A DNA stretch of 64,000 bases from contig NZ_RKMF01000017.1 of assembly GCF_003797835.1 (NCBI RefSeq), forward strand, positions 1-64,000, read 5' to 3'. A program made the position numbers and the translations under genes. This stretch comes from Kocuria soli (GTDB lineage: Bacteria; Actinomycetota; Actinomycetes; Actinomycetales; Micrococcaceae). Numbering within the stretch: the first letter of the stretch is position 1; each line of letters begins with the position of its first letter. The notes under the pieces are model-generated. The model searched no databases. It was not told the DNA's origin and saw nothing but the letters and a program-made list of their open reading frames with translations. Of this stretch, positions 1-64,000 are shown piece after piece.

Positions 1-24
1 TGTACTTCCCCGGCAGGTTGTGAA
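1..24 (+). repeat. left terminal inverted repeat of the IS
   Basis: Begins TGTACTTCCCCG. Its reverse complement recurs at 1071-1094 with three mismatches, all inside positions 13-16 of the repeat. Confidence 0.85.
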
Positions 25-97
25 CACGCGGGGTAGATGAAGGCCTCCGGGCAAGATGTGGGTTACCACACTCAACATCTTCACCACGGAGGCCTTC

Positions 98-1099
98 GTG
101 ACTCACGCTAACGCACCTTTGACGCCCGAGGGACGTCGTCGCCTCGCTATCCTCGTCGTGAAGCAGGGGTGGCCGTTACGCCGAGCAGCCGAACGCTTCC
201 AGTGCTCCCCGGCTACAGCGAAGCGATGGGCGGACCGGTACCGCGCTGGGGAAGCACTCACCGACCGCGGTTCACGACCACGCACGTGCCCGAACCGACT
301 GCCGCACAAGACGGAGCGCAGGATCATCGCGTTACGGTTCACCCGCCGCTGGGGTCCGCACCGAATTGCGTATCACCTGCACCTGCACCGCTCTACGGTG
401 GGGAGGGTTCTGGCCCGGTTCCGGATGCCGAAGCTGGTCAACATCGACCAGACCACCGGGCTACCGGTTCGAAAGCCGAAACCAGTGCGCTACGAAGTCG
501 CCTCACCGGGCCAGCTGGTGCACGTGGATATCAAGAAGCAAGGCCGTATTCCTGACGGCGGTGGTTGGCGGGTCCACGGTCGAGGCTCCGCCCAGGACCG
601 TGCCGCCGGCGTCGTGCGGGATAGAGCCAACCGACACGGAGCAGCGGGCTCACGTGGCTACCGGTATCTCCACCATGCGGTGGATGACCACTCGCGGGTC
701 GCATACTCCGAGCTCCTCGACGATGAACGCAAGGAGACTGCGGCGGCGTTCTGGAGAAGGGCCGAAGCGTTCTTCGCCAGCCTCGGAGTGAGCGTGACGG
801 CAGTGATGACGGACAACGGTGCCTGCTACCGTTCCCATGCCTTCGCTGAGGCACTGGGTGAGGACATCAAGCACCGATGGACGAAACCCTACAGGCCGCA
901 GACCAACGGCAAGGTTGAGCGGTTCAACCGGACGCTGGCCGCTGAATGGGCCTACGCGCAGCCCTACACCAGTGAGGCCGAACGAGAAGCCGCCTACACG
1001 CGGTGGCTCAAGCACTACAATCACCACAGACCCCACACCGGCATCGGCGGCCAAACACCCTCACAACGCGTTCACAACGTCACGGGGAAGTACAACTAG
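98..1099 (+). CDS. IS481-family DDE transposase
   Basis: Transposase of about 333 residues. The N-terminal third is a helix-turn-helix region (GWPLRRAAERF, then ATAKRWADRYRAG) that should bind the terminal repeats. The C-terminal part is an RNase H-like integrase core with first aspartate in HVDIKK, second in VMTDNGA and glutamate in KVERFNRTL. I chose GTG at 98 because GGAGG at 88-92 precedes it and the residues upstream are not typical of the family. The stop TAG at 1097-1099 lies outside the inverted repeat, in the target flank. No frameshift or missing catalytic residue is visible. Confidence 0.9.
   Translation: MTHANAPLTPEGRRRLAILVVKQGWPLRRAAERFQCSPATAKRWADRYRAGEALTDRGSRPRTCPNRLPHKTERRIIALRFTRRWGPHRIAYHLHLHRSTVGRVLARFRMPKLVNIDQTTGLPVRKPKPVRYEVASPGQLVHVDIKKQGRIPDGGGWRVHGRGSAQDRAAGVVRDRANRHGAAGSRGYRYLHHAVDDHSRVAYSELLDDERKETAAAFWRRAEAFFASLGVSVTAVMTDNGACYRSHAFAEALGEDIKHRWTKPYRPQTNGKVERFNRTLAAEWAYAQPYTSEAEREAAYTRWLKHYNHHRPHTGIGGQTPSQRVHNVTGKYN
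1071..1094 (-). repeat. right terminal inverted repeat of the IS
   Basis: Partner of 1-24. It lies inside the last codons of the transposase gene, so the coding sequence runs through the repeat and out of the element. Confidence 0.85.
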
Positions 1100-1100
1100 G
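1095..1100 (+). other. IS target-site flank ACTAGG (probable duplication copy)
   Basis: These six bases directly after the right end match NCTAGN, the six-base target duplicated by IS481. The matching left copy is outside the window, so duplication itself is inferred. The TAG inside it stops the transposase gene. Confidence 0.6.
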
Positions 1101-1122
1101 CCGCCCCTGCACCAAGACACAG

Positions 1123-1156
1123 ACGGCACCAGAACATCGACGGCACCAGAAGATCG
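1123..1156 (+). repeat. tandem 17-bp direct repeat
   Basis: Two adjacent copies of ACGGCACCAGAA(C/G)ATCG at 1123-1139 and 1140-1156 differ at one base. They sit between the IS and the dehydrogenase gene, in sequence with no recognised gene. A nearby GTGACA (1208-1213) and TTGTAT (1232-1237), 18 bases apart, could be a weak promoter for the dehydrogenase. Confidence 0.6.
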
Positions 1157-1276
1157 CGCAGTTCGAGGATCCGGCATCTCGCGGAGCACCGCAGTGAAAG
1201 CACCCACGTGACAAAATCATAAGTAACCTGATTGTATGGTCCTGGGCCCGAGGTCCGGTCTCAGGAAGGGCAGATC

Positions 1277-2473
1277 ATGAAGGCAGTCACCTGGCAGGGA
1301 AAGCGCACGGTCAGTGTCGAGGAGGTGCCGGATCCCCAGATCGTGGAACACACCGATGCGGTCGTACGCGTCACCTCCACCGCCATCTGCGGATCGGATC
1401 TCCACCTCTACGAGGTACTCAGTCCCTACATGACCCCCGGGGACGTGGTCGGGCACGAACCCATGGGAATCGTGGAAGAGGTCGGGGCGGGGGTCACACA
1501 CGTGGTGCCCGGAGATCGCGTGGTGGTCCCGTTCAACATTGCCTGCGGGCACTGCTGGATGTGTCGCCGTGGGCTGCAGTCCCAGTGTGAGACCACCCAG
1601 GTCACCGAATCCGGTTGTGGAGCGGCGCTACTGGGCTATTCCAAGCTCTACGGTCAGGTCCCGGGCGGGCAGGCTGAGTACCTCCGTGTACCTCACGCCG
1701 ACCACGGGCTGATCAAGATCGGGCACCAGCTTCCCGACGAACGGTATCTGTTCCTCAGCGACATCCTTCCGACCGCGTGGCAGGCCGTGCAGCATGCCGG
1801 GGTGGGCGAAGGTCAGTCCGTCGCGGTCGTCGGCCTCGGCCCAGTCGGTCAGTTCGCCGCTCGGATCGCCCGGCACCTGGGCGCGCGCGTGTACGGCATC
1901 GAGCCCCTGCGGGAGCGCCGGGACATGGCAGCGCGCCACGGCGTCGAGGTCATGGCTCCCGACGACGAAGCCCTGGCGACCATTCGAGAGGCCACCGAAG
2001 GTCGAGGCCCGGACGCCGTCGTTGACGCGGTCGGAATGGAGGCTCACGGCAATCCGGTGGCGGCTGGCGCCCAGCACGTTGTCGGAATTCTGCCGGACGT
2101 CTTGGGGCGCAAACTGATGTCGACGGTCGGCAGCGACCGCCTCTCCGCACTGCACACCTCGATCGACCTGGTGCGCCGCGGTGGAACCGTGTCCCTCAGC
2201 GGAGTGTACGGAGGGGCCGCCAGCCCCATGCCGCTGCTGCGGATGTTCGACAAGCAGCTGACCCTGCGCATGGGCCAGTGCAACGTCAGGTCCTGGACCG
2301 ACGACCTGCTGCCGCTGGTCGAGGACCCCGCGGATCCACTGGGCGTGCAGGACCTGGTCACCCACCGACTGCCCCTGGAACAGGCCCCGGCCGCCTACGA
2401 GATGTTCCAGAAGAAGACCGATGGCTGCATCAAGGTCGTCCTGGACCCGACCGCGACCGACCGGGCGAACTAG
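1277..2473 (+). CDS. zinc-dependent alcohol/formaldehyde dehydrogenase family protein
   Basis: Medium-chain NAD(P)-dependent dehydrogenase of 398 residues. It has a GroES-like catalytic domain first (catalytic zinc residues C38, H60 and E61 in GHEPMG), a structural zinc cluster (C90, C93, C96, C104), then a Rossmann domain with VGLGPVGQFAARIA near residue 195. The pattern resembles glutathione-dependent and dismutating formaldehyde dehydrogenases, but the substrate cannot be read from the sequence. ATG at 1277 is preferred over an upstream in-frame ATG because AGGAAGGG (1262-1269) sits just before it. It is monocistronic next to the IS. Confidence 0.85.
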   Translation: MKAVTWQGKRTVSVEEVPDPQIVEHTDAVVRVTSTAICGSDLHLYEVLSPYMTPGDVVGHEPMGIVEEVGAGVTHVVPGDRVVVPFNIACGHCWMCRRGLQSQCETTQVTESGCGAALLGYSKLYGQVPGGQAEYLRVPHADHGLIKIGHQLPDERYLFLSDILPTAWQAVQHAGVGEGQSVAVVGLGPVGQFAARIARHLGARVYGIEPLRERRDMAARHGVEVMAPDDEALATIREATEGRGPDAVVDAVGMEAHGNPVAAGAQHVVGILPDVLGRKLMSTVGSDRLSALHTSIDLVRRGGTVSLSGVYGGAASPMPLLRMFDKQLTLRMGQCNVRSWTDDLLPLVEDPADPLGVQDLVTHRLPLEQAPAAYEMFQKKTDGCIKVVLDPTATDRAN

Positions 2474-2666
2474 CCGCTCCGCCCACCGTCGCGAGGCCGT
2501 CACACGGTCGAAATCTGGTTGTCACATCCCCGGTGCTGGTGAAACACGTGGGCAACACACACCGCCCGCGCCCGAAACACCGGTCCCGTTGACTGTTTCC
2601 CACGTGGAATTCGTATCCGTAGGAGACCCGCCCCGTTGTATGGACGGGGCGTGAAGGGAGACGAGC

Positions 2667-3983
2667 GTGGACGAGATCACGCTGACAGCAGCAGACGTCT
2701 GGACGGTGGTGGCATCCGCCCTGGTCCTGTTCATGACGCCGGGCCTGGCACTGTTCTACGGCGGCATGACCCGGGCAAAAGCCGTCCTGAACATGATGCT
2801 CATGAGCTTCATCTCGATCGGTCTGGTGACCGTGGTGTGGGTCCTGTGGGCCTACTCGATGTCCGGAGGTGACGCCATCCTGGGTGGTCTGGTGGGGGAC
2901 CCCACCGCCGACTTCGGGTTGAACAACCTGATCGGTAGCGGCGACCTGCTGGGTGCGGCCTTCGGCGCCACCTTCGCGATCATCACCGTGGCACTGATCT
3001 CCGGGGCGATCGCCGACCGCGCCAAGTTCGGGGCCTGGGCGGTGTTCGTCCCGATCTGGGCAACCCTGGTGTATGCGCCCCTGGCGTTCATGGTCTGGGG
3101 CGGTGGTCTGCTGACCGAGGACGGTGCGATCGGCTCCCGCTTCGGTGAAGCCATCGACTTCGCGGGCGGGCTGGTGGTCCACATCAACGCCGGTGTGGCG
3201 GCCGTGATCCTCATCCTGATCGTGGGGGCCCGCAAGGGCTTCGGAAGTGATCCCAACCAGCGTCCGCACAACCTCCCGCTGGTCATGCTGGGTGCGGCGA
3301 TCCTGTGGTTCGGCTGGTTCGGCTTCAACGTCGGTGCCGCGTCCTCGCCGGAACAGGCGGGCCTGATCCTGGTCAACACCATGGCGGCACCCTCCGCCGC
3401 GATGCTGGGCTGGTTGCTCACGGAACGCCTGCGTGACGGTCACGCGACCTCCCTGGGCGGAGCCTCCGGCGTCGTCGCCGGGCTGGTGGCCATCACCCCG
3501 GCCTGCGCCAACGTGTCCCCGGTGTGGGCCATGGTCCTGGGTTTCGTCTCCGGCATCTGTTCGGCGATCGCTGTGGGACTCAAGTACCGGCTCAAGATGG
3601 ACGACTCCCTGGACGTCATCGGCGTTCACCTGGTCTCCGGCCTGATCGGCACGGTGGCCCTGGGGTTCATCGCGCTGCCGTCCGAGGGCACCGCGGGCCT
3701 GTTCTACGGCGGGGGCTTCGGACTGCTCGGTACGCAGGTGCTCGCCGTCGTGGTCTCCGTGCTCTACTGCGCGGTGCTCACCACTGTCATCGCCGTGGTC
3801 ATCGACAAGACCATCGGCTTCCGTATCTCGGAGGACGACGAGATCCAGGGCGTCGACGTGACCACCCACGCCGAATCCGGGTACAACCTGGCCGGTGACG
3901 CCTCGGGCTCCTTCCTGCCGCGCACCACCATGGGCGCCAGCCTGCGGGTGCCGCAGGGAGCAGCCGACGACGGCGCACGCTGA
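2667..3983 (+). CDS. amt: ammonium transporter
   Basis: Integral membrane ammonium channel of 438 residues with about eleven hydrophobic segments. The family signature FMTPGLALFYGGM is near the N terminus. The two pore histidines that line the Amt channel are visible at H172 (VVHINAG) and H321 (GVHLVSG). GTG at 2667 follows AAGGGAG at 2653-2659. The next gene encodes a PII protein, the partner that plugs Amt when nitrogen is plentiful. The 190-bp upstream region likely holds the nitrogen-responsive promoter, but I could not identify a regulator site. Confidence 0.95.
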   Translation: MDEITLTAADVWTVVASALVLFMTPGLALFYGGMTRAKAVLNMMLMSFISIGLVTVVWVLWAYSMSGGDAILGGLVGDPTADFGLNNLIGSGDLLGAAFGATFAIITVALISGAIADRAKFGAWAVFVPIWATLVYAPLAFMVWGGGLLTEDGAIGSRFGEAIDFAGGLVVHINAGVAAVILILIVGARKGFGSDPNQRPHNLPLVMLGAAILWFGWFGFNVGAASSPEQAGLILVNTMAAPSAAMLGWLLTERLRDGHATSLGGASGVVAGLVAITPACANVSPVWAMVLGFVSGICSAIAVGLKYRLKMDDSLDVIGVHLVSGLIGTVALGFIALPSEGTAGLFYGGGFGLLGTQVLAVVVSVLYCAVLTTVIAVVIDKTIGFRISEDDEIQGVDVTTHAESGYNLAGDASGSFLPRTTMGASLRVPQGAADDGAR

Positions 3984-4077
3984 GGCCCGCACCAGACCCC
4001 ACAGGTCATCACCTCCCGGGCACGGTCGGACGGACCCGGCCCCGGGCAGAGACAACGTCCTCGAGAAAGGCACAGCG

Positions 4078-4416
4078 ATGAAGCTCATCACGGCGATCAT
4101 TCGACCCGAGAAATTCCCGACGATCAAGACGGCCTTGGAGCAGTACGGCATCCAGGGGATGACCGTCCAGAACGTCCACGGTTACGGCCAGCAGCGCGGG
4201 CACACGGAGGTGTACCGAGGCGCGGAGTACACGGTCGACCTGTTGGAGAAGATCAGGATCGAGATCCTGGTCGACGACGCTCAGGAACACGACGTGGTCG
4301 GCGTGTTGGTCGCCGCGGCCAACACGGCACGGGCGGGAGACGGGAAGGTCTGGGTCATGGCCGTGGACCAGGTGGTCCGTGTCCGTACCGGTGAACGGGA
4401 CGAAACCGCCATCTGA
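4078..4416 (+). CDS. glnK: nitrogen regulatory protein PII
   Basis: Small trimeric signal protein of 112 residues, full length for the family. It senses 2-oxoglutarate and ATP/ADP and controls Amt and other nitrogen targets. The T-loop GQQRGHTEVYRGAEYTV carries Tyr51, the residue that is uridylylated in proteobacteria and adenylylated in actinobacteria. The nucleotide-binding end contains AANTARAGDGKVWV. ATG at 4078 follows GAGAAAGG. It lies 94 bp after amt on the same strand, the usual amt-glnK pair; the glnD modifying enzyme that often follows in actinobacteria is absent here. Confidence 0.95.
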   Translation: MKLITAIIRPEKFPTIKTALEQYGIQGMTVQNVHGYGQQRGHTEVYRGAEYTVDLLEKIRIEILVDDAQEHDVVGVLVAAANTARAGDGKVWVMAVDQVVRVRTGERDETAI

Positions 4417-4594
4417 ACTCCACCACGGAGTTGTCAAGATCACGGAAACCACCCGTAGGACAGCGTGCTTTGTATCTAAACTTGGGGTCATCCGGACTGT
4501 CGTCACCCCCGATGGACCAGGCCGGACCAGGTACGGGACAGGGCCCCGCACGGTGAAGATGCCGGGCCGAACACGGGAGAAACGGGTCCGGAAC

Positions 4595-5266
4595 GTGACA
4601 CACATGGCGCAACGCACGGCTCGGGTGCGCGAGAAGTACAACCGGCAGTTGCGCTTTCTGGCGGTCGGCGGGGCCTGCTTCGCCCTCACCGTCGCGCTGA
4701 ACTTCGTCTTGAAATGGACGGTGCTCAGCGACAAACCCACCACGGCCATGATCGTGGCCACCACGGTTGCAAGTGTCGTGTCTTACCTGCTCAACAAGAC
4801 CTGGACCTTCGACCAGCAGGGCAAGCACCATTCCGTCTTGGAGATGTTTCTGTTCGCGGTCGTGTGTGGGGTGGGGATTCTGCTCAACAGCGCTCCCGTG
4901 TACGTGTCCCGTTACGTCCTGGGACTGGAAGCACCGACGCACAGTTTTCTGGTCCAGGAAGTCGCCGACTTCGTCGCCGGGCCCGTGATCGGCACGGCGA
5001 TTGCCATGGTCTTTCGCTGGTGGGCCATGGATCGCTTCGTCTTTCCCAAGGTCCGGAAAGTCGTGACCGGCGTGCCTGTCGGGCAAGCCTCCGACGGACA
5101 GTCTGGGGATGCGCCTGAACGTGTGGCCACCGTGATCACCCTCAACACGGGGGAGATCCACCTTCCGGGCGGCACGGACCGAACCATGGGCGGGCCGATC
5201 ACGGAGTCCGCCATGCCTGCCACGCGGCAGTCCCGGAACGACGACGGCGAACGCCTCTCCGCCTGA
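4595..5266 (+). CDS. GtrA-like membrane protein
   Basis: Four hydrophobic segments follow a basic N terminus, starting at RFLAVGGACFALTVALNFVL and including SYLLNKTWTFDQQGKH, the loop typical of GtrA/DPMS proteins. Family members are thought to help move polyprenyl-linked sugars across the membrane for cell-wall or lipoglycan glycosylation. The C-terminal 60 residues are polar and variable. The start is uncertain: ATG 4604, GTG 4595 and ATG 4556 are all possible and none has a strong ribosome binding site. TAAACT at 4477-4482 could be a -10 box of its own promoter. Confidence 0.75.
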   Translation: MTHMAQRTARVREKYNRQLRFLAVGGACFALTVALNFVLKWTVLSDKPTTAMIVATTVASVVSYLLNKTWTFDQQGKHHSVLEMFLFAVVCGVGILLNSAPVYVSRYVLGLEAPTHSFLVQEVADFVAGPVIGTAIAMVFRWWAMDRFVFPKVRKVVTGVPVGQASDGQSGDAPERVATVITLNTGEIHLPGGTDRTMGGPITESAMPATRQSRNDDGERLSA

Positions 5267-5486
5267 GCGGCCCTGCCCGGCTGGCGTCGGTCTGCCGGGG
5301 AGCGGCGTGACCGCGGCCCCGATCTGATCGGCATCAACCCGGCACGCACTGCGGGCGTCCCGTGTCCGCCCGTGACTGAACTCGGCTTCCCGCTCCGGCC
5401 CGGTCCCCGGGACGTCACCCAGGGTTGTTAGTCTTGTGCACCGGTTACATCCGCCGCACTCCACGTACCGCAACAGCGAGGACTCC

Positions 5487-7109
5487 GTGTTCAACTCCCT
5501 CTCCGATCGCCTCACAGCCACGTTCAAGAACCTGCGGGGCAAGGGCAAGCTCAGCGAGGCGGACGTTGACGCCACGGTGCGCGAGATCCGTCGCGCGCTG
5601 CTCGATGCCGACGTCGCCGTGCCCGTGGTCCGTGAATTCACGGCCGCCGTCAAGGAACGCGCGCTGGGCGCGGAGGTCAACGAGGCCCTCAACCCTGCCC
5701 AGCAGATCGTCAAGATCGTCAACAGCCAGCTCCAGGAGATCCTGGGTGGCGAGACCCGCCGCATCAGGATGGCCAAGAACGGCCCCACGATCATCATGCT
5801 CGCAGGCCTGCAGGGCGCGGGTAAGACCACGCTGGCCGGCAAACTCGGCTACTGGCTCAAGTCCCAGGGACACCGTCCCTTGCTCGTGGCCTCCGACCTG
5901 CAACGCCCCAACGCCGTGACCCAGCTCCAGGTGGTCGGCGACCGGGCCGGTGTGCCCGTATGGGCCCCGCACCCCGGAACCACCTCCGAGTTCGACGACC
6001 CCACGGGTGACCCCGTGCAGGTGGCCCGCGACGGTGTGGCCCACGCGCGAGCCAAGCTCTTCGACGTCGTCATCGTGGACACCGCGGGTCGTTTGGGCGT
6101 GGACCAGGCCCTCATGGCCCAGGCCCGGGACATCCGCGACGCCGTGGACCCGCAGGAAGTCTTGTTCGTGATCGACGCGATGATCGGTCAGGACGCCGTG
6201 CAGACCGCCCAGGCCTTCAACGAGGGTGTGGACTTCACGGGCGTCGTACTCTCCAAGCTGGACGGCGACGCCCGTGGCGGTGCCGCGCTGTCCGTCGCCT
6301 CGGTGACCGGCAAGCCCATCATGTTCGCCTCCACGGGCGAAGGCGTGAAGGACTTCGAACAGTTCCATCCGGACCGCATGGCCAGCCGCATCCTGGACAT
6401 GGGCGACGTTCTGACCCTGATCGAACAGGCCGAGCAGAACTGGGACCGGGCAGAGGCCCAGAAGATGGCCCAGAAGTTCGCCGATCAGGAGGACTTCACG
6501 TTCGAGGACTTCCTGGCCCAGATGCAGCAGCTCAAGAAGATGGGCTCCATGAAGAAGCTGCTCGGCATGATGCCGGGCATGGCCGGGATGCGCGAGCAGA
6601 TCGAGGCCTTCGACGAGTCCTCGATCGGACGGATCGAAGCGATCATCCAGTCGATGACCCCGCATGAGCGCGTGGCCCCCAAGATCCTCAACGGGTCGCG
6701 GCGTGCCCGTATCGCCAAGGGCTCCGGGGCGACCGTCTCCGAGGTCAATCAGCTCATGGAACGCTTCATGCAGGCCCAGAAGATGATGAAGAAGATGGCC
6801 CAGGGCAAGGGAATGCCCGGAATGCCGGGGATGCCCGGCATGGGTGCCGGTGGCGGTGGCGCGGCCGGTATGCCAGGGATGGGCGGCATGCCCGCGATGC
6901 CCGGTGCCGCCGGGGCCAAGGGCAAGAGCAAGAATGCCAAGGGCAAGAAGAAGGGCTCCCGGTCCGGCAACCCCGCCAAGCGTGCGCAGGAGAACGCTGC
7001 CGCCGCGACCAGGCAGAAGGCCGCCACGGGCTCTGCCTTCGGCGCTGCCCAGGAACAGCAGCCCGACCTCAAGGACCTCCCCAAGGGATTCGAGAAGTTC
7101 CTCAAGTAG
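5487..7109 (+). CDS. ffh: signal recognition particle protein
   Basis: SRP54 GTPase of 540 residues that, with 4.5S RNA, delivers nascent membrane proteins to FtsY. An N-terminal helical bundle is followed by the GTPase domain with G1 GLQGAGKTT near residue 108, DTAGRLG near 197 and SKLDGDARGGAALS. A methionine-rich M domain follows (MKKLLGMMPGMAGM, then SRRARIAKGSG). The C-terminal tail is unusual: GMPGMPGMPGMG-type repeats, then a Lys/Gly-rich stretch ending in KGFEKFLK. GTG at 5487 follows GCGAGGA at 5476-5482. A possible -10 box TAGTCT is at 5429-5434. Confidence 0.97.
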   Translation: MFNSLSDRLTATFKNLRGKGKLSEADVDATVREIRRALLDADVAVPVVREFTAAVKERALGAEVNEALNPAQQIVKIVNSQLQEILGGETRRIRMAKNGPTIIMLAGLQGAGKTTLAGKLGYWLKSQGHRPLLVASDLQRPNAVTQLQVVGDRAGVPVWAPHPGTTSEFDDPTGDPVQVARDGVAHARAKLFDVVIVDTAGRLGVDQALMAQARDIRDAVDPQEVLFVIDAMIGQDAVQTAQAFNEGVDFTGVVLSKLDGDARGGAALSVASVTGKPIMFASTGEGVKDFEQFHPDRMASRILDMGDVLTLIEQAEQNWDRAEAQKMAQKFADQEDFTFEDFLAQMQQLKKMGSMKKLLGMMPGMAGMREQIEAFDESSIGRIEAIIQSMTPHERVAPKILNGSRRARIAKGSGATVSEVNQLMERFMQAQKMMKKMAQGKGMPGMPGMPGMGAGGGGAAGMPGMGGMPAMPGAAGAKGKSKNAKGKKKGSRSGNPAKRAQENAAAATRQKAATGSAFGAAQEQQPDLKDLPKGFEKFLK

Positions 7110-7167
7110 TAGGTTCCGTCAGGTTCGGGTCCGTGGACCCGCAACGAGGAAAGTTGGTTGACCGTCC

Positions 7168-7650
7168 ATGAGCTCTCACCTCCCCGACGACGAACTGCGC
7201 GCCTTCATCGCGACCCTGCCGACCCGGCGCCTGGCGTCGGCGGCGATCATCCGGGATGAGTCGGGGCGCGTGTTGGTCGTCGAACCCAACTACAAGGACG
7301 GGTGGACCCTGCCCGGTGGCACCACGGAAGCGGGGGAGGACCCGCGAACAGGTTGCTTCCGGGAGGTGCTCGAGGAGGTCGGCCTCCAGCTGCCGGCAGG
7401 TCGACTCCTGTTGATTGCCCACGGAGTCAACCAGGGCATGTGGGGCGATTCCGTGTCCTTCCTCTACGACGGCGGCCAGATCCCTTCCAACACCAAGATC
7501 ACGGTCCAGGAAGAGGAGTTGTTGGGCTACGCGTGGGTGGCACCGGAGGATCTGGACGGCTACGTGTCGCCCCGGGTCGCGGATCGACTGCGCACCGCGA
7601 TCGGCTGTATCGCTGATGGCACAACAGCCGAGGTCGGCCCGCTGCACTGA
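7168..7650 (+). CDS. Nudix hydrolase
   Basis: Protein of 160 residues that should hydrolyse a nucleoside diphosphate-linked compound. The complete Nudix box spans G51 to L73 with the GX5EX7REVXEEVG pattern (GTTEAGE, then REVLEEVGL). The substrate is not evident. ATG at 7168 is the only good start in frame; GAGGAAAG at 7145-7152 is somewhat distant. It lies 58 bp after ffh on the same strand and may be cotranscribed, but no functional link is implied. Confidence 0.9.
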   Translation: MSSHLPDDELRAFIATLPTRRLASAAIIRDESGRVLVVEPNYKDGWTLPGGTTEAGEDPRTGCFREVLEEVGLQLPAGRLLLIAHGVNQGMWGDSVSFLYDGGQIPSNTKITVQEEELLGYAWVAPEDLDGYVSPRVADRLRTAIGCIADGTTAEVGPLH

Positions 7651-7672
7651 GCCGTGTCACAGGACTCGCGAG

Positions 7673-7678
7673 TACGAT
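7673..7678 (+). promoter_or_regulatory. probable leaderless promoter, -10 box TACGAT
   Basis: TACGAT ends seven bases before ATG 7686. That spacing would place the transcription start at or next to the start codon. No convincing -35 box is seen. Confidence 0.45.
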
Positions 7679-7685
7679 GTCCCGC

Positions 7686-9065
7686 ATGACCACGCCTACT
7701 TCGGGTTCGACCGACGGGCCGGACCGTACCCCGCAGCAAGGTCCCGGGCAGGACTTCACCCCTCCGAATCAACCGGTGGGCCACGGTCTTTCCGGCTGGT
7801 CACTCGTTCCTTTGGCGGTGCGGATCGACGGCGTCCAGCCCTACAGCCAGCCCGGGGATCCGCAGGTCAAGGACCCCTCTCAGCCCGCCGAGTTGGTGCC
7901 GACGGCCCGCGGCATCCGGACCGTCCTGGATCACCACCGTGCCGTGGCGGCCTGCGCCGAAGGCCCTTCCTACCTCCAGGTCGCGGTGCTTGTCGACGAC
8001 GACGGCCGTACGGCCACCGTGGCCGAGGACGGCAGTGTGGTGCCCGGGGACGCCGTCGAAGAACTCGTAGCCACCGTGCACCGCATGACCGGTCAACGGC
8101 TCGAGGCTGTTCACCCACAGTTGCGCCGTGCCCTGGTGATCAACCTTGACGCCCCGGACCTCCCGCTGCTGGCCGCCACTGCCAAAGTCGGGTTCCGGGC
8201 CGTGTCCCGTGACGGCTGGTCGATCGTGGTTCCGGACGACGAGAACGCCTGGTGGCTCCTGCGCACGGGACTCATGGAGGTCGGTGTGGCGCTGTCTTCC
8301 GACGGTGCCGCGCGCTCGCTGGAGGTGCTCCTGGGTGACGTGGACCCGGCCGGCCACACCGAGCTGATCGACACCGACGCGGTGTGCGGGCTGTCCTGGG
8401 GACCCCGGTGGCAGGCCGTATCCGACGACGACGCGACCACCGCCGCGGGGCAGTTGACCCGTGAGGTCGTGGGTATCTGTGATGCAGACACCAGCCGCGT
8501 GCAGATCGAATCCGTGGCCTCCGTGTTCGACCTGGATCCTGTGGACACCAAACGTCTGGCCAATTACGTCGACGGCCCATCGACTCCGCTCGTCCTCGAA
8601 TCGGTCCTCCAGTTGCTGGGCCTGCCCGCCCTGGCGGCCAAGATCGTGGAGGGCGCCCGGGATCTTGAGGAGATCGAGGGCATGACCCGGGTGGAACCGG
8701 GAACCGTCCGCGATGCATTGCTCAAGGCGTTCACGGAGAGCCCCACCGCCGAGGGCGTCGTTCCGGCGGTCCACCGGGCGCTGCTGCGGCGCCCGGAGCT
8801 CCTGCTGGCCATGGCGGGCTTGGAACTGGCCGCCGGCACGGGACTGGCCGCGCTCGCCCGCCGTGGTGGGCAGGTTGCGCCCGCCTTGGGGGCACTCTCC
8901 GCGCTGGCCTTCACGGACGCTGCAAGTACGACCGCGTGGTACACGGCCGCGAGACGTCGCAAGAACCGCCGCGGGCAGAACCGGAAGACCCCACGGGACC
9001 AGCGGCCGGGCGGTTCGACATCGGGTGAGCCAGGGTCAGAGGACCCTTCCCTGACCGAGAACTGA
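7686..9065 (+). CDS. conserved-looking protein of unknown function
   Basis: I do not recognise this 459-residue protein. The first 40 residues are low-complexity (Pro, Gly, Gln). The middle is a soluble alpha/beta region with three motif-poor blocks, and a short hydrophobic segment near residues 375-420 (ELAAGTGLAALARRGG, then GALSALAF) precedes a strongly basic tail RRRKNRRGQNRK and a polar end. No catalytic motif is visible. ATG 7686 is preferred to ATG 7677 because 7677 overlaps the TACGAT box. It lies between the Nudix gene and a two-component system. Confidence 0.7.
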   Translation: MTTPTSGSTDGPDRTPQQGPGQDFTPPNQPVGHGLSGWSLVPLAVRIDGVQPYSQPGDPQVKDPSQPAELVPTARGIRTVLDHHRAVAACAEGPSYLQVAVLVDDDGRTATVAEDGSVVPGDAVEELVATVHRMTGQRLEAVHPQLRRALVINLDAPDLPLLAATAKVGFRAVSRDGWSIVVPDDENAWWLLRTGLMEVGVALSSDGAARSLEVLLGDVDPAGHTELIDTDAVCGLSWGPRWQAVSDDDATTAAGQLTREVVGICDADTSRVQIESVASVFDLDPVDTKRLANYVDGPSTPLVLESVLQLLGLPALAAKIVEGARDLEEIEGMTRVEPGTVRDALLKAFTESPTAEGVVPAVHRALLRRPELLLAMAGLELAAGTGLAALARRGGQVAPALGALSALAFTDAASTTAWYTAARRRKNRRGQNRKTPRDQRPGGSTSGEPGSEDPSLTEN

Positions 9066-9122
9066 CGGCACCGCCAGGGACAGTTCCCCCTCGCGGCGGA
9101 TCCCAGGGAGTCGCTCGCGGGT

Positions 9123-9128
9123 TACCGT
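9123..9128 (+). promoter_or_regulatory. probable leaderless promoter, -10 box TACCGT
   Basis: TACCGT ends six bases before GTG 9135. The kinase gene has no ribosome binding site, so a leaderless transcript is likely. Confidence 0.4.
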
Positions 9129-9134
9129 GAACGC

Positions 9135-10526
9135 GTGACCACGCCTACCCAGACGATGCTCCCTGACCCGCCGAGCCGAGGTGGGTCACGCAGGTTCGCA
9201 CCGCACGGCGGTTGGTCACAGGTGTTCGGCGATCCCGCTCACCCCGACTGGGAACGCCCGAACCCCGGCCCCCAAGGCTACCGGCGTGATGCCGTGGGTG
9301 CGGTTGCGTTGACCGTCGTGGCACTGTTCTCCCTGGCGCTGATCGAAAGCTTCAACGGAACGGATCTGGACACCGGTCGGTGGCGTGGGTACGCCGTCGT
9401 CGCCGCCGTGACACTCCCGCTGGCATGGAGACGCCGATACCCAATCGTGGTGTTGGCCTTCACCACGGTGGCCTTCGTGTGGGGCACCTACCTCTCTATG
9501 ATGGCCACCGCCCAGCTGGTCACCCAGGTGGCCTACTTCGCGTCGGTCTACGCGGCGGTTGCCTGGACCCGGTCGCGACAGGTCACGGCCATCGCCGTTG
9601 CCATGTTGGCCGTGTCCATGACCGTGTGGTTCACGATCGACCTGACGGTCTCGTCCAGTTTCCGAGACTTCGTCGATCAGTTCGACAGCCAGGACGGGCC
9701 GTTCAACCCCGTGACGGCCTACGCGGTGTTCTCGATCATCAACAATCTGGGCTTTTTCGGCGGTGCCGTGTACGCGGGGCGTGCTTCCTGGCGCGCGGCG
9801 CTGCGGCGGCACCAACTGCGTGAACAGGCCGAGAAGATCGCCGACCAGTCGGCGCAGCTGGCTCGCCGCGCCGTCGTGGAGGAACGTCTGCGCATCGCTC
9901 GTGAGTTGCACGACGTCGTGGCGCACCACGTCTCGGCGATCGGCATTCAGGCCGGGGCGGCCCGCAAGATCCTGCCCCGCAACCCGCAGGCGGCCGAGCA
10001 GGCTTTGCGCATGGTCGAGGAGTCCAGCCGGCAGGCCGTGGCGGAGACCCGTCAGCTTCTGGGGGTGCTCCGCGAGGAGGAACACGAGCCGTCTGCCTTC
10101 AGCCTGCACACCACCGGTGAGCTACCTGCCCTTGTCCAGGAGTACGCCGATCGCGGTCTGTCCGTCACGCTGACCACCGCGATCGACGACGACGTGGAAC
10201 CGGGCAGCCTGTCACCCGCCCTGGGGTTGTCCGTGTACCGGTGTGTTCAGGAGTCCCTGGCCAATGTCCTGCGGCATTCGACCGGACGCGACGTCACGGT
10301 CACCTTGCGCAGCGTCGAGGAGCTCAGCCGACCCGCGCTGGAACTGGAAGTCCTTGACCGCGGCCGGCCCCGTGACGGCACCTCCGGTACCGGGTACGGC
10401 CTGGTGGGCCTGCGGGAGCGAGTTGATTTCCACGGAGGCACCTGCGAGATCGGGCCGCGACGGCCCGGCCCCGGGTGGAGGGTCCGCGCTCGCTTCCCCT
10501 TGACGACGCGCGTGGGAGGATCCTGA
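9135..10526 (+). CDS. NarL-type sensor histidine kinase
   Basis: Membrane histidine kinase of 463 residues. About five hydrophobic segments occupy residues 50-220, with no large extracellular sensor domain. A linker then leads into the HisKA_3 dimerisation motif RELHDVVAHHVSAIGIQAG, where H259 is the likely phosphorylated residue, and a C-terminal HATPase region with GTGYGLVGLRERV. The layout resembles kinases that sense membrane or envelope stress or antibiotics, but the signal is unknown. The gene ends 2 bp before the response regulator starts. The start is GTG with no ribosome binding site. Confidence 0.92.
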   Translation: MTTPTQTMLPDPPSRGGSRRFAPHGGWSQVFGDPAHPDWERPNPGPQGYRRDAVGAVALTVVALFSLALIESFNGTDLDTGRWRGYAVVAAVTLPLAWRRRYPIVVLAFTTVAFVWGTYLSMMATAQLVTQVAYFASVYAAVAWTRSRQVTAIAVAMLAVSMTVWFTIDLTVSSSFRDFVDQFDSQDGPFNPVTAYAVFSIINNLGFFGGAVYAGRASWRAALRRHQLREQAEKIADQSAQLARRAVVEERLRIARELHDVVAHHVSAIGIQAGAARKILPRNPQAAEQALRMVEESSRQAVAETRQLLGVLREEEHEPSAFSLHTTGELPALVQEYADRGLSVTLTTAIDDDVEPGSLSPALGLSVYRCVQESLANVLRHSTGRDVTVTLRSVEELSRPALELEVLDRGRPRDGTSGTGYGLVGLRERVDFHGGTCEIGPRRPGPGWRVRARFPLTTRVGGS

Positions 10527-10528
10527 CC

Positions 10529-11323
10529 ATGGTTTCCGTCTTGCTGGCCGACGATCATGCCCTGGTGCGATCGGGTTTCGCCATGGTGCTTTCCGTTGCC
10601 GAGGACCTCCACGTGGTGGGTCAAGCCGCCAACGGCCAGGAGGCCGTCGATCTGGTGACCACCGGTGACGTGGACGTCGTGCTGATGGACGTCCAAATGC
10701 CCGTGATGGACGGCATCGAGGCCACCCGACGCATCGTCGAGGCCGGCGGAACCAAGGTCATCATCCTGACCACCTTCGACCGTGACGACTACTTGTTCGC
10801 CGCACTCCGGGCCGGGGCCAGCGGGTTCCTGCTGAAGAACGCAGATCCGGACGACCTGATCGCCGCTGTGCACGCGGTGGCGGACGGGCATGCCCTCCTG
10901 GCCCCCGAGGCGACACTCAAGGTCATACGGCAACTGACCGACCACAATGCGCATCCCCCGGCACCGGCAGGTCAGGCACCGGGTGGTCATGCCCCGGGTG
11001 GTCAGGCCCCGACCGCGGAGCAACCGCGGGAGACCGACCCCGACGGTTCGGCCGTTCCCGCGGCGGCCACTGTCGAGCCGACGACCAGCGCAGGTTTGGA
11101 CGCGGAGGACCAGCGCATGATCGATACGTTGACACACCGCGAATCCGAGGTCCTGACCCTCATGGCACAGGGAATGTCCAATGCCGAGATTGCGCAGAAG
11201 CTGTTCCTCGGCTCGGCCACGATCAAGACCCATGTGTCCAACCTGCTGGCCAAGACGGGGAGCCGGGACCGGGTACAGGCCGTGGTCTTCGCCTACCGGA
11301 CCGGACTCGTGCGAGGGGTCTGA
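10529..11323 (+). CDS. NarL/LuxR-family response regulator
   Basis: Response regulator of 264 residues paired with the upstream kinase. The receiver domain has DD at 8-9, phosphoacceptor D54 in LMDVQMPVMDG and a conserved lysine in FLLKNADPDD. The LuxR-type DNA-binding helix-turn-helix is at the C terminus (HRESEVLTLMAQGMSNAEIA). The linker between them is unusually long, about 65 residues, rich in Pro/Gly/Ala with repeated APGG(H/Q) units. The downstream ABC exporter is a natural regulon candidate by position. Confidence 0.92.
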   Translation: MVSVLLADDHALVRSGFAMVLSVAEDLHVVGQAANGQEAVDLVTTGDVDVVLMDVQMPVMDGIEATRRIVEAGGTKVIILTTFDRDDYLFAALRAGASGFLLKNADPDDLIAAVHAVADGHALLAPEATLKVIRQLTDHNAHPPAPAGQAPGGHAPGGQAPTAEQPRETDPDGSAVPAAATVEPTTSAGLDAEDQRMIDTLTHRESEVLTLMAQGMSNAEIAQKLFLGSATIKTHVSNLLAKTGSRDRVQAVVFAYRTGLVRGV

Positions 11324-11530
11324 GGCCTGACCGAGAAAGCGGCCGGGAATCCGCCCTGCGATGGACTTGACGGACCTGTACGCCCTGCGCCTCGTTGATT
11401 GAGCGTCACGTTCACCCTTGCGGGGGATTCTTCGAACGATGCGTATTCCTAGGCTGGAGGCCACCGCACGGCAGTCGCAGGCCCGACGTCCCCGGGCAGC
11501 GCACGCCGTATTCAGCATCGAGGAGACAAG

Positions 11531-12562
11531 ATGACGACGGACTCGTCGCACCGAGACCCGGAGACGCCGAACCGCCCCGAGAGCACCCGCCCCGAGACCG
11601 CCGGGGAGATGGCACCCGGAGGCTCTGGAGGCGGACAGTGGCGACGAGCCTCGACCACCTTCGGCCGGCCGGTCCACGGGCATCGGCTCGAGGTACGGGA
11701 CCTCACCCGTCGCTTCGGTGACACGACGGTGGTGGACCGTGTGAGTTTCACCGTGGAGCCGGGTCACATGACCGGGTTCATCGGGGCGAACGGTGCGGGC
11801 AAGACCACCACGATGCGCATGATGATGGGGGTTCTCAGGACCACCTCCGGAGAGGTCCTCTGGGACGGGGACGCCATCACCGCGCAGGACCGTGTCAGAT
11901 TCGGGTACATGCCCGAAGAACGCGGGCTCTACCCCAAACAGGGGATCCTCGATCAATTGGGCTACCTGGGTCAGTTGCGTGGGATGTCCCGACAGGCCGC
12001 GCTGGCCGAGGCCCAACGACTCCTGCACCACTTCAACCTGGGGGACCGCGTCAAGGACAAGTTGGAGACCCTGTCCCTGGGTAATCAGCAGCGCGTCCAG
12101 GTCGCCGCCGCCCTCCTGCATCAACCGCAGGCGCTCGTGCTCGACGAACCGTTCTCCGGACTGGACCCCACGGCCGTCGACTCCATGGTTGACCTACTGC
12201 GTGAGTACACGGCACGGGGAGTCCCGGTGCTCTTCTCGTCCCACCAGCTGGATCTGGTCGACAGGTTGTGCGACGCCATGGTGATTCTCCACGACGGCCG
12301 GGTCCTGGCGTCCGGGACCGCCGAGCAACTGCGGGCCACGCAGCCCAAGCGGCACCGATTGACCTGCTCGGCCGACGTCGGGTGGGTCCGGGACGTCCCT
12401 GGTGTCAGCGTCGAGGACCTCGAGGGGTGCTCGGCCGTCGTCACGCTCGATGACGACAGTGTCCGATCCGATCTGCTGCGCAGGGCGGTTGACCGAGGTC
12501 TGCTGGAGTTCACCGACCTGGCACCGTCCCTGTCCGACATCTACCGCGAGGTGACCCGATGA
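11531..12562 (+). CDS. ABC transporter ATP-binding protein, NatA-like
   Basis: ATPase subunit of 343 residues. A polar N-terminal extension of about 50 residues is unusual for the family. Walker A GANGAGKT is at 85-92, the signature LSLGNQQRVQ near 181, and Walker B VLDEPFSGLD near 200, with the switch histidine in SSHQLD. A C-terminal regulatory domain follows. ATG 11531 follows GAGGAGAC. The stop overlaps the permease start by four bases (ATGA), so the two are translationally coupled. It likely exports a lipid, drug or ion; the sequence does not tell which. Confidence 0.9.
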   Translation: MTTDSSHRDPETPNRPESTRPETAGEMAPGGSGGGQWRRASTTFGRPVHGHRLEVRDLTRRFGDTTVVDRVSFTVEPGHMTGFIGANGAGKTTTMRMMMGVLRTTSGEVLWDGDAITAQDRVRFGYMPEERGLYPKQGILDQLGYLGQLRGMSRQAALAEAQRLLHHFNLGDRVKDKLETLSLGNQQRVQVAAALLHQPQALVLDEPFSGLDPTAVDSMVDLLREYTARGVPVLFSSHQLDLVDRLCDAMVILHDGRVLASGTAEQLRATQPKRHRLTCSADVGWVRDVPGVSVEDLEGCSAVVTLDDDSVRSDLLRRAVDRGLLEFTDLAPSLSDIYREVTR

Positions 12563-13725
12563 GCACCCGGACCCAAGCTGCCTGGCGCACCGTGCTGACC
12601 CGAGAGATCGCCGTCAAGGTCCGCGACAAGACGTTCGTCATCTCCACGCTGTCCACCATGGTGATCATCGCGGCCATGATTGCGTTCAACGCGTTCATGG
12701 CAGATCGGACCACGGAGCACGACCTTGCCACCAGCGGTCCGTTGGCGGCCGAGGCGGTCGAGCAGGCCGACGCCGCCATGGGGGACAAGACCACGGTCAC
12801 GGGACGCGAGGTGCAACCCGTGGAGGCCGAGGACCTGGTCCGTGACGAGGAGGTGGACGCGGCGCTCATTCATGACGGCGACTCGTGGTCCCTCGTGGCC
12901 GACACAGAGATCGAGTCGGACCTGGAGACGGCGATCGAACAGGCCGTCTCCCAAGTGACCGTTGCGGACAACGCCGGGGACCACGGCACCACCGTGGAGC
13001 AGCTGAACAAGGGGTCGGCGCTGGAAACCACGTTCCTCAGTGCCGGCGAGGACCGAGGTCTGGCCACGTACCTGCTCCGGTTCGCTTTCGCCTTCCTGTT
13101 CTACATGGCGGCCCTGATTTTCGGGATGGCGATCGCCAACTCCGTATTGGAGGAGAAGCAGAATCGAGTGGTCGAGATCCTCGCCACGGCCATCCCCATC
13201 CGAGAGCTGCTGTACGGCAAAGTGCTGGGGAACTGTCTGGTGGCCTTCGCCCAGATCGGGCTCTACGCCGCAGTTGGGCTGTTGACCGCGAACATTCTGG
13301 ACGTCACCGGGGAGTTCGGCTGGGCGCTGTCGGCCTCCGGGTGGTTCATCGCGTTCTTCGTCGTCGGCTTCGGCGCGCAGGCCTCGATCTGGGCGGTCCT
13401 GGGATCCTTGGCATCTCGCTCCGAGGACCTGCAGTCCAACACGACCGTGATCACCACCGTCCTGGTGGTCGCCATGTTCGCCGGACTGTTCGCCCAAGGA
13501 CCGTGGCTGGTCGTGGCTTCCTACGTTCCGATCCTCTCCTCGATCGCCATGCCCGCCCGCGTCCTCCAGGAGCAAGCGATGATCTGGGAGCCCTTCGCAG
13601 CACTCGTGGTGTGCCTGGTCTCCGGGTGGCTCATGCTGCGGCTGGGAGAAAAGGTGTACCAGCGGGCTGTGTTCCAGGGCGGGCGGGCCCTCACCTGGCG
13701 CCAGGCCCTCAAGCTCGAGGACTAG
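12559..13725 (+). CDS. ABC transporter permease, NatB/ABC-2 type
   Basis: Membrane subunit of 388 residues. One N-terminal membrane segment (FVISTLSTMVIIAAMIAFNA) is followed by a large extracytoplasmic domain of about 150 residues, then five to six segments from residue 165 on. The conserved cytoplasmic loop NSVLEEKQNRVVEILATAIP marks the ABC-2/NatB group. It pairs with the upstream ATPase. The gene ends just before the ribosomal protein operon, with about 210 bp between. Confidence 0.9.
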   Translation: MSTRTQAAWRTVLTREIAVKVRDKTFVISTLSTMVIIAAMIAFNAFMADRTTEHDLATSGPLAAEAVEQADAAMGDKTTVTGREVQPVEAEDLVRDEEVDAALIHDGDSWSLVADTEIESDLETAIEQAVSQVTVADNAGDHGTTVEQLNKGSALETTFLSAGEDRGLATYLLRFAFAFLFYMAALIFGMAIANSVLEEKQNRVVEILATAIPIRELLYGKVLGNCLVAFAQIGLYAAVGLLTANILDVTGEFGWALSASGWFIAFFVVGFGAQASIWAVLGSLASRSEDLQSNTTVITTVLVVAMFAGLFAQGPWLVVASYVPILSSIAMPARVLQEQAMIWEPFAALVVCLVSGWLMLRLGEKVYQRAVFQGGRALTWRQALKLED

Positions 13726-13937
13726 CAGCCTGATCCGCACCCCCACGTGATCTCTCCGACACCGGGGACGCGGATCCTGCGCCAAATTGACATCTCTGGC
13801 ACAATGGCCGGGTACTCGATGCGTGCGGACCCTCTCTCCGCACGTACTTCGTGTCCACAGGGACATCGTGAACGGCCCGCCCCACGGGAGCGTGACCGAT
13901 GCCCCGACACACCAAAGAACCAGGAGAGATTGCACCA

Positions 13938-14396
13938 GTGGCAGTCAAGATTCGTCTCAAGCGCATGGGCAAGATGCGCGATCCCCGTTACCGCGTCGTC
14001 GTCGTCGACTCCCGCAAGAAGCGCGACGGTCGTGTGATCGAGGAAGTCGGTATTTACCACCCGACGGAGAACCCGTCCTACATCAGCGTGGTTTCCGAGC
14101 GCGTGCAGTACTGGCTCGGCGTCGGCGCGCAGCCGTCCGAGGCCGTTGCCGCGATCCTCAAGATCACCGGTGACCTGCAGAAGTTCAAGGGCGAGGCCGG
14201 TGCCGAAGGCACGCTGAAGTCCCCCGAGGCCAAGGAAGAGTTCGTGGCCCCGGACAAGGGCTCGGTCATCCTGCCCGAGGCCATCACCCCCAAGGCCGAA
14301 GAGGCCGCGGAGGAGCCCTCCGAGGAGGCCGTCAAGGCCGACGCCGCCGCTGAGGAAACCACCGAAGCTGCGGACGACGCCGAGAAGGCCGAGTGA
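13938..14396 (+). CDS. rpsP: 30S ribosomal protein bS16
   Basis: Ribosomal protein of 152 residues. The first 80 residues are the conserved bS16 core ([19 protein letters not shown]). A long acidic Ala/Glu-rich extension follows, common in high-GC actinobacteria and of unknown role. GTG 13938 follows AGGAGAG at 13922-13928; an upstream in-frame ATG at 13899 is not part of the family. First gene of the rpsP-khpA-rimM-trmD-rplS block. Confidence 0.96.
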
Positions 14397-14641
14397 CCAT
14401 GCTCGCTGACGCGTTGGAGCACCTGGTCCGCGGCATCGTCGACAATCCCAACGACGTCGACGTCCGGGTCAAGAACGGCCGCCGGGGCGAGACCCTGGAA
14501 GTCCGGGTCCACCCGGACGACCTGGGGCGCGTGATCGGCCGCCAGGGGCGCACGGCAAAGTCCCTGCGCACCGTGGTCACCGCGCTGGCCGACAACGAGC
14601 CGGTGCGGGTCGACGTGATCGACACCGACCGCCAACGCTGA
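14393..14641 (+). CDS. khpA: KH-domain RNA-binding protein KhpA
   Basis: Small RNA-binding protein of about 82 residues, full length for the family. The KH loop is [13 protein letters not shown] with the GxxG motif GRQG. Members help rRNA maturation or RNA regulation, often with KhpB. GTG 14393 overlaps the rpsP stop; ATG 14399 is an equally good start. Position between rpsP and rimM is the classical one. Confidence 0.92.
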
Positions 14642-14674
14642 CGCGAGCCGTCTTCCTCGCTGATCGCGAGTTCC

Positions 14675-14709
14675 GTGGCCCCCGCACCCGCCCAGGGTGC
14701 GGGGGCCAC
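14675..14709 (+). terminator. 15-bp perfect stem-loop after khpA
   Basis: Arms 14675-14689 and 14695-14709 are perfectly complementary (GTGGCCCCCGCACCC) around the loop GCCCA. There is no T tract, so it may be a weak terminator or a processing or stabilising element between khpA and rimM. Confidence 0.65.
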
Positions 14710-14844
14710 GTTCCGTTCCAGATGGCCCGCGACGGAGTTCGACCGGCCCACGCCGACCCGCGGCGGGCCGTCCGGTACGTTTTTTCCAGGTCCCACCGCT
14801 TGTCCACCCAGTTCTCAACCAGTTCTCAACCCAGGGAGTCCCTG

Positions 14845-15459
14845 ATGCAGGTCAAAGTCGCCCGGATCGGCAAGCCCCACGGCATCCGCGGGGAAGTGAC
14901 CGTCCAGTTGTTCACGGACGACCCTGACACCCGCTTCGCACCCGGCGCCCGTCTCACCGTGCAGACGGCCACGGCGGAGGGTGCCGCCGTCGTCCCCTCC
15001 GGGGAGCTGGAAGTCTCCAAGGCACGGTGGAACAAGCAGATCCTGGTGGTGGGATTCACCGCGGTCACCGACCGCAACGCCGCGGAGGCTTTGCGGGGCA
15101 GCCAGTTGTTCGTGGACGGCGAGTCCGAGGACGACGGCGACGACGCCTGGTACGAACACGAGCTCTTGGACATGGAGGTCCTGGTACCGGGTGAAGGTCG
15201 GCGAATCGGCGTGGTCACGGGGCTGCGCACCATGCCGCACCAGGACCTTCTGCAGGTGGCCCTGGACGCGGACGGGCGTGAAGTGGACGTGCCGTTCGTC
15301 CAGGAGATCGTCGCCGAGATCGACGAGGACGCACGGACCGTCCTGGTGACCCCGCCGCCGGGACTGCTCGAACTGGGGCTGGAGGATCCCGACGAGGCCG
15401 GACCCGGTGCGGAATCGGCGACGGAGCCGAACCCCGGGACGGGCGGTGCCCAGGCGTGA
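14845..15459 (+). CDS. rimM: ribosome maturation factor RimM
   Basis: Assists 16S rRNA processing and 30S head assembly by binding uS19. The N-terminal RimM domain starts [17 protein letters not shown] and the PRC-barrel follows from about residue 100 (EHELLDMEV, then DLLQVAL and [12 protein letters not shown]). The 204-residue length is slightly long because of an acidic tail. ATG 14845 follows AGGGAG at 14833-14838. Its stop overlaps the trmD start. Confidence 0.95.
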
Positions 15460-16337
15460 TGCGGCTGGACGTCGTCAGCATTTTTCCCGAGTACCTGGCC
15501 GCCCTCGACCTGTCCCTGATCGGCAAGGCGCGGCGCGACGGGCTGCTCGAGCTCACCGTGACGGACCTGCGCAACTACGCGACCGACCGGCACCGTACCG
15601 TGGACGACACCCCCTACGGCGGGGGAGCGGGCATGGTCATGAAGCCGGAACCGTGGGCACTGGCACTCCAGGACGTCTTGGACCGGGGCGCCGCGGACGG
15701 GCACACGGGCGGTGCCGAGGAACCGACCTCTCCCGCCGTGAATCAGCGCCCGGTGCTGATCGTGCCCTCACCCGCGGGGCAGGTCTTCACTCAGGAGGTG
15801 GCTCGCGAACTCTCGGAACGCGAGCACCTGGTCTTCGCCTGCGGACGGTACGAAGGGATCGACGAGCGCGTCATCGAGTGGGCCCGTGAGTCCTTCGAGG
15901 TCCGCCCGATGTCCCTGGGGGATTACGTGCTCAACGGGGGTGAGGTGGCCGTCCTTGCCATGGTCGAGGCCATCGGTCGACTGGTCCCGGGAGTGATCGG
16001 CAACCCCGAGTCGTTGGTCGAGGAATCGCATTCCGACGGCCTGCTCGAGTACCCCGTCTACACCAAGCCGGCGTCCTGGCGGGACCGGGAGATCCCGGAG
16101 GTCCTCCTGTCGGGTCACCACGGGCGGATCGCACGGTGGCGCCGTGACGAGCAACTGCGCCGCACCGCTCGGCGTCGGCCCGACCTCATCGAGGACCTTG
16201 ATCCGGCGTTGTTGGACAAGCAGGACCGGGACGTTCTCCGGCAGGAGGGCTGGCAGGTCAACGACGACGGTGCCGTGACCCCTCCGGTGCTCGAACGGCC
16301 TCCCGGCTGCTTCCCTCCGGAACCGGAAGCGTCGTAA
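15459..16337 (+). CDS. trmD: tRNA (guanine-N1-)-methyltransferase
   Basis: SPOUT methyltransferase that makes m1G37 in tRNAs reading CNN and some other codons. Motifs in order are [13 protein letters not shown], the trefoil-knot segment [11 protein letters not shown], and [17 protein letters not shown]. The length of 292 residues includes an actinobacterial insertion (about 30 residues, rich in Ala/Gly/Glu) after the first motif. ATG 15459 shares a base with the rimM stop; GTG 15456 is possible too. Confidence 0.96.
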
Positions 16338-16392
16338 CCCAGTTCACGCTCCCGGCGCCGAACGAGACTGTCGTGCGGCGTCGTGAATGTGG

Positions 16393-16604
16393 CATAATCG
16401 TGCGTTGCGTGTGTGCTGGGCACGCCCTCGCCGCAGGGGGAAGAGCGACCACACAGCACACACCCCGTCAGGTCCCGAAGGGACCGGCGGGTGACTGACT
16501 TTGCGGCAGCCAACCACCACCGGCCCGGTGCTCACCGGGCGGAGTGCTTCGGTGTGCCGTATGACCCACGTGGACGGCCTGCGGCGTTCACCAGGAGAAA
16601 CAAG
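16393..16604 (+). promoter_or_regulatory. rplS promoter -10 (CATAAT) and structured leader
   Basis: CATAAT at 16393-16398 is the clearest -10 box in this block. The transcript would carry a leader of about 200 nt. It can fold: GTGTGTGCT (16409-16417) pairs with AGCACACAC (16455-16463); GGTCCC-GAA-GGGACC forms a hairpin at 16471-16485; GCCCGGTG (16523-16530) pairs with CACCGGGC (16533-16540). Such leaders often mediate autoregulation by ribosomal proteins; that role is inferred here. Confidence 0.5.
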
Positions 16605-16964
16605 ATGACGAACATTCTCGACCAGATCGATGCCAAGTCCCTGCGCGACGACATCCCCGAGTTCCGCCCGGGCGACACCCTCAACGTGCACGTGAACATC
16701 GTTGAAGGCAACCGCTCCCGTGTGCAGGTCTTCAAGGGCTTCGTCGTCGGCCGCCAGGGTGACGGCGTCCGCGAGACCTTCACCGTCCGCAAGGTGTCCT
16801 TCGGCGTGGGCGTGGAGCGTACTTTCCCGGTGCACTCCCCGGTCATCGAGAAGATCGAGGTCCTGACCCGCGGTGACGTCCGCCGCGCCAAGCTGTACTA
16901 CATGCGCGATCGTCACGGAAAGGCCGCTCGTATCCGAGAGAAGCGCGGCACCGAGGGCAAGTGA
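16605..16964 (+). CDS. rplS: 50S ribosomal protein bL19
   Basis: Ribosomal protein of 119 residues located at the subunit interface. Recognisable stretches are [29 protein letters not shown] and [21 protein letters not shown] 16605 follows AGGAGAAA at 16593-16600. It lies downstream of trmD but is preceded by its own promoter-like box and a long structured leader. Confidence 0.97.
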
Positions 16965-17008
16965 CCCCAAGGGCTCGGCGGTGACGCCGTTCCCGGTTCA
17001 CCACCGCC

Positions 17009-17740
17009 TTGCTCGAGCACTCACCTCACGAGAACCCGGTCGCAGATCCTGCTGCGGCCGGGTTCTCGGCGTCCGAGCAGGGTTCCCCCTCCGGCGACCG
17101 GCCGGTTGAGTCCGTCCGCGACGCGTTGACCCGTTGGACCCACGGGTGGCGGTTGGTCACCCTGGCCGTTGCCTTCGCCCTGCTCCTGGTGCTTGGTCTG
17201 CGGATGTGGGTGGTCGATGTCTACTACGTCGGCTCCACGTCCATGCAGCCCACCGTGGAACCCGGGGACCGGCTGCTGGTCACCAAGACCCTGGACCCGG
17301 ATGAGCTCGATCGCGGGCAACTGGTCGTCTTCGACGGGCGCGGCTCCTTCGCCCCGCTCGACGAGGACCCGCCCCTGGTCAACGCCGCACAGCAGGTCGG
17401 TACTTGGCTGGGACTGCGCCCCAGTGAGGACGTCTTCGTCAAGCGAGTCATCGGCATCCCCGGTGACACCGTGTCCTGTTGCAACGACGACGGCCGCGTG
17501 CTGGTCAATGGCGAACCCCTGGACGAGCCCTACCTCTACCCGGGCGACTCACCCAGTGACACGAAGTTCGACGTCGTCGTGCCGGAAGGCCGTGTGTGGC
17601 TCCTGGGAGACCATCGTTCCGTGTCCGTGGACTCTCGATCCCTCCTGGGCGCCCCGGGCGGTGGACTGGTCCGGGCGGATAGAGTCATCGGTGAGCCGAC
17701 CGCTGTACTGTGGCCTCTCGGGCGCACAGACCCGCTGTAG
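17009..17740 (+). CDS. lepB: signal peptidase I (first of three)
   Basis: Membrane serine protease that removes signal peptides from exported proteins. One membrane segment (residues 48-68) is followed by the catalytic domain with Ser78 in GSTSMQPT and Lys145 in VFVKRVIGIPGD. The later box GDHRSVSVDSR is near residue 200. The start is weak: TTG 17009 is the earliest possible, with no ribosome binding site, and TTG 17126 would give a 204-residue protein whose membrane segment starts at once. Both catalytic residues are present, so the enzyme should be active. Confidence 0.88.
   Translation: MLEHSPHENPVADPAAAGFSASEQGSPSGDRPVESVRDALTRWTHGWRLVTLAVAFALLLVLGLRMWVVDVYYVGSTSMQPTVEPGDRLLVTKTLDPDELDRGQLVVFDGRGSFAPLDEDPPLVNAAQQVGTWLGLRPSEDVFVKRVIGIPGDTVSCCNDDGRVLVNGEPLDEPYLYPGDSPSDTKFDVVVPEGRVWLLGDHRSVSVDSRSLLGAPGGGLVRADRVIGEPTAVLWPLGRTDPL
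17030..17067 (+). terminator. stem-loop overlapping the 5' end of lepB1
   Basis: GAGAACCCGG (17030-17039) pairs with CCGGGTTCTC (17058-17067), with an inner CGCAG/CTGCG pair. It lies about 65 bp after rplS, where a terminator is expected, yet also inside the longest lepB1 reading frame. Terminator function is inferred; there is no T tract. Confidence 0.45.
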
Positions 17741-17812
17741 CGCCCGACCAACAGTCCAAGGCGTGCCCGGAGCGGCCGCCGTCCCCGTCCGACGTTTCCG
17801 GAAGGACCTCTC

Positions 17813-18610
17813 GTGAGCGAGAACCCCACCGCTTCCCATGGGGAGACCCCCGATTCCCCGATCAACGGCCGTTCCGACGGCACCGCCCCAGAGGCCGAGC
17901 AGACCCGCCGGGGATCGAAGGACCGGAAGCCGGGTACCGAGAAGGAGTCCAGCGGGGGGATCCTCAAGGAAATCCTGATCACCGTCGTCGTGGTGTTGGT
18001 GATCTCCTTCCTGGTCAAGACCTTCCTGTTCCGGATCTTCTTCATCCCCTCCGGTTCCATGGAGAACACGCTGCAGCTCGACGACAAGATCGGGGTCAAC
18101 GTTGCCCAGTCCTGGTACGGCGACCTGGAACGGGGCGACGTCGCGGTCTTCGAGGACACCCAGGGGTGGATGCCTTCCACGGGCGCCCAGACCAGCCCCG
18201 TGCGCCGCGGTCTGGAGTTCGTGGGCCTGGCTCCGGACACCACGACCAACTATCTGATCAAGCGTGTCATCGGCGTGGGCGGGGACACCGTGGCCTGCTG
18301 CGACGCCGACGGACGGGTGACCGTCAACGGTGTGGCACTCGAGGAGCCGTACCTCTATGAAGGTGACGCCGCCTCCGAGATTCCCTTCGAGGTCACCGTG
18401 CCGGAGGGCGAGTACTTCATGATGGGCGACCACCGTTCGGCCTCGGGGGACTCGCGTTACCACATCGAACAGGGCACAGAATTCATCCGTGACGAGGACA
18501 TCGTGGGCAAGGCCGCCGCGATCGTCTGGCCGATCGATCGCTGGGAGGGTGTTTCCAGCCAGGACGACACCTTCGCCCGCATCGAGAAAGAGTCCGGGAG
18601 CACCCAGTGA
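17813..18610 (+). CDS. lepB: signal peptidase I (second of three)
   Basis: Paralogue of 265 residues. A polar, low-complexity N-terminal 48 residues precede one membrane segment (ILITVVVVLVISFLVKTFLF). Catalytic Ser82 is in IPSGSMENTL and Lys150 in YLIKRVIGVGGD; MGDHRSASGDSR follows. It shares the phrase VFEDTQGW with the third copy but not with the first, so copies two and three look like a tandem duplication. GTG 17813 follows GGAAGGA. Its end overlaps the next gene by four bases. Confidence 0.93.
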   Translation: MSENPTASHGETPDSPINGRSDGTAPEAEQTRRGSKDRKPGTEKESSGGILKEILITVVVVLVISFLVKTFLFRIFFIPSGSMENTLQLDDKIGVNVAQSWYGDLERGDVAVFEDTQGWMPSTGAQTSPVRRGLEFVGLAPDTTTNYLIKRVIGVGGDTVACCDADGRVTVNGVALEEPYLYEGDAASEIPFEVTVPEGEYFMMGDHRSASGDSRYHIEQGTEFIRDEDIVGKAAAIVWPIDRWEGVSSQDDTFARIEKESGSTQ

Positions 18611-19452
18611 CTTTCCGCGGTTCGGAGCCCCCGGCGTGGGTGCCCGAACGCTGGGAAGACCTCGGTGACGCGCCGAGCGTCCGTGCCGACGGCGTGCCGA
18701 TGTATCGACGTCGGCCGAGAGGCCGAACCGATGAACCAGACCTGCCCCCGGGCCGACCGGGACGGGTGGTCACGGTTCTGCGCGAAATCGCCGTGGTTCT
18801 GGTGTGGGGACTGTTCATCGCGTTCGTCGCCAAGCACCTACTGGTTCGCGGGTTCGTCATTCCGTCCGATGCGATGGAGCCGACCTTGATGACGGGCGAC
18901 CGCGTGTTCGTCAATGTCCTGGACTCGACGCTGCGCAGCGCCGATCGCGGCGACGTCATCGTCTTCGAAGACACCCAGGGATGGCTGCCGCCCGCGGACG
19001 AACCCGCCTCCGTCGGTGACTGGGTGGTGGACGGGCTGGCCTTTCTCGGCGTGACCGTCGATGACTCGGACAACCACGTGGTCAAACGCGTCATCGGCGT
19101 CGGTGGCGACCGTGTCACGTGCTGTGATGCGCGGGGGAGGATCGTGGTCAACGACGTCGCCCTCAACGAAACAGGTGTGTATCTGTCCGATTCCGAAGCG
19201 CCGTCAGACATCGCCTTCGACGTGATCGTTCCCGAGAACCACTACTTCGTGCTCGGGGACCGGCGTTCCTCGTCCGGGGACTCCCGCTTCTACCTGCCGG
19301 AGGAGAAGGCCTTCGTGAGCAAGGATGACGTGGTGGGGACCGCGTTCGTGGTGACCCTGCCGGTCTCGCGGATGGGCCCCTTGGGGGACCAACACGCGGT
19401 GTTCGACGAGGTCCCGGACAGAACCGACACCTCCGGAGGCGGCTGGTGGTGA
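18607..19452 (+). CDS. signal peptidase I paralogue lacking the catalytic serine
   Basis: Member of the LepB family, 281 residues, with one membrane segment (residues 59-78). The active-site motif reads IPSDAMEPTL: the position just before the invariant Met, serine in the two upstream copies (Ser78, Ser82), is Ala89, codon GCG at 18871-18873. Lys160 (VVKRVIGVGGD) and LGDRRSSSGDSR are kept. The open frame is intact and embedded between overlapping genes, so this is not simple decay. It is probably a non-proteolytic partner or regulator of the active copies, similar in idea to staphylococcal SpsA beside SpsB. Activity through another serine is not excluded. Confidence 0.88.
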   Translation: MTFRGSEPPAWVPERWEDLGDAPSVRADGVPMYRRRPRGRTDEPDLPPGRPGRVVTVLREIAVVLVWGLFIAFVAKHLLVRGFVIPSDAMEPTLMTGDRVFVNVLDSTLRSADRGDVIVFEDTQGWLPPADEPASVGDWVVDGLAFLGVTVDDSDNHVVKRVIGVGGDRVTCCDARGRIVVNDVALNETGVYLSDSEAPSDIAFDVIVPENHYFVLGDRRSSSGDSRFYLPEEKAFVSKDDVVGTAFVVTLPVSRMGPLGDQHAVFDEVPDRTDTSGGGWW

Positions 19453-20144
19453 GTGTCCCACCGACCTCGGACACGGAGCATCGTCTGCTGGCCGAGGGTG
19501 CTGTCCGAGTGGCGGGGATGGACGAGGTCGGCCGCGGTGCACTGGCGGGCCCCGTGACCGTAGGGGTTGCCGTCATGGACGCCGACGTGGGACTCGCGCC
19601 GTCGAGGTTGCGTGACTCCAAGCTGCTGCGACCAGCCGTCCGGACGGAGTTGGTCCCGGAGCTCAGGGAGTGGGCCGTGAGCCTCACGACGGGGTCGGCC
19701 ACTCCGCAGGAGATCGACGCGCTCGGAATCATCGGTGCCCTTCGGCTTGCAGGTTGCCGGGCCCTGGCCGCAATTGCACCCGAGGCTTGGCCCGACGTCG
19801 TCCTGTTGGACGGGGTGCACGACTGGCTCACGACGCCGGACACGGACCTCCTGAGCGGGCTGCCGGGCGACCCGGCACTGACAGCGGGTGCAGCTCCGGT
19901 CTGGGACGGTCCCATTCGCACGATTGTGAAGGGTGACCTGACGTGTGCGTCCATTGCCGCAGCGTCCGTGGTCGCCAAGGTGGAACGCGACGACGTCATG
20001 GCGCAGTTGGCCGCGGAGCACCCGGCCTACGGGTGGGAACGCAACAAGGGCTACGGGTCCGCTCAGCACCGTGACGCCCTGGTGCGGCTCGGGGCCTCGG
20101 AGCAGCATCGGCGTTCCTGGAACCTGGGTGTGCCCACCCGCTGA
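19446..20144 (+). CDS. rnhB: ribonuclease HII
   Basis: Removes ribonucleotides and RNA from DNA-RNA hybrids. The first metal-binding motif is GMDEVGRGALAGPV with adjacent Asp and Glu; a second Asp is in VVLLDGVHDW, and VKGDLTCASIAAASVVAKV and YGWERNKGYGS are typical. About 232 residues, normal length. GTG 19446 or 19449 overlaps the end of the preceding LepB paralogue, so translation is coupled. Confidence 0.95.
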   Translation: MVSVPPTSDTEHRLLAEGAVRVAGMDEVGRGALAGPVTVGVAVMDADVGLAPSRLRDSKLLRPAVRTELVPELREWAVSLTTGSATPQEIDALGIIGALRLAGCRALAAIAPEAWPDVVLLDGVHDWLTTPDTDLLSGLPGDPALTAGAAPVWDGPIRTIVKGDLTCASIAAASVVAKVERDDVMAQLAAEHPAYGWERNKGYGSAQHRDALVRLGASEQHRRSWNLGVPTR

Positions 20145-20260
20145 GAGAGCTCTGCGGGTGCGGGAGGGGTTTTCCACAAGACCCGCTCCTGTGCCGGCCG
20201 AACTGCGGTGCGCGGTGATGCTGGGAATCAAAACCAGCCCCGCCGACGTGAGGACCTCAC

Positions 20261-20701
20261 GTGCCAGAGAACCCCACCGGCCACGGATCCTTCCCTGACC
20301 GGGATCCCCGTCAAACTCTCGGCCGCGCCGGGGAACGTTGGGCCGCCCAGTACCTGCAGTGCCGCGGCGCGCGGGTACTGGCGACCAACTGGCGTGCCAG
20401 GCTCTCCGAGCACGGTGTGAAGGGTGAACTGGACCTGGTGGTGCTGATCGGAGACACGCTGGTCGGTGTGGAGGTCAAGACCCGCAGCGGGACGGGGTTC
20501 GGTCACCCTCTGGACTCGATCACCCCGGTGAAACTACGACGACTGCACCGCCTGTTGGCGGCCTGGGCCCGTGAACAGGGGGAGCAGACTCGCCCGCGGC
20601 GGGTGGACGCGGTGGCAGTGCTCGTGACACGTCCGGCCGGCGGTGCCGGGCACTCTGCTGCGACGGTGCGGCTGCACCACCGTCCGGGGTTGATCGAGTG
20701 A
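20261..20701 (+). CDS. yraN: YraN family (UPF0102) nuclease-like protein
   Basis: Small protein of 146 residues with a predicted restriction-endonuclease-like fold. Motif residues are in KGELDLVVLIGD and VGVEVKTRSG, the typical E-D-ExK pattern. The function is not established in the family. Start GTG 20261. It sits between rnhB and comM, its usual neighbours in actinobacteria. Confidence 0.88.
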   Translation: MPENPTGHGSFPDRDPRQTLGRAGERWAAQYLQCRGARVLATNWRARLSEHGVKGELDLVVLIGDTLVGVEVKTRSGTGFGHPLDSITPVKLRRLHRLLAAWAREQGEQTRPRRVDAVAVLVTRPAGGAGHSAATVRLHHRPGLIE

Positions 20702-20905
20702 TCGTGGCTGCCGGGTGCGTGCCCTGGAAACAGTGCCTCCGCGCAAATGTGGCTCCACAGGTGGACTTCCTGTCCGGCGTCCTGGTGTTCTGCTGGGTCG
20801 AGATCAAAGGCACCTCGGCGATGGGCTCCCGTGTTCCATGCTGAGCGGGTCGGCGCCTCGAGAGGGCGCCGCCGGTAACGGTCGACTCAGGAGCGGAGCG
20901 GGACC

Positions 20906-22453
20906 ATGGTTGCGCAGAGATTTGCCCGGGCGCTTTCGGTCGCCTTGATCGGCCTGGAGGGAACGGTCGTCGACGTCGAGACGGACATCGGGTCTCAGCT
21001 GCCCAGTTTCAACGTGTTGGGCCTGCCGGATCTGTCGGTCCGGGAGTCCAAGGACAGGGTGCGATCGGCCGCGCGCAACTCCGGGGTGGCGCTGAGTCCG
21101 CGACAGATCACGGTGAATCTCACCCCGGCCATGTTGCCCAAGAAGGGTTCGCACTTCGACCTGGCCATCGCGGTGTCCGTGTTGCAGGCCGACGGCGTCA
21201 TGCCGCGCACCGGGCAGGTGATCTATCTGGCCGAGTTGGCCTTGGATGGTGCATTACGGCCGGTGCGGGGCGTTCTGCCGGCCGTGTTGGCCGCGGTGCG
21301 TGAGGGCTTCCCTCGGATCGTCGTCGCAACCGCCAATGCTGCCGAGGCGGCACTGGTCCCTGGAGTACAGGTGCAGGGCTTCGACTGCCTGGCCGACGTC
21401 CTGGAAGCCGCCGGGGCCGACCCCAAGGATCTGGTCCGGCCCGTGGCGTCGGAGCAGGAGGTCGCGTCTGCCGTCCCGGAGGATCTGGAGCCCGAACCGC
21501 CGGACCTTGCCGACGTGGCGGGCCAGTACGACGGCCGAGCGGCGGTGGAACTGGCGGCAGCGGGTGGTCATCACTTGCTCATGAGTGGCCCGCCGGGCTC
21601 GGGCAAGACGCTGCTGGCCGAGCGACTCCCGGGCCTCCTCCCCGTTCTCGACGACGACGCCGCGACCGAGGTGACCGCCGTCAGATCCTTGGGAGCCCGG
21701 GTCGGACCGCGCCACGAGTTGATCCGTCGTCCACCCTTCGAGAGCCCGCACCATTCGGCCTCCGCAGCGGCTCTGTTGGGCGGTGGCAGCGGCATCCCAC
21801 GGCCAGGGGCGGTGTCGAGGGCGCACAGGGGCGTGCTGTTCCTGGACGAGGCCCCGGAGTTCGATCGTGGGGTCCTCGACGCCTTACGGCAGCCCCTGGA
21901 GACAGGGACGGTGCGGATCGACCGCGCGGCCGCCAGCGCCCGCTACCCGGCCCGGTTCCAGCTGGTTCTTGCCGCCAACCCGTGTCCGTGCGGACGTGCC
22001 ACGGGGAAGGCCCAGGAATGCCGTTGCACCCCGCGGGAACGCCGTTCGTACTTCGGCAAACTCTCCGGGCCGCTCCTGGACCGGGTGGACCTGCGAATCC
22101 AGGTGCCACCCGTGAGCTACGCGGAACTGACGGCGGGCCACGGCGGAGAGGACTCTGCCACCGTGGCCGCGCGGGTGGCATCGGCCAGGGCGGCCCAGGG
22201 GTACCGTCTGGGGCCGTTCGGTCTCCGGTGCAATGCGGAAATCGGGGCTGCCCTGCTGACCGGCCGACTGAGACGACCGCCCAAGGTGACCGCCGCCTTG
22301 GAGCACGAGATGGAGCGCGGGGCACTGACCGCCCGCGGAATGCAGCGCGTGCTCCGAGTGGCCTGGACGGTGGCCGACCTGGACGGCCGTGACGCCCCCA
22401 CTGCCGAGGACGTGGACACGGCCCTCTACTTCCGATCGGCGGCCCTGTCATGA
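20906..22453 (+). CDS. comM: ComM/YifB family Mg-chelatase-like AAA+ ATPase
   Basis: Hexameric AAA+ helicase of the ComM type, which promotes branch migration during natural transformation. An N-terminal ChlI-like domain (PSFNVLGLPDLSVRESKDRV) is followed by Walker A GPPGSGKTLLAERL near residue 228, Walker B FLDEAPEFDR, and the cysteine-rich insert ANPCPCG followed by CRCTPRERRSYFGKLSG. Length 515 is normal. ATG 20906. It overlaps dprA by four bases, suggesting the pair acts together in handling incoming DNA. Confidence 0.95.
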   Translation: MVAQRFARALSVALIGLEGTVVDVETDIGSQLPSFNVLGLPDLSVRESKDRVRSAARNSGVALSPRQITVNLTPAMLPKKGSHFDLAIAVSVLQADGVMPRTGQVIYLAELALDGALRPVRGVLPAVLAAVREGFPRIVVATANAAEAALVPGVQVQGFDCLADVLEAAGADPKDLVRPVASEQEVASAVPEDLEPEPPDLADVAGQYDGRAAVELAAAGGHHLLMSGPPGSGKTLLAERLPGLLPVLDDDAATEVTAVRSLGARVGPRHELIRRPPFESPHHSASAAALLGGGSGIPRPGAVSRAHRGVLFLDEAPEFDRGVLDALRQPLETGTVRIDRAAASARYPARFQLVLAANPCPCGRATGKAQECRCTPRERRSYFGKLSGPLLDRVDLRIQVPPVSYAELTAGHGGEDSATVAARVASARAAQGYRLGPFGLRCNAEIGAALLTGRLRRPPKVTAALEHEMERGALTARGMQRVLRVAWTVADLDGRDAPTAEDVDTALYFRSAALS

Positions 22454-23655
22454 CACACGGCGTCGGTCGGAGTGCACAGGAGATCGCGGTCGCTCGTGCC
22501 GGTTTGTCCACGGTCTTGGAACCGCGGGACCTCACGGGGCACCTGGTGCTGGCCGCATTGGGTCCGTGCGCGGCCTGGGAGGTCATCTCCGGGCGCAGGG
22601 GAGTGACCGGGGCTGAGCACGACCGTCTGGAGAAGACCGTTCGGGAGCACGGTGCGGCCATGCAGACCGGCGTGGCCAGGGCCGCCGCGCGGTGGAAGAC
22701 CCGCGCAGCAGGCATCGATCCGGCCGCTGATCTGGCTCGGGCCGAGCGCATCGGGATCTGGCAGTGCACCCCGGAGGACGACGACTGGCCGGACGGCCTC
22801 CGTGACCTCGGACTCCAACAACCGGTCTGCCTGTGGGGGAGAGGGCAACGGTACCGGCTGTCGGCGATCGGAGCCGCCACGGTCGCCGTCGTCGGCTCGC
22901 GGGACTGCAGCAGCTACGGGCGCACCGTGACCTTCGACCTGGCCGGGGGACTGGCCACAAGGGGATGGACCGTCATCTCGGGTGGTGCCTACGGCGTGGA
23001 CGAAGCCGCGCACCGGGCCGCGTTGGCCGCGGGAACCGCCGGTGTTCCCACGGTCGCGGTCATGGCCGGCGGCGTGGACCGGTTGTACCCGCGCGGCAAC
23101 CAGGAACTCCTGCACGAGATCGTGGATCGCGGGCTGGTGCTCTCCGAGGCGGCACCGGGCACCATGCCGGCGCGCTTCAGGTTCCTGGACCGCAACAGGC
23201 TCATCGCGGCACTTGCCACGGCCGCCCTCGTCACCGAATCCCGGTGGCGGTCAGGGGCCCAGAGCACCGCGCACCACGCCAACGACCTGTCCCGGCCCGT
23301 GGGCGCGGTTCCCGGTTCAGTCCAGTCCGCGACCTCCGCGGGATGTCACAGGCTGATTCGTGAGGGTGCTGCGGTGCTGGTGACCGATATTGACGACTTC
23401 CTGGCGCTCGCCGGGCCTCTGGGGGCACAACCGGAGTCCGACAAGGGCCACCAGACCGAGATCTTCGACGGGCTCGACGAAACCGACAAACACCTGGCGG
23501 ACGCCCTTCCCGTGACCTCCGGCGCCACCGTGGACTCCCTGGCCAAAGTCGCTGGGCTGCCCGTCGGCGCGGTCCTGGGTGGGCTTCGGCGTCTGGAACG
23601 CGCGGGCCTTGCCATCGACCGCGGGGGAGTGTGGGTCAGGCCGCGCAGACGCTGA
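22450..23655 (+). CDS. dprA: DNA-processing protein DprA
   Basis: Binds incoming single-stranded DNA and loads RecA in transformation. The Rossmann-like core has VVGSRDCSSYG, SGGAYGVDEAAHRAAL and MAGGVDRLYPRGNQEL. A C-terminal winged-helix domain is present (VDSLAKVAGLPVGAVLGGLR). Length 401. ATG 22450 overlaps the comM stop. The other competence genes are not in the window, so competence itself cannot be claimed. Confidence 0.95.
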   Translation: MTHGVGRSAQEIAVARAGLSTVLEPRDLTGHLVLAALGPCAAWEVISGRRGVTGAEHDRLEKTVREHGAAMQTGVARAAARWKTRAAGIDPAADLARAERIGIWQCTPEDDDWPDGLRDLGLQQPVCLWGRGQRYRLSAIGAATVAVVGSRDCSSYGRTVTFDLAGGLATRGWTVISGGAYGVDEAAHRAALAAGTAGVPTVAVMAGGVDRLYPRGNQELLHEIVDRGLVLSEAAPGTMPARFRFLDRNRLIAALATAALVTESRWRSGAQSTAHHANDLSRPVGAVPGSVQSATSAGCHRLIREGAAVLVTDIDDFLALAGPLGAQPESDKGHQTEIFDGLDETDKHLADALPVTSGATVDSLAKVAGLPVGAVLGGLRRLERAGLAIDRGGVWVRPRRR

Positions 23656-23762
23656 CGGCCCCCAGCTGAGGGTCGACCGTGACACCGCTGACTACACTGC
23701 ACGAGTAGGACAGGGCCTGGTCCAACCGGCCCCTTGAAGTGACTGGCCGAGGGAGGTGAACC

Positions 23763-24752
23763 ATGATGCGCGGCACCCAGCGACCTCCCGCAACGGGCAA
23801 ACACCAGGACCTGCTGCGAGACTTCGCGGATCACCTCAGCCTCGAACGCTCCCGCAGCGCGGCCACGGTCGCGGCGTACACGGGGGACGTGGGTTCCCTG
23901 CTCTCGTTCGCCTCGGACCTGATGGACGACGGCGACCAGCAAGCGGGGCAGACTCCCGGGCCGAGCGACCTCGACCTGATCGACCTGGACGTCATCAGGG
24001 CCTGGCTCGCACAACGCCTCACCCAAGGCAGCAGCGCCAGCTCAGCGGCGCGCCGGACCTCTGCCCTGCGGACCTTCTTTGCCTGGACCACCGCCACGGG
24101 GCGGACCAGCACCAACCCGACCTTGCGTCTGACCTCGCCCAAACGCGGGTCACACCTGCCAGACACGGTCTCACCACGGGACCTGCAGGAGATCGCCCAG
24201 GACCTGGCCGCACGCAGCGACAGCACTGACCTGGAACCGCGCGACCTGGCGGTGGCCGCCAGGGACCGTGTGATCGTCGAACTGCTCTGGGCCACCGGTG
24301 TCCGGGTCTCGGAACTGGCGGGTCTGGACCTACCCGACCTCAACCTGGAACGCCGGACCATGAGGGTCACGGGCAAGGGGGACAAGCAGCGGACCGTCCC
24401 GTTCGGGGGCCCCGCCGACCATGCGGTGCGTCTGTGGCTGAGCCGACGTGACCACCTGGCGGGCAGCGGCTCCGGCGCGGCCTTCCTGTTGGGCACACGA
24501 GGGAAACGCATGGGTGTCCGCCAGATCCGGGACGTGGTCAATCGTGAGTTGGGGCGACGGCCCGACGTCTCGGCGACCGGGCCGCACGCGCTGCGGCACT
24601 CGGCGGCCACTCACCTCCTGGACGGTGGAGCGGACCTGCGTAGTGTGCAGGAACTCCTGGGTCATGAATCCGTGTCCACCACGCAGATCTACACACACGT
24701 CTCCGTCGACCGCCTCGGCGCAGCTTTCCAGCAGGCCCACCCGCGCGCATAG
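23763..24752 (+). CDS. xerC: tyrosine recombinase XerC
   Basis: Site-specific recombinase that resolves chromosome dimers with XerD at dif. The N-terminal SAM-like domain is followed by the catalytic domain with Arg181 ([13 protein letters not shown]), [19 protein letters not shown] and nucleophile Tyr310 (TTQIYTHVS). Length 329. The start ATG 23763 has a strong ribosome binding site GGGAGGTGA at 23751-23759. No dif-like site was noticed nearby. XerC fits better than XerD by its position after dprA; the two are hard to tell apart by eye. Confidence 0.9.
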
Positions 24753-25072
24753 GCGCGGATTCGTCACGACGTCCATTTGGACACAACACTCTGTCCAGTT
24801 CAGGACTGATGTTCACTGTTTCAGTTCCCGTCTCAGGTTGACGGAAGTGCCCCGAATCGAGAAAGATTGCCGTGTCCCGTCCTGTGGCCTCGAATCCACG
24901 TCGCCGGGACATTCCAGAACTTCATAGGTCGTGCCGTGTCCGACCGGGCCTCGAATCCCGGCCGCGATCACCGCAAGACACCGATGGACCGGACCGAACC
25001 GCACCAGGTTCTTCCGCCAGATCCGTGGCAGGTCGTTGGGGAAGACGCACCTACACGCCGGAGGAACAGGTC
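24753..25072. other. 320-bp intergenic region before the DUF3145 gene
   Basis: No gene is supported here. TTGACG at 24838-24843 resembles a -35 box, but the matching -10 region (AAAGAT, 24862-24867) is poor. Otherwise nothing recognisable is seen. Confidence 0.4.
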
Positions 25073-25576
25073 ATGTCGTCATCCATCACGCGAGGAGTGT
25101 TGCAGATCCACTCCGCGCCGCAGGCTCTGTGCCCTCACGTCCAGTGGGCACTGGAGTCCCTTTCGCGTGGCCGAACCGGGCTGCACTGGGTTCCCCAGGA
25201 GGCAGCGCCCGGGGCGGTCCGTGCCGAACTCGAATGGGCCGGTCCCGCCGGAACGGGGGCACTCATGGCCTCCGCCTTGCGCACCCTGGGTAAGATCCGC
25301 TTCGAAATCACCGAAGAGCCCTCACCGGGCAACGACGGGTCACGCTGGTCCTTCACACCCGACCTGGGTGTCTTCCACGCGACCACCGATGCCGCGGGCA
25401 ACGTCGTGGTCTCGGAGGACCGCATTCGATTCGCGTACGAGAACGCCAAGGGCGACCCCAGCCTGGTGGTCAACGAACTCTCCCTGGCCCTCGGCGAAGC
25501 CTGGGACGAGGAACTCGAACCCTTCCGGCTGGCCGCTGAGGGCGTCCCGGTGCGTTGGCTGCACCGCGTCTCCTGA
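25073..25576 (+). CDS. DUF3145 family protein
   Basis: Actinobacterial protein of 167 residues with no known function. It starts SSSITRGVLQIHSAPQALCP and contains LHWVPQEAAPGAVRAELEW, features I associate with DUF3145. It appears soluble, with no signal peptide or membrane segment. ATG 25073 follows GGAGGAA at 25060-25066; the upstream open frame is not coding-like. It converges on fabF across a strong terminator, and homologues commonly lie beside the fab cluster. Confidence 0.8.
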   Translation: MSSSITRGVLQIHSAPQALCPHVQWALESLSRGRTGLHWVPQEAAPGAVRAELEWAGPAGTGALMASALRTLGKIRFEITEEPSPGNDGSRWSFTPDLGVFHATTDAAGNVVVSEDRIRFAYENAKGDPSLVVNELSLALGEAWDEELEPFRLAAEGVPVRWLHRVS

Positions 25577-25618
25577 GTCTCACGCGCAACTGAGCCCCCC
25601 GGTCCTTTCCGGCAGGAC

Positions 25619-25672
25619 TTTCGGGCATGAGGAAGGCCCCCACCGTGGTGGGGGCCTTCCTCATGCCCGAAA
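25619..25672. terminator. bidirectional terminator, 26-bp perfect stem
   Basis: Arms 25619-25644 and 25647-25672 are exact reverse complements around GT. The stem is rich in G and C with T-rich outer ends in both directions. It lies between the converging DUF3145 gene and fabF and should end transcripts from both sides. Confidence 0.85.
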
Positions 25673-25716
25673 TCGGGGGTGGTCCCGGCCTCAATCAGAG
25701 ACCGGGGCTCATCGGC

Positions 25717-26976
25717 TCAGTAGTCCCGGAAAGCGACGACGGCGTTGTGCCCGCCGAAGCCGAACGAGTTGGACACCACCACGCCGCCGTCCTTGCGGAG
25801 TTCGCGGGGAGTGGTCACGACGTCCAGGTCGATCTGGGGGTCCTTGTTGTCCAGGTTGATGGTGCACGGTGCCGTGCGCTCCGTCAGGGCCTTGATCGCC
25901 AGGATCGCCTCGACGGCACCGGACCCGCCCAGCATGTGGCCGGTCATCGACTTCGTCGCCGAAACCGGGATGTTGTCCGTGGCGGAACCGAAGGCGTTGC
26001 GCACGGCCCCGGCCTCCGGAATGTCGCCCTTCGGGGTGGAGGTCGCGTGGGCGTTGACGTGGATGACGTCCTCAGCGACGAACTCACCGGACTCCATGGC
26101 CTCGACGATCGCACGCGTGGCGCCGGTCCCGGCGTCGTCGGGGGCGGTGATGTGGAAGGCGTCCGCGGAGAGCCCGGCGCCGGCCAATTCACAGTAGATC
26201 CGCGCGCCACGAGCCTTGGCGTGTTCTTCCGATTCGAGGATCACGGCACCCGCGCCTTCGGCCATGACGAAGCCGTCACGGTCGATGTCATAGGGGCGCG
26301 ATGCGCGCTCGGGCTCGTCGTTGCGGCGGGACAGGGCCTGCATGGCACCGAAGGCCGCGAAGTTGATGGGGTGGTTGGCGGATTCCGCACCACCGGCGAT
26401 CACGACGTCGGCCTTGCCCAGGCGAATCAGGTCCAGGCCCTGGTAGAACGACTCGGTACCGGAAGCACACGCGGAGACGGCCGTGATGGCGGCGCGGCGG
26501 GCCTTGAGTTCCATGCTCACGGTCGCGGCGTTGCCGTTGGGCATGAGCATCGGCACGGTCAGCGGCATGACGCGACGCGGGCCCTTCTCCCGCAGGGTGT
26601 CCCATCCGCTGAGCAGGGTCCAGGCCCCGCCGATGCCCGTACCGAAGACGGCTGCAACGCGGGTGGGGTCCACTTCTTCGGCGTCGTCGGCGTTGGCGGC
26701 GGAGAAACCTGCGTCGGCCCAGGCCTCACGGGCGGCGATCATGGAGAGCTGTCCCGAAGGGTCCAGACGTTTGGCCTCGACCCGAGTGAGGACCTCGGAA
26801 GCGGGGGTGGAAACGGCTGCCGCGATACGTACAGCGAGATCGTAGGTCTCGACCCAGTCCTGGTCGAGCTTGGTCACACCGGAAACGCCGGCCAGGGCGT
26901 TCTGCCAGAGTTCGGAAACGGTGCCACCGATGGGTGTGGTTGCACCCAAACCGGTGACGACTACTTTGCGGGCCAT
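25717..26976 (-). CDS. fabF: beta-ketoacyl-ACP synthase II
   Basis: Condensing enzyme of type II fatty acid synthesis; it extends acyl-ACP with malonyl-ACP. Length 419. Catalytic Cys170 is in SACASGTESF, with the histidines in HATSTPKGD and HMLGGSGAVEA. The C terminus ends in SNSFGFGGHNAVVAF. ATG 26976 is preceded by AGGAG. Last gene of the fasR-fabD-fabH-acpP-fabF group. Confidence 0.96.
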   Translation of the reverse strand: MARKVVVTGLGATTPIGGTVSELWQNALAGVSGVTKLDQDWVETYDLAVRIAAAVSTPASEVLTRVEAKRLDPSGQLSMIAAREAWADAGFSAANADDAEEVDPTRVAAVFGTGIGGAWTLLSGWDTLREKGPRRVMPLTVPMLMPNGNAATVSMELKARRAAITAVSACASGTESFYQGLDLIRLGKADVVIAGGAESANHPINFAAFGAMQALSRRNDEPERASRPYDIDRDGFVMAEGAGAVILESEEHAKARGARIYCELAGAGLSADAFHITAPDDAGTGATRAIVEAMESGEFVAEDVIHVNAHATSTPKGDIPEAGAVRNAFGSATDNIPVSATKSMTGHMLGGSGAVEAILAIKALTERTAPCTINLDNKDPQIDLDVVTTPRELRKDGGVVVSNSFGFGGHNAVVAFRDY

Positions 26977-27109
26977 GTGTGCACTACTCCTGGGGTCCGG
27001 TTAGGGGCTGACGCCTGGTGCGTGGCGCGGTGCGTGGGGCTGCGGTCGGCCTGATCCGTGACGGACCCGGCGGGAGCCGACCCACGCACCGCGACGCGTG
27101 GGGACGGAC

Positions 27110-27355
27110 TCAGCCCTGGGCGTTGTCGATGAAGTCGACGGCGTCCTGGACGGTCTTGAGGTTCTTGACCTCTTCGTCCGGAATGGTGACCTCGAACTTC
27201 TCCTCGCAGTTGACCACGATGGTCATCATGGAGATGGAGTCGATGTCCAGGTCCTCGGTGAAGTTCTTGTCGAGCTGAACGGCCTCGGTCTCCAGGCCGG
27301 TCTCCTCGTTCACGATCTCGGCCAGGCCGGCCAGAATCTCTTCCTTGCTCGCCAT
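27110..27355 (-). CDS. acpP: acyl carrier protein
   Basis: Carrier of 81 residues for growing acyl chains. Ser40 in DLDIDSISMM is the 4'-phosphopantetheine attachment site; Ile after the serine replaces the more common Leu. ATG 27355 follows AGGAAAGGA; the longer frame upstream is not family-like. Lies between fabH and fabF in the conserved order. Confidence 0.95.
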   Translation of the reverse strand: MASKEEILAGLAEIVNEETGLETEAVQLDKNFTEDLDIDSISMMTIVVNCEEKFEVTIPDEEVKNLKTVQDAVDFIDNAQG

Positions 27356-27651
27356 GTCGGCATTCCTTTCCTCGCGGCCCCTGTGCGGGACCTGCTGTGG
27401 TTTCGGTCGACGGAGGACGACCGGTGGATCGTCTGCCACGGGCGGGTTTCCGCCCCGGGACGACCGGGAGTGCAGTGCGGTGCCACTGTACGACGACCAG
27501 GCCGTGCCTGGTGTCCGTGGCCGGTCCCCGGGCGGTTACGTCCGACTTGTTGCGAATGTTGCGCAGTCGATGCGTTCCACCACGGCCGCAGGACCGTCGT
27601 CGTGGGGTGTTCGTGGTATCGGTGCGGGACCGGACCGGAACACGGGGCGGG
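27356..27651 (-). other. 296-bp gap between fabH and acpP
   Basis: No gene is supported. The gap is long for an operon, so acpP-fabF may have an additional promoter here, but I could not identify convincing -35/-10 boxes. Confidence 0.35.
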
Positions 27652-28719
27652 TCAGGGCAGGATCACTACCTGGGCCGCGTAGACCAGACCGGCGCCGAAG
27701 CCGATCTGCAGGGCAGGCTTGCCGGAGAGCTCCGGGTGTTCCTGCAGCAACCGGTGTGCGGCCAACGGGACCGAGGCGGCGGAGGTGTTGCCGGCGTCCG
27801 CGATGTCGCGGGCGATCACCACGGACTCGGGGAGCTTGAGGACCTTGGCCATCTGGTCGATGATCCGCATGTTCGCCTGGTGCGGGATGAAGGCGCCCAG
27901 GTCCTCCGGCTGCAGACCCGCGGCTTCCAGGGCCTCGGTGACCTTCTTGGCAGCCTCGAAGGAGGCCCAACGGAACACCGTCTGGCCGTCCTGTCGGAGA
28001 GTTGGCCACAGGGGAGCGTCCTCGGGCATGGTCCCGGTCTCCGGGTCGGCCAGATCCTTGCGGAACGGCCGCGGCTTCCCCGCCTCGGCGTCGCGGATGT
28101 CGGTCAGCGGGTGGGTCATGCGGATGGCTTCGTGCTTGGACCCGTCCGAGCCCCACACCGTGGGGCCGATGCCCGGGGTGTCGGAGGGTCCGACGACGGC
28201 CGCGCCCGCGCCGTCACCCAGGAGGAAGCTGATGGAGCGTTCCCCGTTGTCGATCACGTCGGAGAGCTTCTCCACGCCGACCACCAGCACGTAGGTGCTC
28301 ATGCCGGAGCGGACCATCGCGTCGGCCTGGCCGATCCCGTAGCAGTAACCGGCACAGGCTGCCGAGATGTCGTAGGCGGCCGCCGGGGTGGCGCCCAGCC
28401 GCTCCGTGAGCACGGCGGACATCGACGGCGTCAGGTACGGGTAGGAGATGGAAGACACCAGGACGGTGTCCACCTGGGAGGGTTCGATTCCCGCCGCTTC
28501 GATCGCTTCCTTCGAGGCGGCCAGCGCCATGTCCAGGGCGCTGGTGTCGGCGTCGGCACGGTGACGGGTCACGATGCCCGTGCGTTGACGGATCCATTCG
28601 TCCGAGGAATCGATCCACTGGCACACGTCGTCGTTCGTGACGATCGTGTCGGGACGGTAGGCACCCATTCCCAGGATCCGGGAGTAGGCGGTGGGCGTGT
28701 ACTGCTTGAGAGTCACCAC
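27652..28719 (-). CDS. fabH: beta-ketoacyl-ACP synthase III
   Basis: Starts fatty acid synthesis by condensing an acyl-CoA with malonyl-ACP; in actinobacteria it often prefers branched primers. Cys122 is in SAACAGYCYG, His in IPHQANMRI and Asn in AGNTSAASVP, forming the Cys-His-Asn triad. Length 355 is slightly long because of an inserted stretch (about 215-250, ADPETGTMPEDAP). GTG 28719 is preceded by AAGGAG. It lies 48 bp after fabD. Confidence 0.96.
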   Translation of the reverse strand: MVTLKQYTPTAYSRILGMGAYRPDTIVTNDDVCQWIDSSDEWIRQRTGIVTRHRADADTSALDMALAASKEAIEAAGIEPSQVDTVLVSSISYPYLTPSMSAVLTERLGATPAAAYDISAACAGYCYGIGQADAMVRSGMSTYVLVVGVEKLSDVIDNGERSISFLLGDGAGAAVVGPSDTPGIGPTVWGSDGSKHEAIRMTHPLTDIRDAEAGKPRPFRKDLADPETGTMPEDAPLWPTLRQDGQTVFRWASFEAAKKVTEALEAAGLQPEDLGAFIPHQANMRIIDQMAKVLKLPESVVIARDIADAGNTSAASVPLAAHRLLQEHPELSGKPALQIGFGAGLVYAAQVVILP

Positions 28720-28767
28720 GAGGTGGAAGCTCCTTCGAACGAAGTGACGGCCGGCGTGGGAGACGCC

Positions 28768-29679
28768 TCAGGCCAAGATCTTACGGGCTGCGTCGAGTTC
28801 TTCCGGCGTGTTGACGGCGGTGGCGGGCACGCCCTTCATACCGCGCTTGGCCAGACCGACCAGCGTGCCGGCGGGCGGGAGTTCGACCATCTGCTCCACT
28901 CCCATCTCCACCAGCTGCTGCATGCAGAGGTCCCACCGCACCGGACGGCAGACCTGTTCCACCAGGGAGCCCAGGTTGGCTGCACCGTCGGCCACGGGCT
29001 GACCGTCGTAGTTGGAGAGCAGCACGGAGTCCGGGTCCCGCGGCGAGAGGTCCTGCACCAGCTGCCGGAGCGGTGCAAGGGCCGGGGACATGTGTTGGGT
29101 GTGGAAGGCTCCCGCGACCTTGAGCGGGATCACCCGGGCCCGAGCGGGCGGCTCGGCGGCGAACGCCTCCAACTGTTCCAAGGTTCCGGCGGCCACGATC
29201 TGGCCACCGCCGTTGGAGTTGGCCGCGGTCAGACCGGCGGCCTCGATCGCAGCGCGCACCTCGTCCTCCTTGGGCGAGAGAACCGCGGACATGCCGGTGG
29301 GCAACGTGGCGGCGGCAGCCGCCATCGCCGTGGCGCGCGTGCGGACAAAGGTCATGGCCTCGGACTCGCTCAGGGCACCGGACAGCGCCGACGCGGTGAT
29401 CTCACCCACGGAGTGCCCCGCGAACACGAGGTCGTCTCGCCCGGCGAGCTGTTCCTTGAGCAGGCGCCCGGCCATCAGACCGGCCGCCACGATCAGCGGC
29501 TGGGCGACGGCGGTGTCCTTGATGGTCTCCTCGTCGGCCTCGGTGCCGTAGTGCACGAGGTCCAGGCCCGCAGCCTCGGAGAGGGCGGCCAAGTGCTCCC
29601 GCACACCGTCGAGTTCGAGCCATTCGTTGAACAAACCGGGTTTCTGAGCGCCCTGTCCAGGGCAGACGATCGCAATCAC
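28768..29679 (-). CDS. fabD: malonyl-CoA:ACP transacylase
   Basis: Transfers malonyl from CoA to ACP. Oxyanion segment CPGQGAQKPG is at the N terminus and Ser90 is in the catalytic elbow GHSVGE; FHTQHMSPAL holds the catalytic His. Length 303. Start GTG 29679; no strong ribosome binding site. It lies downstream of the PucR-type regulator on the same strand, 97 bp away. Confidence 0.96.
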   Translation of the reverse strand: MIAIVCPGQGAQKPGLFNEWLELDGVREHLAALSEAAGLDLVHYGTEADEETIKDTAVAQPLIVAAGLMAGRLLKEQLAGRDDLVFAGHSVGEITASALSGALSESEAMTFVRTRATAMAAAAATLPTGMSAVLSPKEDEVRAAIEAAGLTAANSNGGGQIVAAGTLEQLEAFAAEPPARARVIPLKVAGAFHTQHMSPALAPLRQLVQDLSPRDPDSVLLSNYDGQPVADGAANLGSLVEQVCRPVRWDLCMQQLVEMGVEQMVELPPAGTLVGLAKRGMKGVPATAVNTPEELDAARKILA

Positions 29680-29775
29680 CAGACCATTGCACCAAATCGT
29701 GGGGCCGTGGGAGGGGGAGCGTGACGGACCAAGCCCGGCGGCCGCCTTTGTAGGGGTCGCACAAAGACCGTGTGT

Positions 29776-31116
29776 TCATGCTCCCCGGTCGGCGGCGGGG
29801 GCGTCCCCGTCGGGTGCGCAGTCGTCCACGAGGCGCCCCGCGACGATCGCGCACTGCAGGACGAACGCGTCCCGCGGCACCAGCGGATCCCAACCCGTGA
29901 GATCGGAAATGCGCCGGAGACGATATCGCACGGTGTTCGCGTGAACGAACAGCTCCCGTGCTGTGGCCTCCAGTGAGTGGCCCACGGACACGTACGTGGA
30001 CAGGGTTTCCGTCAGCCCGGTCGAACTCCCCGACAGCTTGCGGTAGATCTGTTCGACGAGCGCCGTGCGAGCCGTGGCGTCACCGGCCATGAGCCGTTCG
30101 GGCCACAACTCCTCGGAGTCCACCGGTCGGGGCGCCTCCGGCCAGGCCGGAGCCACCGACAGGGCTGCATGCGCGGGTTCGGCGGAATCGGCCGCCGCAA
30201 AAAGATTGACCGCCTCCGGTCCGTGCACCACGGGGCCGGGGCCGAAGAGTCCCACGATCCGCTCCAGGGAGCGGTCCAGGGTGCTGAGCCCGGCCAGGAT
30301 CAGCACCAGGCGGTTGCCCTGGATGGAGACCAGGGCGTCCGTCGTGTGCTTGGACAGGGTACGTCGGATCCGGGCCACTCCGGCGGGACTGGTCTGTTCG
30401 GGTGCGTAGCCGACCATGACCGTGACGGGCCCCGTGCTCGTCCAACCCAGTGCGGCCACCCGGGAGCGCAGGGAGTCGGTGTGTTCACCGCGCAACACGC
30501 CGTCGACCACCAGCGCCTCCAGGCGTGCGTCCCAGGAACCCCGGTTCTCGGCTGCCCGGGCGTAGACGTCGGCAGCGGCGAACGCGATGTCCCGCGAATA
30601 CCGCAGCACACCTTCCCGCAGAACTGCTTCGTCGTGACCGGAGGCCAGTTCGGGAACCTTGTCCTCGACGACTTCCACCACCACGCGCATGACCTGCAGC
30701 GCCTGCTGCAAGGAGATGGCGCGCGCTAGATCGGTGGGTGCGTCCCGGAACAGACGGTTGAGCAGCAAGCCGTCGTCGTCCTGCTGTTCGTACCAGGTGA
30801 CGAAGGCTGCGATCCCGCGTTGCGCAACCAGCCCGAGTTCCGAACGATCCTTGGGACGCAGGTCGCGGAACCACGGCAGTTCCGATTCGAGGCGTTGGAC
30901 GGCCACCCCGGACATGGCTCCGACATTGGAACGAATGCCCTCCAAGGTCTTCTTGGACGGAAGGGGAGCCCCTGTCCGGGCGGTGCGCTGCTGGTGAGGG
31001 CGCGAGGTGCGCCCGCCCAGGATCCAGCGGGACCCGGAGCCCAGGAGGCCGGACCCTTTCTGGTCCTTTCCCCTAGTGGCCGTGCTCTCCGGCTCCGGTG
31101 CAGTCTCCTTTGGCAT
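29776..31116 (-). CDS. fasR: PucR-family regulator, FasR-like activator of fatty acid synthesis
   Basis: Regulator of about 446 residues. The C terminus is the PucR helix-turn-helix (SLEATARELFVHANTVRYRLRR split by the helix turn). A GGDEF-like central region and an N-terminal domain (LPWFRDLRPKDRSELGLVAQ) precede it. In Streptomyces a PucR-type FasR directly upstream of fabD activates fabD-fabH-acpP-fabF; position and family agree here. ATG 31116 has no ribosome binding site and lies three bases after the T tract of the aceE terminator; TTG 31122 is an alternative. Confidence 0.82.
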   Translation of the reverse strand: MPKETAPEPESTATRGKDQKGSGLLGSGSRWILGGRTSRPHQQRTARTGAPLPSKKTLEGIRSNVGAMSGVAVQRLESELPWFRDLRPKDRSELGLVAQRGIAAFVTWYEQQDDDGLLLNRLFRDAPTDLARAISLQQALQVMRVVVEVVEDKVPELASGHDEAVLREGVLRYSRDIAFAAADVYARAAENRGSWDARLEALVVDGVLRGEHTDSLRSRVAALGWTSTGPVTVMVGYAPEQTSPAGVARIRRTLSKHTTDALVSIQGNRLVLILAGLSTLDRSLERIVGLFGPGPVVHGPEAVNLFAAADSAEPAHAALSVAPAWPEAPRPVDSEELWPERLMAGDATARTALVEQIYRKLSGSSTGLTETLSTYVSVGHSLEATARELFVHANTVRYRLRRISDLTGWDPLVPRDAFVLQCAIVAGRLVDDCAPDGDAPAADRGA

Positions 31117-31118
31117 GG

Positions 31119-31165
31119 CCAAAACAATACGGCACCGGAACAGTCGAGCTGTTCCGGTGCCGTAT
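31119..31165 (-). terminator. Rho-independent terminator after aceE, abutting fasR
   Basis: On the minus strand a 17-bp perfect stem (31149-31165 with 31127-31143, loop of five) is followed by TTGTTTTGG (31127-31119). This is the most canonical intrinsic terminator in the window. The T tract ends three bases before the fasR ATG at 31116. Confidence 0.88.
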
Positions 31166-31181
31166 CGGCCGGTTCACCGAC

Positions 31182-33917
<2,736 letters not shown>

Positions 33918-34329
33918 GTTCAACCTCTCTTCGTCGAGTTCCGCGGCAGATGCGCGTGGGGTCGGTCGTACAGACTGGCTCCTATCATCCAACATCCGGG
34001 GAGGCCTCCGCACACCGTGTAGGCAGGTTCTCATGATCTGCGATGGTGACCTCACTCGTGGGGGAGACCAGCAGAGTGTTTTTGGTCGCATCCGACGTCG
34101 GATGGGGTGACTTCGGTGCGCCATGCAAGTTGCCGTGTTGCCCGCTCTCTGCTTGCACCAGGGGTCAATCCGGTGTTGTCTGGTGATCGTGGCCGCTATG
34201 CGCACGACAGTTCGTCAGGGCCATCACCCCCCGACGGCGACCCCTGAGTCGTCGTGACCGACACCCTTACGGGGTGCACCACCGGGAAATCGATTCGGGG
34301 TCAACGGACCCGCGGTAAGGAGTGAAGAA
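33918..34329. promoter_or_regulatory. 412-bp divergent promoter region, aceE / DUF3052
   Basis: No gene is supported. On the minus strand TTGGAT (33987-33992) and TACGAC (33965-33970) are 16 bases apart and could drive aceE. On the plus strand TTGCAC (34153-34158) and TTGTCT (34176-34181) are 17 bases apart and could drive the DUF3052 gene. Both are weak matches. No regulator site was recognised. Confidence 0.35.
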
Positions 34330-34746
34330 GTGAGCGAGGCCAAGGCCACCGCTGAGGATTCCATCAGCGAGCTGGGGCTCACGGAGGATTCGATCGTCCA
34401 GGAATTCGGCTACGACGACGACGTCGACTTCGACCTGCGCGAACGGATCGAGGACCTCACCGGGGAAGAAATCCTCGACGAGGAGGACCAGGAAGTCGTC
34501 GACGCCGTGCTGCTGTGGTGGCGTGACGGTGACGGAGATCTGGTCGACGCCTTGGTCGATGCCCAATCCCAACTGGACGAGGGTGGCGTCGTGTGGCTGC
34601 TGACCCCCAAGTCCGGTCGCGACGGGTACGTGAATCCCGCGGAGGTGGAGGGTGCTGCGTCCACCTCCGGACTCCACCGGACCACGACCGCCGGGGTCAG
34701 TGCCGACTGGTCGGCCGTGCGGTTGGCACCCAAACGCAACTTCTAG
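34330..34746 (+). CDS. DUF3052 family protein
   Basis: Small acidic protein of 138 residues of unknown function. The core SISELGLTEDSIVQEFGYDD followed by EEILDEEDQEVVDAVLLWWR is characteristic of DUF3052, an actinobacterial family that commonly sits opposite aceE. There is no signal peptide or membrane segment. GTG 34330 follows AAGGAG at 34317-34322. Confidence 0.82.
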   Translation: MSEAKATAEDSISELGLTEDSIVQEFGYDDDVDFDLRERIEDLTGEEILDEEDQEVVDAVLLWWRDGDGDLVDALVDAQSQLDEGGVVWLLTPKSGRDGYVNPAEVEGAASTSGLHRTTTAGVSADWSAVRLAPKRNF

Positions 34747-34861
34747 AAACAAACAGTCATTTTCAGGCGCCCCGTTGTGGGGTGGAGGAAACAACCCTGC
34801 CTGGACGTGGATCGCGAGACGTTGCCGACGTTTCGTTGTGTACAGCTTGTGAGGTCAAAAA

Positions 34862-35332
34862 ATGCTCGACGTCGGTCAGTTCGCCCCGGATTTCACCCTG
34901 ACCAACCAGTACGGGGAGGAAGTTCAACTCTCCGAACACCGTGGCCGTCCCGTGGTGCTGGTGTTCTACCCCTTCGCTTTCTCGTCCGTGTGTACGGGTG
35001 AGATGTGCAGCCTCCAGGACATGTTGGAGGAGGTCCAGGAGGTCGATGCCTTGCTCCTGGCCGTCTCGACGGACACCTTCCACGTTCTCAAGGCCTTCGC
35101 CAATCAGGAATCCCTGGACTTCGACCTGCTCTCGGACTTCTGGCCGCACGGTCAGGTCGCGGAGAGTTACGGGGTGCTGGACCCGGAGAAGGGTGTGCCG
35201 AGCCGCACCACGTTCTTGATCGACGCCGACGGACTGATTCTCGACCGGTTCACCTCCGCGGAGATGGGGACCCCACGGGACACCGAGGCCTACCGTCGCG
35301 CGTTGGCCAAGTTGGAGGGGCAACCCGCCTAA
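34862..35332 (+). CDS. AhpE/BCP-like peroxiredoxin
   Basis: Thiol peroxidase of 156 residues that reduces peroxides. The peroxidatic Cys44 is in FSSVCTGEMC, with a second Cys49 five residues on. Mycobacterial AhpE has one cysteine here while BCP types have a C-x4-C pair, so this is an intermediate form that might form an internal disulfide. ATG 34862 follows GAGG at 34851-34854. The stop TAA is directly followed by the GTG of the sirtuin gene. Confidence 0.88.
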   Translation: MLDVGQFAPDFTLTNQYGEEVQLSEHRGRPVVLVFYPFAFSSVCTGEMCSLQDMLEEVQEVDALLLAVSTDTFHVLKAFANQESLDFDLLSDFWPHGQVAESYGVLDPEKGVPSRTTFLIDADGLILDRFTSAEMGTPRDTEAYRRALAKLEGQPA

Positions 35333-36244
35333 GTGAGCCCGATCCGAACCCTTGGCGCCGGATACGGACCGCGTGGCGCGGAGGACGTGTTCCCCGATCC
35401 CGACGCCGCAACCCTCGCCTCCGGTCTCCGTCCCGCACTGGACGTCCTGGTGGGGCGCCGCGTCACCGTCCTGACGGGGGCGGGTGTGTCCACGGACTCC
35501 GGGATCCCGGACTACCGCGGGCCGGATTCCTTGCCCCGTGAGCCCATGACGTACCAGGAGTTCATGGCATCTGCCGCCAACCGCTCGCGCTACTGGGCCA
35601 GGAACCAGGTGGGTTGGCACCACTTGGAACTGTCGGCCCCGAATGCCACGCACCGATCACTCGCGCGCCTCGAAGCCGCGGGGCGGGTCAACGGCGTCAT
35701 CACCCAGAACATCGACCGGCTGCACCAGCGGGCGGGGTCCTTCGCCGTCGTCGATCTGCACGGACGCTACGACCAGGTGCTGTGCACGTCCTGCCGAAGC
35801 CTGATCCCTCGGGGGATCTGGGGCCGGATGCTCGATGAGCTCAACCCGGAGGTCGCCCGCCGTTCCCAGGACCCGAACGAGATCGAATTCGCCCCGGACG
35901 CCGACGCGGAGATTCAGACCGACGGTGAGTACCTGGTCCCGGACTGCCCGGTCTGCGGCGGCATCGTGAAGCCCCACGTCGTGTTCTTCGGTGAACAGGC
36001 TCAGGCCGACGACGTCGCCCGGGCCACTGCCGCCGTGGACGTCGCCGAGGCTGTCCTGGTGCTCGGTTCATCGCTGACGGTGCACTCGGGACGCCGCTTC
36101 GTCCGCCGGGCCGTGCGTTCGAACAAGCCGGTGGTGATCGTCAACCACGGCAGGACCCGCTCGGATGCGGATGCCGCCGTGAAGATCGACTCGGGGGTGG
36201 CGCAGTTCCTGGAGCAGGCCGAACCGTCGTGGATCCGCGGGTGA
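35333..36244 (+). CDS. Sir2 family NAD-dependent deacetylase
   Basis: Sirtuin of 303 residues that removes acyl groups from lysines using NAD. NAD site GAGVSTDSGIPDYRG, TQNIDRLH, catalytic His in DLHGRYDQ, and zinc cysteines CTSC and CPVC are all visible. An insert of about 40 residues lies between the two CxxC pairs. GTG 35333 directly follows the peroxiredoxin stop, so the two form an operon. Confidence 0.93.
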   Translation: MSPIRTLGAGYGPRGAEDVFPDPDAATLASGLRPALDVLVGRRVTVLTGAGVSTDSGIPDYRGPDSLPREPMTYQEFMASAANRSRYWARNQVGWHHLELSAPNATHRSLARLEAAGRVNGVITQNIDRLHQRAGSFAVVDLHGRYDQVLCTSCRSLIPRGIWGRMLDELNPEVARRSQDPNEIEFAPDADAEIQTDGEYLVPDCPVCGGIVKPHVVFFGEQAQADDVARATAAVDVAEAVLVLGSSLTVHSGRRFVRRAVRSNKPVVIVNHGRTRSDADAAVKIDSGVAQFLEQAEPSWIRG

Positions 36245-36538
36245 GGTGCCCGGGTTAACGGGAGGACAACTCGAGATGTCACATATGTGACCAAGCTCAT
36301 ACCCGGCGCGACACAGTTCTATGCGCTCAGCGTATTCCGCGTCATCCGGGGCGGGGTACTGTATCCGTCAGCATCGGGTGCTGGCGTCTGTAGAAGTCGT
36401 CCACCCGGTGCATCCAAGACTCCCGTTTTAGACCGGGTCTCGCCATGGGCGGGTGCCTCGCTCCCCGCGTCCAGCGGGTCCGGTAGAGTCTCCCGCGCAG
36501 GTTCACCACGACAGTCCGTCGAGCGGAACCGTGCATCA
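36245..36538. other. 294-bp region before tRNA-Val
   Basis: No protein gene is supported. TAGAGT at 36484-36489 could be the -10 box for the tRNA, whose mature 5' end is 50 bp downstream; no -35 box is clear. Confidence 0.35.
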
Positions 36539-36611
36539 GGGCCTTTAGCTCAGCTGGTAGAGCACTGCGTTTACACCGCAGGTGTCATCGGTTCGATCCC
36601 GGTAGGGCCCA
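36539..36611 (+). tRNA. tRNA-Val (anticodon TAC)
   Basis: Complete cloverleaf of 73 nt. The acceptor GGGCCTT pairs with AGGGCCC, the D arm is GCTCAGCTGGTAGAGC, the anticodon arm CTGCG-TTTACAC-CGCAG gives TAC, and the T loop is TTCGATC. The CCA end is not encoded. Confidence 0.97.
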
Positions 36612-36653
36612 CGACTCATCAGGCTTCCTCGGAGGAAGTTCACGGCTCGAGTC

Positions 36654-37496
36654 TCAGCCGACGAGCCCCAGATGCCGGAAGGCGTTGGCCAGGCCGTCCG
36701 CCTCGACGTCGTCCGTCACATGGCCCGCCACGGCCTTGATCTCCTCGCTCCCGTTGCCCATCGCGACCCCGAGACCACACACCTCCAGCATGGGGATGTC
36801 CACCGTGGCGTCGCCGAAACCGATGGTGTCCTCGACCCGGGCGCCCACGTGCTCCACCAAGCGCTCGATCGCGTAGGCCTTGGAGATGTTCGGGACGCCC
36901 AGGTCACCGAACAAGGCCGCGGCACCGCGCCCGCCCCACGTCCCCGAGAGCAGGTCGGGGAAGTCCCGGGTGGCGGCGTGATGGTCCTCGACGGAGCTCA
37001 GGATGAAGCTGATCTTGTTGACGTCGGTCCGGTACAAGTCGGCGCCGAAGATCATGTCGGGGAACACGTCCCGGACGGTGAGGGACTCGACGTCGGTCGT
37101 CCCCTTGCCGCGCACGTAGTTGCGGATGGTCGGCTGAGCCGCCGTTTCAAAGTTCTCACTGCCGAACAGGCCTGCATTGCATTCCAGGTAGAACTCCAGG
37201 CCGCGTTCGTGCAGCCAGTCCACCACCCGGCGGCACTGCTCCGCGGTCATGGTCTGTTCCAGCACCACCTCATCGCGATACTCCGCATAGCTGCCGTTGC
37301 CGCCGACCAGCCCGTCCAGACCGATCTCCCACAGCTCGTCGTACACCTCGGCCTTGCTGCGGCCCGTGCAGAGGAAGACCAGGTGCCCACGTCCGCGCGC
37401 CTCCCGGACGGCATCCACCGCCGACGCGGGAATGGTGTTCCGGTAATCCACCAGCGTGCCGTCGACGTCCAGGAAAACGAGCTTGCGGTCGGTCAT
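36654..37496 (-). CDS. Cof-type HAD family hydrolase
   Basis: Haloacid dehalogenase-type phosphatase of 280 residues with a type IIB cap. Motif I is VFLDVDGTLVD with the nucleophile Asp, motif II LCTGRS, and motif IV GFGDATVDIPML, where most relatives have GDxxND. Substrate is probably a sugar or nucleotide phosphate; the sequence does not say which. ATG 37496 is chosen because the family starts at TDRKLVFLDVDG. Divergent from the thioesterase gene. Confidence 0.88.
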   Translation of the reverse strand: MTDRKLVFLDVDGTLVDYRNTIPASAVDAVREARGRGHLVFLCTGRSKAEVYDELWEIGLDGLVGGNGSYAEYRDEVVLEQTMTAEQCRRVVDWLHERGLEFYLECNAGLFGSENFETAAQPTIRNYVRGKGTTDVESLTVRDVFPDMIFGADLYRTDVNKISFILSSVEDHHAATRDFPDLLSGTWGGRGAAALFGDLGVPNISKAYAIERLVEHVGARVEDTIGFGDATVDIPMLEVCGLGVAMGNGSEEIKAVAGHVTDDVEADGLANAFRHLGLVG

Positions 37497-37566
37497 GGGA
37501 AGCGCCCTCCACGTGTTTTCGATGACTTGCGTGCCCGGAGGCGGGCACTGGGTGATCATGGTCAGT

Positions 37567-38370
37567 ATGACCGCGACACCCTCAGAATCCTCAGCTGTTG
37601 CCTACTTCCAGCGCATCGGGGCGACGACGTTCCGCGCCACCGAGCACGTGGGTGGAGGTTGGAACCCCGCGGAACAACACGTGGCCCCGTCGCTTGGACT
37701 CCTGGCACACGCCATCGAAACCGACCGTGACGCGAGGCGCGACGACGCACTGCAGCTGGGCAGGGTCTCCTACGACATCCTGGGCACCTTTCCCATCGGC
37801 GAGATCGACGTGACCGTGAACGTGCTGCGCCCCGGACGGACCATCGAACTGGTCGAGGCCCGACTGTCGCACGGCGGGCGTGACGCCGTGATCGCCCGGG
37901 GCTGGCTCATGGACCGCTACGCCACGGAGGAGCTGGCCGGGACCGGACTGGAGCCGGTGGATCCGCCGTTCGAACTCCCGCAGTGGAACGGTTCCGAGAT
38001 GTGGCCCGGAGGGTTCATCGCGTCCATCAAGGGCCGCAGGACCGAACACGCGCCAGGACGGGCGACCGCGTGGATCACGACCGAACTGCCGCTGATCGAG
38101 GGGGAACCCGTGAGCCCCACCGCGCGACTGCTCGGTCTGGTGGACGTCATGAACGGCGTGGCGACGCGGGCCGACAACACCAAGGTCTCCTTCCCGAATC
38201 TCGACCTCACGGCGCACCTGTTCCGCGAGCCCGTGGGCCCCTGGGTGGGGCTGGACATTTCCGTGTCCTTCGGGCCGACCGGGCTGGGGCTGACGCACGC
38301 GGTCATTCACGACGACGAAGGGCCCGTGGGCGCCGTCTCCCAGTGCCTCACCGTTCGCCCCGGGAACTGA
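37567..38370 (+). CDS. acyl-CoA thioesterase-like (hotdog fold) protein
   Basis: Protein of 267 residues resembling actinobacterial thioesterases of the double-hotdog type. Typical stretches are GGWNPAEQHVAPSLGLLAHAIE near the N terminus, VLRPGRTIELVEARLSHGGRD in the middle and GPWVGLDISVSFGPTGLGL near the end. No catalytic residue can be assigned with certainty. Start ATG 37567. It converges on the regulator gene, with stop codons almost touching (38370 and 38373). Confidence 0.75.
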   Translation: MTATPSESSAVAYFQRIGATTFRATEHVGGGWNPAEQHVAPSLGLLAHAIETDRDARRDDALQLGRVSYDILGTFPIGEIDVTVNVLRPGRTIELVEARLSHGGRDAVIARGWLMDRYATEELAGTGLEPVDPPFELPQWNGSEMWPGGFIASIKGRRTEHAPGRATAWITTELPLIEGEPVSPTARLLGLVDVMNGVATRADNTKVSFPNLDLTAHLFREPVGPWVGLDISVSFGPTGLGLTHAVIHDDEGPVGAVSQCLTVRPGN

Positions 38371-38372
38371 AT

Positions 38373-39089
38373 TCAGACAGCCTCGGGCTCGATGTGGATG
38401 CGGCAGGTTCGGCCGTCCAGAAGTGTCTGCAGACGGACCTGCGCCACGGTCCCGGATCGGGCCAGGACACCCGTGATCAGGCCTTCGTGGATGCGGCACA
38501 CGAACTCGGGGTTGGCCTGCGCCAGGTCGAGCATGGGACAGGACCTGAGCGTGACGGTGTGACCGTCACCGTGCCCGGTCGATTCGTGATCGGGATCGAA
38601 GCCCAGTGAATCCATCACGTCCAGGACCCGAGAGACCCCGGGGTCGTCGGTCACGCCGTCAACCACCGGGGGAGGCGTGCGGTGAGCTGCGTCGTCGTCG
38701 AGGGCCTTTCCCCAGATCTCGCCGACCCGACGGGCGTCGTCGGGGCCGTGCCCGGAATCGACCAGGAACGAGGTCAGCGCCCCCACGAGTGCCCCGCCGT
38801 CACCCACGGGATTGCGGGTCAGCAGCGTGCGTCCGGCCGGGGTCATGTCGTACACCCTGGGCGGTCGACCCCGGTGGCCGCTGCGCACCTCGCTGACTGT
38901 CAGGAATCCGCCGCGGGTGAGTGCATCCAGGTGCGGACGCACCGCGTTGGGATGGCCGCCCGCCGAATCGGCAACGTCCGCGTGCCGAACGCCCCTTCCC
39001 CCCAGTGCCCCGACCGTTCGGAGGACGCGCATCTGGGCGGGCGTCGGTTGCGGGGCAGGGGAGGTGGAGCCGGTGCCGAGTTGCTGCAT
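38373..39089 (-). CDS. winged-helix regulator with C-terminal cysteines (COG2345-like)
   Basis: Protein of 238 residues. An N-terminal winged helix (HADVADSAGGHPNAVRPHLD, then GRPPRVYDMTPAGRTLL) is followed by an acidic middle and a C-terminal domain with cysteines in RSCPMLDLAQ, EFVCRIHEGL and GRTCRIH. This layout is that of ArsR/SufR-like regulators of the COG2345 type, which can hold an iron-sulfur cluster. It is divergent from the nirK operon and the palindrome at 39108-39131 lies between them, so it most likely represses that operon and itself. Signal (NO, nitrite, oxygen, copper) is unknown. GTG 39104 is another possible start. Confidence 0.75.
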   Translation of the reverse strand: MQQLGTGSTSPAPQPTPAQMRVLRTVGALGGRGVRHADVADSAGGHPNAVRPHLDALTRGGFLTVSEVRSGHRGRPPRVYDMTPAGRTLLTRNPVGDGGALVGALTSFLVDSGHGPDDARRVGEIWGKALDDDAAHRTPPPVVDGVTDDPGVSRVLDVMDSLGFDPDHESTGHGDGHTVTLRSCPMLDLAQANPEFVCRIHEGLITGVLARSGTVAQVRLQTLLDGRTCRIHIEPEAV

Positions 39090-39107
39090 GGCAGCACCGT
39101 ACACGAT

Positions 39108-39131
39108 TTAATACAGATGCCTGTGTATTAA
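39108..39131. promoter_or_regulatory. operator palindrome TTAATACA-N8-TGTATTAA
   Basis: A perfect 8-bp inverted repeat (39108-39115, 39124-39131) is AT-rich against the surrounding DNA. The right arm overlaps TAATAT (39129-39134), a -10 box seven bases before GTG 39142. The left arm read on the other strand is TATTAA, a -10-like box for the regulator. A protein bound here would block both promoters. Confidence 0.7.
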
Positions 39132-39134
39132 TAT
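39129..39134 (+). promoter_or_regulatory. -10 box TAATAT of the nirK operon, probably leaderless
   Basis: TAATAT ends seven bases before GTG 39142 and overlaps the palindrome. GAGGG at 39136-39140 lies too near the expected transcription start to be in the mRNA if transcription begins at the GTG. Confidence 0.5.
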
Positions 39135-39141
39135 CGAGGGT

Positions 39142-40377
39142 GTGGATCCAACCCCCCGCCCTCCAGCCCTCCGCCTGCGTCGTGCGCGCACCGCGCTGTT
39201 GGTGCTGGGCGGGCTGAGCCTTCTGGCGGGATTGAACGCGGGCCTGGTGAGGCTCGGCCTGTGGGCGCCGGTGGACAGTGATCGGATCGGCGATCTGCAC
39301 GGGCCCGTCATGGTTCTGGGGTTCCTTGGCACCGTGATCTCCCTGGAACGTGCGCAGGCCATGCGTCACCCCTTGGCCCTGGTCGCTCCCGCACTTCTCG
39401 GCCTGGGATCGGTCCTGTTGATCCTGGGTGCCCCGGTCCTGCTGGGGAAACTTCTGGTACTGGAAGGGGCCGTTGCGTTCCTGACCGTCATGATCGCTCT
39501 GTGGAGAAGAACGCGCGCAGACCTGGTGGCGACCCAAGTGACGGGGGCGCTGCTGCTCGCTCTGGGGGCCGGACTGTGGTTCACCACCGCGGTGCCGAAT
39601 CTTCTGCCAGTGCTCGTGGCCTTCCTGGTGGTCACCATCGCCTCCGAACGCGCCGAGCTGGCACAGCTCTCGATCGGTCCGCGCGCCATTCCCACGTTGT
39701 TGCTGATTACCTCTGCGTTGAGTCTGGCTGCCACGAGCGCCGTCCTCTGGCCGGACCTGGGAGCTCGGCTGCTCGGTGCGGTGTGTTTGCTCACCGCGGT
39801 GTGGTTGATCCGCAACGACGTCGGCCGTCGCATGATCCGGACTTCGGGATTCCGGCGCTTCAATGGAGCCGCTTTGCTGGCCGGCAACCTGTGGCTGGCG
39901 GTGGCCGGTCTCACGTGGATGATCGCCGGGCGACCCGAAACCACGGGAACCTACGACCTGGTGATCCACGGGGTGTTCCTCGGCTTCGCGTTCTCCATGA
40001 TCATGGCCCACGCCCCGACGATCTTCCCCGCCGTTCTGGGCAGGCCACTGCCGTACCGGTCCGTCATGTGGGGGCCGCTGGTGATCCTGCACCTGGGCAC
40101 GCTCTACCGGGCCATGGGTGACGTCGTGGGAGTCGATGAACTGTGGCAGACCGGGGGAGTGATCACCGTGGTGGGCATCCTCCTGTTCGCGGTGACCGCG
40201 GTCCTCTCGGTCGCACGATCCGGTGAACGTTCACGGTCGGGACGGCGCCGCACATCGGCGACGGACGCGAACGGCGGTCGCGACGACGAAGACGACCACG
40301 GCACGGACAGCGGCACGAACGCCGACGAGAACGAGGGCGTGGGCCGAACTCCCGCGCAGGACGGAGCAGCCGGATGA
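39142..40377 (+). CDS. NnrS-like polytopic membrane protein
   Basis: About eleven or twelve membrane segments in 411 residues, then a highly charged tail (residues 355-411, RSGRRRTSATDANGGRDDED and on). Histidines sit in membrane motifs DLHGPVMVLGFLGTVIS and HGVFLGFAFSMIMAHAPTIF, like the metal-binding helices of NnrS, a haem- and copper-containing protein linked to nitric oxide metabolism. The assignment rests on these motifs and on the downstream nitrite reductase, so it is tentative. The stop overlaps the nirK start (ATGA). Confidence 0.55.
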   Translation: MDPTPRPPALRLRRARTALLVLGGLSLLAGLNAGLVRLGLWAPVDSDRIGDLHGPVMVLGFLGTVISLERAQAMRHPLALVAPALLGLGSVLLILGAPVLLGKLLVLEGAVAFLTVMIALWRRTRADLVATQVTGALLLALGAGLWFTTAVPNLLPVLVAFLVVTIASERAELAQLSIGPRAIPTLLLITSALSLAATSAVLWPDLGARLLGAVCLLTAVWLIRNDVGRRMIRTSGFRRFNGAALLAGNLWLAVAGLTWMIAGRPETTGTYDLVIHGVFLGFAFSMIMAHAPTIFPAVLGRPLPYRSVMWGPLVILHLGTLYRAMGDVVGVDELWQTGGVITVVGILLFAVTAVLSVARSGERSRSGRRRTSATDANGGRDDEDDHGTDSGTNADENEGVGRTPAQDGAAG

Positions 40378-43124
40378 GGCGGCGGCGCGGGTGGCGTGAC
40401 TTTGCGGTTGTGGCATGGGCGGGGATGGCGGTGATCGTGTCCCTGGCCCACGTGTGGATCCCCTCGGCTTCCTGGCTGCTGATCCACCTGGTGGGTCTGG
40501 GCATCATCACGCACTCGATCATGGTCTGGAGCGCCTATTTCGCGTCCACTCTGCTCAAGGTCCGCGCGGACGAGAACGCCGTGGCACAGCAGAACCGCAG
40601 GCTCGGACTACTGGCCCTCGGGTCCTTGGCCGTGTTCGTGGGTGTGCCGTCCGTGCAGTGGTGGCTGGTCGCCGTCGGTGTGGTCGCGGTCTCGGCAGCG
40701 GTGATCTGGCATGCGGCGACGCTGATCAGGGATCTCAAGCGTGCGCTGCCCATGCGCTTCCGCGTGGTCGTGCGGTACTACATCGCCGCCGCGGCGTGCA
40801 TGCCGATCGGTGCGGGATTCGGTGCAGCGCTGGCCTGGGGGCTGGGGGACACCTGGCATTCCAGGCTGCTGATCGCCCACACCATGACCATGCTGCTGGG
40901 CTGGGTCGGCCTGACCGTCGTCGGAACCCTCGTGACCTTCTGGCCCACGGTCCTACGCACCCGCATGGACCCCCGCGCCGAGCTGCTGGCCAAACAGTCC
41001 CTGCCCGTCCTGCTCACTGCTCTGGCGGTGGTGCTCACGGGGGCTCTTCTCGGGTGGCGACCAGTCGCCGTCGTGGGTCTGGGCCTTTACGCCATCGGCC
41101 TGGCCTGGTGGGCGCGGAGCCTGATCGCACCCATGCTCCAGCGTCCGCCGCGGGAGTTCGCCTCGGCTTCCATCGCGGCCGCGATCGTGTGGTTCTGCAT
41201 CGCCGGTCTGGCCACGGGATGGGCCGTCCTGAGACTCGACGACGTGAGCCTGGCCGATGCCTACCCCAAACTCGGTGGCGTCTGGGCGGTCGGGTTCCTG
41301 CTGCAACTGGTCACCGGGGCCATGAGCTACCTGTTGCCCTCCGTTCTGGGAGGCGGCCCGCGCGTCCTCAAGGCGGGTGCCGCCTGGCTGGACCGCTACG
41401 CGGGCGCGCGCCTCACGGTGATCAATCTGGGCCTGGCGGTGTGGTTGCTGCCCATCCCGTCCTGGGCGAAGGTTGCCGTCTCCGTGGTGGTCCTGGCAGG
41501 TCTTGCCTCCTTCCTGCCGCTCATGGTGCTGGGCATCAAGGCGGCGGTCCAGGAACGTAAGGCCATGGCCCAGGAGAAGGCCGACGGCGGACGCCCCCAC
41601 GCGGTGGCCGACCGTGCGGGTGCCGCTGCCGCAGGTGCTCGGGCCAAGGCCGGGCAGCCCGACCTGCCCAGGTCACTCACGGGCTCCGGGGCACTGGCCG
41701 GTGTGGCGGCCGTCGTCCTGGCGGTGACCGTGGGCATCGGGGTGGACCCCGGTGCTGCCGGTTTGCAGGCCGTTGGCCGATCGTCCAACACCTCGGACAC
41801 GGACGTGGCACCGACGGGCGAGACCGTGCGGTTGCAGGTCGACGCGGTGAACATGAGCTTCACCCCCAACACGGCCACGGTCACCGCGGGGGATCACGTG
41901 ATCATCGAACTGACCAACCAGGACGAGGCCAACGTCCACGACCTCCAGATGGGCTCGGAGCGCACCCAGCGCCTGCGGTACCAGGAGAGCGAGGAGCTGG
42001 ACCTGGGCGTGGTCCGGGAATCGATCGAAGGGTGGTGCACGGTCGCGGGGCACCGCCAGATGGGCATGGTGTTCAACCTCAATGTCCAGGGCGGCCCGGA
42101 AGGCGACGGAGCCGGCGCGGGTGGCGTCGCGGCGCAGAACACGGACCCGTCCGCCGGGGGTTCCATGGCCGGGATGGACCACGGTGCCCAGGCCAGTGGC
42201 TCCCAAGCCGCGGCAGATCCGGAAGCTGAGCTGTCCGACGTCGTGAATCCGGGTCTCGAACCCGCGGAAGTCACCGACGGCACGGAGAAGGCCGACCACG
42301 AAGTCACGCTCGAAGTCACGGAAGTCCCGCTGGAGGTGGCCCCGGGGGTGTGGCAGCAGCGCTGGACGTTCAACGGCTCCGGGGTGGGACCCACGCTGCG
42401 CGGCAAGGTGGGTGACACCTTCGAGGTGACCCTGGTCAACAACGGGTCCATGGGCCATTCCGTGGATTTCCACGCGGGGGAGGTCGCGCCGGATGACAAC
42501 ATGCGCACCATTCCCCCGGGGGAGAAGCTGGTCTACCGGTTCACGGCCAACCGGTCCGGGATCTGGATGTACCACTGTTCGACCATGCCCATGAGCGCCC
42601 ACATCTCGGGTGGGATGCACGGTGCCGTGATCATCGACCCGGAGGGCCTGCCGGAGGTGGATCACGAGTACGTCCTGGTCCAGTCCGAGGTCTACCTGGA
42701 CGGCGACGGCGCCCGGGAGGAAGACGCCAACCCCGTCAACGCCGCAGCAGTGGCCGAAGGGCAGGAACCCACGTTCGTGGTCTTCAACGGGGTGGCCAAC
42801 CAGTACGACCAGGAGCCGTTCAAGGTGAAGGTCGGGGAGCGGGTCCGGTTCTGGGTGCTCGACGCCGGACCGAACCGACCGTTCAGCTTCCACATCGTCG
42901 GGGACCAGTTCGACACGGTCTACAAGGAGGGTGGCTACCAACTCCGGGACGGTACGGACGCCTTCGGCGAATCCGGCGGCGGGTCCCAGGCCCTGGGCCT
43001 GGAAGCGGCTCAGGGCGGCTTCGTCGAACTGGAATTCGACGAGGCCGGGAACTACCCGGTGGTCAACCACGTGATGACCGACGCCGAGCGGGGAGCCCAC
43101 GGCGTCGTGGAAGTGACCGAGTAG
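40374..43124 (+). CDS. nirK: membrane-cupredoxin-copper nitrite reductase fusion (NirK type)
   Basis: Very large NirK of 916 residues; classical enzymes have about 340-380. Residues 1-400 form about ten membrane segments with histidines (RLLIAHTMTMLLGW). Residues 480-580 are a cupredoxin with type 1 copper ligands H522, C555, H560 and M563. Residues 640-916 are the two-domain NirK: H695-S-V-D698-F-H700, H734-C735, H743 and M748 supply the type 1 and type 2 copper ligands and catalytic Asp698; later histidines lie in FSFHIVGDQF and VVNHVMTD. It should reduce nitrite to NO, outside the membrane, with electrons passing through the fused domains. Translation is coupled to the upstream gene. Confidence 0.88.
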   Translation: MRRRRGWRDFAVVAWAGMAVIVSLAHVWIPSASWLLIHLVGLGIITHSIMVWSAYFASTLLKVRADENAVAQQNRRLGLLALGSLAVFVGVPSVQWWLVAVGVVAVSAAVIWHAATLIRDLKRALPMRFRVVVRYYIAAAACMPIGAGFGAALAWGLGDTWHSRLLIAHTMTMLLGWVGLTVVGTLVTFWPTVLRTRMDPRAELLAKQSLPVLLTALAVVLTGALLGWRPVAVVGLGLYAIGLAWWARSLIAPMLQRPPREFASASIAAAIVWFCIAGLATGWAVLRLDDVSLADAYPKLGGVWAVGFLLQLVTGAMSYLLPSVLGGGPRVLKAGAAWLDRYAGARLTVINLGLAVWLLPIPSWAKVAVSVVVLAGLASFLPLMVLGIKAAVQERKAMAQEKADGGRPHAVADRAGAAAAGARAKAGQPDLPRSLTGSGALAGVAAVVLAVTVGIGVDPGAAGLQAVGRSSNTSDTDVAPTGETVRLQVDAVNMSFTPNTATVTAGDHVIIELTNQDEANVHDLQMGSERTQRLRYQESEELDLGVVRESIEGWCTVAGHRQMGMVFNLNVQGGPEGDGAGAGGVAAQNTDPSAGGSMAGMDHGAQASGSQAAADPEAELSDVVNPGLEPAEVTDGTEKADHEVTLEVTEVPLEVAPGVWQQRWTFNGSGVGPTLRGKVGDTFEVTLVNNGSMGHSVDFHAGEVAPDDNMRTIPPGEKLVYRFTANRSGIWMYHCSTMPMSAHISGGMHGAVIIDPEGLPEVDHEYVLVQSEVYLDGDGAREEDANPVNAAAVAEGQEPTFVVFNGVANQYDQEPFKVKVGERVRFWVLDAGPNRPFSFHIVGDQFDTVYKEGGYQLRDGTDAFGESGGGSQALGLEAAQGGFVELEFDEAGNYPVVNHVMTDAERGAHGVVEVTE

Positions 43125-43181
43125 GCGGATCTCACGCCTCGCTCACCCCGACATTGCATCGAACCGGTGTTGATCCGGAGA

Positions 43182-43187
43182 TAGGCT
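43182..43187 (+). promoter_or_regulatory. probable leaderless promoter of gnd, -10 TAGGCT
   Basis: TAGGCT ends six bases before ATG 43194, and no ribosome binding site is present. TTGCAT at 43154-43159 is too far for a normal -35 box. Confidence 0.45.
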
Positions 43188-43193
43188 GACCGC

Positions 43194-44645
43194 ATGGCTG
43201 AAGAGAAAAAAGCGCAAATTGGTGTCACCGGACTTGCGGTGATGGGAGCCAACCTGGCTCGCAACCTGGCCCGCCACGGTCACACCGTGGCGTTGCACAA
43301 CCGCTCGGTCGAAAAGACCGATGCGCTGTTGGCCGAGCACGGGGACGAAGGTGACTTCATCCGCACGGAGACCCTGCAGGAACTCGTGGATTCCCTGGAG
43401 AAGCCGCGCCGCATCCTGATCATGGTCAAGGCCGGAGCCCCGGTCGACGCCGTGATCGACCAGTTGGTCCCGCTGCTGGACGCCGACGACATCATCATCG
43501 ACGGCGGCAACTCGCATTTCCCGGACACGATCCGCCGGGAATCGGCACTGGCCGAGAAGGGCCTGCACTTCGTGGGCGTCGGTGTTTCCGGCGGTGAAGA
43601 AGGCGCGCTCAACGGGCCGTCGATCATGCCCGGCGGCTCGGCCAAGTCCTACGAGTCCCTCGGCCCGCTGCTCGAAGACATTTCCGCCAAGGCCGACGAC
43701 GGCACGCCCTGCTGCGCCTGGATCGGTACCGACGGTGCCGGTCACTTCGTCAAGATGGTGCACAACGGCATTGAGTACGCGGACATGCAGGTGATCGGTG
43801 AGGCCTACGAACTCCTGCGCGACGTGGCCGGACTGGAACCCGCCGAGCAGTCCAAGACCTTCGCTGACTGGAACCAGACCGAGCTGTCCTCCTACCTGAT
43901 CGAGATCACCGCCGAGGTGCTCAAGCAGGTGGACGCCAAGACCGGCAAGCCGCTGGTCGACGTCGTCGTGGATGCTGCGGGGATGAAGGGCACGGGTACC
44001 TGGACGGTCATGTCGGCTCTGGAACAGGGTTCGGCGGTTACCGCCATCGCCGAGTCCGTGTTCGCCCGAGCACTGTCCTCGACCGAACGTGAGACCCGGC
44101 TGGAAGCGCAGGAGACACTGGCAGCCGGAGTCCGCGAAAACGACACCGTGGGAGACGAGGCGTTTATCGAGGACGTCCGCCGTGCCCTGTACTGCTCCAA
44201 GCTCGTGGCCTACGCCCAGGGGCTGGACATGCTCCGCACCGCCTCGGAGGAACACGGCTGGGATCTCAAGCTGGACGTCATCGCCTCTCTGTGGCGCGCC
44301 GGGTGCATCATCCGCGCCGAGCTGCTGCAAGACATCATGGCTGCGTACAAGGACGGGGCCTCGCCGCGTAACCTGCTCTTCGCTCCGGCCTTCCGGGACG
44401 TCATCGAGGAGTACCTGCCGTCCTGGCGCCGCGTCGTCGTGGAGGCCACCGAACGTGGCATCCCCGCGCCGGTGTTCTCCTCGTCCCTGGCCTACTACGA
44501 CGGCCTGCGTCGCCCGCGTCTCAACGCGGCGCTCACGCAGGGGCTGCGCGATTACTTCGGTGCCCACACTTACGGTCGGATCGACGCCGAAGGCACCTTC
44601 CACACACTGTGGAGCGGTGACCGGAGCGAGGTCCAGACCTCCTGA
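43194..44645 (+). CDS. gnd: 6-phosphogluconate dehydrogenase, decarboxylating
   Basis: Pentose phosphate pathway enzyme that oxidises 6-phosphogluconate to ribulose 5-phosphate with NADP. Length 483 puts it in the long, homodimeric group. N-terminal dinucleotide fold GVTGLAVMGANLARNLARHG, substrate segment DGGNSHFPDT, VSGGEEGALNGPSIMPGG, and catalytic lysine region HFVKMVHNGIEYADMQ are present. The GLAVMG spacing and the basic NR following the beta strand fit NADP. Confidence 0.96.
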   Translation: MAEEKKAQIGVTGLAVMGANLARNLARHGHTVALHNRSVEKTDALLAEHGDEGDFIRTETLQELVDSLEKPRRILIMVKAGAPVDAVIDQLVPLLDADDIIIDGGNSHFPDTIRRESALAEKGLHFVGVGVSGGEEGALNGPSIMPGGSAKSYESLGPLLEDISAKADDGTPCCAWIGTDGAGHFVKMVHNGIEYADMQVIGEAYELLRDVAGLEPAEQSKTFADWNQTELSSYLIEITAEVLKQVDAKTGKPLVDVVVDAAGMKGTGTWTVMSALEQGSAVTAIAESVFARALSSTERETRLEAQETLAAGVRENDTVGDEAFIEDVRRALYCSKLVAYAQGLDMLRTASEEHGWDLKLDVIASLWRAGCIIRAELLQDIMAAYKDGASPRNLLFAPAFRDVIEEYLPSWRRVVVEATERGIPAPVFSSSLAYYDGLRRPRLNAALTQGLRDYFGAHTYGRIDAEGTFHTLWSGDRSEVQTS

Positions 44646-44673
44646 GCGAGCGTCTGATCGCAGTCCGGATGCG

Positions 44674-44713
44674 AGTTGTCCCGCCCACGAACGTTCGTGG
44701 GCGGGACAACTCA
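44674..44713. terminator. perfect 40-bp palindrome, bidirectional terminator
   Basis: The 20 bases 44674-44693 are the exact reverse complement of 44694-44713, centred on AACGTT. It lies between converging gnd and cysE and fits a bidirectional terminator. Confidence 0.75.
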
Positions 44714-44742
44714 CATCGGGGTGCAGTCTGTGGGTTCGGTGT

Positions 44743-45327
44743 TCAGATCCACATGGCCGGGTCGATGTACGCAGCAGGGTCCACCAGCGGCTCCTGTTTG
44801 TCCGGGGTGCGTGCGCGGACCTTGCCCGGGATCCCCGTGACCACGGACTCCTCCGGGACGTCCTTGACCACGACGGCGTTGGCGCCCACCGCCGATCCTG
44901 CTCCGACGCGGATGTCGCCCAGGACCTTGGCGCCGGCCCCGACCGTGACGCCGTCGTCGATCGTGGGATGCCGCTTGACCTTGGCCAAGGAGGTCCCGCC
45001 CAAGGTCACGCCCTGATAGAGCATCACGTCGTCGCCGATCTCGGCCGTCTCGCCGATGACCACGCCCATGCCGTGATCGATGAAGAACCGCCGGCCGATC
45101 GTGGCACCCGGGTGGATTTCCACGCCGGTCAGGAATCGGCCCAGCTGGGACACTGTGCGAGCGGCGCCACGGGTGGAATCGCGTTCCCAGAGACGATGGC
45201 TGAGCCGATGCAACCAAATGGCGTGCAGACCGGAGTAGTTCAAGGCGACCTCCAGATCCGTGCGAGCGGCGGGGTCATGATTGCGCGCGGTCTCCAGATC
45301 CTCACGCAGTCTGCCGAGAAAGCTCAC
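44743..45327 (-). CDS. cysE: serine O-acetyltransferase
   Basis: Makes O-acetylserine from serine and acetyl-CoA for cysteine synthesis. Length 194, the short actinobacterial form. The hexapeptide left-handed helix region follows [21 protein letters not shown], with [13 protein letters not shown] and [24 protein letters not shown] 45327 has an excellent site AAGGAGT just upstream, preferred over ATG 45354. Same strand as cysK and 200 bp behind it; together they make cysteine from serine and sulfide. A nine-base C run (minus strand, 45366-45374) lies upstream. Confidence 0.94.
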
Positions 45328-45531
45328 GTCACTCCTTTGATCATGGGCGGCCATGTGCTGCCGCTGGGGGGGGGTACCCGAGTCGCGGGTGGTTTACCGA
45401 TCACGTGCGGGATGGACGAACCCGCCACCCCCTTGACCCTACCGGCAGGCGGGGCGAAGAAATGGCGGGTCCTGTCGCTGGCCCGTGGCCTCCGACCAGG
45501 ATCGAATCCGGTCCGGAGGCGCAGGGTGCAA

Positions 45532-46467
45532 TCAGCCGCGGATGTCGTCGTACAGGATGGTCGAGATGTAGCGCTCACCGAAGTCGCACACGACGGCCAC
45601 GATCAGCTTGTCGCGGTTCTCTTCCTTCTTGGCTTCCTCCAGGGCCGCCCAGACGATGGCACCCGAGGAGATGCCGCCCAGGATGCCTTCCTTGGTGCCC
45701 AGGTCACGAGCCACCCGGATGGAGTCGTCGATCGTGACGTCGTAGACGTCGTCGTAGATCTCGCGGTCCAGGACGTCCGGGACGAAGTTGGCGCCCAGGC
45801 CCTGGATCTTGTGCGGGCCGGCCTTGCCCTCGGTCAGCAACGGGGAGTCCGCGGGCTCGACGACGACCAGGCGCACCGAACCGCTCTGCTCCTTGAGGTA
45901 GCGACCGGCGCCGGTGATGGTGCCGCCCGTGCCGATGCCCGAGACGAACACATCCACCTTGCCTTCGGAGTCCTCCCAGATTTCCGGGCCGGTGGTCTCG
46001 TAGTGCACCTTCGGGTTGGCCTCGTTCTCGAACTGGCGGGCCAGGACGGCGTTCTCCGTGTTCTCGACGATCTCGCGGGCACGGTCGACTGCACCACGCA
46101 TGCCTTCCGCACCCGGGGTCAGGACGATCTCCGCACCGTAGGCGCGCAGCATGGCCCGGCGCTCGGTGGACATGGTCTCCGGCATGGTCAGGATGACCTT
46201 GTAGCCGCGGGCAGCACCCACCATGGCCAGGGCGATGCCGGTGTTGCCGGAGGTTCCTTCGACGACGGTTCCGCCCGGTTTGAGTTCACCGCTGGCCTCA
46301 GCAGCGTCGATGATCGCCTTGCCGATGCGGTCCTTGACCGAGTTGGCGGGGTTGTAGAACTCGAGCTTGACCGCCACGTCGCCCGGGAGGTCCTTGTCCA
46401 GTTCCTGCAGCCGGACCAGGGGTGTGCCGCCGACCAGCTCAGTGACGTTTTCGTAAATTTTGCCCAT
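45532..46467 (-). CDS. cysK: cysteine synthase A
   Basis: PLP enzyme that forms cysteine from O-acetylserine and sulfide. Length 311. The PLP lysine is in NPANSVKDRIG, the substrate loop is EGTSGNTGIALA, and the phosphate-binding loop is GIGTGGTITG. The C terminus ends YDDIRG, an Ile that can insert into or mimic the CysE-binding tail. ATG 46467 follows AAAGGA. Compare the divergent SbnA-like paralogue at 50950. Confidence 0.96.
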   Translation of the reverse strand: MGKIYENVTELVGGTPLVRLQELDKDLPGDVAVKLEFYNPANSVKDRIGKAIIDAAEASGELKPGGTVVEGTSGNTGIALAMVGAARGYKVILTMPETMSTERRAMLRAYGAEIVLTPGAEGMRGAVDRAREIVENTENAVLARQFENEANPKVHYETTGPEIWEDSEGKVDVFVSGIGTGGTITGAGRYLKEQSGSVRLVVVEPADSPLLTEGKAGPHKIQGLGANFVPDVLDREIYDDVYDVTIDDSIRVARDLGTKEGILGGISSGAIVWAALEEAKKEENRDKLIVAVVCDFGERYISTILYDDIRG

Positions 46468-46560
46468 GGGGTGATTCCTTTCGTGTCCTTCGACGTGCCT
46501 GTGTGCCTGCAATGCTCTGCGGGTGCGCTGGATCAATGCGCGGACCCCATCTCCGCCAGG

Positions 46561-47124
46561 CTATCGGGGCCACCCGTCGTTACCACCAAGTAAGGAAGGT
46601 TCCAGAAACTCGGCGTAACGTTGACGGACCTTTGACAGCTTGGGGTTGATGACCACCTGGCAGTACCCGTTGAACGGCTGCTTGGCGTAGAAGTCCTGAT
46701 GGAAGGATTCCGCCGGGTACAACGTCCCGAGAGGCTCGATCGTGGTCACGATCGGGTCCTCGAACAGCGGCCGGGCGCGTTCGATCGCTTTGGCGAACAC
46801 CTGTTCCTGCTCGGCGTCCGCGGGGAACATCGCCGAGCGGTACTGCGTACCGACGTCGTGCCCCTGACGGTTCAGGGTCGTGGGGTCGTGCCCGGTGAAG
46901 AAGATGTCCAGGATGGTGTCCTCGGAGACGATGTCGGGGTCGAACGTGACGGCGACGGCCTCGGCGTGACCCGTGGTTCCCGTGCACACGCTGTGGTAAT
47001 CGGGATGGCCGGTGTGGCCACCGGTGTAGACGGACACCACGTCCGTCACACCGCGCGTGATGCGGTACACCGCGTCCAGGCACCAGAAGCACCCGCCTGC
47101 AAGAACGAAAGTCGTTGGTCTCAC
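46561..47124 (-). CDS. msrA: peptide methionine sulfoxide reductase MsrA
   Basis: Repairs methionine-S-sulfoxide. Catalytic Cys12 is in GGCFWC; YTGGHTGHPDYHSVCTGTTGHAEAV, given here in two parts (YTGGHTGHPDYH and VCTGTTGHAEAV), is the family core, with GTQYRSAMF and HQDFY downstream. Length 187. GTG 47124 with GGAG in front is preferred; GTG 47139 is possible. Divergent from the Nif3-like gene with only about 50 bp between. Confidence 0.94.
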   Translation of the reverse strand: MRPTTFVLAGGCFWCLDAVYRITRGVTDVVSVYTGGHTGHPDYHSVCTGTTGHAEAVAVTFDPDIVSEDTILDIFFTGHDPTTLNRQGHDVGTQYRSAMFPADAEQEQVFAKAIERARPLFEDPIVTTIEPLGTLYPAESFHQDFYAKQPFNGYCQVVINPKLSKVRQRYAEFLEPSLLGGNDGWPR

Positions 47125-47165
47125 GTGTGGCTCCAACACAGCACCCGCCCCGCGTATTCCGCTCG

Positions 47166-47171
47166 TAGGAT
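47166..47171 (+). promoter_or_regulatory. probable leaderless promoter, -10 TAGGAT
   Basis: TAGGAT ends six bases before ATG 47178, leaving no room for a ribosome binding site in the transcript. Confidence 0.45.
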
Positions 47172-47177
47172 GAAGCC

Positions 47178-48137
47178 ATGACGGCTGATCGAGATGACCT
47201 CGTCCGTGCCGATGCGTCCATCGCCACCGGGAACCCCGGTGCTGACGGCGTGCCGACTCATCCCCAGGCAGTGGCGACGGTCGCTCGCGTGGTCGAGGTG
47301 GCCGACGCGTTGTGGCCCTTCCGGAGCCAGGAGAGTTGGGACGCCTCCGAGCTGGTCGTGGGGCGTCCCTATGCCCCCGTGCGGCGCATCCTGGTGGCGG
47401 TCGATCCGGTGTCCTCCGTGGTCCAGGAGGCCGTGGACCTGGACGTCGACCTGCTGTTGACCCACCACCCCCTCATGCTCGGTGGGCAGAGCTCGGTGGC
47501 CGCAGATCACTACAAGGGCCGGTTGGTGCACGAACTGATCGAGAACCGGATCGGGCTGCTGGCCTGCCACACCAACGCCGACAGCGCCGAGTCGGGAGTG
47601 TCCGAGGTCCTGATCCAGGCCTGCGGGGTCTCACGCGCCCGCCCCTTGCAGCCGCTGGCAGAGGACCCCGCAACGGGGCTCGGTCGGATCGGCGGTCTGG
47701 ATGAGCCCGTGACGCTCGAGGACCTCGCCCGGCACTTGGCTGCCGTCGTTCCTCCCACCGCGCAAGGCGTACGGGTGGCGGGGCCGAAAGACCGAGAGAT
47801 CCGGACCGTGGCCGTGTGCGGGGGCGCCGGCGGGTCGCTGCTCGACGACGTCGCGGCCACGGAAGCGGATGTCTACGTCACGGCGGACCTGCGGCATCAC
47901 CCGGTGTCGGAGGCACGGGAGGCCGCCATGCACGGGGGCGACGACGGCCTGTGTCTGATCGACCTGTCCCACGCGGCCAGCGAGTGGCTGTGGGTGCCCG
48001 TGGGGGCGGCTGCTCTCGAGGAGGCGCTCCGGGGGCGCGGTCACGACGTCGAGGTCCTGGTGTCCGAACGACGCACGGATCCGTGGGACTTCCGGGTGCC
48101 CAGTCCGCATCCGGAGCCGCAGGACCGCTGGACCTGA
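47178..48137 (+). CDS. Nif3-like dinuclear metal centre protein
   Basis: Protein of 319 residues of the Nif3/YbgI family (GTP cyclohydrolase type-1-like fold). Metal-binding residues lie in LLLTHHPLML, ACHTNADSA and later DLSHAASEWLWVP, with TADLRHHPV. Biochemical role is poorly known; it may act on nucleotides or as a metal-dependent hydrolase. The next gene encodes a coiled-coil Zn-ribbon protein, a common neighbour. Confidence 0.88.
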   Translation: MTADRDDLVRADASIATGNPGADGVPTHPQAVATVARVVEVADALWPFRSQESWDASELVVGRPYAPVRRILVAVDPVSSVVQEAVDLDVDLLLTHHPLMLGGQSSVAADHYKGRLVHELIENRIGLLACHTNADSAESGVSEVLIQACGVSRARPLQPLAEDPATGLGRIGGLDEPVTLEDLARHLAAVVPPTAQGVRVAGPKDREIRTVAVCGGAGGSLLDDVAATEADVYVTADLRHHPVSEAREAAMHGGDDGLCLIDLSHAASEWLWVPVGAAALEEALRGRGHDVEVLVSERRTDPWDFRVPSPHPEPQDRWT

Positions 48138-48197
48138 GATCGCTGAAGAGATTTCGGCACGACACAAGACACGGCACACGGCCGGAGGAGACAGACG

Positions 48198-48926
48198 ATG
48201 ACCCGAGCCACCTCGGAGAACTACGCGGCACTGCTGGAACTGCAGCGGCGCGACGCACGCATGACCTCCCTGTCCGAATCTCTCAAGACGCTCCAGCAGG
48301 AGCCGCAGCTGGTGGCCGCGTTGAAGCGCCGCCAGGCCGCAGTGCACACGGCCAAGCAGCTGGACGCGCGTCGTGCGGACCTGGAGAAGTCCGAGTCGGC
48401 TGCGCAACAGAAGCTCGACGACGTTCTGGCGCGGCTGGAGAAGGATCGGCAGCGGCGCGACGCCGGCGGATCCGCCAAGGAGGTTTCCGCGCTGCAGCGC
48501 CAGATCGAATCGCTCACCACGCAGGTGGAGAAGGCCCGGACTGCGTTGGCCACCGCCACCCAGGAACTGGAGTCCTTCCGGGCCGAGCGCTCGGCCGTCC
48601 TGCCCAAGCTCCAGGCTGCGGACGCCGAAGCCAAGAACCTGGTGGCGGCGGCGCAGGAGCGTGGCGCTGCCATGCAGGCGGAACACGCCCAATTGGTGGG
48701 GGAGAGGGACGCCGCCTTGGCCGCCGTGGACAACCAACCGCTCCTGGCCCGCTACGAAAAGATTCGCACGGGAGGCCACGCCATCCGCACGGCGGCCACC
48801 ACGCGCACCGGGGTCACCTGCGGTTCGTGTGGTTCCGCGATGAGCCCCGCCGAACTGGCGGAGGTGGAAGCCGACCCGGCAGAGGTCTCCACCTGCCCGT
48901 CCTGCGGGGCGATCTTCGCGGGCTGA
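48198..48926 (+). CDS. coiled-coil zinc-ribbon protein (CT398-like)
   Basis: Protein of 242 residues. Residues 5-185 form a long antiparallel coiled coil (KRRQAAVHTAKQLDARRADL and on). The C terminus is a zinc ribbon with CGSCGSAM and CPSCGAIF. Homologues resemble chlamydial CT398 and are suspected to bind RNA or nucleic acid machinery, but the role is unknown. ATG 48198 follows GGAGGAGA. It is downstream of the Nif3-like gene and converges on rnpB. Confidence 0.85.
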   Translation: MTRATSENYAALLELQRRDARMTSLSESLKTLQQEPQLVAALKRRQAAVHTAKQLDARRADLEKSESAAQQKLDDVLARLEKDRQRRDAGGSAKEVSALQRQIESLTTQVEKARTALATATQELESFRAERSAVLPKLQAADAEAKNLVAAAQERGAAMQAEHAQLVGERDAALAAVDNQPLLARYEKIRTGGHAIRTAATTRTGVTCGSCGSAMSPAELAEVEADPAEVSTCPSCGAIFAG

Positions 48927-48945
48927 CCCGACCTGGGAACCGCTC

Positions 48946-49012
48946 GACCACACCGTTTCCTGCCGACCACACCGGGTATGCGCGGTGTGGTCGCAATCAG
49001 CGGTGTGGTCGC
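48946..49012. repeat. four spaced copies of CGACCACACCG, two inverted
   Basis: Direct copies at 48946-48956 and 48965-48975 and inverted copies at 48984-48994 and 49002-49012, spaced 19, 19 and 18 bases start to start. Copies 2 and 3 can form one hairpin (8-base loop) and copies 1 and 4 an outer one. Between the converging Zn-ribbon gene and rnpB they probably terminate transcription from both sides. Confidence 0.75.
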
Positions 49013-49034
49013 GGGCGGGAGAGAAGCGGGCGGG

Positions 49035-49421
49035 GGACAGGACGGCCTATGAGCCGGATTCTGGGCACACGCCCGGTTGCCCGGGACGCGGCGGTGACCA
49101 TCCATCTAGGCCCACCGTTGCCGATGGGCTCGAGCGGCCTACCCGGACACTCGGGCGAGCAGCCCTCCAACGTGTCCTGTCTGACCTTGCTCCGGACGGG
49201 GTTTACCGAGCCACACCGGTCACCCGGTGTGCTGGTGGGCTCTTACCCCACCTTTTCACCCTGACCCACGACGACGAATCGCCGCGGGCGGTCTGTTTTC
49301 TGTGGCACTTTCCTGCGGGTCACCCCGAGTGGGCGTTACCCACCGTCCTGCTCTGCGGAGTCCGGACTTTCCTCGCGACGCCGGTTGTCCGGCGTCGCGC
49401 GGTCACCCGGCCGTCCTGTCC
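49035..49421 (-). ncRNA. rnpB: RNase P RNA (bacterial type A)
   Basis: The minus strand reads GAGGAAAGTCCGGACTCCGC near the 5' part, AGACAGGACACGTTGGAGGG in the middle, and ends CAGAATCCGGCTCATAGG, all conserved blocks of bacterial RNase P RNA. The terminal helix P1 forms between 49409-49421 and 49035-49047, 13 perfect base pairs. Exact ends are inferred from that helix and may extend by some bases. The RNA processes the 5' ends of tRNAs such as those at 36539 and 59737. Confidence 0.94.
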
Positions 49422-49453
49422 AGCCGAGGAGTCTACCCGCTGGGGTGGATGGA

Positions 49454-49459
49454 TAGGAT
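49454..49459 (+). promoter_or_regulatory. probable leaderless promoter of yaaA, -10 TAGGAT
   Basis: TAGGAT ends seven bases before GTG 49467. The rnpB promoter must lie in the same 46-bp gap, reading the other way. Confidence 0.45.
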
Positions 49460-49466
49460 CGAGCGC

Positions 49467-50258
49467 GTGCTGATCCTCCTTCCCCCCTCAGAAACCAAGA
49501 CGGCCCCCACGACGGGCGATCCTGTGAACCTGGCCGAGCTCTCCTGGCCGCAGCTCACGGCTGCCCGGGAACGTGCACTCAAAGCATTGGTCAAGGTCAG
49601 CGGTCAGAGGAACGCCATGACCGTGTTGGGGGTGGGCTCCTCCTTGGAGCAGGAAGTCCTGAGGAACCAGAACCTGAGCTCGGCCCCCACGGCTCCTGCG
49701 CTGGAGGTCTACAACGGAGTTCTCTACGACGCGTTGTCCCGGAACTCGTTCACTCCGGCTCAGCGGGCAACAGCAGAACAGAGCATCGTCATCATGTCGG
49801 CGTTGTGGGGTGCGCTGAGACCCACCGACCGGATCCCCGCCTATCGACTGTCCGGTTCAACGGCCTTGCGTGGCCTGGGGAAATCGGGAGGCCTGAAGAT
49901 GTCGACCTACTGGAAGCCGCATCTGGCCGAGGTCCTCGGTGGAGAGGCGGGCGAACAGCTGATCGTGGACTGCCGTTCGTCCACTTACGCATCCGCCTTT
50001 GACGCACCCAAACAGAACACCGTCACGGTCAAGGTGGTGCAACCGGTCCACGGCCGACGCAAGGTCGTGTCGCACAATGCCAAGCACACCCGCGGCGAAC
50101 TGGCACGTCACCTGATCGGGTACGAAGCGCAGGGAGCGACGGTTCGGACCGCTGAGGACCTCCGAGCGGTGGCAGGTCAGCGGTGGACGGTGGAACTCGC
50201 CGAGCCGAGCGCCAAGAAGGCCGGGGAACTGACCGTGGTGCTGCCCGAACAGGGCTAG
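49467..50258 (+). CDS. yaaA: YaaA family peroxide stress protein
   Basis: Protein of 263 residues. It starts LILLPPSETKT and has VYNGVLYDAL, SALWGALRPTDRIPAYRL and SSTYASAFD, the YaaA signature. In E. coli YaaA limits free iron during peroxide stress. GTG 49467 matches the normal N terminus; an in-frame ATG 49449 would add six residues. Confidence 0.88.
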   Translation: MLILLPPSETKTAPTTGDPVNLAELSWPQLTAARERALKALVKVSGQRNAMTVLGVGSSLEQEVLRNQNLSSAPTAPALEVYNGVLYDALSRNSFTPAQRATAEQSIVIMSALWGALRPTDRIPAYRLSGSTALRGLGKSGGLKMSTYWKPHLAEVLGGEAGEQLIVDCRSSTYASAFDAPKQNTVTVKVVQPVHGRRKVVSHNAKHTRGELARHLIGYEAQGATVRTAEDLRAVAGQRWTVELAEPSAKKAGELTVVLPEQG

Positions 50259-50270
50259 CCCCACCCGGGC

Positions 50271-50849
50271 TTACTCGTCGTGGCCGAAGGGGTCCTCGTC
50301 GACCCCGGGCTGCCAGGTGTTCCCGGCGCGTCCCCATCCTTCTGCGCGAACGGTCTTCTTGGCCTTCTTGGACCACTTGGCGTTGAGACGGTCGACGTAC
50401 AACTTGCCGTCCAGGTGGTCGTACTCGTGCTGCATGACGCGCGCGAACCAGCCGGTGGCCTCCCATGCGATGGGGTTTCCGTGGGGGTCGAAGCCTGCGA
50501 TCTTGACCCAGTCGGCCCGCTTGAGCGGGTAACTCAGTCCGGGGACGGACAGGCAGCCCTCGGATTCCTCGTCCGGGTCCGGGCTCTGTTCGGAGATCTT
50601 GCCCACCGTCAGCACGGGGTTGATGATCTCGCCGCGGTCCGGGGCGTCGTCGTCGTTGGAGAAGACGAAGGTGAAAATCCGCAGCCCCACGCCGATCTGT
50701 GGTGCCGCCAGCCCGACGCCGTGAGCGGCGTCCATGGTTTCGTGCATGTCGGCGATCAGCTCGCGAAGGGAGTCGTCAAAGGCGGTGACCTTGCCGGCGG
50801 GGCGGTGCAGCACCGGATCACCGGTGATGACGACGGGGCGGACGGTCAT
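50271..50849 (-). CDS. def: peptide deformylase
   Basis: Removes the formyl group from new proteins. Motif 1 GVGLAAPQIG, motif 2 EGCLSVPG and motif 3 QHEYDHLDG supply the metal ligands (Cys and two His) and the catalytic Glu. Length 192 with a basic C terminus. ATG 50849 follows GAGGAGT. It converges on yaaA with 12 bp between. Confidence 0.96.
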   Translation of the reverse strand: MTVRPVVITGDPVLHRPAGKVTAFDDSLRELIADMHETMDAAHGVGLAAPQIGVGLRIFTFVFSNDDDAPDRGEIINPVLTVGKISEQSPDPDEESEGCLSVPGLSYPLKRADWVKIAGFDPHGNPIAWEATGWFARVMQHEYDHLDGKLYVDRLNAKWSKKAKKTVRAEGWGRAGNTWQPGVDEDPFGHDE

Positions 50850-50936
50850 GCGGTCGACTCCTCAAAGGGGTGGTTGCGGGGCTGAGAAGGAATCCTAGTG
50901 GAACACCGATTACCAGCGACCTGACGCAATACGCAG

Positions 50937-50942
50937 TATGCT
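50937..50942 (+). promoter_or_regulatory. possible leaderless promoter, -10 TATGCT
   Basis: TATGCT ends seven bases before the in-frame GTG 50950. It overlaps ATG 50938, which makes that ATG a less likely start. Confidence 0.4.
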
Positions 50943-50949
50943 TATAGCT

Positions 50950-51999
50950 GTGTCCATTTCACGGAGTCCCATCGTGGACGATCTCTGCGCGGCGGTCGGC
51001 TCGACGCCGCTGGTCCGATTGTCTCGACTGTTTCCCCGCGCAGAGATTCGCACTGAGGTTCTGGCCAAGGTGGAGTCCATGAACCCCGGGTGGAGTGCCA
51101 AGGACCGGCCGGCCGTGTCCATGCTGGACGATGCTCTGAACCGCGGCGTTCTGGCCCCCGGCGGCACGGTCATTGAGTCCAGTTCAGGCAACTTGGGCAT
51201 TTCACTGGCCCGTGCCTGCACGCTCCGCAATGTCCATTTCGTCTGCGTCGTCGATTCGCGCGCGAACCGCTCCACGGTGGCTGCGATCCGGGCACTGGGT
51301 GCGCGGATCGAGGTGGTCGACCAACCAGACCCCGCTACCGGTGATCTGCTCACCGCTCGACTTGCGCGAGTCCGGCAGCTGCTCGAAGAGATTCCGGGTT
51401 CGGTCAACCTGTACCAGTACGGGAATCCCGCCAACGCTCGCGCACATTGTGACGGCACCATGCGAGAGATCGCCGAGGCAACGGGAGGGCAGCTGGACGT
51501 CATGGTGGCCGCGTGCAGCACCACGGGCACCATCGGCGGATGCCAGAGCTACATCACCGAGCACGGAATGCAGACGGAACTTGTTGCCGTGGACGCTGTG
51601 GGCAGCGTGTTGTTCGGTGGTACACCTGGGGCACGCCTGTTGCCCGGGATGGGTGCCGGATTCGTCACGGACCTTTCACGGGAGGTCAGGCCCGACCGCG
51701 TCATCCGGGTCAGTGAACGCCAATGCATTGCCGGTGCCCGCCTACTCGCTCAGCGCGAAGGAATCCTGGCCGGTGCCTCCACCGGGGGCGTCGTGTGTGC
51801 CACGGCCCAGGTGTTGCGGGAACGGCCGCACCTCAGTCGCCTGGCCGTCATGGTTCACGACGGCGGCCTGCCGTACCTGGAGACCGTGTACGACGACGAC
51901 TGGGTGCGGGAGAACCTGGGCCTGACCCCCGAGGAGATCGAAACGACGATGGACGAGATCGCGGGGCTGCCCACCAACGATGGAACCGATCGTGACTGA
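50950..51999 (+). CDS. SbnA-like PLP-dependent synthase (cysteine synthase superfamily)
   Basis: Protein of 349 residues of the fold-type II family. PLP lysine is in NPGWSAKDRPAVS, the substrate loop is ESSSGNLGISLA, and the phosphate loop is STTGTIGG. The KDRPA motif and SSSGNLG, instead of KDRIG and GTSGNTG of the CysK at 45532, point to the SbnA group, which joins O-phosphoserine and an amino acid such as glutamate rather than sulfide. No SbnB-like dehydrogenase is nearby. GTG 50950 is preferred to ATG 50938 by its promoter spacing. The gene overlaps the next by 20 bases. The exact substrates are unknown. Confidence 0.82.
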   Translation: MSISRSPIVDDLCAAVGSTPLVRLSRLFPRAEIRTEVLAKVESMNPGWSAKDRPAVSMLDDALNRGVLAPGGTVIESSSGNLGISLARACTLRNVHFVCVVDSRANRSTVAAIRALGARIEVVDQPDPATGDLLTARLARVRQLLEEIPGSVNLYQYGNPANARAHCDGTMREIAEATGGQLDVMVAACSTTGTIGGCQSYITEHGMQTELVAVDAVGSVLFGGTPGARLLPGMGAGFVTDLSREVRPDRVIRVSERQCIAGARLLAQREGILAGASTGGVVCATAQVLRERPHLSRLAVMVHDGGLPYLETVYDDDWVRENLGLTPEEIETTMDEIAGLPTNDGTDRD

Positions 52000-53767
52000 C
52001 GTTCCCCGGTCGGGCAGACAGTTGAACCGTGCGGCGCAGGTGGAGCCGGCAGTCGGCGCGACGTTCCGGATCGCCGTCGTCGGTTCCGGTCCCAAGGCGT
52101 TGTTCGCGCTGGAGTCCCTGAGTCGGCGGCTGTCCAAGCGAACGCAGGACGAGCCCCGCGTGCAGATCACCGTGTTCGACGGCAATCCCTCTCCGGGCGT
52201 GGGTGCCGCTTATTCGCCCGAGCAACCGGAGTTCCTGCGGCTCAACGTGACCTCTGAGATCGTGGACGTCCACGAACCCGGAGCCTCGGGGCGCCTGGTC
52301 CCGGATTTCCTCGGGTGGGCCGCGGTGAACGCACCGCACCTGCACCGGGAGACCTACCCGCCCCGAGCCGACGTCGGACGGTACCTGCGCACGGCATGGG
52401 CGGTGGTGGAACGCCGTATGGCAACCGTGGCGGAGGTTGACCATGTCTTTAAGCGGGTAGTTGCGGCCGAGCCCGCCGCGCTCACGCAGCATGGACGCAG
52501 CAGCTGGACCCTCAACACGGCGGACTCTCGGGGGTACGGGCCCTACCACGAGGTCCTGCTGTGCACCGGACACGACGACGACCACGCCGGGGCCCTGTCG
52601 CACGGATGGCGCTCGCCGACCCCGTTGGTTCCGGCGGTCTTTCCGGTCGAGAACAACCTGGGCGAAGACCAGGTGCCGTCGGGGTCCACCGTGGCAGTTC
52701 GGGGGGCCGCGCTGACGTTCGTGGATGCCGCATTGGCACTGACGCAGGGCCGGGGTGGTGTCTTCATCGACCGGGGTCAGGATCGGTTCACGTACCTCCG
52801 TGCCGGGAACGAACCGGCACGGATCCTGCCCGTGTCCAGAGACGGACTCCTGCTGGACGCCAAGCCGGTGGTGGGTGGCGTTCCGGAGGACGTCCAGGCA
52901 CTGCTGGTCGAGGCGCGCGTGCGCCTGCGGGCATCGAGCGAGATGTCCCAGGTGTTGGCCTGTGTCGAGTCAACGGCGGTCAGCATTCTGCACCAACGCA
53001 CCATCAGAGCCTCATCGGATGCCGAATGGCAGATCTCCTACACGTTGCGCAACGGCGGTCCACCGGAATCCGAGCGGCTGGACCGGGCCCGACGTGTCCT
53101 GGCCATGAGTGTCCGCGCGGCCGAACACCCGGAGTCGACAGGCCCGGCCTGGGCCCTCGGGCGGGCCTGGGCCGGGCTGTACCCGGCGATCGTCGAAAAC
53201 CTGAGTTTCCGGGAGTTCGAGCAACGGGAGTGGGCGGAGTTCTCGGCTCTTGCACGGGCGATGGAGAGGTTCGCCTTCGGCCCGCCCCTGGTGAATGCAC
53301 GGAAGATCCTGGCCCTGGTCGAGGCGGGCGTCATCGACCTTTCCTGGATGCGTGCGGGAGTCACCATCGACGGCGACGGCGTGCACGGCCCGTCCGACGA
53401 GGACCCGGAGCCGGACGTCGTGGTTGACGCCGTGCTGGCCCCTCCCGGCGTCAGCGGGTCACAGCAACCGTTGTACCGGGACCTGCTTGAGCGAGGGGTG
53501 CTCAGTGTGCCCTCGGGTCGGCGCGGTGCCCGGGTGACGGAATCGGGGCAGGCCGTTGATGCCGTGGGTGAAGCCGTTGCGGGGCTGTCGCTCCTTGGGC
53601 GTGCCACCGAGGACTACGTGATCGGTCATGACACCCTCAACCGGTCCCTCCACCCGCAGCCGCAACGCTGGGCCGAACGCGTGGTTCAAGTGCTGACCGA
53701 ACGCGGGGCCACCTGCCCGACGGACAGCATTGCGGCAGCCGCTCCAACTACCGCGCCCGCGGAATGA
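51980..53767 (+). CDS. FAD/NAD(P)-binding protein (COG4529-like)
   Basis: Flavoprotein of 595 residues. The N-terminal dinucleotide motif is AVVGSGPKALFALESL, followed by the COG4529 hallmark GVGAAYSPEQPEFLRLNVTS. A second nucleotide-binding region is likely near TVAVRGAALTFVDAALAL. The family is uncharacterised and may contain monooxygenases or oxidases. It sits between two PLP enzymes with overlaps on both sides (20 and 4 bases), so the three proteins should be made together. It might oxidise the adduct made by the SbnA-like enzyme in place of SbnB; that is inference. GTG 51992 is an alternative start. Confidence 0.75.
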   Translation: MEPIVTDVPRSGRQLNRAAQVEPAVGATFRIAVVGSGPKALFALESLSRRLSKRTQDEPRVQITVFDGNPSPGVGAAYSPEQPEFLRLNVTSEIVDVHEPGASGRLVPDFLGWAAVNAPHLHRETYPPRADVGRYLRTAWAVVERRMATVAEVDHVFKRVVAAEPAALTQHGRSSWTLNTADSRGYGPYHEVLLCTGHDDDHAGALSHGWRSPTPLVPAVFPVENNLGEDQVPSGSTVAVRGAALTFVDAALALTQGRGGVFIDRGQDRFTYLRAGNEPARILPVSRDGLLLDAKPVVGGVPEDVQALLVEARVRLRASSEMSQVLACVESTAVSILHQRTIRASSDAEWQISYTLRNGGPPESERLDRARRVLAMSVRAAEHPESTGPAWALGRAWAGLYPAIVENLSFREFEQREWAEFSALARAMERFAFGPPLVNARKILALVEAGVIDLSWMRAGVTIDGDGVHGPSDEDPEPDVVVDAVLAPPGVSGSQQPLYRDLLERGVLSVPSGRRGARVTESGQAVDAVGEAVAGLSLLGRATEDYVIGHDTLNRSLHPQPQRWAERVVQVLTERGATCPTDSIAAAAPTTAPAE

Positions 53768-55257
53768 AGGTCACAATGCTCACGGAACAGATGGCCACGG
53801 ATCCGCTCCGCGCAGCCGCGCACGGCACCCCGCCGTTGGCCGCCAGGCTCGAACCCTGGATGCGCGACCTGCTCTCGGACCCGGGAGAATGCGACCGGTT
53901 GCTCCGCACCTACGGCAGTCCGGTCAACGTCCACGACTTCACACCCCTTCAGCGCAATGCGGCGGAGATGGTGCAGTCCGGTGCGCGTCACGGGGTGCCC
54001 CTCCGAGTGTTCGTCGCGCGAAAGGCCAACAAGACTTTGGGGCTGGTGGAAGCGGTCAAGGACCTGGGGCACGGGATCGACGTCGCCAGCGAACGTGAGT
54101 TGCGCCAGGTCCTGGACCTCGGAATGAGCCCGGCCGACATCATCCTCACGGCGGCCGTCAAACCGGAGCGCTTGCTACGCCTGGCCATGGAACGCGGTGT
54201 ACCGGTGGCCCTGGACAACCTGGACGAGGCCCTGTTGGCCCAGCAGGTGAGTTCCGGGCTGCCTGCGCCGTCACCGGTGGTCTTGAGGATGGCGCCGGAG
54301 CCCGCGGAAGGACTGGCCCCCACACGTTTCGGGGAATCCGCGGAGACCTGGCTTTCCTTCCTGGACGACCACCCGCTTGAGGCCGCGGGACAGCGGGTGG
54401 ACGGGATCCATTTCCACCTGCACGGGTATTCGGCACGGGACCGTGCGGTGGCGCTCACCCAAGCCATCGAGTTCATCGACCGGTTGCGCGAGGGCGGCCA
54501 CGCGCCGTCGTTCATCGACATGGGCGGGGGCGTGCCGATGTCCTACCTGAACGACGGCGAACAGTGGGCCACCTTCTGGGAACAGCACGAAGCTGACTTG
54601 CTGGACGGCGGTACCACCCAGACGTGGCGCGGCGACGGGTTGGGGCTCAGGGTGGAAGACCATTCGGAGGGGCCTCGGCTGACCGGGGTGCGGGACGTGT
54701 ATCCGTACCACCAGTCACCCGTTCGCGGGGAGTGGTTGGACGCGGTCCTGACGACGCAGATCGCGCCAGGGGTGACCGTGGCCCAGGCCCTGAACGAACG
54801 CGGAATCACCCTGCGCTGCGAACCGGGACGGTCCATGCTCGATGGCTGTGGGCTGACCCTGGCGCGAGTGGTGTTCCGGAAGCACACGAGCGACGGTGTG
54901 CCGATCGTGGGCCTCGAGATGAACAGGACCCAGTGCCGGTCCACGTCCGCGGACTTCCTGGTCGACCCTGTCCTGGTCCGGACCGGGTCGCAGGCCCGCG
55001 GGGCCTCGCACAAGGAGGCATGGAACGGAAACGACGGCGCATTCCTGGTCGGCGCTTACTGCATCGAGGCCGAGCTGATCCTGCGTCGTCGCATCTGCTT
55101 CCCGGCCGGCATTGACGTGGGGGACGTGATTGCCCTGCCGAACACGGCCGGTTATCTCATGCACATCCTGGAAAGCGCCTCCCACCAGATCCCGCTGGCC
55201 GCCAACGTGGTGCGGTCCGGGGCGGAATTCGTCCGCGACGGGATTGACCTGGGTTGA
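53764..55257 (+). CDS. PLP-dependent decarboxylase-like enzyme (Y4yA/LysA type, fold III)
   Basis: Protein of 497 residues of the diaminopimelate/ornithine decarboxylase superfamily. The PLP lysine is in VFVARKANKTLG (VKAN in LysA), the His in FHLHGYSARD, the glycine loop in FIDMGGGVP, and the phosphate site in RCEPGRSMLDGCG. An insert of about 55 residues (positions 275-330) is absent from LysA. Resembles rhizobial Y4yA, which is found with an SbnA-like partner. Genes overlap by four bases; ATG 53776 with AAGG in front is another possible start. Whether it decarboxylates or does other PLP chemistry is unknown. Confidence 0.8.
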   Translation: MKVTMLTEQMATDPLRAAAHGTPPLAARLEPWMRDLLSDPGECDRLLRTYGSPVNVHDFTPLQRNAAEMVQSGARHGVPLRVFVARKANKTLGLVEAVKDLGHGIDVASERELRQVLDLGMSPADIILTAAVKPERLLRLAMERGVPVALDNLDEALLAQQVSSGLPAPSPVVLRMAPEPAEGLAPTRFGESAETWLSFLDDHPLEAAGQRVDGIHFHLHGYSARDRAVALTQAIEFIDRLREGGHAPSFIDMGGGVPMSYLNDGEQWATFWEQHEADLLDGGTTQTWRGDGLGLRVEDHSEGPRLTGVRDVYPYHQSPVRGEWLDAVLTTQIAPGVTVAQALNERGITLRCEPGRSMLDGCGLTLARVVFRKHTSDGVPIVGLEMNRTQCRSTSADFLVDPVLVRTGSQARGASHKEAWNGNDGAFLVGAYCIEAELILRRRICFPAGIDVGDVIALPNTAGYLMHILESASHQIPLAANVVRSGAEFVRDGIDLG

Positions 55258-55303
55258 TTCTTGAGCCGCGGTGAAAGAGGCCGTTGATGGAAGGGCGCCT
55301 CGC

Positions 55304-55954
55304 TCACAGGTGAGTGACGGCGTGGGCGATCAGCGCTGCCGCGCCCAGGAAGCAGGTGACCACGGGCAGCGCCCCTGAGATCTTGGACCCGAGCCCGCGC
55401 CGAGTGTTCGCTTGGCGGGCCTGGACCTTGGTCAACATTCCCGGCAATGTGCGGGCCAGGACGATCGGTAGCCACGCGGGGGCGCAGGTTAGGGCGGCGA
55501 CTACGACCAGCGCCGGGACAACCGTCCACACACTCCAATTCGAGGCCCCCAAGTGCTGAGAGGCAGCCAGGACCAACGGTATGGACGTGAAGTTGGTGGC
55601 CATGGCGATCACTCCGCGGATGGTGGAGCCCGAGTTTCCGTCGCTTTGCCGCCGTGGGTTGCGGTCCTGCCGGAGCAGGTGAATGCCGTACCCGATCAGG
55701 GCTGCGGCCAACACGACGTCTACGCCGGTTGAGACGATCTCGCGCTCCACGAACGACGTGAATGCTGCACCGAGCAACCCGGCCCCGATCACACAGATCA
55801 CCGTGACGACGGCGAACATGCCGACGGTGTACCGGACTGTGGCCCGGGCGCTGTCGTTGACCTGGAGGGTGGTCGCATTGACTAACACCATGGGGCTGAC
55901 AGCCGACAACAGGGCCAGCGGAAGGACGGACGATACGACACCAACTGCGGACAC
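55304..55954 (-). CDS. LysE/GAP-superfamily-like membrane exporter
   Basis: Protein of about 216 residues with six hydrophobic segments, first LPLALLSAVSPMVLVNATTL, last VVTCFLGAAALIAHAV. A polar loop (RQDRNPRRQSDGNSGS) divides it in two halves, the arrangement of small exporters such as LysE and the GAP family. It converges on the three-enzyme operon, which suggests, but does not show, export of the operon product. GTG 55954 is chosen because the residues before it are not membrane-protein-like. Start uncertain. Confidence 0.6.
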   Translation of the reverse strand: MSAVGVVSSVLPLALLSAVSPMVLVNATTLQVNDSARATVRYTVGMFAVVTVICVIGAGLLGAAFTSFVEREIVSTGVDVVLAAALIGYGIHLLRQDRNPRRQSDGNSGSTIRGVIAMATNFTSIPLVLAASQHLGASNWSVWTVVPALVVVAALTCAPAWLPIVLARTLPGMLTKVQARQANTRRGLGSKISGALPVVTCFLGAAALIAHAVTHL

Positions 55955-56146
55955 GTCGCTATTGGAGCACAGATCTCCGTGCTGTTCCGTCGGTGATGCG
56001 GAAGTCGGCCAACATGCGTCAGCGCAGCAAGAAAGCACAACACATCGCAAGCTTGGCGTGGGTCAAGGTGTGGTGTGCTCTGTGGGTCTTGTATGGCTCG
56101 TGCCAGGCCCGTTCCGGGTGAAGCCAGCTCGCCGAAAGGAACCGTC

Positions 56147-56577
56147 GTGACCACTCCCCCCTTGGCTGGTGGGACAGCGGCTTCGGAGAAGGAATCCCGG
56201 CCGAACAGGTGGTGTTGGCGGGTGTGCGGGACATTGATCCTCCCGATTTGACCATGATCACCGAGCACGGCATCCCGGTGGTGCCACCCGGTCCGGACTT
56301 CGCTCGTCGGCTGAGTGAAGCAGTTGCGGGTCGACCGGTGTATGTCCACGTGGATTGCGATGTGTTGGAACCGGGTACTGTCTCCACAGATTACGTCGTG
56401 GGCAACGGGCTGACCCTGGATGACCTCCATGCTGGCTTGACCGTACTTGCCGACGGCGACGTGGTAGGTATCCAGATCGCAGAATTCGAGTCGGGGGAAG
56501 ATCAGGAAACGACTGCTCACGCGGCTTCCCAGGTAGTCCGGGCCATCCGCCCTGTTCTGCCTGTTTTCGGAGTCTGA
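56147..56577 (+). pseudogene. remnant of an arginase/agmatinase-family (ureohydrolase) gene
   Basis: The frame open from about 56165 to 56577 encodes only the C-terminal half of a ureohydrolase: VVLAGVRDIDPPDLT, then VYVHVDCDVLEPG with the Asp-x-Asp metal ligands, and GIQIAEFESGEDQET. Family members have about 300 residues and an N-terminal half with a His and a DAHxD motif; both are missing. A good start (GAAAGGAACCGTC before GTG 56147) lies in a different frame, so the gene appears to have lost its N-terminal half by deletion plus frameshift. A short functional protein from GTG 56209 is possible but would lack most of the metal site. Confidence 0.75.
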
Positions 56578-56653
56578 CAGATTCACGGACCTGATAACAC
56601 CACCGACCCCAAGACTGCTACGAGCGGAAATGTCCACGTGGCAAGCTGGACCC

Positions 56654-57466
56654 ATGCGCGACGTCACCAAGGACACCCAGCTCTGCATCTCGCTCTCCGC
56701 CCGGCCCACGAACATCGGCACCCGGTTCCACAACTACCTGTACGAGGTGCTGGACCTGAACTATGTCTACAAGGCGTTCCGCCCCACGAACATCGAACAG
56801 GCCATTGCGGGCGTCCGGGGCTTGGGCATCCGCGGATGTGCTGTGTCCATGCCGTGGAAGGAAGCGGTCATCCCGCTCGTCGACCACATGGCAGAGTCCG
56901 CCGCGGCCATCCAGTCCGTGAACACGATCGTCAACGACGACGGACACCTCACGGCCTACAACACCGACTACCAGGCGATCTACAACCTGCTGGAATCCCA
57001 TCAAGTGCCCCGAGGGTCATTCGCGGTCCTGGGAGCTGGTGGTATGGCCAAGGCTGCCGTCGCTGCCCTGACGAATGCGGGATTCGGCCCGGGGACTGTC
57101 GTTGCACGCAATGAACAGACGGGTAGGGCTCTTGCAGATCAGTACGGCAACTCGTGGGCCCCGGACGCCGACGGTCTTGATGCCTCGCTGATCCTCAACG
57201 CCACCCCGGTGGGCATGTCCGGTGGTCCCGCCGAACACGAACTTGCTGTCCCGCAGGATGTGGTCGAACGGTCTGCCACGATCTTCGACGTCGTGGCCTT
57301 CCCGTCCGAAACCCCGTTGATCACCGCTGCCCGTGCGGCAGGAAAGCCCGTGATCACGGGAGCTGAGGTCATTGCGCTGCAGGCTGCCGAACAGTTCGTG
57401 CTCTACACCGGCGTACGCCCCACCAACGAGCAGGTGGCCGAGGCCTCCCGGATCTCCCGGGCGTGA
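56654..57466 (+). CDS. shikimate 5-dehydrogenase-like protein
   Basis: NAD(P)-dependent dehydrogenase of 270 residues of the AroE superfamily. Substrate side residues are in LCISLSARPTNIG and SMPWKEAV (catalytic Lys), SVNTIVND (Asn) and NTDYQAIYNLL (Asp). The Rossmann loop is VLGAGGMAKAAVAAL, and NATPVGMSGG is typical. The first motif SARPTN differs from the SxS of true AroE, so the real substrate may be shikimate, quinate or another hydroxyacid. ATG 56654 is preferred; ATG 56630 is possible. Lies just after the broken ureohydrolase. Confidence 0.8.
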   Translation: MRDVTKDTQLCISLSARPTNIGTRFHNYLYEVLDLNYVYKAFRPTNIEQAIAGVRGLGIRGCAVSMPWKEAVIPLVDHMAESAAAIQSVNTIVNDDGHLTAYNTDYQAIYNLLESHQVPRGSFAVLGAGGMAKAAVAALTNAGFGPGTVVARNEQTGRALADQYGNSWAPDADGLDASLILNATPVGMSGGPAEHELAVPQDVVERSATIFDVVAFPSETPLITAARAAGKPVITGAEVIALQAAEQFVLYTGVRPTNEQVAEASRISRA

Positions 57467-57549
57467 CCGTCGTCGGCCTCAGCTTGACTGCTACAGGTGC
57501 AATGCCAGGGTGAGTAAACGGCCGGTGAACTGCCCATGTCCCTTTCCCC

Positions 57550-57555
57550 TATGAT
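57550..57555 (+). promoter_or_regulatory. possible promoter -10 box TATGAT
   Basis: TATGAT is close to the consensus and would place the start of transcription about 55 nt before ATG 57618. No matching -35 box is clear. Confidence 0.4.
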
Positions 57556-57617
57556 GTTCTTCTTTGGGGAGAACATTCGTGATGCCGGGGGGCCTCACGA
57601 TTATGGGGGAGAAGAAC

Positions 57618-58403
57618 ATGCTCGGTCAGAGGACTCGATCCGATCAGGCGGCCGTCGCGGCTGAATGGTCACTCGATGCGACCAACACCGCGTCACCCAC
57701 GGGTGCGCATAAGAGCCCACGGGCCGTTCCGGCAGGAACGCTTGTGGTGTGGATGCTTGGCCTGCTGCTGTTCGTTGACGTACTCCTGCTGTCGGCGAAT
57801 GTGGCCTACCGAATCGGCGATGGACAGGACTCCGGATTCTGGGGCACCTTCGCGGCAACTGCGTGGGACGGAGACACGGACGGATCCCACATCGAGATCT
57901 GGGGCCACATCCAATTGCTTCTCGCCGCGGGCCTCCTGGTGATGCTCGCCCGGCAGCACAAGCAGCTGGTTTTCACCGCCTGGGCCTGGCTCATGTTCGT
58001 CGTCGTGGTCGATGATTTCTTCCAGGTCCACGAGTCCCTGGGTGAGGTCATGGCCGGTTTGTTCGATGCAGACGCGGTGGCCGGGCTGGCTACGAAGGAC
58101 CTGGGGGAACTGCTCACCTGGGGAGTCTTGGCACTGCTGCTGGTACCGCCGCTGGTGCTGGGGTTCTTCAAGGCGAGTTCGTGGGCGCGGCGCAGAACCG
58201 TGGTCCTGGGCGCCGTCCTTGCCCTTCTGGTGGTCTTCGCGATCGGCTTGGACATGGCCAACATCCTGCTGCACGACCACATTTCGGGGCCCGCGACCAC
58301 CGTCGTGACACTCGCCGAGACCGCGGGCGAGCTGGTGCCCATGACGCTCTTCCTGGCGTACACCGTCAAGGTAGCTGTGCTTCCGTCTCGACGATCCGCG
58401 TAG
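57618..58403 (+). CDS. six-segment membrane protein of unknown function
   Basis: Protein of 261 residues that I do not recognise. Six hydrophobic segments are visible, including VVWMLGLLLFVDVLLLSANV and AGELVPMTLFLAYTVKVAVL. Charged residues are unusually common near the membrane: HIEIWGHIQLLL, VDDFFQVHESLGE and DMANILLHDHIS carry several His, Asp and Glu that could bind a metal. ATG 57618 follows GGGGGAGAAG at 57605-57614; ATG 57603 is possible. Precedes the sigma factor gene by about 100 bp. Confidence 0.7.
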   Translation: MLGQRTRSDQAAVAAEWSLDATNTASPTGAHKSPRAVPAGTLVVWMLGLLLFVDVLLLSANVAYRIGDGQDSGFWGTFAATAWDGDTDGSHIEIWGHIQLLLAAGLLVMLARQHKQLVFTAWAWLMFVVVVDDFFQVHESLGEVMAGLFDADAVAGLATKDLGELLTWGVLALLLVPPLVLGFFKASSWARRRTVVLGAVLALLVVFAIGLDMANILLHDHISGPATTVVTLAETAGELVPMTLFLAYTVKVAVLPSRRSA

Positions 58404-58489
58404 AGGTGAGTGCCGCCGTGTCCGCATGACGTGCGGCGTCGTACAAGTCATCGGGAACCGGACCTCACGTTTCACTCGTCCTCCGCGTC

Positions 58490-58495
58490 TACGGT
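58490..58495 (+). promoter_or_regulatory. possible promoter -10 box TACGGT
   Basis: TACGGT ends nine bases before ATG 58505, giving a leader of one to three bases at most. Confidence 0.35.
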
Positions 58496-58504
58496 GTGAT
58501 GAGG

Positions 58505-59002
58505 ATGAAAGAACCGTTCGAGAAGGCCGTGGAGCGGCACGGGGTCACCGTGTTGCGAGTGTGCCGCGCCGTGCTCGGGGCCGGAGCCGATGCGGACGAT
58601 GCGTGGTCGGAGACGTTCTTGGCTGCCCTTCGCGCGTGGCCGGAACTCCCCGAGGGCACGAACGTAGAGGCGTGGCTGGTTCGGGTCGCTCACCGCAAGG
58701 CCGTTGATGTCACCCGTGCGCGGGCACGCCACGCGACCCCCACCGATGAGGTGCCTGACCGAGCTTCATCACTGGATGATCCAAGTGGTGACGAACGTGG
58801 TGTGTGGCAGGCAGTGGCTGCGCTTCCCGAGCGCCAGCGCCTTGCGATCGCCTATCACTATCTCGGTGGGCTCCCGCACATTCAGACGGCCGAGTTGATC
58901 GGTGGTACCCCGGAGGCCGTGCGTCGAGCAGCGGCTGACGGCATCAAGAGTTTGCGGCAGACCTACAACGCTGGTGAGGCACAGAAGGGAGAATCCCGAT
59001 GA
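58505..59002 (+). CDS. ECF-like RNA polymerase sigma factor
   Basis: Protein of 165 residues. Region 2 is FEKAVERHGVTVLRVCRAVL through DDAWSETFLAALRAW and EAWLVRVAHRKAVDVTRARA; region 4 is ALPERQRLAIAYHYLGGLPH with a helix-turn-helix TAELIGGTPEAVRRAAADGI. No anti-sigma gene is next to it. Its stop overlaps the start of the alkyltransferase gene, so the two are coupled and the sigma factor may control its own operon in response to alkylation damage. ATG 58505 fits homologues best; ATG 58499 is an alternative. Confidence 0.85.
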   Translation: MKEPFEKAVERHGVTVLRVCRAVLGAGADADDAWSETFLAALRAWPELPEGTNVEAWLVRVAHRKAVDVTRARARHATPTDEVPDRASSLDDPSGDERGVWQAVAALPERQRLAIAYHYLGGLPHIQTAELIGGTPEAVRRAAADGIKSLRQTYNAGEAQKGESR

Positions 59003-59586
59003 ACCATGATCTGTTTCCGGTATCAAGAACTGACCTTGACCGCCTACGCGAGACGTTGATCGTTCGTGCCCAGGACGACGGCGTCCTCGACGTCGCCTAC
59101 CGCATAATGGACTCCCCGGTGGGTCCGCTGTTGTTGGCCACCACCGAGAAGGGCCTGGTGCGCGTCGCCTTCGAGATCGAGGACTTCGATGCCGTCCTGG
59201 AAACGTTGGCACAGCGGGTGAGCCCTCGGATTCTGGACGCTCCCAAGCGTTTGGACGTGGCCGCCGTCGAACTCGAGGAGTACTTCACGGGCCATCGCCA
59301 CGAATTCGACCTGCCGCTGGACCATGCGCTCTCGAGGGGTTTCCGGCAGGAGGTGCAACGGTTCCTGCCGCAGATCGGGTACGGCCAGACACTTTCCTAC
59401 AAGGAGGTGGCCGGACTCGTTGGCAACCCCCAGGCGGTGCGCGCGGTCGGCACCGCCTGCGCAACCAACCCGCTGCCGGTGGTTGTCCCTTGCCACCGAG
59501 TGCTGCGTACTGATGGGAGCCTTGGTGGCTACATCGGGGGTCTGGAGGCGAAAACCGCGCTGTTGTCGCTCGAGCAAGCGGCTTGA
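58999..59586 (+). CDS. ogt: methylated-DNA-protein cysteine methyltransferase
   Basis: Suicide repair protein of 195 residues that takes alkyl groups from O6-alkylguanine. The acceptor Cys is in VVPCHRVLRTDGSLGGY; the arginine finger region is NPQAVRAVGTACATNP. The N-terminal 35 residues before DSPVGPLLLATTEKG are an extension. ATG 58999 overlaps the sigma factor stop and has a ribosome binding site AAGGGAGAA inside that gene. Confidence 0.94.
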   Translation: MNHDLFPVSRTDLDRLRETLIVRAQDDGVLDVAYRIMDSPVGPLLLATTEKGLVRVAFEIEDFDAVLETLAQRVSPRILDAPKRLDVAAVELEEYFTGHRHEFDLPLDHALSRGFRQEVQRFLPQIGYGQTLSYKEVAGLVGNPQAVRAVGTACATNPLPVVVPCHRVLRTDGSLGGYIGGLEAKTALLSLEQAA

Positions 59587-59625
59587 GTTGAGGGCCCCAC
59601 CCGGAACCGGGGGAGTGGGCAAAGG

Positions 59626-59657
59626 AATCGGCCCCGACCGTGAGGTCGGGGCCGATT
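59626..59657. terminator. stem-loop terminator, 14-bp stem with GTGA loop
   Basis: Arms 59626-59639 and 59644-59657 are exact complements around the tetraloop GTGA. It lies between ogt and the converging tRNA-His, and probably serves both. Confidence 0.8.
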
Positions 59658-59660
59658 CTG

Positions 59661-59737
59661 TGGGGTGAGCGACGGGGGTTGAACCCGCGACCTCCTGGAC
59701 CACAACCAGGCGCTCTGCCGACTGAGCTACGCCCACC
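59661..59737 (-). tRNA. tRNA-His (anticodon GTG)
   Basis: Cloverleaf on the minus strand: acceptor GTGGGCG with CGCTCAC, D arm GCTCAGTCGGCAGAGC, anticodon arm CCTGG-TTGTGGT-CCAGG reading GTG, T arm GCGGG-TTCAACC-CCCGT. The extra G at -1 that marks tRNA-His is at 59737, and the discriminator C73 is followed by an encoded CCA (59663-59661). Confidence 0.95.
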
Positions 59738-59836
59738 ATGTTCGCTTCAGGACTGCACAACGAGTGCGCTGTTCGTGAAAGCAACGCGGACCACTATAAC
59801 CCATTCGGACGGGTGTCGGCGCCGCGTCCCTGGTGG

Positions 59837-60511
59837 TTACCGTTCGTCGTCGTCGTGGGTGGAGTCGAGGGTGGAATCAGGCGCGGGTTCAGCGGTGGAA
59901 CCGGTGCGGTGGGCCGTGATGTCCGCGGCCACCTTGCGGGCTTCGTCCGAGGTGGGCCCGGGTGCCGGGACGAACACGGCACCGCGGTAGTAGCGCAGTT
60001 CGTCGATCGAGTCCTGAATGTCTCCCAGCGCGCGGTGGTTGCCCGTCTTGGGAGGGGACTGGAAGTAGGCCCGCGGGTACCAGCGGCGGGAGAGTTCCTT
60101 GATGGTGGAGACATCGATCACGCGGTAGTGCAGGTGTTCTACCAGCTCTGGCATGTCCCGCACCAGGAACGTGCGGTCGGTGCCCACGGAGTTGCCTGCC
60201 AGCGGAGCCTTGCGGGGTTCGGGGACCCATTCGCGGATGTAGGCCATGACCTGGTCCTGAGCGTCTTGCATGGTGGTGCCGTGCGGGAGTTCCTCCAGCA
60301 GACCGGAGGTGGTGTGCATGTTGCGCACGAAATCGTTCATCTGCTCCAAGGCCGCTTGGTCGGGTGCGATCACGACGTCCACGCCGTCACCCAGGACGTT
60401 GAGCTGGTCGTCGGTCACCAGGACCGCGACCTCGATCAGGGCATCGGCCTCAAGGGACAGCCCGGTCATCTCGCAGTCGATCCACACGATTCGTTCATTG
60501 GAAATAGCCAC
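59837..60511 (-). CDS. orn: oligoribonuclease
   Basis: DEDDh exonuclease of 224 residues that degrades short RNAs and pGpG. Exo I IVWIDCEMTGL, Exo II LAGNSVGTDRTFLVRDMPEL and Exo III KTGNHRALGDIQDSIDELRYY hold the metal residues and the active His. A polar C-terminal tail of about 45 residues is extra compared with E. coli Orn. GTG 60511 lies six bases after a -10-like TAAAGT, so a leaderless transcript is likely. Confidence 0.95.
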   Translation of the reverse strand: MAISNERIVWIDCEMTGLSLEADALIEVAVLVTDDQLNVLGDGVDVVIAPDQAALEQMNDFVRNMHTTSGLLEELPHGTTMQDAQDQVMAYIREWVPEPRKAPLAGNSVGTDRTFLVRDMPELVEHLHYRVIDVSTIKELSRRWYPRAYFQSPPKTGNHRALGDIQDSIDELRYYRGAVFVPAPGPTSDEARKVAADITAHRTGSTAEPAPDSTLDSTHDDDER

Positions 60512-60517
60512 GCGGCA

Positions 60518-60523
60518 ACTTTA
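60518..60523 (-). promoter_or_regulatory. probable leaderless promoter of orn, -10 TAAAGT
   Basis: Read on the minus strand, TAAAGT ends six bases before GTG 60511. No ribosome binding site is present. Confidence 0.45.
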
Positions 60524-60696
60524 ATCCCAGGTGCCGGGGGTGCGGCGGCAGGGTTACGTCCCGTGCACCCCGGTAGGATGGCCGATGACCTATTGCGCCG
60601 ACCCCCACTCCCGACGACGGGTGCTGTCACCTCCTCGCCGTTCGGCAGGCCGGTGCCTTCGCGCCGGGGCGGGCGTCTGAAACTCAGAGGGGACCA

Positions 60697-62268
60697 GTGA
60701 CTGCAGACAGTAGCGAGACCGGCGTCCCCGCTTCCGCCGAGACGACGACGGAGGGTGCGGGCTCGGCTGTTCGGCAGCGGGTGCGCAAGTCCCCGCTGAG
60801 GACCGTCATCGCGGGAGCAGTCGGGTCGATCCTGCTGTTCATTGGTTCTCTGGGCGTGGGATGGCTTGCGGCCGTTTCTGAGATCCGGCAGAACCCCGTG
60901 GTCATCGCGCTGCGGTTCACCACCCCGGGGGCGATCGTCTCCATCATCCTGGTGGCGCTGGGCGGCATGCTCCTGGTCCGCGAATGGTTGCGGCTGGGAC
61001 AGAAACTGAACCACTGGGGGCCGGACACCCGGAAGTGGGTCAATGCGGCCATGATCTCCTGGTCCGTGCCCATGATGGTGGCCATCCCCATGTTCAGCCG
61101 GGATATCTACTCGTACATCGGTCAGGGACGTGTGATGCAGTCCGGGCTGAATCCGTACGAATACGGGGTCTCGACGATTGAGAACTTCTTCCAGCTGGGA
61201 GCGGATCAGCTCTGGAGCGAGTCCCCGCCACCGTATGGACCCTTGTTCCTGTGGATGGAACAAGGTGTGGTGGCCCTGACCAACGCCCAACCGGACCAGT
61301 CGGTGCTGTTGTTCCGCGGGCTCTGCATCCTGTCCGTGGCGGCCATTGCCTGGATGGTTCCGCGGCTGGCTAGATTGCACGGCATCAACGAAACACGTGC
61401 CTTGTGGCTGTCCGTGGCCAACCCCTTGTTACTGGTCAACTTCATTCTGGCCGCCCACAACGACGCGATCATGATCGCCCTGGCCTTGGGGGGCACCCTG
61501 GCCGCCGCCACATGGCGGGACTGGCGCGGTGGCCTTCTTGGTGCCTTCCTGGTCACCATGTCCATTGCGATCAAACCGATCACCTTGGTCTTCCTGCCGT
61601 TCATCGGGTTGCTGTGGGCCGGCAAGGGTGCCTCCTGGACGCGTCGGTTCGCGATCTGGGCGCTGACCCTGGCCTGGTCGGTGGGGATTTTGGCCTTGAT
61701 GGGATTTGTCTCGGACTTCGGATTTGGGTGGGTCTCCGCCATGTCCACCCCCGGATCCGTGTTCATCTGGTACGCCCCGGTGGGGATGCTCGGGCTGATC
61801 GCCAACGGCGTGGCCGGAATTTTGGGTGGTGACGGCGGCAAGGCGATGGACCTGGTGCACAGCCTGGGGCAGATGCTTGCGGTGCCCGTGATCCTGTACA
61901 TGATGTTCGTGGGCCGGGACCAGAAGATCATTCGCCGTTTGACCTGGGCTTTCGCGGCGATCGTGATCTTCGCACCTATGATTCAGGCGTGGTACGTGGT
62001 GTGGCTGATCCCGTTGTTCGCCGTGACTGGCATTCGGTCGGACTGGCAGGTGGACGTTCTGTTTTTCCTCTCGGCCTTCTTCATGATCTACGCCGTGTCC
62101 GACCAGCTGGACGTGTTCCCGTACCTGGACATCGACCTCAGCTCGGGACGCACGATCGCCGCCGTCATCGCCATCGCCTACGGCGCGTACCTCTGGTTCC
62201 TGGATCCGGCCACCAGGCGGCTCTTCCGGGGCAAGTACCGCAGCACATTGCAGTCCACGGTGATCTGA
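60697..62268 (+). CDS. mptB: MptB-like alpha-1,6-mannosyltransferase (polyprenol-phosphate dependent)
   Basis: Membrane glycosyltransferase of 523 residues with about twelve or thirteen hydrophobic segments. The GT-C-type acidic motif is SRDIYSYIGQGRVMQSGLNP. Other family stretches are WLSVANPLLLVNFILAAHND and AWYVVWLIPLFA. Actinobacterial MptA/MptB extend the alpha-1,6-mannan backbone of lipomannan-type glycolipids outside the membrane using polyprenyl-phosphomannose. GTG 60697 follows AGAGGGGA. Its GtrA-like counterpart may be at 4595. Confidence 0.82.
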   Translation: MTADSSETGVPASAETTTEGAGSAVRQRVRKSPLRTVIAGAVGSILLFIGSLGVGWLAAVSEIRQNPVVIALRFTTPGAIVSIILVALGGMLLVREWLRLGQKLNHWGPDTRKWVNAAMISWSVPMMVAIPMFSRDIYSYIGQGRVMQSGLNPYEYGVSTIENFFQLGADQLWSESPPPYGPLFLWMEQGVVALTNAQPDQSVLLFRGLCILSVAAIAWMVPRLARLHGINETRALWLSVANPLLLVNFILAAHNDAIMIALALGGTLAAATWRDWRGGLLGAFLVTMSIAIKPITLVFLPFIGLLWAGKGASWTRRFAIWALTLAWSVGILALMGFVSDFGFGWVSAMSTPGSVFIWYAPVGMLGLIANGVAGILGGDGGKAMDLVHSLGQMLAVPVILYMMFVGRDQKIIRRLTWAFAAIVIFAPMIQAWYVVWLIPLFAVTGIRSDWQVDVLFFLSAFFMIYAVSDQLDVFPYLDIDLSSGRTIAAVIAIAYGAYLWFLDPATRRLFRGKYRSTLQSTVI

Positions 62269-62443
62269 TCCTGACTCCGGTGACCAGGGGCGGTCGCGGG
62301 TGCAGACCCGTGGCAGCCTTAGACAAACCGAAGCTGGGCCCGGTCACGGTGGGCGTTCAACAAGGCCAGTGCGTCAAACTGCAGGCGATGGGATCACGGT
62401 CGGCGCTCAGGACGTGGTCCCCGAACGGAACAGCGAGGTCACG

Positions 62444-63190
62444 GTGTCCTATCAGCAAGCACCCGACGGGTACGGCCTTGTGCCCACGTCGTCTCGGACC
62501 CCACGTGACCCGGCGAAGGGAAGCAGGACGACCTTCCTACAGGGCCTTCGCTCGCAGATCCTGGCTACCGCAATTGTGGCTGTTCTGGCCACGATCATTG
62601 TCGGACTGGGCGCCCGTGGGCTGATTGAGGACAGACAATTCAATGTGATCGATGACGGAGCGATGATTGGATGCTGCACCTGGGTGGCGTTCACGCTGTT
62701 GTGGCCGTACTTCGGGTTCGATTACGACAAGGAGGACTTAGGCGTCCCCGATCGAGCGGCAGTTCCGCTCCTGGTGTTGATCGGACCCTTGGTGGGCTTT
62801 GCCGCAACTCTTTCGATGAGTGCTTGGCCCCTGCTGCTGGGCGACACCGCGGTCCCTGGCACGGTGACCGGTAACCTGTGGGGCCAACCTTTGGGACTGG
62901 TACTCATGGGTGGAGCCACGTGGGTGTTGACCAACGTGGGTGTCACGTTTTGCACCTTGGTGTTCGTCCCGTTCCGGCGGCTCTGGCTTCGGGGAGTGAG
63001 TGTTCTGCCCAGTTTGATTGGCCTGTTTCTGGGCGGTTGGTGGTACCTCGGGATTCAGAACGCACCGTTCCGAATGTCCACCCTCCTCACGGTGACCATG
63101 CTGATACCCGTGACAACCGTGGGCCCGGTTCTGGTAGGGCTTCTTCTGACCCATGTTCGTCAGCGCCAAGGGCCGGGGCTGGCCTTGTAA
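62444..63190 (+). CDS. membrane protein of unknown function
   Basis: Protein of about 248 residues that I do not recognise. Six hydrophobic segments follow a polar N terminus (SYQQAPDGYGLVPTSSRTPR), among them ILATAIVAVLATIIVGLGA and STLLTVTMLIPVTTVGPVLV. No catalytic motif is visible. GTG 62444 is preceded by GCGAGG at 62433-62438; the open frame extends upstream, but without a supported start. It precedes recQ by about 10 bp. Confidence 0.65.
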   Translation: MSYQQAPDGYGLVPTSSRTPRDPAKGSRTTFLQGLRSQILATAIVAVLATIIVGLGARGLIEDRQFNVIDDGAMIGCCTWVAFTLLWPYFGFDYDKEDLGVPDRAAVPLLVLIGPLVGFAATLSMSAWPLLLGDTAVPGTVTGNLWGQPLGLVLMGGATWVLTNVGVTFCTLVFVPFRRLWLRGVSVLPSLIGLFLGGWWYLGIQNAPFRMSTLLTVTMLIPVTTVGPVLVGLLLTHVRQRQGPGLAL

Positions 63191-63193
63191 ATT
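63188..63193 (+). promoter_or_regulatory. probable leaderless promoter of recQ, -10 TAAATT
   Basis: TAAATT ends six bases before GTG 63200 and overlaps the stop codon of the preceding gene. Confidence 0.45.
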
Positions 63194-63199
63194 GGTCGG

Positions 63200-64000
63200 G
63201 TGAATTCTTCCCCTCCCGCTGACACCACGACCCCGCTCCAGGTGCTCCATGACGTCTTCGGGTACGACTCCTTTCGTGGTGACCAGGAAAAGATCGTGGA
63301 GCACGTCAGCGGTGGGGGAGACGCCGTCGTCCTGATGCCCACGGGGGGCGGGAAGTCACTGTGCTATCAGATCCCCGCGCTGGTCCGGCCCGGTACGGGA
63401 GTGGTGATTTCTCCGCTGATCGCGCTCATGCAGAACCAGGTGGACGCGCTGGCTGCGGTGGGTGTCAAGGCCGCCTTCCTCAACTCGACTCTGAGTTTCG
63501 AGGAAGCCGATGCGGTGGAAGCAGATCTCCTGGCCGGCCGACTGGACCTGGTTTACATGGCACCCGAACGGCTGGTCCAGAAACATACCTTGAACGTTCT
63601 GGCCCGCTGCCGGCTTGCGTTGTTCGCCATTGACGAGGCGCACTGTGTTTCTCAGTGGGGCCACGACTTCCGGCGGGACTACCTGGGGCTCTCGGTCCTG
63701 GCTGAACGCTTTCCCGAGGTGCCGCGGATCGCCTTGACCGCCACCGCCACGGAAGCGACCCACGCGGAGCTGACCGAGCGGCTCGGCATGGCGCAGGCAC
63801 GGCATTTCGTGTCGAGCTTCGACCGGCCGAACATCCAGTACCGGATCGTGGAGAAGGACAACGCGCGCTCGCAGTTGCTGCGGTTGCTTCGCGCCGAACA
63901 CGACGGTGATTCCGGGATCGTCTACTGCCTGTCCCGGCGCAGCGTGGAGCAGACGGCCGAAGCGCTGCGCAAGGAGGGCCTGGACGCGTTGGGGTACCAC
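63200..64000 (+). CDS. recQ: RecQ-family ATP-dependent DNA helicase, 5' part
   Basis: The frame runs off the window end after 267 codons. Motif 0 [17 protein letters not shown], Walker [17 protein letters not shown], motif [18 protein letters not shown], motif [19 protein letters not shown] and the start of motif IV ([16 protein letters not shown]) are the RecQ series in order. It unwinds DNA 3' to 5' in recombination and replication repair. The zinc and HRDC domains would lie beyond the window. GTG 63200 fits the family start. Confidence 0.95.

What the first reader, a model, noticed from the sequence alone, without database searches (positions are those of the whole stretch)
50950..55257. 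Three-enzyme operon: SbnA-like synthase, COG4529 flavoprotein and Y4yA/LysA-like PLP enzyme
The genes overlap by 20 and 4 bases, so they form one unit. SbnA-type enzymes make N-(2-amino-2-carboxyethyl)-amino acids; SbnB normally oxidises the product to 2,3-diaminopropionate. Here SbnB is absent and an uncharacterised flavoprotein is in its place, followed by a fold-III PLP enzyme with a 55-residue insert. There is no IucA/IucC-type or NRPS synthetase, so the product is probably a small diamino or decarboxylated amino acid that is exported. I propose an unknown pathway: condensation, flavin-dependent oxidation, decarboxylation. Rhizobia have SbnA-like and Y4yA proteins together, suggesting a transferable module.
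Basis: partly seen in the sequence, partly recalled or inferred. Interest (0 to 1): 0.75.

Follow-up and report, generated by a model that had tools for sequence, protein, structure and literature searches.

The report
Portable three-enzyme cassette, product unknown
Three overlapping genes in a Kocuria-like bacterium form a fixed three-enzyme assembly line, found together in dozens of bacteria in three phyla, that most likely builds, decarboxylates and N-oxygenates a small serine-derived diamino acid that nobody appears to have described.

Summary
The operon is real: SbnA-like PLP synthase, COG4529 flavoprotein and Y4yA-type PLP decarboxylase overlap by 20 and 4 bases. It is a conserved module. 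Of 69 flavoprotein relatives in public genomes, 63 have both partners adjacent; two more are cut by contig ends and four stand alone. In about 30 the flavoprotein and Y4yA are fused in one ORF, with several independent fusions. The three protein trees track each other (r 0.88-0.93). In Kocuria the cassette sits between def and aroE, and a congener shows the empty site. Enzyme 1 carries SbnA's phosphoserine-selectivity residues, so it is not an ordinary cysteine synthase. The flavoprotein models as a class B monooxygenase whose best solved match is an aspartate N-hydroxylase (FzmM), without its aspartate contacts. Y4yA keeps decarboxylase residues. No synthetase, transporter or regulator is consistently linked. 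Elsewhere the Y4yA-SbnA pair carries a different third enzyme (octopine-type dehydrogenase, OCD-family protein, class V aminotransferase), so the flavoprotein is better read as a tailoring enzyme than as an SbnB substitute. Best model: phosphoserine + amino acid -> N-(2-amino-2-carboxyethyl)-amino acid -> decarboxylated ethylenediamine -> N-oxygenated product. Module shown; chemistry inferred; product unknown.

The parts
50938..51999 (+). Enzyme 1: SbnA-type PLP synthase (predicted L-phosphoserine + amino acid -> N-(2-amino-2-carboxyethyl)-amino acid); K55 = PLP lysine; R141, Y161, S194 = SbnA selectivity residues; alternative GTG start at 50950
51980..53767 (+). Enzyme 2: COG4529/NAD_binding_9 flavoprotein, modelled as a class B FAD/NADPH monooxygenase of the FzmM fold with helical substrate domain; N89 invariant (= catalytic Asn62 of 8CP2), aspartate-site residues not kept
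53764..55257 (+). Enzyme 3: Y4yA-family fold-III PLP decarboxylase; K87, H218, E353-R356, C433, Y464 invariant
50850..50937 (.). Short divergent intergenic region between def and enzyme 1, presumably holding the promoter; no DtxR- or Zur-like box above chance
51980..51999 (+). 20-base overlap of enzymes 1 and 2
53764..53767 (+). 4-base ATGA overlap of enzymes 2 and 3; 4 or 8 bases in 15 of the unfused loci, fused in about 30 others
50271..50849 (-). Flank: def (peptide deformylase), same flank in the four other Kocuria carriers
55304..56050 (-). Flank: SfLAP-like membrane protein (below the Pfam cut-off), part of the ancestral neighbourhood, not of the module

Best explanation
A self-contained, horizontally mobile three-enzyme pathway. 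SHOWN: the three families form a fixed, co-inherited module, usually in this order, with enzymes 2 and 3 often fused. [quoted passage not shown] (2) Y4yA forms an aldimine with the free alpha-amine of that adduct and decarboxylates it, giving an N-(2-aminoethyl)-amino acid (a carboxylated ethylenediamine); (3) the flavoprotein, an NADPH/O2 class B monooxygenase related to FzmM/CreE, N-oxygenates this product (hydroxylamine, oxime or nitro). The order of steps 2 and 3 is uncertain, but a PLP decarboxylase needs a free alpha-amine, which favours decarboxylation first.
For: Co-occurrence: 63 of 69 flavoprotein relatives have both partners; in a separate even sample of 346 Actinomycetota all four strong flavoprotein hits sit beside a Y4yA hit. 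Fusion with at least four changes forced on the tree and mirror-tree r 0.88-0.93 against a permutation maximum of 0.22. Enzyme 1: R132/Y152/S185 of S. aureus SbnA (PMC12414870) kept in 68-69 of 69 relatives; the genome's own CysK has A/F/G. Flavoprotein: profile match to 8CP2 at E 4e-51 and model (pLDDT 90) match at E 1e-30, ahead of other class B enzymes including SidA and KtzI. Y4yA: PLP lysine and acid cysteine invariant, nearest folds D-Orn/D-Lys and diaminopimelate decarboxylases. Other Y4yA-SbnA pairs have a different third enzyme, as expected if Y4yA acts directly on the SbnA adduct and the third enzyme is a tailoring step.
Against: No enzyme of the family has been assayed. The solved relative of COG4529 found here is an N-hydroxylase only because FzmM is the one member in the PDB; other members could do different oxidations, and a generic paralogue in the same genome is closer to FzmM than the triad protein is (E 1e-78). 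The amino acid partner is unknown. Four loci have the flavoprotein alone. With no transporter or synthetase linked, what the product is for is unclear.
Confidence: 0.42

Rival explanations
1. One reading: condensation by enzyme 1, oxidative cleavage of the adduct by the flavoprotein in place of SbnB to give 2,3-diaminopropionate plus a keto acid, then decarboxylation or other conversion of diaminopropionate by Y4yA (for example to ethylenediamine).
For: Enzyme 1 is close to true SbnA; no SbnB passes its cut-off in the genome; N-hydroxylation of the secondary amine followed by hydrolysis could in principle have the same outcome.
Against: The flavoprotein has the class B NADPH monooxygenase fold, not a dehydrogenase or oxidase fold. 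OCD proteins in the same slot elsewhere are not SbnB either (93-103 of 326.9 bits), and the octopine-type dehydrogenases there are of a type that usually joins, not cleaves, C-N bonds (general knowledge).
Confidence: 0.22
2. The flavoprotein N-oxygenates a simple amino acid (aspartate or glutamate) first, and enzyme 1 then uses the hydroxylamine as nucleophile, giving an N-O or N-hydroxy linked serine derivative that Y4yA decarboxylates.
For: FzmM/CreE act on free aspartate (PMC10404684). Basic residues K39, K295 and R555 of the site are kept (R555 by extension of the alignment).
Against: Asp-site residues R412, N413 and R416 align to Y401, P402 and V405. The frequent flavoprotein::Y4yA fusion suggests these two steps are consecutive. 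Enzyme 1 has the ordinary SbnA site.
Confidence: 0.15
3. The triad is part of a siderophore or metallophore pathway completed by unlinked genes (for example the IucA/IucC enzyme on contig C22).
For: The genome has an IucA/IucC gene; sbnA-like and y4yA genes sit in siderophore-type clusters in rhizobia.
Against: That IucA/IucC gene lies among a PLP decarboxylase, an amine N-monooxygenase and acyltransferases, reading as desferrioxamine-type. Three of ten triad genomes tested lack IucA/IucC. No iron or zinc box above chance. No synthetase seen within about 7 kb in the loci surveyed.
Confidence: 0.12

Closest known systems
SbnA of staphyloferrin B biosynthesis (EC 2.5.1.140)
   Same: Fold-II PLP synthase; selectivity residues R132/Y152/S185 kept; NCBIfam SbnA is the best-scoring model.
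   Different: Just below the curated cut-off; no SbnB, no NIS synthetase linked; partnered with a flavoprotein and Y4yA.
FzmM/CreE L-aspartate N-hydroxylases (8CP2, PMC10404684)
   Same: Same three-domain class B fold over the full length; catalytic Asn kept.
   Different: Aspartate-contact residues of the helical domain not kept; partner genes differ; about 20% identity in the structural alignment.
Y4yA family and the rhizobial y4yA-y4xP-y4xO-y4xN-y4xM genes ('enigmatic' in PMC3973906)
   Same: Y4yA decarboxylase next to an SbnA-like synthase.
   Different: Rhizobia have an octopine/nopaline-type dehydrogenase, IucA/IucC and MFS in place of the flavoprotein; their synthase has R/S/G at the selectivity sites; Y4yA only about 28-30% identical.
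L-alanosine pathway (aln/ala; PMC11705231, PMC7347517)
   Same: Also joins diaminopropionate-type chemistry with an FzmM/CreE homologue (AlnM/AlaI).
   Different: As described in those reviews it uses a carrier protein, an acyl-CoA-dehydrogenase-like hydroxylase, a cupin protein and a CreD-type lyase.

Membership tests
SbnA (TIGR03945 equivalog) | Score over the curated cut-off of 349.95 bits | tested here: not met
   336.5 bits; best-scoring family but short of the cut-off
SbnA | PLP lysine and selectivity residues R132, Y152, S185 | tested here: met
   K55, R141, Y161, S194; 68-69 of 69 relatives
[quoted passage not shown]
   needs an enzyme assay
Staphyloferrin B-type diaminopropionate pathway | SbnB present | tested here: not met
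   best match in the genome 84.6 bits against 326.9
NIS siderophore cluster | IucA/IucC synthetase linked to the genes | tested here: not met
   none in the loci surveyed by protein comparison; the genome's only copy is unlinked
FzmM/CreE aspartate N-hydroxylase | FAD and NADPH domains with helical substrate domain; catalytic Asn | tested here: met
   N89 in 42 of 42
FzmM/CreE aspartate N-hydroxylase | Aspartate-contact residues R412/N413/R416 of the entry chamber | tested here: not met
   align to Y401, P402, V405
FzmM/CreE aspartate N-hydroxylase | CreD-type nitrosuccinate lyase partner | not tested
   not searched for specifically
Fold-III PLP decarboxylase (LysA/ODC-like) | PLP lysine, HxH-region His, GGG, EPGR, general-acid Cys, C-terminal Tyr | tested here: met
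   invariant in A2 and A4
Diaminopimelate decarboxylase (LysA) | Score over the LysA cut-off of 297.9 bits | tested here: not met
   85.5 bits
Y4yA family | Relatedness to proteins annotated Y4yA, next to an SbnA-like synthase | tested here: met

The most novel reading that the evidence does not exclude
The cassette defines an unrecognised family of N-oxygenated ethylenediamine-type amino acids, such as N-(2-hydroxyaminoethyl)-glutamate (which could close to a cyclic hydroxamate), made by a transporter-free three-enzyme unit. It would be one of at least four branches of a wider kit in which a conserved SbnA-Y4yA pair builds an aminoethyl-amino acid and a swappable third enzyme (monooxygenase, octopine-type dehydrogenase, OCD protein, aminotransferase) finishes it.
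Probability: 0.35. Interest if true: 0.78.

Novelty: new variant of a known kind. Interest (0 to 1): 0.57.

Why it matters
It is a compact, repeatedly fused pathway spread over skin, cheese, gut-associated and marine bacteria (many Corynebacterium, Brachybacterium, Kocuria, Sulfitobacter) with no described product. It links two well-studied enzyme types, SbnA and FzmM-like monooxygenases, in a new way, and its comparison with the rhizobial y4y/y4x genes gives those long-enigmatic genes a testable chemistry. The two-gene fused form makes reconstitution easy.

Tried and rejected
Ordinary cysteine synthase: rejected on residues and context. Aspartate N-hydroxylase proper: aspartate contacts absent. 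Metal-regulated operon: no DtxR- or Zur-like box above shuffled sequence (crude consensus test only). SfLAP-like gene as exporter: present at the empty site without the triad, not found in the other carriers. Linked synthetase: none. Clustering of neighbouring ORFs for a fourth partner gave mostly antisense or syntenic housekeeping ORFs; ten sampled neighbours were unrelated to each other, one being an MFS protein. Viral contigs: no relatives; phages: one weak hit. Literature searches found no paper on the triad in the open-access library; subscription papers were not searchable. Foldseek against the viral library was not run.

Full report
OBSERVATION. The first could start at ATG 50938 or GTG 50950. 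Domain searches give PALP, NAD_binding_9 and Orn_Arg_deC_N. Among NCBIfam models the first is closest to SbnA (336.5 bits, cut-off 349.95); the third is far below the LysA cut-off.

ORGANISM AND SITE. The window is contig C7 of a 2.95 Mb genome whose nearest named relatives with the module are Kocuria coralli, K. subflava and K. palustris. Four congeners among 26 carry the triad, each next to def. Congener G003 has yaaA-def-SfLAP-aroE without the triad, which is the empty site, and G006 has yaaA-def-SfLAP. The SfLAP-like gene was not found near the triad in the four other carriers. The triad is therefore an accessory block and SfLAP is not its exporter.

A FIXED MODULE. A scan of 84,980 species genomes with the flavoprotein alignment gave 69 relatives. 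Both partners are adjacent in 63; two loci are cut by contig ends; four (L063, L094, L097, L109) lack both. The query alignment was built mostly from triad members, so this number is biased upward; but in an evenly drawn sample of 346 Actinomycetota genomes all four strong flavoprotein hits also had Y4yA next to them, and the one weak hit (26% identity) did not. Hosts include Kocuria, Brachybacterium, Microbacterium, Micropruina, Tessaracoccus, many Corynebacterium, Patulibacter, Nitriliruptoraceae, Sulfitobacter and relatives, and the planctomycete Gimesia; plasmid copies occur in Sulfitobacter and Tsukamurella. In 32 loci the flavoprotein and Y4yA lie in one ORF (28 in the clean set); L107 is doubtful and may be a frameshift. 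Fusion needs six changes on the tree, at least four forced by well-supported branches. Distances in the three protein trees correlate at 0.88-0.93 (permutation maximum 0.22). Part of that correlation reflects shared species history.

NO LINKED FOURTH PARTNER SEEN. Comparison with IucA/IucC, MFS, MATE, OCD and octopine-dehydrogenase references found none within the fetched flanks of the 69 loci. Ten sampled neighbours were unrelated to each other (one is an MFS protein in L033). The genome lacks NRPS condensation domains; its IucA/IucC gene is on another contig, next to a PLP decarboxylase, an amine N-monooxygenase and acyltransferases, read here from sequence as desferrioxamine-type. Three of ten triad genomes tested have no IucA/IucC at all. 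No iron or zinc regulator box exceeds chance.

ENZYME 1. Aligned to S. aureus SbnA, the window protein keeps K47, S75, R132, Y152 and S185. The last three were named as the residues for selective O-phosphoserine binding (PMC12414870). They are kept in 69, 68 and 68 of 69 triad enzymes. The genome's own CysK (45532-46536) has A, F and G there. SbnA-like partners of other Y4yA proteins mostly have R with S, H or Y, and G in place of S185, so they are a different branch.

ENZYME 2. A single-sequence search found nothing in the PDB, but the family profile matches the aspartate N-hydroxylase 8CP2 at E 4e-51 over the full length. The AlphaFold2 model (pLDDT 90.4, pTM 0.89) matches 8CP2 at E 1e-30, TM 0.70, with Baeyer-Villiger and ornithine/lysine N-hydroxylases next at about 1e-10. 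Mapping the site described in PMC10404684 through the profile alignment: catalytic Asn62 = N89 (42 of 42), Trp51 = Y78 (aromatic in all), Arg13 = K39 (K or R), Arg266 = K295 (42 of 42), Arg577 = R555 (40 of 42; by extension beyond the printed alignment). R412, N413 and R416 align to Y401, P402 and V405 and are not kept. So: class B monooxygenase, basic pocket, different substrate. Caution: 8CP2/8CP5 is the only COG4529-type structure found, and a paralogue elsewhere in this genome is closer to it (E 1e-78), so the N-hydroxylase reading is an inference from fold.

ENZYME 3. Y4yA keeps K87, H218, GGG, EPGR, C433 and Y464, aligning to diaminopimelate decarboxylase. The model's best solved matches are D-ornithine/D-lysine and diaminopimelate decarboxylases. 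The acidic residue after the cysteine is shifted (C-I/L-E/D instead of C-E), so the substrate differs.

THIRD-SLOT SWAP. Every Y4yA locus examined has an SbnA-like neighbour. The third redox or PLP enzyme varies: octopine/nopaline-type dehydrogenase plus IucA/IucC and MFS in Sinorhizobium; OCD-family protein, mostly with MATE, in Mycobacterium, Rhodococcus and another actinobacterium, and without MATE in Agrobacterium; class V aminotransferase in other Actinomycetota. The OCD proteins score 93-103 against the SbnB cut-off of 326.9, so they are not SbnB. The simplest reading is that Y4yA acts on the SbnA adduct and the third enzyme finishes the product. The Sinorhizobium set matches the parts of rhizobactin (ethylenediamine joining alanine and lysine, plus malate; parts list in PMC7676072): this is my proposal, not shown.

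MECHANISM. Proposed: O-phosphoserine + amino acid (glutamate likely) -> N-(2-amino-2-carboxyethyl)-amino acid -> decarboxylation -> N-(2-aminoethyl)-amino acid -> N-oxygenation. The module and residue patterns are shown; all three reactions, their order and the product are inferred. A product with an N-hydroxylated terminal amine could close on its alpha-carboxylate to a cyclic hydroxamate; that is speculation.

NOVELTY. No paper on this triad was found in the open library. Each enzyme type is known, the combination appears undescribed: a new variant of a known kind.

Noticed in passing
window 56209-56577: Fragment with only the C-terminal half of an arginase-family protein (profile 154-276 of 280), apparently a gene remnant between the SfLAP-like gene and aroE.
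   Followed up: no
L035, L039, L040 (Sinorhizobium plasmids): y4yA-y4xP-octopine-type dehydrogenase-IucA/IucC-MFS fits the building blocks of rhizobactin; next to a TonB-dependent siderophore receptor in L035 and L039. The genes are called enigmatic in PMC3973906.
   Followed up: partly
L136, L137, L139, L141, L142: A further branch: Y4yA and SbnA-like gene near a class V (cysteine desulfurase-like) aminotransferase in Actinomycetota.
   Followed up: partly
L037 (Agrobacterium pTi): OCD-Y4yA-SbnA-like genes beside aepX, cytidylyltransferase and CDP-alcohol phosphatidyltransferase genes, possibly a phosphonate product.
   Followed up: no
L147:767-2842 (own genome, contig C5): A 691-aa COG4529 paralogue far closer to aspartate N-hydroxylase 8CP2 (E 1e-78) than the triad flavoprotein.
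   Followed up: partly
L094, L097, L109, L063: Flavoprotein relatives without SbnA or Y4yA neighbours, three of them in Corynebacterium; could be remnants or a separate use.
   Followed up: no
L114 (own genome, contig C22): Desferrioxamine-type cluster: PLP decarboxylase, amine N-monooxygenase/acyltransferase, IucA/IucC.
   Followed up: partly
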